Of a stretch of DNA of 46,177 bases, positions 1 through 46,177 are shown one piece after another (position 1 is the stretch's first letter; each line of letters opens with the position of its first letter). Where the stretch lies: contig JAAYQX010000019.1 of NCBI GenBank assembly GCA_012519085.1, positions 1 through 46,177 of the forward strand, written 5' to 3'. A model generated the notes under the pieces. It was given only the letters and a program-made list of their open reading frames with translations, was not told the origin of the DNA and searched no databases. The stretch comes from Clostridiaceae bacterium (lineage in GTDB: Bacteria; Bacillota; Clostridia; Saccharofermentanales; DTU023). The position numbers and the translations under genes are program-made.

Positions 1-78
1 ACCAGGTAGATAGGCCGGAAGTGGAAGCATGGCAACATGTGCAGCGGACCGGTACTAATAGACCGAAGACTTGACCAC
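1..78 (+). rRNA. 23S ribosomal RNA, 3' end (partial)
   Basis: Conserved 23S 3'-terminal segment 'accaggtagataggccggaagtg...ggtactaatagaccgaagacttgacc' at the left edge, followed by a short spacer and 5S. Confidence 0.93.
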
Positions 79-169
79 ACAAGGATAAAGATTCTCTTGT
101 CATAGCCAGTCTTACACATAATCTTCTCTTCATATGCAGTTTTGAGGGTGCAATTACACCTTCAACCAT

Positions 170-287
170 TCCGGTGTCGATTACAGAGAGGCCATACCTG
201 TTCCCATCCCGAACACAGAAGTCAAGCTCTCTTGTGCCGACGATACTTGGCGGGAGACCACCCGGGAAAATAGGTGATGCCGGATAT
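170..287 (+). rRNA. rrf: 5S ribosomal RNA
   Basis: Canonical 5S core 'cctgttcccatcccgaacacagaagtcaagctct...gatacttggcgggagaccacccgggaaaataggtgatgccgg'; ends complementary (tccggtgtc/gatgccgga). Boundaries approximate. Confidence 0.93.
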
Positions 288-290
288 TAT

Positions 291-321
291 GAAAGCCGCA
301 GGGGCATACTCTGCGGCTTTC
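291..321 (+). terminator. rRNA operon terminator hairpin
   Basis: 11-bp perfect stem gaaagccgcag / ctgcggctttc immediately after 5S, T-rich downstream. Confidence 0.7.
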
Positions 322-377
322 TCCTTGCATCTCTTTGTTTTCTGAACTTATAGTTTTCCATAATTCTGTCAATAAAA

Positions 378-404
378 AGCGGTGTGGTCAAAGGCCACAC
401 CGCT
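378..404 (-). terminator. Terminator hairpin for the ferredoxin gene
   Basis: agcggtgtgg / ccacaccgct stem; on the minus strand it is followed by TTTTTATT. Confidence 0.65.
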
Positions 405-502
405 CGATTTGTGCTTTAAGGCAAATAAATTTCACACAAATTTGAGTAAAAAAGAACTGGCCTCGAAAAAGGTCAGTTCAAAATTATCCAGCAGCAAGGA
501 TC

Positions 503-673
503 TTATTCTGGATGGATAGATTCTGTCGGGCAAGCCGCTACGCAGCTACCGCAATCAGTGCAAAGTTCGGGATCAATCTCGTAGTACTCGTCGCCGGGTG
601 AGATTGCATCATACTCACACTCCGATTCACAGATGCCACAAGAGATACAAGTATCATCAATCTTATGAGCCAT
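503..673 (-). CDS. 2[4Fe-4S] ferredoxin, 56 aa
   Basis: Translated by hand: MAHKIDDTCISCGICESECEYDAISPGDEYYEIDPELCTDCGSCVAACPTESIHPE*. Two CxxCxxCxxxC-type clusters; RBS aaaggagg upstream. Absent from ORF track (below length cut). Confidence 0.93.
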   Translation of the reverse strand: MAHKIDDTCISCGICESECEYDAISPGDEYYEIDPELCTDCGSCVAACPTESIHPE

Positions 674-853
674 AATAAACCTCCTTTTGATCTAAACACT
701 CCACCAGCATTTTATACCAGGAGCCGTCAACTGTAAAGCAAACGGGGGTAAGTTCTGCAGCAACCTGTTTTGTGGCAATCTGTAGCAGACGATGAAAATT
801 CAACCGCCGCCAATATTGTTGACCACATAATGTGAACGGCCTTATCCCCCAAC

Positions 854-883
854 TTGCTCAGATGGAGAATGGTTGACTATAAT
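854..883 (+). promoter_or_regulatory. Putative sigma-70/A promoter of hisE-nadE-zupT
   Basis: TTGCTC - 18 nt - TATAAT, just upstream of RBS AAAGGAG and ATG 914. Confidence 0.5.
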
Positions 884-913
884 TACTCTTATCCGGCAAA
901 GGAGAAAATAACT

Positions 914-1255
914 ATGGTTAATGAAGAAAATCTATCGAGTGAGGATCTGAGGGAAATTTATCAGGAGCATCATTTCGGCATCCTGGACTCAATCTTCGCC
1001 CTGGTTAAACATCGAGCAAAATATCCGGTAGAGGGTTCTTATACCAATTATATGTTGCAAAAAGGTTCAGATCACATTTTGAAGAAAGTTGGCGAAGAAT
1101 GCACAGAGATGATCATTGCTTTTAAAAATAATGATGCAGACGTACTGGTGTATGAGATTGCCGATCTGCTTTATCATGTGACAGTAGCTTTGGCCCATTT
1201 TGATGTCGATCTGGAGCAGATTTTTGAGGAGCTGGTAGAGCGACGCAGCAGATAA
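914..1255 (+). CDS. hisE: Phosphoribosyl-ATP pyrophosphatase (HisE/PRA-PH, MazG-superfamily)-like
   Basis: KVGEECTEMIIAFKNNDADVLVYEIADLLYHVTVALAHFDVDLEQIFEELVER matches the HisE EExxE...D core. Start moved to ATG 914 (AAAGGAG RBS; the track's 854 start lies in the promoter). Confidence 0.8.
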   Translation: MVNEENLSSEDLREIYQEHHFGILDSIFALVKHRAKYPVEGSYTNYMLQKGSDHILKKVGEECTEMIIAFKNNDADVLVYEIADLLYHVTVALAHFDVDLEQIFEELVERRSR

Positions 1256-1270
1256 GGCGGAAAGAGCAGT

Positions 1271-2101
1271 ATGTGTAATTATCGTAAAGACAGCGGCAAT
1301 TCCGAGATCAAAGAGATGGTTCCGGAACTGATTGATTGGTGCCGGCGACAATTGGCAAGTTCCGGAGGCGACAAGGCTGTGATCGGTATTTCCGGGGGCA
1401 AGGACTCAACGGTGGTGGCGGCACTGATGGCTGCAGCTATCGGTGCGGACAGTGTTTATGGTTTTATTCTGCCCGCTGGCGATCAGAATGATCTCGAGAC
1501 AGCTCAGGAGATCTGTCGGCATTTGCAGATTTGCTATCAAGTGATAGATATTGCTGCCATTATAGCTGCTTTTAACTCCTGTCTGTCAGCAGTTTCGGAT
1601 AGCGGCATTATAAATCAGGTATCCGCGCAAACCGACTTGAACCTGCCGCCACGTGTCCGCATGGCTTTGTTATATGCAATTTCGCAGTCTATTCCTGATT
1701 CGAGAGTGATCAATACTTCCAATTTGTCTGAGGATTGGATTGGCTATATTACCTTGTACGGTGATTCAGCCGGAGCTTTTGCTCCTCTCGGTATGTTAAC
1801 ATCTGACGAGGTAATTGCAGTCGGTCATGAGCTGGGCGTCCCTGCCCGGTACTTGCTACTGCCCCCGGCGGACGGGCTGACGGGTCGCAGTGATGAAGAA
1901 GTTTTTGGCTTCAGTTATGCGGAGCTGAATGACTATATTCGCAACGGCGAGCTGGTTAATCAGGAGACCAAGGCTCAAATTGATCGTCTGCACCGAATAA
2001 GCAGATTCAAATTTTTGCCCCTGCCGATGTTCCGCCCGCCCTTTGCAATCAAGGCCAATGATCTGGCAAATATTTATCAACAAGGAGATAAGCAGCAATG
2101 A
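1271..2101 (+). CDS. nadE: NAD(+) synthase (ammonia-dependent type)
   Basis: PP-loop ATPase motif GISGGKDSTVVAAL; NTSNLSEDWIGYITLYGDSAGAFAPLG typical of NadE. Confidence 0.9.
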   Translation: MCNYRKDSGNSEIKEMVPELIDWCRRQLASSGGDKAVIGISGGKDSTVVAALMAAAIGADSVYGFILPAGDQNDLETAQEICRHLQICYQVIDIAAIIAAFNSCLSAVSDSGIINQVSAQTDLNLPPRVRMALLYAISQSIPDSRVINTSNLSEDWIGYITLYGDSAGAFAPLGMLTSDEVIAVGHELGVPARYLLLPPADGLTGRSDEEVFGFSYAELNDYIRNGELVNQETKAQIDRLHRISRFKFLPLPMFRPPFAIKANDLANIYQQGDKQQ

Positions 2102-2916
2102 TTCCGGTAGAGAATATCTGGCTCGCTTTTGGTCTGACTTTGATGGCAGGACTGGCCACAGGCCTCGGTAGTATTATCGCGTTTTCTTTCCGCAAGAGTG
2201 GAAATTTTCTTTCAATTTCCCTGGGCTTTTCGGCCGGTGTGATGATCTATGTTTCTTTTGTCGAGATCCTGCCTGAAAGCCTAGAGTTTTTTAGCGCTTC
2301 CGGTTCGGATCGATCCGAGCTTTTGGCGACAATATTTTTCTTTGCCGGAGTGCTTTTTATCATGGTCATTGACTTCTTGATACCCGAAAAAATGAATCCG
2401 CACGAATATCCTACACCGTTAGACTGTGAGGATGAGACGGAAGAGGAAAGAGATCGGCGCTGCCGTGACCTTTATAGTGCCGGCAGATTTTCGGCCCTTG
2501 CCGTGGCGATCCATAACTTTCCGGAAGGTATTGCCACCTTTATGGCTGCACTGGTCAATCCGCAACTGGGTATTGGTATTGCTATTGCTATTGCCCTGCA
2601 TAATATTCCCGAGGGAGTTTCGATAGCTGTGCCGATTTACTACGCCACAGGTAATATAAAACGCGCTTCACTGATGGCCTTTTTATCAGGACTTGCTGAA
2701 CCCATAGGAGCTCTGGTCGGCTTCTTTGTCCTTAGACCTTTTCTCAGCGATACGATGTTTGGCATTGTCTTTGCCATGGTGGCCGGGATCATGGTCTATA
2801 TTTCTATCGACGAGCTGCTGCCTACAGCGGAAAAATATGGGGAACACCATCATGCGATCGGCGGAGTGGTCGCCGGCATGGCTGTAATGGCTCTGTCTCT
2901 CCTTCTGATCGGCTGA
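2098..2916 (+). CDS. zupT: ZIP-family zinc transporter
   Basis: HNFPEGIATF and HNIPEGVSIAVPIYYATGN ZIP signatures; multi-TM; ATGA overlap with nadE. Confidence 0.92.
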   Translation: MIPVENIWLAFGLTLMAGLATGLGSIIAFSFRKSGNFLSISLGFSAGVMIYVSFVEILPESLEFFSASGSDRSELLATIFFFAGVLFIMVIDFLIPEKMNPHEYPTPLDCEDETEEERDRRCRDLYSAGRFSALAVAIHNFPEGIATFMAALVNPQLGIGIAIAIALHNIPEGVSIAVPIYYATGNIKRASLMAFLSGLAEPIGALVGFFVLRPFLSDTMFGIVFAMVAGIMVYISIDELLPTAEKYGEHHHAIGGVVAGMAVMALSLLLIG

Positions 2917-3155
2917 TTAAACCTATCGGGACACATTTTACAGCGCCTTCGTCAATCCTCTACGTTCAACAAATGTTGCGGCAGGAGTTATGACTTGGCT
3001 AGCGGCCGGGTCAGATTTTAGCAGTTTTGACCTTGTTGTCCAATAAATAACTGCTACTGAAAGTATTAACTGGAGTTATCGGCACAAAAAGAGTAATCTA
3101 TATCAGATATATTTTTGATACTATTATTTACAGATCGCAGACGAGGTGAAAACAA

Positions 3156-4190
3156 ATGAACGAACTGGGATGGATTGACTTGAGAAGCGACACGGTAACT
3201 CATCCGACCCTGGAGATGAGAGAAGCTATGCTGAGGGCTGAGGTTGGTGATGATGTCTATCATGACGATGTTACAACCAATGAGCTGGAACGCTATGCTG
3301 CGGAGATCCTGGGCAAGGAAGCGGCGCTCTTTGTTCCTAGCGGTACGATGGGGAATCAGATAGGTGTACTGGTGCATACCCAGCGCGGTCAGGAGATTGT
3401 GCTTGGTTCGGCGGCTCATATCTTCGTGCATGAAGTGGGCGGGGCGGCGGTTCTGGCCGGAGTAAGCATGAAGACGATCAATTTTGCAGACGATATTCCT
3501 GAACCGGCTAAGATTGCGGCGGCCATCCGTCCTGATGATATTCATCAGCCCGATACCGGACTGATATGTATGGAAAATGCGCTGTCCAATGGCCGGGTAG
3601 TTCCCCTATCGATAATGGCAGAGGTCGCAGAATTAGCTGCGCGGCACAATCTGCCGGTTCACCTGGACGGTGCCAGAATTTTCAATGCTGCTGTGCATCT
3701 GGGTGTCAATGTCAAAGCTATCAGCCAATATGCGGACACGGTAAATGTCTGCTTGTCCAAGGGCCTATGTGCACCGGTGGGCAGCATCTTTGCCGGCCCG
3801 GCTCACTTGATTGCCAGTGCCCGCAAATGGCGTAAGTTGCTGGGCGGTGGTATGAGACAGACCGGCTTTCTAGCTGCGCCCGGTCTTTTGGCTCTGCAGG
3901 ATATGCCCGGAAGATTGCACGAGGATCATGCCAATGCCCAATATCTGGCGGAACAGCTGTCCGGACTGGAGGCGGTAAATGTCAAAGAGGACCGACTGGA
4001 TATCAATATGGTTTTCTTCACTATTGACCGAGAAGAGGAGCTTTTGCTGCAGTTGCCGGAACTTCTGGCGGCACAGGGTATTTTGAGTAACGAACGAGAA
4101 GACGGCGAATGGCGCTGGGTTACACATAAAGATATTGAAAGATCTGACCTGGATCTGGCAGTACAAAAACTGGCCGATATTCTGGGCTAG
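3156..4190 (+). CDS. ltaE: Low-specificity L-threonine aldolase (PLP enzyme)
   Basis: DLRSDTVTHPTLEMREAM...GDDVYHDDVTTNELE, PSGTMGNQI, HLDGARIFNAA, CLSKGLCAPVGS. Confidence 0.93.
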   Translation: MNELGWIDLRSDTVTHPTLEMREAMLRAEVGDDVYHDDVTTNELERYAAEILGKEAALFVPSGTMGNQIGVLVHTQRGQEIVLGSAAHIFVHEVGGAAVLAGVSMKTINFADDIPEPAKIAAAIRPDDIHQPDTGLICMENALSNGRVVPLSIMAEVAELAARHNLPVHLDGARIFNAAVHLGVNVKAISQYADTVNVCLSKGLCAPVGSIFAGPAHLIASARKWRKLLGGGMRQTGFLAAPGLLALQDMPGRLHEDHANAQYLAEQLSGLEAVNVKEDRLDINMVFFTIDREEELLLQLPELLAAQGILSNEREDGEWRWVTHKDIERSDLDLAVQKLADILG

Positions 4191-4233
4191 AGCTGATGAA
4201 AACGCCATTTGCGGCTAGCTGGGTAGGGTATAA

Positions 4234-5592
4234 ATGAAGATAGTAATCTGTGGGCTGGGCAAGGTCGGTGAGGTTCTCAGCCGTGATCTCAGCCGTGAGC
4301 AGCAGGATGTAATCACTATCGATCAGAATGAGCAAAGACTCAGAAATCTGATGATGGCTGTTGATATCACCGGCGTTGTCGGCGGGGGCTCTTTCCTGAA
4401 TGTTCAGATGGAAGCGGGTGTTAATGAGGCGGATGTTTTCATCGCCGTTACCCCCGATGACGAGACTAATATCATGGCGGCCATAACTGCCAAGACGATA
4501 GGAGCCAAATATGTGATTGCTCGTGTCAGAAGTCCTGAATACTTCCGGCAGATCGATTTTATGCGCGAATCCTTGGGTATAGATATGTTGATCAACCCTG
4601 ATCTGGAGGCTGCCCGCGAAATCAAAAATATTATGATCTTTCCCTCGGCTCTGAGTGTGGAGCACTTTGGCGGTGGCAAAATTTTTATTGTCGAAGCGGA
4701 AGTAGAAGCCGGTTCAGTTCTGGTGGGAAAAAGTCTGAAGGAAATTGGCAGGAGACACGGCAATGTACTGGTTGGTGTTGTAGAAAGCGGAGATGATATC
4801 TTCATCCCTGACGGCAATTATATTGTCGAGGCAGGTGATCATCTCTTCGTCAGCGGCGAACCGGAAGAGATTCTCCTGTTCCTACGGACTATCCGAGGTG
4901 CGATAGAGAAACCGAAATCAGCTTTGATTATAGGTGGCGGCAGGATTACCCGCTATTTACTCTCCATGCTTAAGACGCAAAAGACCAGATTGAAAGTGAT
5001 CGAATACGATGAGAAGATAGCGGACAAACTGGCAACCAGGTATCCGGAGGCCGAAATTGTCTGTGCTGACGGCACTGATCAAAATGTCCTGCGGGAAGAG
5101 CGAGTGGCCAACTATGACTATGTGATCGCTTTAACCGGAATTGATGAAGAAAATATGCTGATTTCTCTATATGCGATACAGCAGGGTGTTAAGAATACCG
5201 TTACCAAGGTAAATCGGACTAATCTGCTCAAAGTATTGGAAAATGCCGGTTTACAGGCTATTATCACGCCTAACAAACTGATTGCGGATCAGCTTATCCG
5301 TCTGGTACGCTCTTTGCAGAATTCATCCGGTCCGGGGATCGAGGGCTTCTATCGAATTTCTGATAGTAAGGTTGAGATTCTCCAGTTTCATGTGGCTGCG
5401 GACAGCCCGGTCTGCGGCCGGACTTTACGTGAATTACAGACTAAGCCTGGATTGTTGCTGCTTTGTCTTATGAGACAAAAGGAGATCATTTTCCCCGGCG
5501 GCAATGATTGTATGCAGCCGGGCGACAGTGCCGTTGTTGTCACTACCGAGCCGAATTTTCAGGATATCAAAGATATTCTCTTGGAGAGTTAA
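4234..5592 (+). CDS. trkA: Trk potassium uptake regulatory protein TrkA (two RCK domains)
   Basis: Two NAD-binding repeats (MKIVICGLGKVGEVLSRDLS; ALIIGGGRITRYLLSML) with TrkA-C domains. Confidence 0.93.
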   Translation: MKIVICGLGKVGEVLSRDLSREQQDVITIDQNEQRLRNLMMAVDITGVVGGGSFLNVQMEAGVNEADVFIAVTPDDETNIMAAITAKTIGAKYVIARVRSPEYFRQIDFMRESLGIDMLINPDLEAAREIKNIMIFPSALSVEHFGGGKIFIVEAEVEAGSVLVGKSLKEIGRRHGNVLVGVVESGDDIFIPDGNYIVEAGDHLFVSGEPEEILLFLRTIRGAIEKPKSALIIGGGRITRYLLSMLKTQKTRLKVIEYDEKIADKLATRYPEAEIVCADGTDQNVLREERVANYDYVIALTGIDEENMLISLYAIQQGVKNTVTKVNRTNLLKVLENAGLQAIITPNKLIADQLIRLVRSLQNSSGPGIEGFYRISDSKVEILQFHVAADSPVCGRTLRELQTKPGLLLLCLMRQKEIIFPGGNDCMQPGDSAVVVTTEPNFQDIKDILLES

Positions 5593-5595
5593 ACT

Positions 5596-7044
5596 GTGAA
5601 CTATCCGATGACACGCTATGCCCTGGGCAGGATCATTTTCATCAATGGTTTGCTCATGCTGCCTTCGATACTGGTTGCCCTGATCTACGGCGAAGGCTGG
5701 CAGGGAGTGTATCCGTTTTTGCTGCCGCTGTTCCTGTGTCTAAGCGGTGGCTGGCTACTGTCTTATCGTAAACCGGACAAGCCGGATTTCTTTATGAGAG
5801 AAGGTTTTGTAGTAGTTGGACTCTCCTGGTTTTTGATTTCAGCTGTCGGTGCACTTCCGTTCGTAATCAGTGGCTGCATTCCCTCATTTCTGGATGCATT
5901 CTTTGAAGCTTCCAGCGGTTTTACTACTACCGGCGCCAGCGTGCTGTCTCAGCCTGAATTGCTGCCACATTCGCAACTGTTCTGGCGCTCTTTTACACAT
6001 CTGATCGGCGGCATGGGTGTCTTGGTTTTTGCGCTGGCTATTATGCCTAAGATAGAATCGGATAATGTCTTCATTATGAAAGCAGAGGTTCCGGGTCCTA
6101 TCTTCGGCAAAATCCAGGCCAAAGTCAGAAATACAGCCCGCGTCTTATATGCAATCTATCTGGGCATGACGCTGATTCTGATTATTTTGCTGATAGCAGG
6201 CGGCATGTCTGTCTTTGATTCTATGCTTCATGCTTTCGGAGCGGCGGGTACAGGTGGCTTTGGTATCAAATCTAATTCCGTCGCTTTTTACAATAACTAT
6301 TATCTCTACTATGTGTTGGCCTTCGGCATGATTGCCTTCGGTGTCAATTTCAGTCTCTACTATGCCTTATTGGGCAAGCGTTTCAGGGAATTCTTTCACA
6401 GTGAAGAGCTGCGCTGGTACGTGGGCTGCATTTTGGTTGCCGTGGCCATAATTTTATTTAATACCAGACAACTATATGATAATTTCTTTCTACATTTACG
6501 GGATGTGTTTTTTACCGTCGCTTCTATCATCACGACCACAGGTTATACTGTTGCTGACTTTGACGGCTGGCCGCTGCTATCTCATGTGGTCCTGCTCTGT
6601 CTGATGTTCATCGGCGGTATGGCCGGTTCGACCGCCGGTGGTTTGAAAGTAAGCAGGATCACTGTCTATGTCAAATCCGCCCTGGCTGAACTGAGGACCA
6701 GTCTCAATCCTAACCGCCGCGTCTCATTGACTTTTGAGCATAAGCCGCTTAGCAGCCAGGTTAGATCTCAGTTCAGCAATTATCTCATTATTTATCTCCT
6801 GACATTTGTTTCGTTATTGCTGGTTGCTTCGCTCAGTGTACCCAATTTTATTTCTGCTTTTTCCTCGGTAGCGGCGACGTTTAATAATATCGGCCCCGGG
6901 CTGGACGTAGTAGGTCCGGCGGGCAGTTATGCCGGCTTGTCCGACCTGTCCAAGCTTGTCCTTTCTATCGGCATGATCATGGGGCGGCTGGAAATTATAC
7001 CGATCCTCGTATTATTGTCGCCTAGAACTTGGCGGCGCATCTGA
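5596..7044 (+). CDS. trkH: Trk/Ktr-type potassium transporter TrkH
   Basis: EASSGFTTTGASVL, HAFGAAGTGGFG, ITTTGYTVADFD filter-like repeats; adjacent to trkA. Confidence 0.93.
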   Translation: MNYPMTRYALGRIIFINGLLMLPSILVALIYGEGWQGVYPFLLPLFLCLSGGWLLSYRKPDKPDFFMREGFVVVGLSWFLISAVGALPFVISGCIPSFLDAFFEASSGFTTTGASVLSQPELLPHSQLFWRSFTHLIGGMGVLVFALAIMPKIESDNVFIMKAEVPGPIFGKIQAKVRNTARVLYAIYLGMTLILIILLIAGGMSVFDSMLHAFGAAGTGGFGIKSNSVAFYNNYYLYYVLAFGMIAFGVNFSLYYALLGKRFREFFHSEELRWYVGCILVAVAIILFNTRQLYDNFFLHLRDVFFTVASIITTTGYTVADFDGWPLLSHVVLLCLMFIGGMAGSTAGGLKVSRITVYVKSALAELRTSLNPNRRVSLTFEHKPLSSQVRSQFSNYLIIYLLTFVSLLLVASLSVPNFISAFSSVAATFNNIGPGLDVVGPAGSYAGLSDLSKLVLSIGMIMGRLEIIPILVLLSPRTWRRI

Positions 7045-7242
7045 GGATGCTACCCACGTACGCCTGACATTTTATCCTCCTTGTGAAACGGGAATCTGCC
7101 CACGTGACGGCTCGAGATCTCAGTCCTGCTATTTTTTGTCTGTTTCTGTGATGCGGGTAATTCACCGTTAATGCCAAGCTGTCAGCTTTGTGTTAAGCTT
7201 TGATTAATTATTTCATGTCAAAATCAGATAGGGGAGAACACC

Positions 7243-8436
7243 ATGCCGGAACAGACAGAATATAGTACTGAACTGCCGCCGGAGGCCGAACAGGACACAG
7301 AACCAACTAAACTGACCGAGATATCATCTGCTCGAAAACAACTGCCGTCAGGAAAAGAGCTAACCTGGTTGCAGCGCTTGATTTTCGGCAATACAGTCTG
7401 GCAACGAACCGAATCACCGGTACCCTATCCCGGCCGCAGATTCTTGGCTAGGCTTTTGGATTGGTCAATCTATTATGTGCTCTGGAATTATCTGGTTATG
7501 GTTCTGCTGCGCGGCAAGATTATGCGCGGTTTGCTCCTGATGTATTTGGATACGATGGGTGTAATGGCGATTATGCTGATTACAGAGCCGCTGCTGCTTT
7601 CATTGGTCGGTACCACGCCGGGCAAAGCGGTGATGGGCCTGGTGCTACGAACGGACGAGGGTGGCAAGCTTAGCCTGAAAGATTCTTGGCGCAGAACTTT
7701 CCAAGTTTTTGCTGACGGTATGGGCTTCAATGTACTTATTTTCAATCTGCTCAATCTAACTTGGGCCAGAAGAAACTGCGCCGCCGGCAAAGCTTTGCTC
7801 TGGGAACAGAAGCATTCCTACAAGATTAAGAGTACTAAAGTCTGGAGAGGTTTGGCAGCATGTCTGCTGGCGCTAGCGGTGATCTTTCTTAGTCTGCCTT
7901 TGATCTATCAAGCAGCTCAATATCCACTGCATAGAGGCGAAATCACACCACTGCAATATGCGGAAAATGTCAATGAGATGCTTGCCCGTTCCGGTAATAA
8001 GACAGGTTTTAAGCTTGATGCTGATGGCTATTGGCACGATGCAGATGGAGAACTGTTGGCAGATAAGGAAAATCCGGTGCCACAGCATGAGATGATAGTC
8101 AAAGGCGGCAAAGTGATAGGTGTTAAACTCTTTATCCGCATGACGGCTGCCGGGCGCATCAACGGTCGTATCGATCAGAAAGCATTGCTGGCAACAGCTT
8201 TTATCGCTGCACAGCCTGAGATTAAAATGATCGATCTGACTGAGTTGGCCAGACGCTTGAGCGATATCCAGAATGACTACGAATTTGAGATTAGAGGAGT
8301 CAAGGTAACTAGCAAGGTATCTTACTCCGGATATCAGACGGATGGGAATTATCTGACAGGCCTGGAAAATGATCCCGACCGCTATTTTGAAAATGAGTTC
8401 ACGGCCTATCTGACAGACCAATACGATGGATCGTAA
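7243..8436 (+). CDS. RDD-family membrane protein with C-terminal extracytoplasmic domain of unknown function
   Basis: PGRRFLARLLDWSIYYVLWN ... GTTPGKAVMGLVLRTDEGGKLS (RDD); further TM ~aa 200-220 then ~175 aa soluble region. Confidence 0.75.
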   Translation: MPEQTEYSTELPPEAEQDTEPTKLTEISSARKQLPSGKELTWLQRLIFGNTVWQRTESPVPYPGRRFLARLLDWSIYYVLWNYLVMVLLRGKIMRGLLLMYLDTMGVMAIMLITEPLLLSLVGTTPGKAVMGLVLRTDEGGKLSLKDSWRRTFQVFADGMGFNVLIFNLLNLTWARRNCAAGKALLWEQKHSYKIKSTKVWRGLAACLLALAVIFLSLPLIYQAAQYPLHRGEITPLQYAENVNEMLARSGNKTGFKLDADGYWHDADGELLADKENPVPQHEMIVKGGKVIGVKLFIRMTAAGRINGRIDQKALLATAFIAAQPEIKMIDLTELARRLSDIQNDYEFEIRGVKVTSKVSYSGYQTDGNYLTGLENDPDRYFENEFTAYLTDQYDGS

Positions 8437-8802
8437 TGTGTAATTTTCTCTGGCTACGAAGTCGTCTGATTCAAGCACAGATTGTGCTCGTCAATCGAGA
8501 TAATCGGAGCAGGCAGTTTCGGCTATTAGATTTTCCGCAGAGACGGCGATGAAGAATCAGTAAGAAAGAATATAGAAGACGCTCAGTACAAACTGCATAA
8601 ATATGTCTCACAACTTAAAAGCCGGCAGGCAGACGATAATAGGCAGCAATATCAAGCAGGAAGAGAGGTCAGAAACGATATAGTCAGCAAAATCCGCAGT
8701 GCATTTTACACAAAGAAAGTAAGATTATTCCTTATTGATGCTAATTATGTATACTTGACTAAAAAAACGATCTGTGATATGAAATTATTTATCGTGACTA
8801 AT

Positions 8803-8828
8803 ATGTTATTCGACTTGAAGAATAACAT
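8803..8828. other. 9-bp perfect hairpin in intergenic region
   Basis: atgttattc / gaataacat with 8-nt loop. Confidence 0.5.
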
Positions 8829-9116
8829 TTAATCAGGCAACAAGCAGCGGATTCTACCCTAGCGATGATAATAGGCCGAAAGAGTTTAGTTTATTATTTT
8901 TCTGCCACAATAGCATAAGATTTTTTGAGAGTATATAAAGATTATTATGAGATTTTAAACATTATATTATTATAACATAAAGTGCTTATTAAAGCGAATG
9001 ACTTTACTAATAGTTAAGGAATACCGGGGAAGGAGTTACTTTTCGTAATTAAGTAAGCACGATTTATTTTATGGTTGATATTAGCAAACAAAGTATTGTA
9101 AAGGAGGAATAATGGT

Positions 9117-9176
9117 ATGCCTTATGTGGCAGCCTACGATCAAAGGGCAAGGTTTGCTAAAGATATTTGTACATAA
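9117..9176 (+). CDS. Candidate 19-aa upstream ORF/leader peptide of peptide ABC operon
   Basis: TAAAGGAGG RBS with 9-nt spacing to ATG; MPYVAAYDQRARFAKDICT*. Confidence 0.3.
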   Translation: MPYVAAYDQRARFAKDICT

Positions 9177-9231
9177 AAAACTAATAATTATGCGTTTTAC
9201 ATGAACGCAAATGAGAGGAGGAGGTAAGGGC

Positions 9232-10164
9232 GTGTCTAAATATATTTTTAAAAGGCTGCTGATCGTGATTCCTACAATGCTGGCGGTAATTTTAATTGTA
9301 TTTCTATTAATGAATCTAACCCCCAGCGACCCGGCTTCGGTGATTCTCGGCCCCAACGCCACCCAGGAAGCCAAGGACAAGCTAAATCAAGAATTTGGTT
9401 ATGATAAGCCAGTGTTGGTACGTTATTTTGATTATGTAGTTAATTTGGTGCAGGGTGACATGGGGACTACCTATACCACCAGCCGTTCGGTATTCACGGA
9501 AGTAACCATGCGTTTTCCCACTACTTTGAAATTGGCGGCAATCGGCATTACTTTGGCGGTTGTATTAGGGGTGCCGTTAGGTATTGTGGCGGCGGTAAAA
9601 CAATACAGTATTTTTGACATAATTGGTACAGCCACCTCTATGTTTATGGCTTCGGTGCCCGGGTTCTGGCTGGGCTTAATGCTGATTTTGCTGTTCGCTT
9701 TGAAATTAGGTATTTTACCCTCCTACGGCAATGCTACCTGGGTACATTATATTTTACCTTCTGTAACTTTGGCTTTGCCGGTGGCTGCCTCTATCCTGCG
9801 CATGACCCGCACCACTATGCTGGAATCTATTCGCCAGGATTTTGTACGCACCGCACGGGCCAAAGGACAAATTGAGCGTAAAGTTATTTTCAAACATGCC
9901 TTGCATAACGCTTTGTTGCCGGTGGTAACCGTGGCCGGCACGGAATTTGGTTTCCTGCTGGGTGGGGCAGTGGTGATCGAGCAAGTTTTCTCCATAAACG
10001 GCGTAGGCAAATTGCTGCTGGAGGGCATCCGCATGAAGGATGTGCCTTTAGTTACCGGCTGTGCGGTCTTTATCTGTTTCTTGTTTATGATAGTGATGCT
10101 GCTGGTAGATATCCTCTACGCTTATATTGATCCGCGCATCCGGGATCGTTATACCCGTGCTTAG
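9232..10164 (+). CDS. dppB: Peptide ABC transporter permease (DppB/OppB family)
   Basis: GTG start after GGAGGAGG RBS; LNQEFGYDKPVLVRYFDYV; ESIRQDFVRTARAKG...HALHNALLPVVTV EAA loop. Confidence 0.92.
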   Translation: MSKYIFKRLLIVIPTMLAVILIVFLLMNLTPSDPASVILGPNATQEAKDKLNQEFGYDKPVLVRYFDYVVNLVQGDMGTTYTTSRSVFTEVTMRFPTTLKLAAIGITLAVVLGVPLGIVAAVKQYSIFDIIGTATSMFMASVPGFWLGLMLILLFALKLGILPSYGNATWVHYILPSVTLALPVAASILRMTRTTMLESIRQDFVRTARAKGQIERKVIFKHALHNALLPVVTVAGTEFGFLLGGAVVIEQVFSINGVGKLLLEGIRMKDVPLVTGCAVFICFLFMIVMLLVDILYAYIDPRIRDRYTRA

Positions 10165-10189
10165 TTTCAAAGAGAGGAGAAGATAAAAA

Positions 10190-11086
10190 ATGTCAAAGCA
10201 AGCAGATGTTCAGACAGCAACTAATATAAAGCGACCCAAAAGAAAAAGCCAAGCAAAAGAAATTTGGCGGCGCATGAAGAAAAACCGCATCGCCATGGTG
10301 GGGTTAGCAATTATCAGTATTATTCTGTTATGCACGATTTTAGCCGACGTTATCGTATCCTACGATTATTCTTTGGAACAGAATATGGATTTGCGCTACG
10401 CTGCTCCTTCAGGGGATCATTGGTTCGGCTGCGATAATTACGGCCGGGATATTTTTGCCCGAGTGATCCATGGTACCAGAAACTCTTTGATAATGGGCAT
10501 TGGTGCGGTAGTGGTCGGTATTTTGCTGGGCGGCTTTTTCGGCTCGATAACCGGCTATTTCGGTGGGAAGCTGGATACAGTGATTATGCGTATTATGGAT
10601 GTGTTTAATACCATTCCTTTTATGCTGTTGGCCTTGGCCATTGCCTCAGCTTTAGGTCCCAGCCTGACCAATGTGTTGATCGCGTTGATGATTTCCATGG
10701 TGCCCTATTATACGCGAGTTATTCGCGCTTCTATTTTGAACGTAGTCGGCCAGGATTTTATCGAAGCAGGCAAAGCTTGCGGTACGCCGACCCGGTTTAT
10801 AATTCTTAAGCATGTGCTACCCAATGCCATAGGCCCGGTTATCGTACATGCTACTATGTCGGTGGGCACTATGATTTTGTCCGCTTCGGCCATGAGCTTC
10901 CTAGGCATGGGCATTCAGCCGCCGGCACCGGAATGGGGCTCCATGCTCAACGAGGGTAAAGATTACATGCTCTATGCACCCCATTTGGTGATTTTCCCCG
11001 GCTTGGCGATTGTTTTGACCGCCTTATCGGTGAATCTTATGGGCGACGGTTTGCGGGACGCTTTGGATCCCAGATTAAAGGATTGA
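10190..11086 (+). CDS. dppC: Peptide ABC transporter permease (DppC/OppC family)
   Basis: HWFGCDNYGRDIFARVIHGTRNSL; EAGKACGTPTRFIILKHVLPNAIGPVIV. Confidence 0.93.
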   Translation: MSKQADVQTATNIKRPKRKSQAKEIWRRMKKNRIAMVGLAIISIILLCTILADVIVSYDYSLEQNMDLRYAAPSGDHWFGCDNYGRDIFARVIHGTRNSLIMGIGAVVVGILLGGFFGSITGYFGGKLDTVIMRIMDVFNTIPFMLLALAIASALGPSLTNVLIALMISMVPYYTRVIRASILNVVGQDFIEAGKACGTPTRFIILKHVLPNAIGPVIVHATMSVGTMILSASAMSFLGMGIQPPAPEWGSMLNEGKDYMLYAPHLVIFPGLAIVLTALSVNLMGDGLRDALDPRLKD

Positions 11087-11096
11087 GGTGAAAGAG

Positions 11097-12110
11097 ATGG
11101 CAGAATTAACGCAAACTCAGGAACTTAGGGAGAACCAGGACGTCCTGTTGGAAATAAATAATTTGACGGTAGTTTATAAATCTGACGAGGAAATTGTGCA
11201 TGCGGTGAACGGCATCAGCTTCCAAGTCGGCGTCAAGGAAACCATTGGTCTGGTAGGAGAAACCGGCGCTGGTAAAACTACCACCGCTTTAAGTATTATG
11301 CGTTTGTTGCCCGAACGTACCGGTTTTATTGAGGGCGGGGAAATTTTATATAATGGTATGGACCTTGTGACCAAGCCCCAAAATGAAATGCGCATGATTC
11401 GCGGCTCTTTGATCTCCATGATTTTTCAGGATCCCATGACTTCTTTGAACCCCATTATGACTGTGGGAGATCAGATTTATGAGTCCTTGGAAATCCATAA
11501 TACAGATAATAAAACCCGCCAGCAGTTGGATGAACGTGTGAATGAACTCCTAACATTGGTTGGCATTCAGCCTCGCCGCAAAAAAGAGTTTCCCCATCAG
11601 TTCTCCGGCGGCATGAAACAACGTATCGTCATCGCGATCGCTTTAGCCTGCGAACCCCAGTTATTGATTGCCGACGAGCCTACCACCGCACTGGATGTGA
11701 CCATCCAGGCACAGGTTTTAGATTTGATGCGGGAATTAAAAGAGAAATTGGACACTTCCATGATTATGATTACCCATGATCTGGGAGTGGTGGCGGAAAC
11801 ATGCGATAAAGTTGCAATTATGTACGCCGGCGAGATCGTGGAAAGAGGTTCGGTGGAGGATATTTTCGAAGGAAAACAACATCATCCATATACGGAAGGC
11901 TTGTTCGGCGCCATTCCTAATTTGGAGGAAGAGACGGACCGTTTGAGTCCTATCGACGGCTTAATGCCTAATCCCACGGATTTGCCATCGGGCTGTAAAT
12001 TCCATCCCCGTTGTAAGTACTGCATGGATATTTGCCGGGAGCAAGTGCCGCCCGTCTATCTGGAAGATGGACATATGATTGCTTGCCATCTCGTTGTGAA
12101 GGAGGATTGA
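11097..12110 (+). CDS. dppD: Peptide ABC transporter ATP-binding protein (DppD/OppD)
   Basis: Walker A GETGAGKTT, FSGGMKQRIVIAIAL signature, LLIADEPTTALD; C-terminal GCKFHPRCKYCMDIC FeS/OppD motif. Confidence 0.94.
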   Translation: MAELTQTQELRENQDVLLEINNLTVVYKSDEEIVHAVNGISFQVGVKETIGLVGETGAGKTTTALSIMRLLPERTGFIEGGEILYNGMDLVTKPQNEMRMIRGSLISMIFQDPMTSLNPIMTVGDQIYESLEIHNTDNKTRQQLDERVNELLTLVGIQPRRKKEFPHQFSGGMKQRIVIAIALACEPQLLIADEPTTALDVTIQAQVLDLMRELKEKLDTSMIMITHDLGVVAETCDKVAIMYAGEIVERGSVEDIFEGKQHHPYTEGLFGAIPNLEEETDRLSPIDGLMPNPTDLPSGCKFHPRCKYCMDICREQVPPVYLEDGHMIACHLVVKED

Positions 12111-12113
12111 GCC

Positions 12114-13061
12114 ATGGAACCTTTAATCAGAACTGTGGATTTAAAAAAATATTTTCGGGTTTACGGTGGCATGCTCCATGCCGTAGACGGCGTGGATGTG
12201 GTCATCAACCAAGGCCAAACCTTAGGAGTGGTGGGCGAATCCGGTTGCGGCAAATCTACTTTAGGGCGTTTAGTGCTCCGCTTATTGGAGCCCACTGGCG
12301 GGCAGATTTTCTTTGAAGGAAAAGACATCATGGCATACGACCGCAAAGATATGAAACAAGTGCGGCAACAAATGCAAATTATTTTCCAAGACCCTTTTTC
12401 AAGCCTGAATCCGCGGATGCCCGTTTTTGATTTGATCGCCGAACCATTGGTGATGAATCGCATTTATAAAACCAAAGCGGAATTGACAACTAAAATTTAT
12501 GAACTAATGGAAATGGTTGGCTTGGCTGACCGCTATATCAACACTTTCCCCCATGAAATGGACGGGGGTCGCCGGCAGAGGGTGGGCGTTGCCCGAGCTT
12601 TGGCTCTGAACCCCAAATTTATTGTTTGCGACGAGCCGGTTTCCGCCCTGGATGTTTCCATCCAAGCGCAGATTCTAAACCTGCTCATGGATTTACAGGA
12701 TGAATTGGATCTGACCTATATGTTTATTACCCATGACCTGTCAGTGGTGAAACATATTTCTGATGAAATTGGCGTTATGTATTTGGGCCAATGCGTGGAG
12801 CGGGCTAATTCTAAAGAATTGTTCGCCAATCCTTTGCATCCCTATACTAAAGCGTTGCTTTCGGCGATTCCGGTGCCCCGTTTGCGCAAGGACGTACGCC
12901 ATCAAATCATCCGCGGCGAGCTTTCCGATCCCATCGAACCCGAGCCGGGTTGTCGTTTCGCCAACCGTTGCGATTTTTGCCAGGAAGGTTGTACCGGAAC
13001 GAATATTCCTTTAAAAGATCAAGGTAACGGCCACTGGGTATCGTGCACGCTTTATCAGTAA
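12114..13061 (+). CDS. dppF: Peptide ABC transporter ATP-binding protein (DppF/OppF)
   Basis: Walker A GESGCGKST, variant signature MDGGRRQRVGVARAL, FIVCDEPVSALD, GCRFANRCDFC. Confidence 0.94.
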   Translation: MEPLIRTVDLKKYFRVYGGMLHAVDGVDVVINQGQTLGVVGESGCGKSTLGRLVLRLLEPTGGQIFFEGKDIMAYDRKDMKQVRQQMQIIFQDPFSSLNPRMPVFDLIAEPLVMNRIYKTKAELTTKIYELMEMVGLADRYINTFPHEMDGGRRQRVGVARALALNPKFIVCDEPVSALDVSIQAQILNLLMDLQDELDLTYMFITHDLSVVKHISDEIGVMYLGQCVERANSKELFANPLHPYTKALLSAIPVPRLRKDVRHQIIRGELSDPIEPEPGCRFANRCDFCQEGCTGTNIPLKDQGNGHWVSCTLYQ

Positions 13062-13081
13062 ATGCTGAGTATTAGTTACAT

Positions 13082-13104
13082 TTAAGCGATAAATTGTCGC
13101 TTAA
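13082..13104 (+). other. Intercistronic hairpin upstream of SBP gene
   Basis: ttaagcga / tcgcttaa 8-bp stem, 7-nt loop. Confidence 0.5.
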
Positions 13105-13134
13105 TATAAATTAGGAAAAATAGGAGGAACGAAA

Positions 13135-14700
13135 ATGAAAAAAATATTAGTAGTAATGCTAGCCTTGGTTATGGTGGTAGCGTTGCTGTTGACCGCTTGT
13201 AGCGGTGGCACCAAAGGCGGCGATACCAAAGAAGGTGATACCAAAGAAGGTGATACCACAAGCAGCAATGCCGACGAGGAATTGATGGTTGGTATTGGAA
13301 AAGTAAACAGTAATTTTAATACCTATGCTGCTTACGGCGATGATACCTATGGCATGATGCAGGTTTATGACACCTTGACCATAAAAAACGCCAAGGGTGA
13401 AGTTGTGCCTAGCGTGGCTTCTTGGGAAGTATCCGAGGACGGCACTGTCTACACCTTTACTATTAGGGACGATGTTAAGTTCTCCAATGGCAAGGCTTTC
13501 ACCACGGACGATGCGGTATTTAATTTAGAACAGGCCATCGCCTCTTCTTATATCAATTGGACCATGGTCGGTGTGGAAGCTGTGGAAAAAGTGGATGACA
13601 AACAATTTACCGTTACCTTAGCTGCCCCGGACGTAATTTTCCTGGAAAAACTGACCTGGGTTTACTTGGTGAACAAAGAGGCCTATGAAGCCGCCGGAGA
13701 CCAATATGGTCTGACCGTGGAAAATATTGTGGGCAGCGGTCCCTACACCTTGAGCGAATGGATTCCGGGTGAAAAAGCAGTTTTTGTAGCTAATGAAGAC
13801 TATTGGCAAGGTGCACCCAGCATCAAAAAAGCCACCTTCCAAACCATGTCTGATGATAACGCAGCGGTGATTTCCCTGCAAACCGGCGAAATCGGTCTCT
13901 TAATCAAAGACGTTCCCAGCGTTTCTCTGCCTACTTTGGAAGGGGATAAAAACATCACTGTTACCTCCTTTTCGTCTTATGTGTTCATGGATGTACTCAT
14001 GAATGCCGGAGATGGTATTTTTGCGGACAAAACCGTCCGTCAGGCGGTCGCTTACGGCGTGGACCGAGACAAAATGCTGACCGTTGGTACAGAAGGTTTA
14101 GGCTACAAAGTGGATTATCCGTCCGGCCCGGATTATATTGCTAATCCCCAATTAGAAGACTTTTTCTATGAATATGACCCGGCTAAAGCGGCGCAAATGA
14201 TTACCGATGCCGGCCTGGCCGGTCAAACCGTGACCATCCGCACCATGGATACTCCTCCCTGGCCTAAATTAGCTACTGCTTTGCAGGATGACCTAAATAA
14301 GATGGGTTTCAACGCCAAGGTTGAGCAGTTGGATTACACCGCTTACAGTGAACAGGTGTGGGGCAATGCTGATTTTGAAATCGCCATCGGCCGTTTTTGG
14401 TCCGGCACTAAAGATACCGGCGAAGTACTCAGTATGATGCTTTCAACAGCACCGGGTACTTTAGCCAACTTTGGCAACTATGAGAACCCGGATATTGAGC
14501 CTTTCTTGGCCGAGGGGTCAAGCACCACCGATTTGGAGCGTCGCAAAGAGGTATATACTGAAGCCATTAAAATCTTCAGAGAAGACGTTCCGCTGATTCC
14601 TCTCTACTATACTAATGGTAGCCGTGCTTATACCAGCAAATTGACAATTGACGAGAATCTGGTCCAATATGATCGGCTCTTTTACTATAGTTGGAAATAA
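13135..14700 (+). CDS. dppA: Peptide ABC transporter substrate-binding lipoprotein
   Basis: Lipobox LLLTAC; SBP family 5 pattern (TFTIRDDVKFSNGKAFTTDDAVF; GSGPYTLSEWIPGEKAVFVANEDYW). Confidence 0.93.
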   Translation: MKKILVVMLALVMVVALLLTACSGGTKGGDTKEGDTKEGDTTSSNADEELMVGIGKVNSNFNTYAAYGDDTYGMMQVYDTLTIKNAKGEVVPSVASWEVSEDGTVYTFTIRDDVKFSNGKAFTTDDAVFNLEQAIASSYINWTMVGVEAVEKVDDKQFTVTLAAPDVIFLEKLTWVYLVNKEAYEAAGDQYGLTVENIVGSGPYTLSEWIPGEKAVFVANEDYWQGAPSIKKATFQTMSDDNAAVISLQTGEIGLLIKDVPSVSLPTLEGDKNITVTSFSSYVFMDVLMNAGDGIFADKTVRQAVAYGVDRDKMLTVGTEGLGYKVDYPSGPDYIANPQLEDFFYEYDPAKAAQMITDAGLAGQTVTIRTMDTPPWPKLATALQDDLNKMGFNAKVEQLDYTAYSEQVWGNADFEIAIGRFWSGTKDTGEVLSMMLSTAPGTLANFGNYENPDIEPFLAEGSSTTDLERRKEVYTEAIKIFREDVPLIPLYYTNGSRAYTSKLTIDENLVQYDRLFYYSWK

Positions 14701-14734
14701 GCGACAAACTAAGATGATTGTTTTTTAATTAGAA

Positions 14735-14767
14735 CCAACAACCGCTGCAAACCGCAGCGGTTGTTGG
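14735..14767 (+). terminator. Intrinsic terminator-like hairpin after SBP gene
   Basis: Perfect 14-bp stem ccaacaaccgctgc / gcagcggttgttgg, AAACC loop; downstream A/T-rich but weak U-tract. Confidence 0.65.
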
Positions 14768-14792
14768 ATATTATTCCGGAAGTAGCAAAGAT

Positions 14793-15371
14793 ATGATTAA
14801 AATATGCATAGAAACCGGCTGGGGCAATTTGCTGGCAGAATTATATGATAAACAGGCGCCGCGTACCACCGCTCACTTTTTGACTTATGTGGACGAAGGG
14901 CATTATGATGGCGCCAGCATTTACCGTACCGCCCGCCGGGATAATGTAGTGCCGGGTTTGGACGGTGCCATGATTGAAGTGATTGAGGGCGGTTACTATA
15001 ATCCCTACTATGAGAATATTTTGCGGGCAGGACTTGCTCCCGGTCAGGTATATGAAGATGAGCTGGCGCCCAAGGGCACTCATCCGACTATAATGGTGGA
15101 AACCACTGAGGAAACGGGAATTAAACATCTGGACGGCGTTTTGAGCATGGGCCGCACTTCCCCGGACATGGTGGACGATTGCTTTTTTATCTGCGTAGGT
15201 AATCAGCCGGAATTGGATTACGGCGGTGCCCGCAGCGGTGACGGCTTGGGGTTCTCCGCTTTCGGACGCATCGTGTCAGGCATGGATCTGGTGCGTAAAA
15301 TACACAAAAGCCCCAGTCAGGGACAGAAATTATTGGAAGATGTGCCGGTGCTGCGCATATATCGTGTTTAA
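14793..15371 (+). CDS. Cyclophilin-type peptidyl-prolyl cis-trans isomerase
   Basis: GNLLAELYDKQAPRTTAHFLTYVDEGHYDGASIYRT; ETGIKHLDGVLSMGR; DDCFFICVGNQPELDYGG; FGRIVSGMDLVRKIH. Confidence 0.88.
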   Translation: MIKICIETGWGNLLAELYDKQAPRTTAHFLTYVDEGHYDGASIYRTARRDNVVPGLDGAMIEVIEGGYYNPYYENILRAGLAPGQVYEDELAPKGTHPTIMVETTEETGIKHLDGVLSMGRTSPDMVDDCFFICVGNQPELDYGGARSGDGLGFSAFGRIVSGMDLVRKIHKSPSQGQKLLEDVPVLRIYRV

Positions 15372-15387
15372 TTCCACCCTTCCTTAA

Positions 15388-17181
15388 TTAGGTAAACTGG
15401 GCCTGATAAAGTTTGGCATAAGCACCGCCCTTCGTTAGCAGTTCTTGATGTGTGCCTTGTTCTTCAATTTGGCCGTCAGCAATTAAGATAATATTATCTG
15501 CCTTTTGAATTGTTGAGAGCCGATGGGCGATCACAAAAGAAGTGCGCCCTGCGATCAGCTTGTTCATGGCGTCCTGAATGGCAATTTCAGTTCTACTGTC
15601 CACATTGGAAGTAGCTTCGTCCAAAATCAGCAGCGGTGTGTTCAGCAACATAGCTCTGGCAATGGCCAGAAGCTGTTTTTGTCCCTGTGAAAGATTCTCC
15701 GCACCGTCACTGATAATACTGTCATAGCCCTCCGGCTGGGCTGTGATGAAATTATCAATATGGGCCGCTTCGGCAGCGGCTCTGATCTGATCCAAAGTTG
15801 CCTCCGGCCTCCCATAAGCGATATTGTCTCGGATCGTACCCTTAAACAGCCAGGTATCCTGCAAAACCATGGCGAAAGATCGGCGCAAACTCCGCCTTGT
15901 CACATCCAGCACCGGCTGACCATCAATCAGAATACAGCCCTCATCCGGATCATAAAAGCGCATCAGCAGATTGATCAAAGTGGTCTTGCCGGAGCCCGTC
16001 GCTCCCACGATAGCTGTCAAAGAGCCTGGTTTTGTGCGCAAGTTTATATTCTTCAGCACCGGTATCTCCGGGAGATAAGAGAAACTGACATTGCGAAATT
16101 CCACCTCGCCTTTGACATCCTGCAACTCAGTCGCTCCCGCTTTGTCCGGCGGTTCCGAGGGCTGCTCAAGCAGTGTGAAGACACGTTCTGCCGCTGACAG
16201 CGCGGACTGGAGCTCAGCCAGAATGGCTGCGATCTCATTGATGGGGCCGGAGAATCTGCGCGAATAGAGAATAAACGAAGTGAGATGGCCCAGACTGACC
16301 CTGCCTTGCAGAAAGAGCAAAGCGCCGAACATGGAGACTAAGGAGAGGGAAAGGTTGCTGATTAAAGTCACTGAAGGCCCATTCATGGCTGCCTGATAAT
16401 CTGCTTTATAATAAGCTTCAATGCTGTCCGCATTGATTTTACCGAAGCGGCACGAGAAATATTCCTCCTGATCATAAGCTTGGATGGTCTTTTGACCGTA
16501 GAGGATTTCTTCGACATAACCATTCATCTCACCCAGCTTTTTGGACCTGAGCCGGAACAACGGCCTGGTCTTCTTAATGCGATAAATAGTAAAGATAACC
16601 GTTGCAGGCACAATCAGCAGGAAGATCAGAGACAAACTGAGGGAAAGGCTGATCATCATGATCAGGGAACCGACTACGGCCAGAATACTGGCTGCAATCT
16701 GTACCATGTCATGGGACAGTGATTGACTGACAACATCCAGATCGTAGGAGATTCTTGACACCAGATCACCGGCCTGATGCGTGTCGATATAGGATAAGGG
16801 CAGCTCGACAATTTTGTTGAAAGTATCCTGACGCATAGTTCTGATTATCTTCTGAGACAGACGCACGATCAGGCGTACCAGCAGATAATTGAGCATAGCC
16901 GAGCCGGCGTAACAGGCCAGCATGAACAGAGCTTTAGCTACAGTAGTCCTGTAGTCCGCCTGCCCGGGCACAATGCCCATGGCGTCGATGGCTTCACCGC
17001 TGAGACGAGGGCCGATTAAGGCCAAAATATTAGCGGCCAAAACCAGGATGACAGCCAGTGCCAACCCCGGTGCCTCAGGACGGACATATTTCAGAAGCCC
17101 GGCCAAAGTCTTGCGATAATTTTTAGGTTTTAGCTCAATCTCTTCTCTTTGCATAGGCCAATTCTTCAATTTTTTAAGCAA
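15388..17181 (-). CDS. ABC exporter subunit (TM288-like half of heterodimer)
   Basis: N-terminal TMD; Walker A GATGSGKTT; variant signature LSQGQKQLLAIARAM; LLILDEATSNVD; FVIAHRLST. Confidence 0.92.
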   Translation of the reverse strand: MLKKLKNWPMQREEIELKPKNYRKTLAGLLKYVRPEAPGLALAVILVLAANILALIGPRLSGEAIDAMGIVPGQADYRTTVAKALFMLACYAGSAMLNYLLVRLIVRLSQKIIRTMRQDTFNKIVELPLSYIDTHQAGDLVSRISYDLDVVSQSLSHDMVQIAASILAVVGSLIMMISLSLSLSLIFLLIVPATVIFTIYRIKKTRPLFRLRSKKLGEMNGYVEEILYGQKTIQAYDQEEYFSCRFGKINADSIEAYYKADYQAAMNGPSVTLISNLSLSLVSMFGALLFLQGRVSLGHLTSFILYSRRFSGPINEIAAILAELQSALSAAERVFTLLEQPSEPPDKAGATELQDVKGEVEFRNVSFSYLPEIPVLKNINLRTKPGSLTAIVGATGSGKTTLINLLMRFYDPDEGCILIDGQPVLDVTRRSLRRSFAMVLQDTWLFKGTIRDNIAYGRPEATLDQIRAAAEAAHIDNFITAQPEGYDSIISDGAENLSQGQKQLLAIARAMLLNTPLLILDEATSNVDSRTEIAIQDAMNKLIAGRTSFVIAHRLSTIQKADNIILIADGQIEEQGTHQELLTKGGAYAKLYQAQFT

Positions 17182-18907
17182 TTTCAGCTGCGGGTCCCAT
17201 CTGCAACTCGGCTATCTCCCGATAGGGCAGGCAGGAAGCAAGTAGTTCATCATGAGTGCCCAGAGCCAGCAGCGATCCTTTATCCAGAAACATGATCCGA
17301 TCCGCCTGTCTGACAGAACTGATGCGCTGAGCAATGATTATCTGCGCTGTCCGCGGGAAATGAAGCCGTAGTGCCGCGCGCAGCTTCTGATCGGTCTGAA
17401 AGTCCAGAGCACTGGAGGCATCATCCAAGATCAGTATCTCCGGCCTTCCGGCAAAAGCGCGGCTTAATAGCAATCTCTGTTTTTGGCCGCCGGACAGATT
17501 AACCCCTTTGGCAGCCAACTCAAAAGTAAGCCCATCCTTATCAGAGATAAAATCGGCCGTTTGAGCAATTTTGCCGGCACGGCGGATCCTGTCTTCACCA
17601 AGCCCGCGTCCGAAATCAATATTCTCCGCAATGCTCCCGGCGAAGAGAAAATCGTTCTGGAACACGCAGCCGAATAAACTGCGCAACTGTGCCGGAGGAA
17701 TCCGCCGCAGATCAATGCCTCTGACTAAAATCTCACCTGATGTCAGCTCATATTGCCGCAGCAAAAGCCTGATAACAGTACTTTTGCCGGAGCCGGTGGC
17801 CCCCATAATTCCTAGTGTTTCGCCCGGGAACAGTCGAAAGCTGATCTGATCCAGATCGTTTCTCTTTCCCAGATAGCTGAAGCTGACATTGCGAAATTCC
17901 ACTTCAGGTACTTCCGGATCCGGGTCAGGGAGCTGCTGTATCTGGTCGGCGGCAGCGATCTGATTGGTATCAGCCGGCAACTCTAAAACCTCAGCGATTC
18001 TCTTCTCGGAAGCAACAGCGCGATTATAGATATTGACCATCCTATTCATAGCCATCAGCGAGTTGGTGATCTGAATAAAATATGACAAAAAAGCCATAAC
18101 CGTTCCGGTCTGAATCAGCCCGTCATTGACTAGGCGGGCGCCGTAGATCAATACCAAGGCCACTCCGGAAAACAAAATCAGATTCACGGACGGCGCCATC
18201 TTGGCAATCTGGTCAATAGCCTCTATTTCAGCCTTCTGCACTTCCTCATTGGCCACAGCAAATCGCCCCTGTTCGTACTCGGTCTTATCCAGAGCCTTCG
18301 ACACCTTGATACCACGGATATTTTCTCTGATTACCTGCACCATATCATCGATCTTTTGCTGTACCCAGCGAAAGAGCGGAACAGCCTGGCGGAAAACTGT
18401 CCGTACCACCAAGACCAAAGGAATCACCAGCGCCAGCAGCACCAAAGACAGCCGCGGACTGAGGATCAGACAGAAGATGACACCGCCCCCAAACAGCATA
18501 ATAGCGCGGATACCCATCCGCAACGTGGCACTGAGCAGCCGATGCACAATATATGTATCCGAGGTCAGGCGGGATTCAAGGGAAGAGATTCCCAGCTTGT
18601 CGATCTGCCGGGCGGAAAGAGTAAGCGAACGTGCGAACAGATCCTGACGGATACTCCGGATCGTCAGCGAAGCAGTCCGGGAGGCCATTCGATTAGCTAC
18701 AATATTGAGCAGCCAGGCGCCGAAAGAACACAGCACCATAATTACGCCCCATATAATAATTTCCCCGCTATTACCGACCGGCACAACGGCATTGACAATA
18801 TAGGCCAAGATAGCCGGCAAAACGACTTCCAACAGTGTGCCTGTCATCTTGATAACGGCATTCCAGACAATCCGGATACGATATGGTTTGACATAAGTCT
18901 TCAGCAT
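17174..18907 (-). CDS. ABC exporter subunit (TM287-like, degenerate-site half of heterodimer)
   Basis: Walker A GATGSGKST; LSGGQKQRLLLSRAF; Walker B LILDDASSALD (Asp for catalytic Glu); IIAQRISS (Gln for H-loop His). 8-bp overlap with partner. Confidence 0.92.
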   Translation of the reverse strand: MLKTYVKPYRIRIVWNAVIKMTGTLLEVVLPAILAYIVNAVVPVGNSGEIIIWGVIMVLCSFGAWLLNIVANRMASRTASLTIRSIRQDLFARSLTLSARQIDKLGISSLESRLTSDTYIVHRLLSATLRMGIRAIMLFGGGVIFCLILSPRLSLVLLALVIPLVLVVRTVFRQAVPLFRWVQQKIDDMVQVIRENIRGIKVSKALDKTEYEQGRFAVANEEVQKAEIEAIDQIAKMAPSVNLILFSGVALVLIYGARLVNDGLIQTGTVMAFLSYFIQITNSLMAMNRMVNIYNRAVASEKRIAEVLELPADTNQIAAADQIQQLPDPDPEVPEVEFRNVSFSYLGKRNDLDQISFRLFPGETLGIMGATGSGKSTVIRLLLRQYELTSGEILVRGIDLRRIPPAQLRSLFGCVFQNDFLFAGSIAENIDFGRGLGEDRIRRAGKIAQTADFISDKDGLTFELAAKGVNLSGGQKQRLLLSRAFAGRPEILILDDASSALDFQTDQKLRAALRLHFPRTAQIIIAQRISSVRQADRIMFLDKGSLLALGTHDELLASCLPYREIAELQMGPAAEIA

Positions 18908-18988
18908 TGGCTGCTCCTTTTGTCACATTAAACGAAGACGCCTAAAAATGGGCTCCGTCACCCTTAGTCAAGTCAGTAAAGTTCAGAG

Positions 18989-19201
18989 CTATTTCAGAAC
19001 GGACAGAACATCCTCCGCCTGCTGCTGATCCTCACGACGCACATAAATATAATATTCTTCCAGGACATTGCCGGCCCTGAGAACAAAACCGGCTCCATGC
19101 TGACTTCTCAGGAGGAAAGGAATCTGGCTATTCTCCAATATACCTTTTGCCAACTCGGCCTCAATATATGGTCCGCTAAAGACCAATACTGAATCGTCCA
19201 T
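18989..19201 (-). CDS. DUF2007-family small protein
   Basis: MDDSVLVFSGPYIEAELAKGILENSQIPFLLRSQHGAG...EEYYIYVRREDQQQAEDVLSVL matches the DUF2007 pattern. Confidence 0.72.
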   Translation of the reverse strand: MDDSVLVFSGPYIEAELAKGILENSQIPFLLRSQHGAGFVLRAGNVLEEYYIYVRREDQQQAEDVLSVLK

Positions 19202-19215
19202 AATTTACTTCCTTA

Positions 19216-20937
19216 TCAGCTGTACAGATCTCTCCTGTAATGGCCGCGCTCGCCGAAGATTTCCGCCACTCTAGCCGCTACTTCCGCTACCGGCACCGCA
19301 ATTTCTTGTTCTTCCTTCAGGAGCTTAAACCCGACTTTGCCGTCCTTGAGATCGCGTCCCAGTGTGATCCTGGCATAAGCACCGATCAAATCCATATCAT
19401 TGAATTTGACACCGGCGCGCTCATCTCTGTCATCCAGCATCACATCATAGCCCTGCCGGGTCAGAAGTTCATATAGCTCATCAGCCACTTGCATCTGCTC
19501 AGCATTATTAATATTGACTACGACAATCGCAACCTCGACCGGGGCAATCTCTTTGGGCCAGAGGATGGCATTCTCAGTATGGTTCTGCTCGACTATAGCC
19601 GCTAAACAGCGCGCCGGGCCAATGCCGTAGCTGCCCATAAAGACCGGCCGGCGGACATTGTCCTGATCCGTATAGTAGACATCCATGGCCTCGGCATATT
19701 TAGTGCCCAGCTTAAATGTATTGCCGACCTCAATGCCGCGGGCAAAGCGGACCTTTCCTCCCTTGATCGAGCGATCGCCGGGTGCAATCATGCGCAGATC
19801 GGCGATCTGATGCTCCGGGAAATCGTCCAGATTGACATCAATCAAATGCTGATCGTCCTCATTAGCGCCGGTGATAAAATTTCTCATCAGGCTGATCTCC
19901 TGGTCAACCAGGAGCGGGATCTCCAGACCGACCGGGCCGGCAAAACCCACCGGAGCTCCCGTCACCCGCTCAATATCGGCTGCTGTAGCGAGCGCGCTCT
20001 CAAAGCCGCCTACCAACTTTCTCAACTTGGTCTCATTGACATCGCGGTCACCGCGGACACAGACCGCATAGAGCTCGCCGTCGACATCATAGATCATGGT
20101 CTTGACGAACATTGTGGCCGGCAAATCGAATAGAGCGGTAACTTGTTCGATTGTTTTGGCGCCCGGTGTAGGTACTTTGCTATAAGGACGCTTTTCTTCA
20201 GTAGATTCTGTACCCTCCAAGACACAAGGAGTTACTTCGATATTAGTCGCGTATTTATTCTCATCATCAATCACCAGAATATCTTCGCCGATCGGGGACA
20301 GGGCCTGGAATTCCTCGGACAGCAGGCCGCCCATCACGCCGGTATCCGCTGTCACGATCACATAATCGAGATGCAGGCGGTCAAATATATTCTTGTAGGC
20401 CTGGAACATCTTGCCATAGGCGACATCAAGACCCGCCAGATCGCGGTCAAAAGTATAGGCATCTTTCATAGTGAACTCACGCACCCTGATCAAACCGAAG
20501 CGAGGTCTTGGCTCATCCCGATACTTGCTCTGGAATTGATAGAGGCTGAGCGGGAGATCTTTATAAGAGCGGATATGCATCCGGGCAGCGGAAGCAAACA
20601 GTTCCTCGTGCGTCGGTCCCAGCACGAAAGGGCGCTGGAAACGATCTTGCAAGCAAAACATACTATTGCCGAATGTCTCCCGGCGGCCGGATTCGATATA
20701 GACCTCTTCCGGAATCAGCGCCGGCATAACTAACTCGTGCGAATCGATCGCATTCATTTCCTCGCGAATAATGCGCTCAACCTTGCGCTTGGCCAAAAGA
20801 CCCAGCGGGAGCATCATATAGATCCCGGCTGAACTTTTTTTGATCATGCCCGCCCGCACCATCAGATTGCCGCTGGCCGATTCCTCATCATGCTGATCTT
20901 CTCTTAAAGTAAAAAAGTAACCCTTAGATAAACGCAT
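19216..20937 (-). CDS. proS: Prolyl-tRNA synthetase (bacterial type, with editing insertion)
   Basis: LREDQHDEESASGNLMVRAGMIKKSSAGIYMMLPLG; GPTHEELFASAAR; RDEPRPRFGLIRVREFTMKDAYTFD. Confidence 0.96.
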   Translation of the reverse strand: MRLSKGYFFTLREDQHDEESASGNLMVRAGMIKKSSAGIYMMLPLGLLAKRKVERIIREEMNAIDSHELVMPALIPEEVYIESGRRETFGNSMFCLQDRFQRPFVLGPTHEELFASAARMHIRSYKDLPLSLYQFQSKYRDEPRPRFGLIRVREFTMKDAYTFDRDLAGLDVAYGKMFQAYKNIFDRLHLDYVIVTADTGVMGGLLSEEFQALSPIGEDILVIDDENKYATNIEVTPCVLEGTESTEEKRPYSKVPTPGAKTIEQVTALFDLPATMFVKTMIYDVDGELYAVCVRGDRDVNETKLRKLVGGFESALATAADIERVTGAPVGFAGPVGLEIPLLVDQEISLMRNFITGANEDDQHLIDVNLDDFPEHQIADLRMIAPGDRSIKGGKVRFARGIEVGNTFKLGTKYAEAMDVYYTDQDNVRRPVFMGSYGIGPARCLAAIVEQNHTENAILWPKEIAPVEVAIVVVNINNAEQMQVADELYELLTRQGYDVMLDDRDERAGVKFNDMDLIGAYARITLGRDLKDGKVGFKLLKEEQEIAVPVAEVAARVAEIFGERGHYRRDLYS

Positions 20938-21023
20938 AGTCTACACACCCCCCGCCGCTATAATCTCATTCATCACATTTTTAATAGATAAGTCGCCTGT
21001 TAATGAGCCGAACGCGTCGACAC

Positions 21024-21707
21024 TTAGTCCGCCAGCAATAGACGGGACAGTTCCTCAGGATCGACCCGGCTGCCGTCTTTATAAGCACGCATATTGCCCG
21101 AAGAAATCTCATCGATTAACAACAGTTCCTGCCGAGGAGACAATCCGAATTCAAATTTGATATCGTACAGCTCCAGCCCTTTGCTCTCCAGCTTAGCGGC
21201 AACGACAGCGGTGATTTGGCGTGTCAGCTCGACGAGTTCCTCGAATCTCTCACGGTCCATGATACCCAGAGCTGCCAAACCTTCAGCTGTGATCAAAGGA
21301 TCGTTGCGGTCATCATCTTTCAGGGTCACTTCCACATAAGCATCCAGGGGAGCGCCTTCGTCAATATATTTGCCATAACGCCGGTAAAAACTGCCGACAG
21401 CGCGGTAACGGCAGATAACCTCAACACCCTGACCGAAGAACGTAGTCGGCACCACTTCCATTTGTCCTGTGCTGAGATCGGAAGAAATATAATGAGTGGC
21501 AATGCCCTGGTCCGTCAGCAGCTCAAAGAACATTTTGCTGACTGCGAGATTGAGTTGACCTATGCCATCGATCGTCAGGCCTACGGTATTGGCACCCGGA
21601 TCAAATACTCCGTCACTGCCGGTTACCGTATCTTTAAACTGCAGGCAGTAATTGCCATTCTCCAGTGCGTAGACATCTTTAGTTTTTCCCGTGTAGACCT
21701 TTCTCAT
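21024..21707 (-). CDS. purC: Phosphoribosylaminoimidazole-succinocarboxamide synthase
   Basis: MRKVYTGKTKDVY...; LYDIKFEFGLSPRQELLLIDEISSGNMR. Start at 21707, preceded by GGAGGTT. Confidence 0.93.
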   Translation of the reverse strand: MRKVYTGKTKDVYALENGNYCLQFKDTVTGSDGVFDPGANTVGLTIDGIGQLNLAVSKMFFELLTDQGIATHYISSDLSTGQMEVVPTTFFGQGVEVICRYRAVGSFYRRYGKYIDEGAPLDAYVEVTLKDDDRNDPLITAEGLAALGIMDRERFEELVELTRQITAVVAAKLESKGLELYDIKFEFGLSPRQELLLIDEISSGNMRAYKDGSRVDPEELSRLLLAD

Positions 21708-22046
21708 TGAACTAACCTCCCAGGCAATTAACATAAACTGCACCCCCGCCCGATCGCAGTGATGCACCTATTCAGAATACCTGTTTGCCTGCGGATGGTC
21801 AAAACAATTTACCACACAGTCATAGGGAAGATTCTGAACAGCTATAGGGCAGAAAGGCTGTGCAGGATAATGACTAACTCTTTATTAACTTACAATACAT
21901 GTGTTTGGTAAACAGCGAGTATTTATTTTCTATTGGCTTCATCCTCATCCATTGTCTTAATGAGCTCTGCCTCTTCTTCCGGGTCCATTTCCCTGAATGT
22001 AACGGTATTATTCTTTTGCAAGACAATTAGCTCGTTTCGCTTCCGT

Positions 22047-23426
22047 CTACGGCAGATCGCTGACAACTCCAGTGAAAAGAGGAACATTGTCATAGACGAT
22101 CTCCCAGGCAAAGGGGCGGTCGAATTTCAGGACGATCATATCATCGTCCGGCTCTCTGGCAGCAGTAGGCTCCATAATTACGGTGGCCGCCGCCGCTTCG
22201 GTCCCTTGTTCATCAACCTTGACTCTGGCTTTCTGGAAGGTGTCGCCTACTATCAGATCGACCGGAGCTTCGTCATAGGTCATGATCCCTTGTAAAGATT
22301 CAGCTGTGAAGATACTGGGGGCCAGTCCTTGGAGTATTTTGCTCAGCCCGATATTGCTTTCCAGATCAAATTTGGGCAAAGTCAGAGCTACATCAGCTTC
22401 TTCAGTTTCGAAGGCTTTATCGGCCAGTAGAATATCTTTAGGTTTTACACTGCCTTTGGGCAGATAAAGATTCATTCTGGCGCCACCTTTGTATTTAAGT
22501 GATACCATTTGCCACTGTTCGGATTCAGCATAATCCAACAGAGAGCGATCATGCATCATATCGATTTCCGCCGTGTTGTTCAGGCCCTTGAATACTTCCT
22601 TATAAGTTGCATCAGAATCAAATTCGACTTCCCATTGGCCGAGGAAGTAAGTGGTATTGATCAGGATCAGTGATGTCTCGGGGTCAAGCTTATAGCCCTC
22701 TGCAAATAGAGGGTCGATCAACCCCTGGGTCTTTTCTTTCGTCCAACGGTTCAGCTCGGTCAGACTCTCCGGCCGCTCGAAATCCATCTTGACAGCTACA
22801 GCCTCGTAGTAAGACACAGCCTTCTGCAGAAAATCCGCCGCAAACTCATATTCCGTTTTGCCGGCCAGCATGGTATTGATATCTACTGTAAATTCCGCAT
22901 TGCCCAGCAGATTTTTGATCAAGAGACCAGAGGCTTGATTCAGCAGATCGAAGCTGTGATCCGAAGAGCCGGTCAAAAGCTCTTTCAGTTCGTCTGCTCC
23001 TTTGCCGGTGGCGCCATTGGCCAGAGTAGCAAAGGCCAGATAATAAGACATGGGAGAGAAAACAAAGCTGGTTTCTTCAATCTCTTGGATAATCTTGTTG
23101 CCGCTGCCACGGATGAGTTCGCCCAGCTTCCGATAGGTTTCCTGCACGGCGGGATCGGCTTTTGCCCCCGAGGCATCAAATGTTGCTTCTGTTTTAGCGA
23201 AAGTCAGGAATTGGTCCTGATGATCAACTTCGATTCCGGTATTCGGATCGGACTCGTCAGACAGGTTTTGCTCTATGTCTTTATCGGACGAGTTTAGCTC
23301 CTGGCTCTGATCTTCCCCTTGAGAATCCACTTTGCCGGTGGACGGGGTACAGCTGACCAGCAATGCTAGGATCAATACCAGGGTCAATATCTTAAATATG
23401 GATTTGTTTATTTTTTTCATCTTCAA
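22047..23426 (-). CDS. Serpin-family serine protease inhibitor, predicted lipoprotein
   Basis: Lipobox LLVSC; NTTYFLGQWEVEFDSDATYKEVF; RCL hinge VDEQGTEAAAATVIMEP; C-term FDRPFAWEIVYDNVPLFTGVV. Confidence 0.92.
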   Translation of the reverse strand: MKMKKINKSIFKILTLVLILALLVSCTPSTGKVDSQGEDQSQELNSSDKDIEQNLSDESDPNTGIEVDHQDQFLTFAKTEATFDASGAKADPAVQETYRKLGELIRGSGNKIIQEIEETSFVFSPMSYYLAFATLANGATGKGADELKELLTGSSDHSFDLLNQASGLLIKNLLGNAEFTVDINTMLAGKTEYEFAADFLQKAVSYYEAVAVKMDFERPESLTELNRWTKEKTQGLIDPLFAEGYKLDPETSLILINTTYFLGQWEVEFDSDATYKEVFKGLNNTAEIDMMHDRSLLDYAESEQWQMVSLKYKGGARMNLYLPKGSVKPKDILLADKAFETEEADVALTLPKFDLESNIGLSKILQGLAPSIFTAESLQGIMTYDEAPVDLIVGDTFQKARVKVDEQGTEAAAATVIMEPTAAREPDDDMIVLKFDRPFAWEIVYDNVPLFTGVVSDLP

Positions 23427-23639
23427 TCCTCATACCTTATATTTCTTAATACAGTATAATTTGACAAGTTGGTTTTGACCATTAATGGCCAACACCGCAC
23501 ACTGATGCAACTATATATTTTGCAAGCTTTGTGACGCTCTTGTCTTTTAGACGGTTTTGCTCCGGTTCCGGTTCCCGCAATTTCGAAATAATCTGCTCTA
23601 ATGATAAAATTAGACCAATAGCTAAAGGAGCATTTGGCC

Positions 23640-24770
23640 ATGAATTATGAAAGAAGACTTGATTCTCTGAGGCTGGAGATGTCCCGCCGCGGCCTCCGGG
23701 CCTATATTACTACCGCTGATGCTAATTGGGAGTATCTGGCGGGGATTCCAAGACTGGGCGGTGATACGACTAAGCACAGGCAACACAGTTCCCAGTACAC
23801 CTGCCTGGTGGTCACAGCCGATGATGTCGTGGCCTTGCTGCCGCATCTCAATATATACGGTATCAGAGACAAATTGCTGGACCGGAAAGTACCTGCCCGT
23901 TTCGTGACTTTCCCCGATGGCGATCTTGAAGGGCGGGTTATCAAAGACAGCCTGTTCAGCCTGGGGCTGTGCGGGAAAAAGGTCGGTGTCAGCCAGGATG
24001 TCACCGCAGCCCTGCTTTTGTTATTGCAAAACGAGATCAAAGCTGAAGTTTCCGATCATAATGATATTATCTTTGCTCTCAGAGCAGTCAAAGATGATGA
24101 AGAACTGTCCATGATCAGGCGCGGTGTCGAGATTACGGATCGGATCTATGAGGATCTGCTCCGGTTTATCCGCCCGGGCCAGATCGTCCGTGAGATTGAA
24201 GGGGAGATTGACCGCTTGATGGAGCATTATGGTGCCGGCAACAGCTCTTTTTCTACCTCTATCTATGCCGGGAACACCAGGCCGGACGTTTATTTTAGCA
24301 GTTCTAATGTCGAAGTTAAGAAGGGCTCAATCTTGGGGCTCGATTATGGTGTCCTCTATCAGGGATATTGCACCGACTTCGGCCGCACTGTTTTTGTCGG
24401 CGAGCCTACGGCTGAGGAACGCAAGATCCATGAACTGGTGATGGAAGCACAGCGCCGCGGCATGGCGGAGATGTATCCTGGTTCTTGCGGAGAGAGGGCT
24501 GATGCTGCCGCCAGAAAGGTTCTGACTGATGCCGGTTATGGTGACAGATTTATCCACAAATTGGGGCACGGGATCGGTCTCGATGTGCATGAATGCCCTT
24601 TCCTGGCTCCGGGCGAGACTACTCCTTTCCGACAGGGCATGGTCTTTACCGTTGAACCCAGTGTGTTTATCCCGGGCAAAGGTTTTATCCGGGTTGAAGA
24701 CGAGGTTTTGATTACATCTTCCGGCTGCGAAATTATGAGTCGGATTAGCCATAATCTGACAGTAGTGTAG
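23640..24770 (+). CDS. pepP: M24-family aminopeptidase (Xaa-Pro peptidase)
   Basis: GLDYGVLYQGYCTDFGRTVFVG, HKLGHGIGLDVHECPFL, FTVEPSVFIPGKGFIRVEDEVLIT (metal ligands). ATG 23640 has AAGGAG at 9 nt. Confidence 0.9.
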   Translation: MNYERRLDSLRLEMSRRGLRAYITTADANWEYLAGIPRLGGDTTKHRQHSSQYTCLVVTADDVVALLPHLNIYGIRDKLLDRKVPARFVTFPDGDLEGRVIKDSLFSLGLCGKKVGVSQDVTAALLLLLQNEIKAEVSDHNDIIFALRAVKDDEELSMIRRGVEITDRIYEDLLRFIRPGQIVREIEGEIDRLMEHYGAGNSSFSTSIYAGNTRPDVYFSSSNVEVKKGSILGLDYGVLYQGYCTDFGRTVFVGEPTAEERKIHELVMEAQRRGMAEMYPGSCGERADAAARKVLTDAGYGDRFIHKLGHGIGLDVHECPFLAPGETTPFRQGMVFTVEPSVFIPGKGFIRVEDEVLITSSGCEIMSRISHNLTVV

Positions 24771-24895
24771 CTGCGACAATCTGCAATTTCAGCATCATAT
24801 GCGGCTTAATTTTGTGACACGAGCTTCAGACCGGGTTGCGGCCGGCCTAAGCCTAAAATAGATAACAATCGTATTAATTACATTCAGGAGGAAAT

Positions 24896-26074
24896 ATGCG
24901 TATCGTTCATCTGGCAGATCTGCATCTGGGAATCCGTGTTTACGGCTTTTCACTGCTGGATGACCAGAAGCATATTCTCAATCAGATCCTGGAGAAAATT
25001 GAACAGATCGGGCCTCAAGCGGTTTTGATCTGCGGCGATGTGTACGACAAGGCACAGCCTTCGTCAACTGCAGTTTCTCTGCTTGATGACTTTTTCCGCA
25101 GGCTGTTGCAATGCGGATGTGAAGTCCTGGTCATCCCCGGCAATCATGATTCAGCGGAGCGACTGGCATTCGGAGCTGCGATTTTCAGGCATCAGGGCCT
25201 TCATATCGCCGGACCTTTTGCCGGTCGGCCGGAGATAGTTACCTTGCAGGACGCAGCGGGTGAAGTTGACTTTGTACTCTTGCCTTTCCTGCGCCCTGCC
25301 GTGGTCAGACCATTTGCCGGCAACGAAGACATCAATACCGCGGCGGCAGCGGTCAAATTTGCCCTGTCACAGATAGACTATCGGCCGGGACGCCGTTATG
25401 TACTGCTAGCCCATCAATTTGCCGTAGCGGGCGGGAGCTTGCCGCAGCAGTCGGAATCGGAAATGATCTACGCCGGCGGTATTGAGTCCGTGGATATTTC
25501 GTTATTTGAGCCTTTTTCCTATGTTGCTCTGGGTCATCTGCACAAGCCGCAGCGCATGGGTCAAAACCATATCCGCTATGCGGGTTCACCGCTTAAATAT
25601 TCTTTCAGCGAGAGCAAGCCGGATAAGATTTTGTTGCAAATTGACTTGCCGGGTACAGGGGATGCAATTTGTACGGAGCATCCGCTCCGGCCGCTACATG
25701 ATCTCAGAGTGTTGCGCGGTGCCTTTGCCGACCTGATGGCTGAGGGGGCCCAGCTGCTGTCGGCAGATGACCGGACCAGATTTGACTATCTCAAAGTAGT
25801 GCTCACAGATGATGATGTCCTGGTAGATCCACTGCCGAATCTGCGCCAATATTATCCGCATATCATGCAGATGCAATTGGAGAAGGCCGGTCATGACCCC
25901 ATCGAAGTCGCTCAGGAAATAGATGGTGATGATCTGATCAGTACTACACCGGGCGAGATGTTTGCCCGTTTTTATTCCAGCAGGACAGGGAAAGAGTTCA
26001 GGCAGGAAGATGTCAAAATCCTGCAGCGCCTGGAAATTAAAGGCAGCAGTGAACTCCAGGGGGCAGAACAATGA
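24896..26074 (+). CDS. sbcD: Exonuclease subunit SbcD
   Basis: MRIVHLADLHLGIRVYG, CGDVYDKAQPSS, IPGNHDSAERL, ALGHLHKPQ calcineurin-like motifs. Confidence 0.95.
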   Translation: MRIVHLADLHLGIRVYGFSLLDDQKHILNQILEKIEQIGPQAVLICGDVYDKAQPSSTAVSLLDDFFRRLLQCGCEVLVIPGNHDSAERLAFGAAIFRHQGLHIAGPFAGRPEIVTLQDAAGEVDFVLLPFLRPAVVRPFAGNEDINTAAAAVKFALSQIDYRPGRRYVLLAHQFAVAGGSLPQQSESEMIYAGGIESVDISLFEPFSYVALGHLHKPQRMGQNHIRYAGSPLKYSFSESKPDKILLQIDLPGTGDAICTEHPLRPLHDLRVLRGAFADLMAEGAQLLSADDRTRFDYLKVVLTDDDVLVDPLPNLRQYYPHIMQMQLEKAGHDPIEVAQEIDGDDLISTTPGEMFARFYSSRTGKEFRQEDVKILQRLEIKGSSELQGAEQ

Positions 26075-29000
26075 AGCCGCGCAAATTGATCTTGCAAGCT
26101 TTCGGCCCTTATGCCGGCACCGAAGAGATAGATTTTACTTGTTATCCTTCCGGCCTGTTCCTGATTTCCGGAGATACCGGCTCCGGCAAAACTACGATCT
26201 TTGATGCCATCTGTTTTGCGCTCTATGATACGGCATCCGGCAGCTGGCGCCAGACGCGTTATCTGCGCTCGGATTATGCCCCGCCGGCTCTGCCGACCTT
26301 TGTCAGCCTGGAATTCGAGCATCAGGGAAAAATCTATACTGTGCGGCGCAGCCCCGCCTATCAGAGAGAAAAGCTCAGAGGCGACGGCCTTACCGATCAG
26401 CCTGCGGAAGTTGAGCTAACATTGCCTGATGGCCGTGTGCTCACGCGCAAGAGCGATGTCAATGCCGAGATCGAGAAACTGCTGGGTCTCGATGTTACTC
26501 AATTCCGGCAGATCGCCATGATTGCACAGGGTGAATTTCGCAATCTGCTCAATGCCTCCAGCAGGGACCGGATCGATATCTTCCGCCGCATTTTTGCTAC
26601 GGAGCAATATCTGCAGGTTCAGGAAGCATTGAGAACTGAGGCCGGTAGATTAAGCGCTGAGGTACAGATGCAGACTGCTATCTTGATTCGCACTTTGAGC
26701 CCACTGTCGGAATACAGTGAACAATATGCTCTCGGGATTCCGCAATTCGAGGCTATCCAAGCTGACGAAGTCAGGGCGACCGTGCCTCTGTTACTGGAAA
26801 AGCTGCAGCAGGTCCTGGAAATAACCGCTAAGGAGCTCAGCAATAGAGAAAGCAAAATCAGTCGGAAGGAGGAGCAGCAGCGCCAGCTGTTGCAACAGGA
26901 GCAAAAGGCCGCTGCTCATAATGAAAAAGTAAAGCGGTGGCACCGGCTGACCGCCCAACAAAAAGTACTCCAAGACTCGAAAGAGACAGCTGAGCTGGAT
27001 GCGAAGAGACTGGCCCTGACCCAGAGGATCCGGCGAGAGATCCTGCCGCTTGCTACCGAGCTGGAACGCCTGCAAGCAGAAGCGGCAGAGCTGGAAAGCG
27101 ATTTAAAACAGACTACTGCTGCCGTGGCCGCAACCACAATACAGTTGGCAGCAGCTACGGCCGCGGTTCAGACTGCTCGGGAGTCCGCACAGAAAACATC
27201 CGGACTGCGGGCAGCTGTCGTCAAGTTGGAAGCGGAAGTCGAGCTCTGGCAACGACAGGTTGAGACTCTGGAGCAGATCAATCAAAAAACGAAGTTAAGA
27301 GATAATAAAAGTCATCGGCTCACCGCAGTCGAGCAGGAAATCAAAAGCGGGCAGGCCAGACAGGTAGAATTGCAGGCGGCAATTGAGCAAGATCAGAAAG
27401 CCGGTGAGGAGCTGCAAATTGCCAGACACCGGAGGGAGCAGATCTTACAGCAGATCTCGGATTGGGAGCAGCTGCAGTGCCGGCAAAAGGATCTTGAGAC
27501 GGATGCGCAGGCGCTTGCAGATAAAGAACGGCAGCAGCAGAAATTGATACAGCAATTGAAGCTGGCCCAGGACCGTTATCAGGCGGCATATGCCCTCTAT
27601 CTTGCCAATCAGGCAGGGCTTTTGGCACAGGAGCTGAAGGCAGACCAACCTTGCCCGGTCTGTGGCTCAACCAGTCACCCGGACAAGGCTGTGCTGCAGG
27701 AGGGTGCTCTTACCGCCGAGGAAGTAGAGGCCCTGTCTGTCCAGGCGCAAGAACTGGCCGGGCTCAGCTCCGTCCAGCTGAAGGATATTGAATTATCCTC
27801 AACGCATTGGCAAAAGGAACTGGCTCAAATCAGTGACCGCCTGGAGCAGCTGGCGACGTCACTTAGCATAGATTTTCCTGACATATTGTCGGCGGCAGAA
27901 AGTCTGTCGGCAGACGATAGACAGCTGATCCTGAAGCAATTGCAGTTGGTAGCAGTTTCCTGCCAAGAAGCGCTGGTCTGCTCAAAGACGAAAATTGAGC
28001 ATGAATTAACGCTGGCCGAGCAAAAACTCAGCCGCCGGGAGACGAATTTCGCCGCACTCAAAGCGCTTCAGCCGCAGCTTAGCAAGCTGGAACAGCAAAA
28101 TCAGGAGCTGAAGACCGAAGTCAGCAAGCTCGATCTTGAACTGGCCGGTCTGAAAGATGTTGCCGCAGAGAGGCAGAAAAACCTGACCATGTCTGATGCC
28201 GATGCAGCCCGAAACAAGCTGGAGCAGCTTAGTTCTACCATTGCCGAACTGGAAAGCCGGCTCAAAGCGACAGAGACTGAACAGTCGCAATTGCAGCTGG
28301 CGCAGCAAAAACAACAGACCAGGCAGGAAGAACTGGCAGCCAGGCAACAAAAGAACAGAGCCGAACTGGCAACTGCGGCAGATAGATTAGCGACCAAGAT
28401 TAAAACTGCCGGCTTTGCTCCTGACAGTCCCTGGCGTGATTCCTTGCTGGATGAAGAGGCAGAAACAGCCTTGGCTGAACAGGTAGCAGCCCGCAAGAGC
28501 CAGGAGGAGCTGCTGAAACATGATCTGGCACAGATTGAGCCTCAGTACCGTCAGCAGGAGCTGATAGATCAGGACGCACTAACTGCCGCAGTCGAGGCAG
28601 CGTCAGCAGAGCTGAAGCAACAGCGAGCCGACCACGGTGCCTATAAACTTCACACGGACAAACTGCGCCGGATTCGGACAGATTTGCAGCAGCAATGGAG
28701 TGAGCTGGACGAGCTGACACAGGATGAAGCCAGAGTGAGGTATCTTTCTGATGTTGCCAATGGCAGGATCGCCGGCGCAGAGAAAATCAGTTTTGAAGCC
28801 TGGATTCAGGCCTGGCATTTCGCACGCATCATCAAGCGGGCCAATTACAGATTCCATGACCTCAGCAATGGTCAGTATCGACTGGTGCATGGCAGTGCCG
28901 AAGACCTGCGCGCCCAGAGCGGGCTTGATCTGGCAGTGCTGGATTATCACACCGGCAAGATCAGACCCGTCTCGACTCTTTCCGGCGGTGAGACTTTTAA

Positions 29001-29274
29001 TGCTGCTTTATGTCTGGCACTCGGTTTATCGGATGTCATTATGGAGTACGCCGGCGGCGTTGAGCTGGATATTCTCTTTATTGACGAAGGCTTTGACAAT
29101 CTGGATGAGCATTTCCTGCAGTTGACCATGGAAACATTGTTGGAACTCTCGGAGGGCAAGAGGCTGATCGGAATTATCTCCCATACCAGTATCCTCAAAG
29201 ATAATATCAGTCCCCAGCTGCAGGTGAAGAGCACACCCGGCGGCAGCAGCATCAATTGGTCCGGTCTGGGTTAA
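26071..29274 (+). CDS. sbcC: Exonuclease subunit SbcC (SMC-like ATPase)
   Basis: FLISGDTGSGKTTIFDAICFALYD Walker A; long coiled coils; CPVCGS zinc hook; TLSGGETFNAALCLALGLSD; LFIDEGFDNLD. Confidence 0.96.
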   Translation: MKPRKLILQAFGPYAGTEEIDFTCYPSGLFLISGDTGSGKTTIFDAICFALYDTASGSWRQTRYLRSDYAPPALPTFVSLEFEHQGKIYTVRRSPAYQREKLRGDGLTDQPAEVELTLPDGRVLTRKSDVNAEIEKLLGLDVTQFRQIAMIAQGEFRNLLNASSRDRIDIFRRIFATEQYLQVQEALRTEAGRLSAEVQMQTAILIRTLSPLSEYSEQYALGIPQFEAIQADEVRATVPLLLEKLQQVLEITAKELSNRESKISRKEEQQRQLLQQEQKAAAHNEKVKRWHRLTAQQKVLQDSKETAELDAKRLALTQRIRREILPLATELERLQAEAAELESDLKQTTAAVAATTIQLAAATAAVQTARESAQKTSGLRAAVVKLEAEVELWQRQVETLEQINQKTKLRDNKSHRLTAVEQEIKSGQARQVELQAAIEQDQKAGEELQIARHRREQILQQISDWEQLQCRQKDLETDAQALADKERQQQKLIQQLKLAQDRYQAAYALYLANQAGLLAQELKADQPCPVCGSTSHPDKAVLQEGALTAEEVEALSVQAQELAGLSSVQLKDIELSSTHWQKELAQISDRLEQLATSLSIDFPDILSAAESLSADDRQLILKQLQLVAVSCQEALVCSKTKIEHELTLAEQKLSRRETNFAALKALQPQLSKLEQQNQELKTEVSKLDLELAGLKDVAAERQKNLTMSDADAARNKLEQLSSTIAELESRLKATETEQSQLQLAQQKQQTRQEELAARQQKNRAELATAADRLATKIKTAGFAPDSPWRDSLLDEEAETALAEQVAARKSQEELLKHDLAQIEPQYRQQELIDQDALTAAVEAASAELKQQRADHGAYKLHTDKLRRIRTDLQQQWSELDELTQDEARVRYLSDVANGRIAGAEKISFEAWIQAWHFARIIKRANYRFHDLSNGQYRLVHGSAEDLRAQSGLDLAVLDYHTGKIRPVSTLSGGETFNAALCLALGLSDVIMEYAGGVELDILFIDEGFDNLDEHFLQLTMETLLELSEGKRLIGIISHTSILKDNISPQLQVKSTPGGSSINWSGLG

Positions 29275-29402
29275 GGATTTAGGGCCGGAGCTTCCGGAAA
29301 AATTCGATGCTTGGGTATCAACTTCTGAGCCGGATCGAAGCTAAGCGGAGAGGCAGAGAGCTATCAATGACGCTTTCGGCACATAATGCGATTGATCGAC
29401 CA

Positions 29403-29430
29403 GTTGTTGCATAATTGTTGTTGCATAATT
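29403..29430. repeat. Perfect 14-bp tandem duplication
   Basis: gttgttgcataatt x2. Confidence 0.9.
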
Positions 29431-29457
29431 AAAACTAAACCGGTCTTCTTAATCATC

Positions 29458-29486
29458 TTGAGAGAAAGATCAGTAATTGTTAAAAT
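29458..29486 (+). promoter_or_regulatory. Putative sigma-70/A promoter of aminotransferase-serA-DUF1015 operon
   Basis: TTGAGA - 17 nt - TAAAAT. Confidence 0.6.
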
Positions 29487-29562
29487 AGTCTAGCTATATG
29501 CTTCGCTCGTCGTTTTGGGGGGCGAAGTTAATATTAGAAAATAATCGCTATCAGGAGGATAT

Positions 29563-30639
29563 ATGCACAAGAAACTTTTTATTCCCGGTCCGGTTGAAGT
29601 AGCGCCGGAAGTACTGGCTAAGATGGCCACTCCGATGATCGGACATCGTTCGAAAGATGCCACGACCCTGCAGCAGAGCATCTCTGAAAAACTGCAGAAA
29701 CTGATGTTTACCGAGAACACAATCATTCTTTCGACCTCATCCGGTACCGGTCTGATGGAGGCAGCTATCCGCTGCTGCACCAGAAAGCGGGCGGCGGTCT
29801 TTTCCGTCGGCTCGTTCGGTGATCGCTGGTATGATATTGCCCGCTTCAATAATATCGAGGCCGACAAGTTTACCTCTGAGCCGGGGCAGCCGACAACACC
29901 GGAAATGGTTGAGGAAGCTCTGCAGACCGGCAAATATGATGTGGTTACAGTACAGCACAATGAGACTTCGTCCGGCATTATGAATCCGGTGCAGGCGATC
30001 GGTGAAGTGGTCAAAAAATATGATGGCGTACTGTTTCTCGTGGATGCGGTGTCTTCACTGGGCGGCGCCAAGATCGAGGTTGATGCCTGGGGCATAGATG
30101 TCTGCATAACTTCGACTCAGAAATGCCTGGGCTTGCCTCCGGGGCTCTCGCTGTGCTCTGTCTCCGAGCGTGCTTATGAGGCAGCGAAGCAAAAGGAGTT
30201 CCGCGGTTTCTATCTGGATCTGGTCAAGCTCTATGAGCAGGTAAAGAAGAATTATCAGTATCCATCAACACCATCTCTGTCCCATATGTTTGCACTCGAT
30301 TACCAGCTGGAGCGGATTGTCAATCAGGAGGGTATTGAGAATCGCTTTGCCCGCCATGCCAAGTTGGCCGATCTGCTGCGCGCCTGGGCGGAAAAGCATT
30401 TTTCGCTGTTTGCAGCGCCGGGCTGTCGTTCCAATACCGTTACCTGCATCAACAATACGATCGGCTTTGACTTTGCGGACTTGAACAAGAAGCTGGGCGA
30501 GAGAGGCTACACGATCAGCAATGGCTATGGCAAGTACAAGGATATTACTTTCCGGATTGCCACGATGGCCGAGTGTACGGAAGCCGACTTACTGGATCTA
30601 TTAGGGAATATTGAAGAAATTCTTGGATTGGAGGCCTAA
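29563..30639 (+). CDS. Class V aminotransferase (alanine-glyoxylate / serine-pyruvate / SerC-like)
   Basis: FIPGPVEVAPEVLAKMATPMIGHRSKDA; SSGTGLMEAAIR; DAVSSLGGAKIEVDAWGIDVCITSTQKCLGLPPG (PLP Lys). Confidence 0.88.
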   Translation: MHKKLFIPGPVEVAPEVLAKMATPMIGHRSKDATTLQQSISEKLQKLMFTENTIILSTSSGTGLMEAAIRCCTRKRAAVFSVGSFGDRWYDIARFNNIEADKFTSEPGQPTTPEMVEEALQTGKYDVVTVQHNETSSGIMNPVQAIGEVVKKYDGVLFLVDAVSSLGGAKIEVDAWGIDVCITSTQKCLGLPPGLSLCSVSERAYEAAKQKEFRGFYLDLVKLYEQVKKNYQYPSTPSLSHMFALDYQLERIVNQEGIENRFARHAKLADLLRAWAEKHFSLFAAPGCRSNTVTCINNTIGFDFADLNKKLGERGYTISNGYGKYKDITFRIATMAECTEADLLDLLGNIEEILGLEA

Positions 30640-31539
30640 ATGAAAACTATTCTAGCTAATGACGGGATTGATGCCTCAGCCCAAGCTGCGCTTGAGGCGG
30701 CAGGCTATGTGGTAGATACCAATAAATACGAAGATGAAGCGCTGCTGAAGCGTCTGGCCGAAGTGGACTGCGTCGTCGTCCGCAGCGCCACCAAGATGCG
30801 CGATCCGCAGATTGATGCCGGCGCAGCCGGCAATCTGAAGCTGATCATCCGCGGCGGCGTCGGCGTTGACAATATCAATGTCGCTTATGCCGAGTCACAG
30901 GGCCTGGTTGTGAGGAATACACCCAATGCCTCCACCAATGCTGTGGCGGAGATGGTGCTGGGACATATGCTGGCTGCTTGCCGTCACATCGGACAAGCTA
31001 CCCACACCATGAGAGAGGGACAGTGGCTGAAGAAGCAATTTACCGGTACGGAAATCGCCGGCAAAACACTGGGCTTGATCGGCTTTGGCCGCATTGGCCA
31101 GCGCCTGGCCGACAAAGCTCTGGCTTTGGGGATGAAGGTAATCTTCCATCGCCGGACACAGAACTTCGTTTATGAAGGTTGTACTCAAAAAAGCAAGGAA
31201 GAGGTCCTGCGCGAAGCGGATTTCCTCGCTATCTTGATTCCTACTGCCGGCGCCAAGCCCGAAGTCGGAGCCGAAGAAATGGAGCTGATGAAAGACAGTG
31301 CCTATATCATCAACTGCTCCCGCGGCGGCGTGGTTGACGAAAATGCCCTGGTCGATGCTATCGAAGCGGGTAAAATCGCCGGCGCCGGTCTGGATGTTTT
31401 TGTCACCGAGCCGGCCGACAATCAGCGCGTTTTGTCCTGTCCTAAGATTGTTCTGACGCCTCATCTGGGTGGTGCAACAGCTGAAGCCCAGGCCAGAATC
31501 GGCGATGAGATCGTCGAGATCGTAAAAGAGATTCTCTAA
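30640..31539 (+). CDS. serA: D-3-phosphoglycerate dehydrogenase-like 2-hydroxyacid dehydrogenase, short form without ACT domain
   Basis: LIIRGGVGVDNINVAYAESQGLVVRNTPNASTNAVAEMVLG; GKTLGLIGFGRIGQRLADKA; INCSRGGVVDENALVDAI; LTPHLGGATAEAQ. Confidence 0.9.
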   Translation: MKTILANDGIDASAQAALEAAGYVVDTNKYEDEALLKRLAEVDCVVVRSATKMRDPQIDAGAAGNLKLIIRGGVGVDNINVAYAESQGLVVRNTPNASTNAVAEMVLGHMLAACRHIGQATHTMREGQWLKKQFTGTEIAGKTLGLIGFGRIGQRLADKALALGMKVIFHRRTQNFVYEGCTQKSKEEVLREADFLAILIPTAGAKPEVGAEEMELMKDSAYIINCSRGGVVDENALVDAIEAGKIAGAGLDVFVTEPADNQRVLSCPKIVLTPHLGGATAEAQARIGDEIVEIVKEIL

Positions 31540-31544
31540 GAGTT

Positions 31545-31558
31545 AGCCCCCGGGGGCT
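31545..31558. other. 14-bp perfect palindrome in serA-DUF1015 spacer
   Basis: agcccccgggggct. Confidence 0.6.
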
Positions 31559-31651
31559 GTCAGTATATAAAGCAAACTGCGGCCCCGATTGGAATAGATG
31601 CTCAGGGTGAGTCTCCGGGCTCACCCGGCATATAAAAAAAGGAGCAATAAG

Positions 31652-32902
31652 ATGGCGATAGTCAGACCTTTTAAATCCTTGAGACCGGCAGCGGGAAAAG
31701 CCGCTCAGGTAGCTTCGCTGCCCTATGATGTGATGAACCGGGCCGAGGCCAAAGCGATGGCCGCAGGCAATCCCGACAGCTTCCTGCATGTGGTTCGTTC
31801 CGAAATCGGACTGCCGGATGAAGTCAGTGATTACGATCCTCAAGTCTATGCCAAGGCCAAAGCAGTACTGGAGCAGATGACAGCGGACGGCGTGCTGGTC
31901 CAAGACACCAAGCCCATGTTCTACATCTACCGCCAGATCATGAACGGCCGAGTTCAGACCGGACTCGTAGCCACGGTAGCGGTTGACGAATACCTCAGCA
32001 ATGATATCAAAAAGCACGAGCTGACGCTCGAGGTCAAAGAGCAGGACCGCATCAATCATTTTGATGCTACCGACGCCAATACGGAACCAATTTTCCTCAC
32101 TTATCGGGAAAACCGGGAGATCAGTAAGTTGCTCAACGACTTCATCAAGTTCAATAACCCGACGGCCGGTTTTACCAGCGAGGACAATATCACGCATTAT
32201 ACCTGGGCCATTGACGACGATGACCTCAATGCCAGGCTGGAGCAGCTCTTCGCCGGTATTGACGCTCTCTACATCGCTGACGGCCACCATCGCAGCGCCT
32301 CCGCTGCCAAAGTCGGTCTCAAGCGCCGTGAGCAGTTCCCCGCTGCCCCGGCAGACGCCGAGTTCAACTACTTTATGGCCGTTATCTTCCCCGATGAAGA
32401 CCTGTTCATCATGGACTACAACCGGATTGTCAAAGATCTGAACGGACTCTCGGCAGAAGATTTTACGAAAGCGCTGCAAAAGGGCTTCAGCGTCCGTAAG
32501 ATGGAGGGGAAGGAACCCCTGCGCCCGAAAGCCAAGGCTCATTTCGGCATGTATCTCGAGGGCTGCTGGTACGAGCTGGCCGCCAAGCCGGAACTTTATC
32601 AGGACAAAGATCCCTATGACAGGCTGGATGTTTCGATTCTGCAGCAAAATGTGCTGTCGCCATTGCTGGCGATCGATGATCCCCGCACCAGTAAGCGCAT
32701 AGACTTTGTCGGCGGCATCAGAGGCCTGCAGGAACTGGCCGACCGTGTGGATGCCGTAGGAGGCGTAGCCTTCTCCATGTATCCGACCACCATGGCCGAA
32801 TTGCTGGAAATTGCCGATGCCGAGATGACAATGCCGCCTAAATCAACCTGGTTTGAGCCCAAGCTGCGTTCCGGACTGTTTATCCATCTGCTGTCCGATT
32901 AG
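31652..32902 (+). CDS. DUF1015-family protein
   Basis: MAIVRPFKSLRPAAGKAAQVASLPYDVMNRAEA...; IADGHHRSASA; RBS aaaaggag before ATG 31652. Confidence 0.9.
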   Translation: MAIVRPFKSLRPAAGKAAQVASLPYDVMNRAEAKAMAAGNPDSFLHVVRSEIGLPDEVSDYDPQVYAKAKAVLEQMTADGVLVQDTKPMFYIYRQIMNGRVQTGLVATVAVDEYLSNDIKKHELTLEVKEQDRINHFDATDANTEPIFLTYRENREISKLLNDFIKFNNPTAGFTSEDNITHYTWAIDDDDLNARLEQLFAGIDALYIADGHHRSASAAKVGLKRREQFPAAPADAEFNYFMAVIFPDEDLFIMDYNRIVKDLNGLSAEDFTKALQKGFSVRKMEGKEPLRPKAKAHFGMYLEGCWYELAAKPELYQDKDPYDRLDVSILQQNVLSPLLAIDDPRTSKRIDFVGGIRGLQELADRVDAVGGVAFSMYPTTMAELLEIADAEMTMPPKSTWFEPKLRSGLFIHLLSD

Positions 32903-32914
32903 CAACAATCAGGA

Positions 32915-32945
32915 AGAGCCGTACGAGACAGTACGGCTCTTTTTA
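32915..32945 (+). terminator. Intrinsic terminator
   Basis: agagccgtac / gtacggctct 10-bp stem, GAGACA loop, TTTTT. Confidence 0.9.
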
Positions 32946-33047
32946 ACGGACCTATGTTCACACGTGGTTTATAAGATCAATAAAAATGCCGCCGGGGTAC
33001 TATTATGGATTACCTGGGTTATGATACTTGATTTATGATTCCTTTTG

Positions 33048-33968
33048 TCACTCAGAGAGTTTGATATCCAGTTCGTTCAGGAAATCTTGGCAGAAGTTTA
33101 TGAAATATACTTGCGAAGGACGGAAGTAGCTATTTCGAACAAAAACCAGATTATAAGAATGCCGTTCATAAAAATCATTAATGATGATCTTTTTCAGATA
33201 TCCGCTTCTTAGCTCTTTTAAAACAGCGCTTGTATAGTGAAAAGCAATACCCACATTATGGTGCACTAATTGTTTAACGATTGCCAGCCCATTAGTTATT
33301 TCTATCCTATGGGGGAAAGAAAATGCCGATATGCCATTTTCCTGGAATATAATATCAAGACGCATTCGTGAAGGCGTATTTTCCACCCCCAGGATCAATG
33401 TATTATCATACAGATCATCAATGCTAACGGTTTTATCTGCCAAGGGATGGTCGGGTGAACATACACAGACAGTTGTGCCGCTGCATAAGGTGCGGTATTC
33501 AAATTCTGATTTGGAAAAGGATTCATCGATAATTAAAAAATCCAGATCGCCTTTTTCCAACATGCGGGAAAGAGTTGATGAATTTTCAATAATAACTGCA
33601 ATATTGATCTCAGGGTTTTTCTTGATAAAAGCAACCAGCAGGTCATAGAAGAAAGATTCTCCTGTTGCAAGTTCCGCACCGACCCGCAGCTCTCTGACAT
33701 CTGAAGAAACACATGAAAGTTGTGAGCGCATACGCTCAGAGTCAAGGTTAATAGAATTAGCGAACTGAAAAAGATAAATCCCGGCAGCAGTTAAATTAAA
33801 TTTCCGTCCTTCATAATAATATAGAGAGACGTTGTACTCTTTCTCCAGAGCCTTAATTTGTTGAGAAACAGCAGGCTGTGTGATGTGCAGTTGCTCTGCA
33901 GTTTTTGAAAAATTTTTTGTTTGGCAGAGACTCAGAAAAGTGAGTAGTTTATTATCCAGCATAGTCAT
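33048..33968 (-). CDS. LysR-family transcriptional regulator
   Basis: LLTFLSLCQTKNFSKTAEQLHITQPAVSQQIKALEKEYNVSLYYYEGRKFNLTAAG HTH; LysR substrate domain. Confidence 0.93.
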   Translation of the reverse strand: MTMLDNKLLTFLSLCQTKNFSKTAEQLHITQPAVSQQIKALEKEYNVSLYYYEGRKFNLTAAGIYLFQFANSINLDSERMRSQLSCVSSDVRELRVGAELATGESFFYDLLVAFIKKNPEINIAVIIENSSTLSRMLEKGDLDFLIIDESFSKSEFEYRTLCSGTTVCVCSPDHPLADKTVSIDDLYDNTLILGVENTPSRMRLDIIFQENGISAFSFPHRIEITNGLAIVKQLVHHNVGIAFHYTSAVLKELRSGYLKKIIINDFYERHSYNLVFVRNSYFRPSQVYFINFCQDFLNELDIKLSE

Positions 33969-33997
33969 CCTCTCTATCTATAAGTAAGTATTATTGA

Positions 33998-34045
33998 ATG
34001 ATAATTAATTATTATTATCATGGTATAGGATGAAAATGATATAAT
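33998..34045 (+). promoter_or_regulatory. Putative LysR operator overlapping an activator-dependent promoter for the peptide locus
   Basis: Inverted repeat atgataat-N8-attatcat (33998-34021) adjacent to TATAAT (34040-34045) lacking a good -35. Confidence 0.4.
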
Positions 34046-34161
34046 CAAGAAACTATCTATTCAATATATGTATTTCTTAGTCGATCCGGTTGGCGCAATT
34101 ATATTTATTGGCAGGTTCTGTCGTAATGTAAATAAGTTTTCATTATAAAAGGAGGTATTAT

Positions 34162-35826
34162 ATGAAGAAGAAAGTAGCTTTGTTTCTCTGTCTTGCCATG
34201 TTATTGACATTACTGGTCGCCTGTGGCGGAAAGCCTAGTGAGCAGACATCAGGAGAAATCAAAGAAACATCAGGGGAGGGTGATGCAGCAGCTGATGATA
34301 GTGGCAGCATGATTCGCTATACGCTAACTGCAATGCCGAAGATTGACCCCGGTGTTGGATCTGACTTTGGTTCGGCGAGTTTGATCATTAATCTGTATGA
34401 TCCTTTGCTGATGCCAACTAAAGAAGGTGGAGTAGAACCTTGGATTGCTACGGAGTGGAGTGTTTCAGATGATGGTCTGGTCTGGACATTCAAGATTCGC
34501 GATGATGTGAAATTCCAAAGCGGCAATCCTTTAACCGCCAAGGATGTGGCCTATACCATGAACCGTATGCTGACACTGGGTGAAGGCTTTGGCTATCTAT
34601 TTACTTCTACTGTCGAAGAAGCGGTAGCTGTTGACGACACCACGGTTGAATTCAGATGCAAGACCCGTAACGGTACCCTTTCTGCCGCTTTGGTACGTCT
34701 CTATATTCTCGACAGTGCCGTGGTAGAGAGCAAATACGGCGAAGGTACATACGGCGAACAGGGCGACTACGGCAAAGCCTACCTGTTAGAGAATTCTGCC
34801 GGCAGCGGACCCTATAAAGTTAAAGAATATGTAGCCAACTCACATATTCTGTGCGAGCAGAATCCTGATTACTGGGCTGGTTTTGATCCGGCTAATCCCA
34901 AAGAGTTCAAGGCATATAGTTCTAATGAATCAGTTACAGTCAAGACTATGATGCAAAGAAAAGAACTGGAGATCGTAGACTCCTATCAGAGTGCGGAGAC
35001 AAATGAAGCGCTTGACGCTATGGAAGGTGTTGATATCATGAACACTCAAGGTGGCAATATCATCTTCCTGATACTCAACAATTCCAAACCGCCGCTGGAT
35101 GATCCTCATGTCAGAAAGGCACTGGCCTATATGATGGATTACGATGTCGTCTGCAATGATATTTTCCCGAATTCGGTTCAGGCGGACAGTATTATCTCCA
35201 ACACTTTGCGCGGACACAAAAAGATGTATGATTTCTCCTTCGATCTTGAGAAGGCAAAAGAGGAGATTTCCCTTTCCAAGTACAAAGACAATATTGCCGA
35301 TTATCCGATTGAAGTATGCTGGATAGCGGAAACACCTGACCGCGAAAAGCTGGCCTTGTTGATCCAGGCTGTTGCTGCTGAAGTGGGTGCTAATGTCAAA
35401 GTAGTAAAAACTCCCTGGGCCAAAGTGGTTGAAAATGCCTCTTCTCCGGATACTACACCCCATGTTACGACTACGGTCTTTACCGGTGACTACTCGGAGG
35501 CAGGCTCAGTATTGATGTCAGCGATCCGTTCCAAAGAAGTCGGTACCTGGCAGAATTGCAGCTGGATCAATGATCCGGAATTGGATGCCATGATTGACGA
35601 GTCGATAACCATTATCGATGATGCCGAGCGTATTGCCAAATACGAGGAGATCCAAGACTATTTGTCCGACAAATGCGTGCTGATTCCTCTGGCAGAGCTG
35701 ATTGAGCCGATCGCTTATCAGTCGTCTTATGTGGTATGGGAAGGCGGTAATCCCGAGAATCAGATACCGGTAATGGGATACGTGCTCTATATGCGCGATA
35801 TCAAGATTTACCCTGAAAAGAAGTAA
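34162..35826 (+). CDS. Peptide ABC transporter substrate-binding lipoprotein
   Basis: Lipobox LLVAC; WTFKIRDDVKFQSGNPLTAKDVAYTMNRML; GSGPYKVKEYVANSHILCEQNPDYW. Confidence 0.92.
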   Translation: MKKKVALFLCLAMLLTLLVACGGKPSEQTSGEIKETSGEGDAAADDSGSMIRYTLTAMPKIDPGVGSDFGSASLIINLYDPLLMPTKEGGVEPWIATEWSVSDDGLVWTFKIRDDVKFQSGNPLTAKDVAYTMNRMLTLGEGFGYLFTSTVEEAVAVDDTTVEFRCKTRNGTLSAALVRLYILDSAVVESKYGEGTYGEQGDYGKAYLLENSAGSGPYKVKEYVANSHILCEQNPDYWAGFDPANPKEFKAYSSNESVTVKTMMQRKELEIVDSYQSAETNEALDAMEGVDIMNTQGGNIIFLILNNSKPPLDDPHVRKALAYMMDYDVVCNDIFPNSVQADSIISNTLRGHKKMYDFSFDLEKAKEEISLSKYKDNIADYPIEVCWIAETPDREKLALLIQAVAAEVGANVKVVKTPWAKVVENASSPDTTPHVTTTVFTGDYSEAGSVLMSAIRSKEVGTWQNCSWINDPELDAMIDESITIIDDAERIAKYEEIQDYLSDKCVLIPLAELIEPIAYQSSYVVWEGGNPENQIPVMGYVLYMRDIKIYPEKK

Positions 35827-35864
35827 TCCGGCAACGGTTTGGAACTTTAGAAAAATGTAAAAAT

Positions 35865-35912
35865 GTTTGTCGCCTCACAGTGTCTCTTGTGAGGTGACAA
35901 ACTAAATTTTTA
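35865..35912 (+). terminator. Intercistronic terminator/attenuator between SBP and permease
   Basis: gtttgtcgcctcaca / tgtgaggtgacaaac 15-bp stem (one G.U) followed by taaattttt. Confidence 0.75.
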
Positions 35913-36003
35913 AGCACAAAGAAAATCCAAACAATGGGAATATGAGAAACATTAAGTTTCTCTTATTCTCCAGATATTGGAATACCAAAAAGGAGTATAT
36001 CAG

Positions 36004-37026
36004 ATGTTACTTTTTAAAAGCATTATGAAACGTCTGGCGAGCTCCATTGTGGTGCTACTTGGTCTGACCATAGTTATTTTTGCCTTGATGAAAGCGGTTC
36101 CCGGTGATCCTGCTCGTCTGGCCCTAGGACCAAATGCTCCGGAAGAAGTTCTTGAGCATTATCGTGAAGTTAATCACCTGAATGAACCCATACCAGTGCA
36201 GTATTTCTATTGGCTGTCCAATGCCGTTCAAGGAGACTTCGGCACATCGTCCTATACACAGAGGGCTGTGAGCCAGGACATCAAAGACTTTGCACCTGCC
36301 ACAATTGAGTTAGTAATATGGGCGGGGATTCCCCCTTTATTTGTAGCATTGTTTTTGGGTGTAATTAGTGCCCAACATAAGAATAAATGGCCTGATTATT
36401 TAACACGTTTTTTAGGCTATATTTTTGTAGCTACACCCACATTTGTTTTTGCTGTGTTATTTATTTTGATCTTTGGCTATTGGTTGCCGGTGATGCCAAC
36501 GATAGGAGGAAGATTAAGCCCGCAATTTACGATTGCTCCCGTTACAGGGATGTACATTGTGGACGCTCTGATCGGCGGTCAGCCGGCTGCTGCCTGGGAT
36601 GCTTTCCTGCATCTGCTTTTCCCGGCTTTAGCTCTTTCCTTGGGTAAGACTATGCAGGAGGCGCGCATAACCAGAGCCAGCATGTTGCAAAATGCAGATA
36701 AAGACTATATCACCATGGTCACGTCGCAAGGTGTGCCTAAGAAAATCGTCAATCGCAGATTTCTCTTGAAACCTTCTGTAATTCCTACTGTTACAGTCAT
36801 GGGCATGGATTTTGCTTCTTTATTTGGCAATGCCTTTCTGGTGGAGAGAATTTTTAACTGGCCTGGATTATCCAGCTATGGCATGAATGCAATACTGAAT
36901 AAAGATTCTAATGCCGTTGTTGCTGTCGTCCTCATCATTGGGTTGGCTTTCGTGGGAACAAGTATAGTTGTAGATATTGTTGCTATGATCCTAGACCCAA
37001 GAATGCGTCAGGCACGAACGAGATAG
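36004..37026 (+). CDS. Peptide ABC transporter permease (DppB family)
   Basis: VPGDPARLALGPNAPEEVLEHYREVNHLNEPIPVQYFYWL; EARITRASMLQNADKDYITMVTSQGVPKK. Confidence 0.92.
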   Translation: MLLFKSIMKRLASSIVVLLGLTIVIFALMKAVPGDPARLALGPNAPEEVLEHYREVNHLNEPIPVQYFYWLSNAVQGDFGTSSYTQRAVSQDIKDFAPATIELVIWAGIPPLFVALFLGVISAQHKNKWPDYLTRFLGYIFVATPTFVFAVLFILIFGYWLPVMPTIGGRLSPQFTIAPVTGMYIVDALIGGQPAAAWDAFLHLLFPALALSLGKTMQEARITRASMLQNADKDYITMVTSQGVPKKIVNRRFLLKPSVIPTVTVMGMDFASLFGNAFLVERIFNWPGLSSYGMNAILNKDSNAVVAVVLIIGLAFVGTSIVVDIVAMILDPRMRQARTR

Positions 37027-37036
37027 GAGGCAATCA

Positions 37037-37900
37037 ATGACACCGGAGCGAAAAGAATCAATAGTAAGAAATTGGTATAAATTTTCTGCGGGCGGAGCAT
37101 CAGTTGTAGGTCTGATAATTGTTATTGTAATAATTATTTTGGCCATATTTGCTCCCATCATTGCTCCTTATCCGGAAGATGCAGGAGCTGTAGTTAAGTT
37201 TTCGGAGAGCAAGCTGCCGCCAAGTTCCAAGCATCTTATGGGGACAGATACCATGGGGCGCGATGTGTTCTCCCGCTTGTTATTCAGCCTCAAAGGCACC
37301 CTGTTGATGGGTGTATTGGTGCTGGCGATCTCAGTACCGATCGGGTTTATTGTCGGTGTTTTAGCCGGCTATTACCGCGACACTTGGATCGAAACTGTTC
37401 TAATGAGAATTGTAGATATTTTCCTATCTGTACCAGCCCTGGTACTGGCCTTGGCCATAGCATCCATTATGGAACCGAATCTACGAAATTCGATGATTGC
37501 CATTACCATCATGTGGTGGCCATGGTATGCCAGATTAACTTTCGGCGTAGTGTCTTCGCTGAGGACTGAAAATTATATTACCTATGCGGAGCTGACCGGA
37601 GCAGGCTTGGGTCATATCATCGTCAAGGAATTCTTGCCCAATACTATCGACCAGATACTCACTAAAATGACACTGGATATTGGTTATGTCATTATCATGG
37701 GCGCTACACTCAGTTTTGCCGGATTAGGCGAGCAGCCTCCGATCCCGGCTCTGGGCAATATGATCAATGACGGAGTTAAGTTTTTGCCCGATATGTGGTG
37801 GCTGACGATCTTCCCGGCAGTAACCATCATCCTGATTGTGCTGGGCTTCAATCTGGTCGGTGATGGCGTTGGGAATATATTTAATGTGGAGGGGAACTGA
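37037..37900 (+). CDS. Peptide ABC transporter permease (DppC family)
   Basis: HLMGTDTMGRDVFSRLLFSLKGTLLMG; ELTGAGLGHIIVKEFLPNTIDQIL. Confidence 0.92.
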   Translation: MTPERKESIVRNWYKFSAGGASVVGLIIVIVIIILAIFAPIIAPYPEDAGAVVKFSESKLPPSSKHLMGTDTMGRDVFSRLLFSLKGTLLMGVLVLAISVPIGFIVGVLAGYYRDTWIETVLMRIVDIFLSVPALVLALAIASIMEPNLRNSMIAITIMWWPWYARLTFGVVSSLRTENYITYAELTGAGLGHIIVKEFLPNTIDQILTKMTLDIGYVIIMGATLSFAGLGEQPPIPALGNMINDGVKFLPDMWWLTIFPAVTIILIVLGFNLVGDGVGNIFNVEGN

Positions 37901-38898
37901 TGGAAACCAATAATAATATTTTGGAGATCAAAGATCTATCCGTATCCTACACAGTCGCCAATGTAGTTACCCACGTGCTGGAAAAGGTCAATCTGACTGT
38001 CCCTAAAGGCAAGAGTGTAGGGCTGGTTGGTGAATCGGGCTGCGGCAAGACTACAACCATGAGAGCCATCTTAGGTGTCTTGCCCAGTAATGCCAATATC
38101 GAAAGTGGCGAGATCCTTTTTAACGGCACAGATGTACTAAAGATGCCATATAATCAGTTGCAGGAATTTCGCCAGACGGGTGCGGGACTTATTTTTCAGG
38201 ATCCGTCCAGTGCGCTGAACCCGGTGATTTCGATCAAGAAGCAATTTCTGACCAGTCTGAAGTATGCTCATAAGGATAAGAATTATTCTTCCGCACAACT
38301 CTATGACAAAGCAATTGAGGCCTTAAACGCAGTCTCTCTGGCTGATCCCAAACGCATCATGAATAGCTTTCCTTTTCAGCTTTCAGGCGGTATGAGGCAG
38401 AGAGTCTGTATTGCCATGACTTTGGCGGGAGAAAAAGAATTATTACTTGCGGATGAGCCCGGAACTGCCTTGGACGTCACGATTCAGGATCAGATTCTGA
38501 GACTAATAAAAAATCTGGTGGAAACGCTTGATTTGTCAGTCATAATGGTTACTCACTCCCTTGGCGTTATCCGCCAAGTTACAACTGAGGTCAATGTTAT
38601 GTATGCGGGCTCTATTGTGGAAGGCGGAGATACCCATCAGGTTTTTGAGCATCCCAGTCATCCTTACACAATAGCTCTGATGGATTGTCTGCCCAAGTTG
38701 ACGGGAACCGGAATTTCGGAAGGAATACCGGGACGTATTCCGGATTATGATCATCCGCCTGCCGGTTGCCGTTTTTATCCTCGTTGCACCTATGCGCTTG
38801 ATCGGTGCAAGTCCGAGGTTCCGGGCAAAACCATTGTGGAAGACGATCATTGGGTAGCCTGTTTTGCAGCAGAGGAGGGAAAAGTATGTCCGAAGTAA
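37900..38898 (+). CDS. Peptide ABC transporter ATP-binding protein (DppD family)
   Basis: GESGCGKTTTMRAI; LSGGMRQRVCIAMTLAGEKELLLADEPGTALD; GCRFYPRCTYALDRC. Confidence 0.93.
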   Translation: METNNNILEIKDLSVSYTVANVVTHVLEKVNLTVPKGKSVGLVGESGCGKTTTMRAILGVLPSNANIESGEILFNGTDVLKMPYNQLQEFRQTGAGLIFQDPSSALNPVISIKKQFLTSLKYAHKDKNYSSAQLYDKAIEALNAVSLADPKRIMNSFPFQLSGGMRQRVCIAMTLAGEKELLLADEPGTALDVTIQDQILRLIKNLVETLDLSVIMVTHSLGVIRQVTTEVNVMYAGSIVEGGDTHQVFEHPSHPYTIALMDCLPKLTGTGISEGIPGRIPDYDHPPAGCRFYPRCTYALDRCKSEVPGKTIVEDDHWVACFAAEEGKVCPK

Positions 38899-39875
38899 TT
38901 CTGGAACTTAAAAACTTAAAGAAGTATTTCCCGCTGCCCGGTGGTCAATCTGTTAAGGCCGTTGATGGTGTGAGCCTGAAATTATTTAAGGGCGAAACGC
39001 TAGGTTTGGTCGGAGAGTCAGGTTGCGGTAAGAGCACAATTGCTTACACTGTGGTCGGAATGTACGGTGCCACAGAAGGCGAAATAATCTATAAAGGTAC
39101 GAACCTGGCCCAAAAAGGTTATAAGAGAAATTTGCAGCAAAAGGGTGAAATACAGATCGTTTTTCAGGATCCGGGCTCATCGCTTAATTCCCGACGCAAT
39201 GTGGGGAAAAGTCTGGAGCTCCCTTTGAAGATTCACACCAAGCTGAATAAACAAGAAAGGCAAGACCGGATCGATGAATTATTGGAACTGGTGGGATTGC
39301 CTGTTGATTTTAAGAAGAGAATGCCGAGAAATATCGGGGGCGGCGAGCGTCAGCTGGTATCTGTGGCCAGAGCATTGGGCTCAAATCCGGAATTCATTAT
39401 TCTCGATGAACCAACCTCAGCTCTTGATGTCTCGGTTCAGGCCAAGGTTATCAGCACTTTGATCCATCTGCAAGAGAAATTAGGATTATCCTATCTGTTC
39501 ATTACGCATGATCTCAGTCTGATGCGCAATGTGGCAACCAGAGTCGCTATTCTTTACTTAGGCAGATTATGCGAATTGGCTCCCACAGCTGAATTCTTCC
39601 ACAGGCCGCTGCATCCCTATACGCAGATGTTGCTATCTTCAATTCCTGTAGCTACCGATGAGGAAGAGAAAGTCAAACCGGCACAGATTATTTCGGAAGG
39701 TGAAATCCCTTCGCCGGTCAATGTTCCCAGCGGTTGCACATTCCATACCCGCTGCAGGGATTGTATGGATATCTGTAAAGTTGAGGTTCCGGTGATGATT
39801 GAGATTGAACCGAGTCACTATGTATGTTGCCATAAATTTAAAGAAGGCGAGCCGATAGCTGCGGAGGTAGAATAA
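38886..39875 (+). CDS. Peptide ABC transporter ATP-binding protein (DppF family)
   Basis: GESGCGKSTIAYTVV; variant signature IGGGERQLVSVARAL; FIILDEPTSALD; GCTFHTRCRDCMDIC. Start ATG 38886. Confidence 0.93.
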   Translation: MSEVILELKNLKKYFPLPGGQSVKAVDGVSLKLFKGETLGLVGESGCGKSTIAYTVVGMYGATEGEIIYKGTNLAQKGYKRNLQQKGEIQIVFQDPGSSLNSRRNVGKSLELPLKIHTKLNKQERQDRIDELLELVGLPVDFKKRMPRNIGGGERQLVSVARALGSNPEFIILDEPTSALDVSVQAKVISTLIHLQEKLGLSYLFITHDLSLMRNVATRVAILYLGRLCELAPTAEFFHRPLHPYTQMLLSSIPVATDEEEKVKPAQIISEGEIPSPVNVPSGCTFHTRCRDCMDICKVEVPVMIEIEPSHYVCCHKFKEGEPIAAEVE

Positions 39876-39876
39876 G

Positions 39877-41286
39877 ATGGAAGCGATCTTGAATGAGCTG
39901 ATTGATTCTTACCGTGATGACATCATCAGCATGACCAAAGAGCTAATCGCATTTCCGAGCGTCTTCGCAGAAAGTGAAAACGAACAGGAACCTTTCGGCA
40001 AGCCAATTAATGATGCATTATTGGCGGTGCTTGGCATGGCGGAGGAGATGGGCTTTGCTACCCGGAACTATGAGGGCTATGCGGGTACCGTGCAATGGGG
40101 CGATACGGGCAAACAGATCGGAATTCTTTCCCATATCGATGTGGTGCCAGTCAGTGCAGACTGGTCCTATCCGCCGTTCGAAGGCACTATAGTTGACGGT
40201 GCTCTCTATGGACGTGGCTCGGTCGACGACAAAGGACCCCTGGTAGCAGCACTTTTTGCCATGAAGGCGGTCCGGGACAGCAAATTGCCTGTGAAAAACC
40301 ATGTGCGTCATATCATCGGCGCTGATGAAGAATCCGGTATGCGTTGCTTAAATTATTATCTCCAGCACGAGGAGGCTCCGTGGGGAGGCTTTTCACCGGA
40401 CGCGGAATTCCCTGTCATTCATGCGGAGAAAGGCATTCTCAGATTTGATGTCAAGTCAGAGTGGGAGGCCGCGGATACTCCGGCCGCAGGGATTAAGCTG
40501 CTCGCTGTAAACGGCGGCAGTAAAGTCAATATGGTGCCGGCACAAGCTGTAGCCACTCTGTCTTGTGCGGCCGCAGATTGGCAGCTGATTCAGGGACGGT
40601 TGGAGAAGTATGTGGCCCAAAATAGACTGGAACTGGAATACAAAGATGAGATCTGCACGATTACCGCGACAGGACAAAATGCGCATTCATCTCAGCCCTG
40701 GCAGGGCAAAAATGCGATCAATTATCTGCTGAACTTCCTGGGCACTCTGCCTCTGCAAGATAGTGGCGCTGTGAGCTTCCTGCATAAGATCAGGACATTA
40801 TTTGCCGATGGTTACAGGGGCGAGGCTTTGGGAATTTGCTGCGAGGATAAGCTCTCGGGTATTTTGACTTTGTCGCTGGGCGTGCTGAGGATTGACGATA
40901 AATCCGGCAGCGCCCGTGTAGAGATTAGATATCCCATTCACGCCAGCAGGGAAGTAATCCTACAAACTTTTCAGGTCGCTTGCTTGGAGCAAGAGGTGAC
41001 CCTGGATGTTTATCAGGACAAGGCGCATTTATATATCCCGGTCAAAGACCCTTTAGTTCAAATCCTGACCGGAGTATATCAAGAGGTGACGGGCAGAACG
41101 GAAGAACCCATTGCTATTGGCGGAGCCACCTATTGCCGAGCCATTGAAAACTTCGCGGCCTACGGTCCCGTTTTCCCGGGGCAGGTGGAAATGGCGCATC
41201 AGACAGATGAATATATTATGGTCGATGATTTGATCCTCTCAGCCAAGATCTACGCTCAGGCTCTGTATGCTCTACTAAATTTGTAA
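39877..41286 (+). CDS. pepV: M20-family dipeptidase (PepV-like)
   Basis: ILSHIDVVPVSADWSYPPFEGTIVDGALYGRGSVDDKGPLVAALFAMKAV; GADEESGMRC; FSPDAEFPVIHAEKG. Confidence 0.9.
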   Translation: MEAILNELIDSYRDDIISMTKELIAFPSVFAESENEQEPFGKPINDALLAVLGMAEEMGFATRNYEGYAGTVQWGDTGKQIGILSHIDVVPVSADWSYPPFEGTIVDGALYGRGSVDDKGPLVAALFAMKAVRDSKLPVKNHVRHIIGADEESGMRCLNYYLQHEEAPWGGFSPDAEFPVIHAEKGILRFDVKSEWEAADTPAAGIKLLAVNGGSKVNMVPAQAVATLSCAAADWQLIQGRLEKYVAQNRLELEYKDEICTITATGQNAHSSQPWQGKNAINYLLNFLGTLPLQDSGAVSFLHKIRTLFADGYRGEALGICCEDKLSGILTLSLGVLRIDDKSGSARVEIRYPIHASREVILQTFQVACLEQEVTLDVYQDKAHLYIPVKDPLVQILTGVYQEVTGRTEEPIAIGGATYCRAIENFAAYGPVFPGQVEMAHQTDEYIMVDDLILSAKIYAQALYALLNL

Positions 41287-41322
41287 ATCGTAATTGTTAA
41301 GAAAAAATCTGGAGGTATAAAT

Positions 41323-42390
41323 ATGGAATGGAATCTGGGAATTGAAATGAGAGATGAGTATCGCCGCCTGGAATTGGCTCGTGCCGCCATGAAATTGGTG
41401 CGCGATATTATGCTCTGCAAACCCGGTGAAAATCTGGTCATAACTTATGACACTTGTGTTGATGAGCGTGTCGTGAATGCGCTTGCCAGCGCCGCCTATG
41501 CAACTAATGTGGTGCCAACAGTGGTTTACTATCCGACGGCTGAAGGCTTTTATGCCGAGCCGCCCGCACCGGTAGCGGAGGCCATTGCGGTGGCCGATGT
41601 CTGGATCGAGCTGGCCTATGCCTCTATTATGCACGGTAAGGCCTATCGCCGTGCTGTAGACCAAAACGGTGCCAGATATATCTGCGCTACGGGCATGGAT
41701 ACCCATATGCTGGTAAATTGCATTGGCCGGATTGATGTTGACAAAGTCATTGAACTGGGCGAGTACTTCAAGAAAAAGCTGGAAGAGACAGATGAGATTC
41801 GAGTGACTTCTAAGAACGGAACAGATTTACGCGGCAAGATGGGAGGACGTAAAGTCCGCCACTCCGGCATTAAAGCCACTAAAAAAGGCTATCCCGTCAT
41901 GCTTACCGGTCAGACCAGCTGGTGTCCCGTCGAAGAGACCATAGAGGGCACTCTGGTGTTTGATGGAGCTGTTTTCCCGCCCGATAGTCTGGGAGTCTTA
42001 AAGGAAACGATCGCGATTGAATTCAAGGAGGGCCGGGTTGTCAAGGTCACAGGCGGCAAAGAAGCGGAAATCTTTGATCAATGGCTGCGTTCCTTTAATG
42101 ATCCCAATATGCTGCGCCTGGCGCATTTCTCACAGGGATTCAACCCCGGCGTGAACAAGGTGACAGGGCGCATTGTTGAGGATGAGAGAGTCTTCGGCTG
42201 TATGGAATTTGGCATCGGCAGTCAGGGTATCGCAATAGGCGGTGCCCATTGGAGTGCCGCCTCCCATACTGACGGCGTGATTTTGCGTCCGACTATTATT
42301 CTCGACGGTGTTGTTTTCGAGGAAGACGGTGTGTATATGGATGAGGGTGCACGCAAGTTGTGTGCCGAAATGGGAATCGAAGGTTATTAA
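41323..42390 (+). CDS. M29 aminopeptidase / NicX-like metalloenzyme
   Basis: LARAAMKLVRDIMLCKPGENLVITYDTCVDERVVNALASAA; C-terminal GCMEFGIGSQGIAIGGAHWSAASHTDGVILRPTIILDG metal-site region typical of this superfamily. Confidence 0.65.
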   Translation: MEWNLGIEMRDEYRRLELARAAMKLVRDIMLCKPGENLVITYDTCVDERVVNALASAAYATNVVPTVVYYPTAEGFYAEPPAPVAEAIAVADVWIELAYASIMHGKAYRRAVDQNGARYICATGMDTHMLVNCIGRIDVDKVIELGEYFKKKLEETDEIRVTSKNGTDLRGKMGGRKVRHSGIKATKKGYPVMLTGQTSWCPVEETIEGTLVFDGAVFPPDSLGVLKETIAIEFKEGRVVKVTGGKEAEIFDQWLRSFNDPNMLRLAHFSQGFNPGVNKVTGRIVEDERVFGCMEFGIGSQGIAIGGAHWSAASHTDGVILRPTIILDGVVFEEDGVYMDEGARKLCAEMGIEGY

Positions 42391-42397
42391 AAAGGAT

Positions 42398-42421
42398 GGG
42401 GAGCAAATAGCTCCCCTTTTT
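42398..42421 (+). terminator. Intrinsic terminator between M29-like gene and racemase
   Basis: ggggagc-aaata-gctcccc followed by TTTTT. Confidence 0.85.
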
Positions 42422-42444
42422 AATCTTATCGGGAGGCCAACTAA

Positions 42445-43188
42445 ATGAAAAATCGCATCTTGCATTTAAAGCCCGTGGCATATAGTGATCTCAATGATGA
42501 AATCCTGGCCTATCTGAACAAATATAAGTCGGATAATACCGAGATTGAAATCAGGAATTTGTCCCGCGGTCCGTCACATCTGGAATATTTATACTATCAG
42601 GCGGTTGCAGAGACTGAAATTCTCCGAGAGATCAGACAGGCTGAAAGAGACGGCTTTGACGCGGCAATGATTAGCTGCTTTGATGATCCGGGGCTGTTTA
42701 CCGCTAGGGAGATCAGTCAGAATTTATTAGTTACGGCAGCTGCAGAATCCAGTGTCTATTTAGCCGCCACATTAGGTGATCGTTTTTCGGTGATTGTAGG
42801 CCGGGATAAATGGATTCCACAGATGCGGGATCTGATTGCCCGCTATGGGCTGAAAGATAAACTGGCATCTTTTCGGAGCATTAGCTTAGGGGTTTTGGAA
42901 CTGCATCGCGATAAGCGGGAAACTGCCTCCAGAATCAGGCACGCAATTGAAAACGCCCTTGTTCTGGACAAGGCTGAAGTAATAATCTTGGGTTGTACGA
43001 TGCAGTACGGCTTTTTCGAAATACTGCAAGAGGAATACAAAGTCCCGATTATTGACTCGATGCTGGCTAATCTCAAATATACCGAATACTTGCTGGAGGT
43101 TAAACAGAAAACCGGTTGGACTTTCAGCCGCAGGGGCATGTATGAACGTCCACCCGATAAGGAAATGGCGGATTGGGGCCTGACATAG
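42445..43188 (+). CDS. Asp/Glu (hydantoin) racemase family protein
   Basis: Two expected catalytic-Cys contexts: ISCFDDPGLFTARE and VIILGCTMQYGFFE. Confidence 0.82.
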   Translation: MKNRILHLKPVAYSDLNDEILAYLNKYKSDNTEIEIRNLSRGPSHLEYLYYQAVAETEILREIRQAERDGFDAAMISCFDDPGLFTAREISQNLLVTAAAESSVYLAATLGDRFSVIVGRDKWIPQMRDLIARYGLKDKLASFRSISLGVLELHRDKRETASRIRHAIENALVLDKAEVIILGCTMQYGFFEILQEEYKVPIIDSMLANLKYTEYLLEVKQKTGWTFSRRGMYERPPDKEMADWGLT

Positions 43189-43225
43189 GGTGTCCTGCGG
43201 ATATTCTTTAGATATCCTATACATC

Positions 43226-43324
43226 TTTGTTTTAGCCGAAGGCGCTCGCGAGCTGTACTGCTGACCTGACTGTACTGCAGAGGGGTTATCAGTGCGGTTT
43301 GTGAGCGTCTTCGGCAAAAAAGAA
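43226..43324 (+). ncRNA. Long near-perfect hairpin, candidate structured RNA (strand-asymmetric G.U pairs)
   Basis: 43235-43260 pairs with 43290-43315 in 26 uninterrupted bp (6 G.U), one mismatch, then 6 more bp (2 G.U), 3 bp and a 5-nt loop. No U-tract. Confidence 0.55.
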
Positions 43325-43351
43325 ATTAAGTAGTAGGTTTTGGAAAAGGAT

Positions 43352-43540
43352 TTACGGCTTTAATGATGTTACCGGAACAATAAAAATACCTGTCTCAGGA
43401 TCTTTCATTACTGCTTCACAATATCCCACAATTACACACATAAATGCAGGCTTCTTTTTTACATTAGCGTAAAATTTTGCAAGGCTATTTATAGCATCCT
43501 TAATGCCTCTATAGCTCAGTTTAATCTCGAAAGCTGCGTC
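43352..43540 (-). pseudogene. C-terminal remnant of AAA/DUF4143-type ATPase
   Basis: Hand translation: DAAFEIKLSYRGIKDAINSLAKFYANVKKKPAFMCVIVGYCEAVMKDPETGIFIVPVTSLKP*, with in-frame TGA directly upstream and no N-terminal domain. Confidence 0.6.
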
Positions 43541-43543
43541 TCA

Positions 43544-43603
43544 TTGTGCACTTTTCAAGTATTATGTTGTACACTTTTCAGAAATTCGATTGTGCGATTT
43601 TCT
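43544..43603. repeat. Three direct repeats phased at exactly 23 nt
   Basis: ttgtgcacttttca (43544), ttgtacacttttca (43567), ttgtgcgattttct (43590). Confidence 0.8.
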
Positions 43604-43667
43604 TAGAAAAAAGACAGTCGGCAGAAGGAATTAGTGCTAAGGTTAGAGGGGGAGGTTGGTAGAAGAG

Positions 43668-45704
43668 ATGGGTCTGAATGCAATGGATGGCAGAACCAGG
43701 TTAGAACATTATCCGGATGCGAAGAAGAAAAATTTGCTTATCGGCATCGATATGGGCGGGACCAATATTGATGGTGTCGTGATCGACGATGGGGTGCTGA
43801 TAAAATCGGTTAAGCGGAAGGTTGACCGCAGTGACTTTTTCCGCAGCATTTGGGGCTGTCTGCAGGCATTGCTGCAGGGGGTCGAGAGGGAGCGGATCGG
43901 GCGGATCAATCTGAGCACGACGATTTCTACCAATGCGATTGTTGAGAAGCAGTTGTCCGGCGTGGGCTTGATTTTACAGACCGGACCGGGACTGAAGTGG
44001 GAGTTTGATGAGCTGGAGGATTTTATTACTTATCTGTCCGGCAGTGTTGATCACCGCGGCAGTGTGGTTCAGGGATTGGATCAGGAGGAGTTGGCGGAGA
44101 TTAGGGCTCGCTATGCCGAGCAGCCGCCGGAGGCTCTGGCGGTGGTCACCAAGTTTTCCACCCGCAATCCCGAGCCTGAGTTGCAAATCAGGGATTTCTT
44201 CGCCGGGGAGTTTGAGGATATTACATTGGGACACAGCCTGTCGGGCAAATTGAATTTTCCCCGGCGGGTGCAGACTGCCTATCTGAATGCTGCTGTGGGC
44301 AGGACATTCCGATCTTTTGTGTCCGATCTGCAGCAGGCGCTGGAGCGTGAGCGAATTGCGGCTTCGGTCTATATCCTCAAAGCAGATGGCGGTACAGTCG
44401 ATCTGGCGGGTGCCTCTGCCAGGCCGGTCGAGTCGATCCTGTCGGGACCGGCGGCCAGCTTCATGGGTATGATGGCGTTGCAGAAGAGTGATGTGCGCCG
44501 TGTGGAGCCGGAGGCGAGGTTGGATTCGGGACCTGGGCTGGAGTTGAAATCGGAGCCGGAGCCGGAACCGGAACCGAATGCAGCACAGCCTAGTGCTTAC
44601 TTGGCCGGCACGGCTGCAGCAGCGCAGAGTGCAGAGCCGGAGGGTAAAGGGGATATGGTGTTGATCGATATCGGCGGCACCACGACCGATCTGTTTTTCC
44701 TCGTTGACGGCGTTCCCGTCTTTGAGCCGCAGGGCATTGAGATTGATGGACGCAAAACCCTGGTGCGAGCGATCTTCAGCACTTCGATCGGGCTGGGCGG
44801 CGATAGTCATGTTCGCAGCGAAGGCGGTATTTTGCAGATCGGCCCTCGCCGTCTGGACAATGCTGTGGCCTATGGCGGCAAATATTTGACACCGACTGAT
44901 GCACTGGTTTACCTGGGCGCACTGTCCGGTGACTATCCGGAGCTAAGTAAGGCAGCTTTAGAAGAGTTGGCGGTTTACTGTGAAAACATGTCGGAAAATG
45001 AAAGTAAAGCTGTCGCAAGCAACGGGCAGACAACCCGTTCGGAGTGCAATCCGGGACATGAAAATAGTGAAGAAGCGCAAGGTGATACTCTAGCAGAAGT
45101 TGTGAGACGCAATGGTCAGGCAGCAGAGCGGCTGGCGCGTGAGATTATCGATCTGATGTGCCGGACGATCGCTGAGAAAATACGTGCCACTCTGACTAGG
45201 CTCAATGCCAGTCCTGTTTATACCATTAAGGAACTTTTGACGGATAGAAAGATCCGACCGCAGGCTGTCATGCTCATCGGCGGTCCGGCACAGGCACTGG
45301 CTCCATTTCTGGCTCAGGTGCTGGGTCTGCCGGTCACTGTGCCCCAATCCGCGGAAATCGCCAATGCTATCGGGGCAGCACTGGCCAGACCGACACAGGA
45401 GATTAATCTGCTGGCTGATACGGAGCGGGGCAGATTGTCCATACCTGAGTTAGCGATCTACGAGCCGGTGGGTAAAAATTACAATCTGGCTCAGGCGAAG
45501 CGCAGGGCTTTGACAGAGGTCAAAGGCACAGGTCAGTCGCTGGGTCTGGCTGAGGAGCAGATCGAGGCTGAGGTTGTCGAAGCCAGCAGCTTCAATATGA
45601 TTAGCGGCTGGTATCAAGTGGACAGAAACATCCGGGTCAAAGCTCAGATCAAGCCCGGACTGCTGACCGAGCTGTACCCGGGTCCAGGCTGCGGTGCAGA
45701 TTAA
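43668..45704 (+). CDS. HyuA-type hydantoinase/oxoprolinase (ATP-dependent)
   Basis: LLIGIDMGGTNIDGVVIDDG; INLSTTISTNAIVEKQ; VESILSGPAASFMGMMAL; MVLIDIGGTTTDLFFLVDG. Start could also be TTG 43656. Confidence 0.88.
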   Translation: MGLNAMDGRTRLEHYPDAKKKNLLIGIDMGGTNIDGVVIDDGVLIKSVKRKVDRSDFFRSIWGCLQALLQGVERERIGRINLSTTISTNAIVEKQLSGVGLILQTGPGLKWEFDELEDFITYLSGSVDHRGSVVQGLDQEELAEIRARYAEQPPEALAVVTKFSTRNPEPELQIRDFFAGEFEDITLGHSLSGKLNFPRRVQTAYLNAAVGRTFRSFVSDLQQALERERIAASVYILKADGGTVDLAGASARPVESILSGPAASFMGMMALQKSDVRRVEPEARLDSGPGLELKSEPEPEPEPNAAQPSAYLAGTAAAAQSAEPEGKGDMVLIDIGGTTTDLFFLVDGVPVFEPQGIEIDGRKTLVRAIFSTSIGLGGDSHVRSEGGILQIGPRRLDNAVAYGGKYLTPTDALVYLGALSGDYPELSKAALEELAVYCENMSENESKAVASNGQTTRSECNPGHENSEEAQGDTLAEVVRRNGQAAERLAREIIDLMCRTIAEKIRATLTRLNASPVYTIKELLTDRKIRPQAVMLIGGPAQALAPFLAQVLGLPVTVPQSAEIANAIGAALARPTQEINLLADTERGRLSIPELAIYEPVGKNYNLAQAKRRALTEVKGTGQSLGLAEEQIEAEVVEASSFNMISGWYQVDRNIRVKAQIKPGLLTELYPGPGCGAD

Positions 45705-45723
45705 GTACGAGAGAGTAAAAGCT

Positions 45724-46177
45724 ATGAAAGCAAAGAATAAACTGGGGCTGATTTTGTTTCCGGCCTTCGACTGGGCGATTGCCAAGACACATCCTGAGCG
45801 TGAAGAGCGGCTGCTATATACGCAGGATCAGCTCCTGGAAGAGGGGATCGAGGATATTGACGGGATTACTTTCATCAATCCCGGGATCGCAACGGCACAT
45901 GATGTTAGCAGAGTCCACTTCTGCTATCCGGATGTGGGCAGTGTGGTGACCGAATCGCATTTGATCGCTGCCGGTGGTGTGATGCGGGCGTTTGATGCTG
46001 TATTGGGCGGCGAAATGGACAAGGCTTTTGCGCTGGTCAGGCCGCCCGGCCACCATGCCCAGCGTGTCGTTTATGGCGATCGCGGCTTTTGTATCGTTAA
46101 TATCGAAGCAGTCGGTCTGGAGTATGCCCGCCATAAGTACGGCGACCGGAGAGTAGCAATCGTTGATACGGACTGTC
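45724..46177 (+). CDS. Histone deacetylase-like (acetoin utilisation/APAH family) amidohydrolase, truncated by window end
   Basis: Hand translation: MKAKNKLGLILFPAFDWAIAKTHPEREERLLYTQDQL...LVRPPGHHAQRVVYGDRGFCIVNIEAVGLEYARHKYGDRRVAIVDTDC; RPPGHHA motif. Not in ORF track. Confidence 0.85.
   Translation, partial: MKAKNKLGLILFPAFDWAIAKTHPEREERLLYTQDQLLEEGIEDIDGITFINPGIATAHDVSRVHFCYPDVGSVVTESHLIAAGGVMRAFDAVLGGEMDKAFALVRPPGHHAQRVVYGDRGFCIVNIEAVGLEYARHKYGDRRVAIVDTDC

Follow-up and report, generated by a model that had tools for sequence, protein, structure and literature searches.

One of the described systems closest to the element studied here is the SLS class of stem-loops (Petrillo et al. 2006, PMC1590033), defined by a stem of at least 12 bp, a loop of 5-100 nt, tolerance of G-U pairs and a stability greater than expected by chance. 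Such stable elements occur preferentially in the 50 bp that follow stop codons, and a part in the stability or turnover of mRNA has been proposed for them (PMC1590033). Repeats of the NEMIS and ERIC type form RNA hairpins that are cotranscribed with neighbouring genes (PMC1590033), and REPs are high-copy palindromes of 20-40 bp that carry an unpaired GTAG or CGTC as a tag (PMC3733652). In Staphylococcus aureus, RNase III is described as typically binding long hairpins (PMC3386247), and in E. coli stem-loop stability has been linked with PNPase stopping at 3' ends (PMC10667835).

The window, a 46,177-nucleotide stretch of a Clostridiaceae genome assembly (contig JAAYQX010000019.1), carries on the + strand, at 43235-43315, a hairpin of 36 pairs in the RNA model, of which 26 are uninterrupted (5' arm 43235-43260, 3' arm 43290-43315). 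Checked pair by pair, the layout proposed in the first-pass annotation holds: going inward, the 26 pairs are followed by a C/T mismatch (43261/43289), 6 pairs, 2 mismatches and 3 pairs, and an extra U.G pair can close the terminal loop, reducing it from 5 to 3 nt. All eight non-Watson-Crick pairs among the 26 + 6 stem pairs are, as claimed, G.U when read as + strand RNA (8/8), with no A.C; the U.G at the loop closure is a ninth. The proposed outer T/A pairs, out to 43226/43324, do exist, but they are interrupted and form a weak extension between the T-rich 5' flank (43226-43234, + strand), itself poorly conserved, and the A-rich 3' flank AAAAAAGAA (43316-43324, + strand). A direct repeat is also present within the hairpin, as CTGTACTGCTGA (43253-43264) and CTGTACTGCAGA (43270-43281).

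Folding of both strands, the check that the annotation had called for, bore out the expected asymmetry. The + strand RNA of 43226-43324 reaches -62.4 kcal/mol (z -10.3; shuffles -29.3 +/- 3.2, 0/200 as good), versus -31.0 kcal/mol (z -3.7) for the - strand, the gap being narrower with DNA parameters (-26.3 on the + strand versus -17.9 on the - strand). Against a background sampled from its own genome (20 stretches, 363 kb, both strands), the hairpin ranks first by stability among 24,084 folded windows of 110 nt, and its ungapped stem score is 34, compared with 23 for the runner-up, which lies in a low-complexity repeat. These data demonstrate that the hairpin is real and not a chance stem. Another long stable structure, with -51.0 kcal/mol in 110 nt, was noticed on the - strand of a separate locus (L062, ~18500-18690), where it contains the repeated unit GATCGACG(C/G)TAT...GTCGATCCGACTTTCTCAGATG.

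Pfam matches confirmed the assigned position of the hairpin between a racemase gene of the Asp/Glu/hydantoin racemase family (42445-43188, + strand; PF01177, E 1.3e-33) and the hydantoinase/oxoprolinase gene hyuA (43668-45704, + strand; PF01968 and PF05378). The neighbouring + strand genes encode two ABC-transporter type ATP-binding proteins (by sequence), an M20 peptidase and an M29-like peptidase, and the row continues with the racemase, HyuA and a histone-deacetylase-like protein. Translation of hyuA probably starts at ATG 43668, which is preceded by GGGGGAGG, rather than at the alternative TTG 43656; its counterpart in the sister species described below has its ATG at 2211 of locus L004. 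The M29-like peptidase and racemase genes are themselves separated by a terminator-like hairpin, GGGGAGCAAATAGCTCCCC then TTTTT (42398-42425), which sits immediately 5' of the racemase ribosome-binding site, is kept in the sister species and may represent attenuation inside the operon.

How does this element compare with the described classes? It shares with SLSs an intergenic location, a stem longer than 12 bp that includes G-U pairs, co-directional genes and a place close behind a stop codon (PMC1590033). The 26 uninterrupted pairs, the z of -10.3 and a loop of 5 nt (counting the last U.G as unpaired) fall within the SLS definition, and so does its location downstream of a coding sequence, 46 nt past the racemase stop codon (52 nt in the ortholog), within the preferred ~50 bp or close to it. 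It differs in having none of the A-tract/U-tract terminator flanks that are usual in low-GC Firmicutes (PMC1590033), in being outside any repeat family and in a length and stability that are exceptional within its genome. It resembles NEMIS and ERIC in being one long imperfect hairpin of similar size that is likely part of a transcript, but those form multi-copy families (PMC1590033), whereas the present hairpin occurs once and is not flanked by direct repeats. With REPs, also described as GTAG and CGTC palindromes, it shares the nature of an extragenic palindrome near a gene 3' end and a proposed role in mRNA stabilisation (PMC3733652); by contrast, it is single copy, no Y1/RAYT-type transposase was found, and the foot of its stem bears no GTAG/CGTC tag. 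Finally, like RNase III hairpins in mRNAs, for example that of cspA in S. aureus, it is a long hairpin in an untranslated region and an expected double-stranded RNA substrate (PMC3386247), although the cspA hairpin lies in a 5' UTR and the one described here, with its predicted cleavage, is intercistronic.

A single copy was detected in the genome by BLAST, by a covariance model (next match E 1.84) and by a 3-mismatch pattern, so that the search for further copies proposed in the annotation returned one copy only. No flanking direct repeat of at least 7 nt surrounds the hairpin, and no Y1/RAYT transposase (PF01797) is encoded in the 92%-complete genome. These results speak against the alternative of a MITE or REP raised at first reading. 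The proposed Rfam comparison gave no match either: with Rfam 15 at gathering score, only 5S and LSU rRNA were matched in the window. Nor was the hairpin matched in phages, plasmids or IMG/VR.

DNA searches covered 148 relatives and, across the order, 188 genomes, and a covariance model was run on 98 relatives; a single ortholog emerged, in a Clostridiales bacterium MAG (G002, JAAZGH010000034.1; L004:2041-2121). It occupies the matching location between the racemase stop codon and hyuA, and is identical at 67/81 positions (83%) without gaps, including 23/26 in the 5' arm and 21/26 in the 3' arm of the 26-pair stem. Among the loci fetched for racemase and HyuA relatives in the family, no comparable hairpin was seen; in another genome, G001, the sequence behind a racemase relative is unrelated and contains no hairpin of this kind. 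Within the genomes searched, the hairpin is lineage-specific, present in two sister species.

Several other candidates were set aside. An 82-bp palindrome in L007/L032 is situated at the end of a contig and resembles an assembly artefact, and a 23-nt match in G002 (C184, E 0.009) is a short separate palindrome. Matches to the outer stem pattern, CGAAGGCG...CGYCTTCG, were not counted as relatives because the two octamers are frequent (about 118 and 157 per genome), common enough for ~0.3 pairs per genome by chance; one such match, in G003, falls inside an open reading frame resembling threonine synthase. A 68-nt match in the same genome as the hairpin (G000:C41:16830-16897, L070:1501-1568), CGAAGGCG...CGCCTTCG, forms an intergenic stem that lies between the end of a gyrA-like gene and the next gene and is 82% identical in G002; we regard this gyrA-adjacent element as a weak lead for a relative. 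The 9-mer AGCGTCTTC is enriched between genes (7 versus 0.5 expected), but it was rejected as a family mark, no wider sequence being common to its sites.

The two copies differ at 14/81 hairpin positions (17%), versus 177/588 (30%) at 4-fold degenerate sites of the four flanking genes (p = 0.006), and the hairpin is therefore more conserved than near-neutral sites. Of the 14 hairpin differences, twelve affect stem pairs: in nine a G.U step preserves a standard + strand pair, in three the pair is lost, and none of the pairs is changed on both sides, in a comparison of two sequences. The ten stem-pair transitions comprise nine of the G.U type and one A.C (p = 0.011); these are a few small binomial tests carried out post hoc. 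In a neutral simulation started from a Watson-Crick-repaired ancestor, an assumption made with no outgroup carrying the hairpin, 0.6% of runs retained as much pairing as was observed.

The G.U asymmetry resides almost wholly in the window copy, whose stem has nine G.U pairs and no A.C. The sister stem contains two G.U pairs together with three broken ones (one A.C and two others), and folds alike on both strands (-49.9 versus -49.2). Moreover, transitions between the copies (n = 12) run 11:1 towards T/G in the window copy, and three of these lie outside G.U pairs, including the unpaired positions 43289 and 43282. The 4-fold sites of the same strand have no such skew (48:61; Fisher p = 0.002), which makes a general strand bias unlikely; general C-to-T/A-to-G mutation of the + strand is not supported as the cause. 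A local strand-biased mutation, by strand-specific deamination of C and A, could nevertheless give the same G.U pattern. Hence the first-pass claim that a G.U-only pattern denotes + strand RNA stands in part. The 9/10 transitions of the G.U type and the divergence below that of 4-fold sites speak for it, but it is weakened by an ortholog with no strand preference, by A.C and broken pairs without double-sided change, and by the T/G skew. This one-ortholog comparison lends moderate support to + strand RNA pairing.

Taken together, the hairpin is real and rare, and probably under constraint. The reading that we favour, at roughly even chances, is that of a single-copy, lineage-specific intercistronic stem-loop acting in the + strand mRNA. 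Transcription of the peptide-transporter, peptidase and racemase genes would run on towards hyuA, and the RNA would fold into a stem of ~36 pairs shortly past the racemase stop codon. This stem would be a substrate of RNase III or a block to 3'-to-5' exonucleases, and the upstream message would be stabilised or split from that of hyuA. The proposal fits a + strand stem of very high stability that follows a stop codon and has no terminator tail, in a genome that encodes RNase III (PF14622, E 1.3e-38). It is supported by the fold, the rarity, the conserved place in two species and the slower-than-neutral divergence. Against it stand the limitation to two sequences with no double-sided compensatory change, and the sister copy, with no strand preference and three broken pairs. 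A further difficulty is the variable distance to hyuA, about 350 nt in the window versus 90 nt in the ortholog, as is the racemase relative of G001 that has no hairpin. The distance is not conserved because ~260 bp, absent from the ortholog by sequence comparison, intervene in the window (43350-43612, ends approximate). On the - strand, 43352-43537 of this insertion reads AAFEIKLSYRGIKDAINSLAKFY...ETGIFIVPVTS, which may resemble the C-terminal end of a DUF4143-type ATPase, but no Pfam match exceeded the cut-off. The insertion also contains three similar short stretches at 43543-43605, TTGTGCACTTTTCA, TTGTACACTTTTCA and TTGTGCGATTTTCT, like the repeated ends of some insertion sequences.

The same observations have to be weighed against a non-functional inverted repeat, which we consider rather unlikely. 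A near-perfect palindrome, inherited from the common ancestor of the two species and born by inverted duplication, template switching or from a lost mobile element, would now be decaying, with chance or a local strand-biased mutation as the source of its G.U excess. Its presence in two sister species only, the three broken pairs of the sister copy and the 11:1 skew, with three transitions outside G.U pairs, are consistent with such decay, and hairpin-templated correction can maintain near-perfect palindromes without selection. The slower divergence than at 4-fold sites (p = 0.006), the missing skew at these same-strand sites (48:61, p = 0.002) and the lack of further copies or of a flanking direct repeat argue against it. 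An integron attC site was also considered and rejected, R'/R'' core motifs not being seen at the stem ends by inspection.

Could the hairpin be a regulatory RNA itself, either a small hairpin RNA derived from the + strand transcript or a leader that regulates hyuA? The long near-perfect + strand stem, upstream of hyuA in both species, is compatible with this possibility, which nonetheless seems improbable: Rfam has no match, promoter-like sites are not commoner than in shuffled sequence, the distance to hyuA differs, and HyuA relatives in the fetched loci of the family lack a comparable hairpin. A dedicated + strand hairpin RNA, cut from the racemase-hyuA transcript, selected for RNA-only pairing (G.U tolerated, A.C excluded) and acting in this lineage as a small double-stranded regulatory RNA, would be very improbable. 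As for an atypical terminator or pause site that dispenses with a U-tract, a very stable hairpin 46-52 nt past a stop codon would suit it. We hold it to be quite improbable, since the stem is far longer than those of intrinsic terminators and is absent from the terminator scan output, and the gene row has an ordinary terminator-like site elsewhere (42398-42416 then TTTTT). In agreement with the first-pass view that this is no standard terminator, the 3' arm runs into AAAAAAG and not T; instead of the U-tract that follows the G+C-rich hairpin of an intrinsic terminator, the sequence 3' of the stem is A-rich on either strand, and the ortholog has TACAAAAAA at the position of the A-rich flank. 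The scan, which extended to 43800, reported no terminator-like site between the racemase and hyuA genes.

Judged from its sequence, the hairpin likely belongs to a known class, the intercistronic stem-loops, as a new lineage-specific member that may serve as an RNase III substrate or a barrier to 3' exonucleases. The comparison also exposes a limit of inferring RNA function from the G.U versus A.C asymmetry of one genome, the window copy being strongly RNA-like and the sister copy not. If the proposal is true, this uncultured clostridial lineage would possess a clean single-copy intercistronic RNA hairpin that separates two genes of a cluster for peptide and cyclic-amide use.
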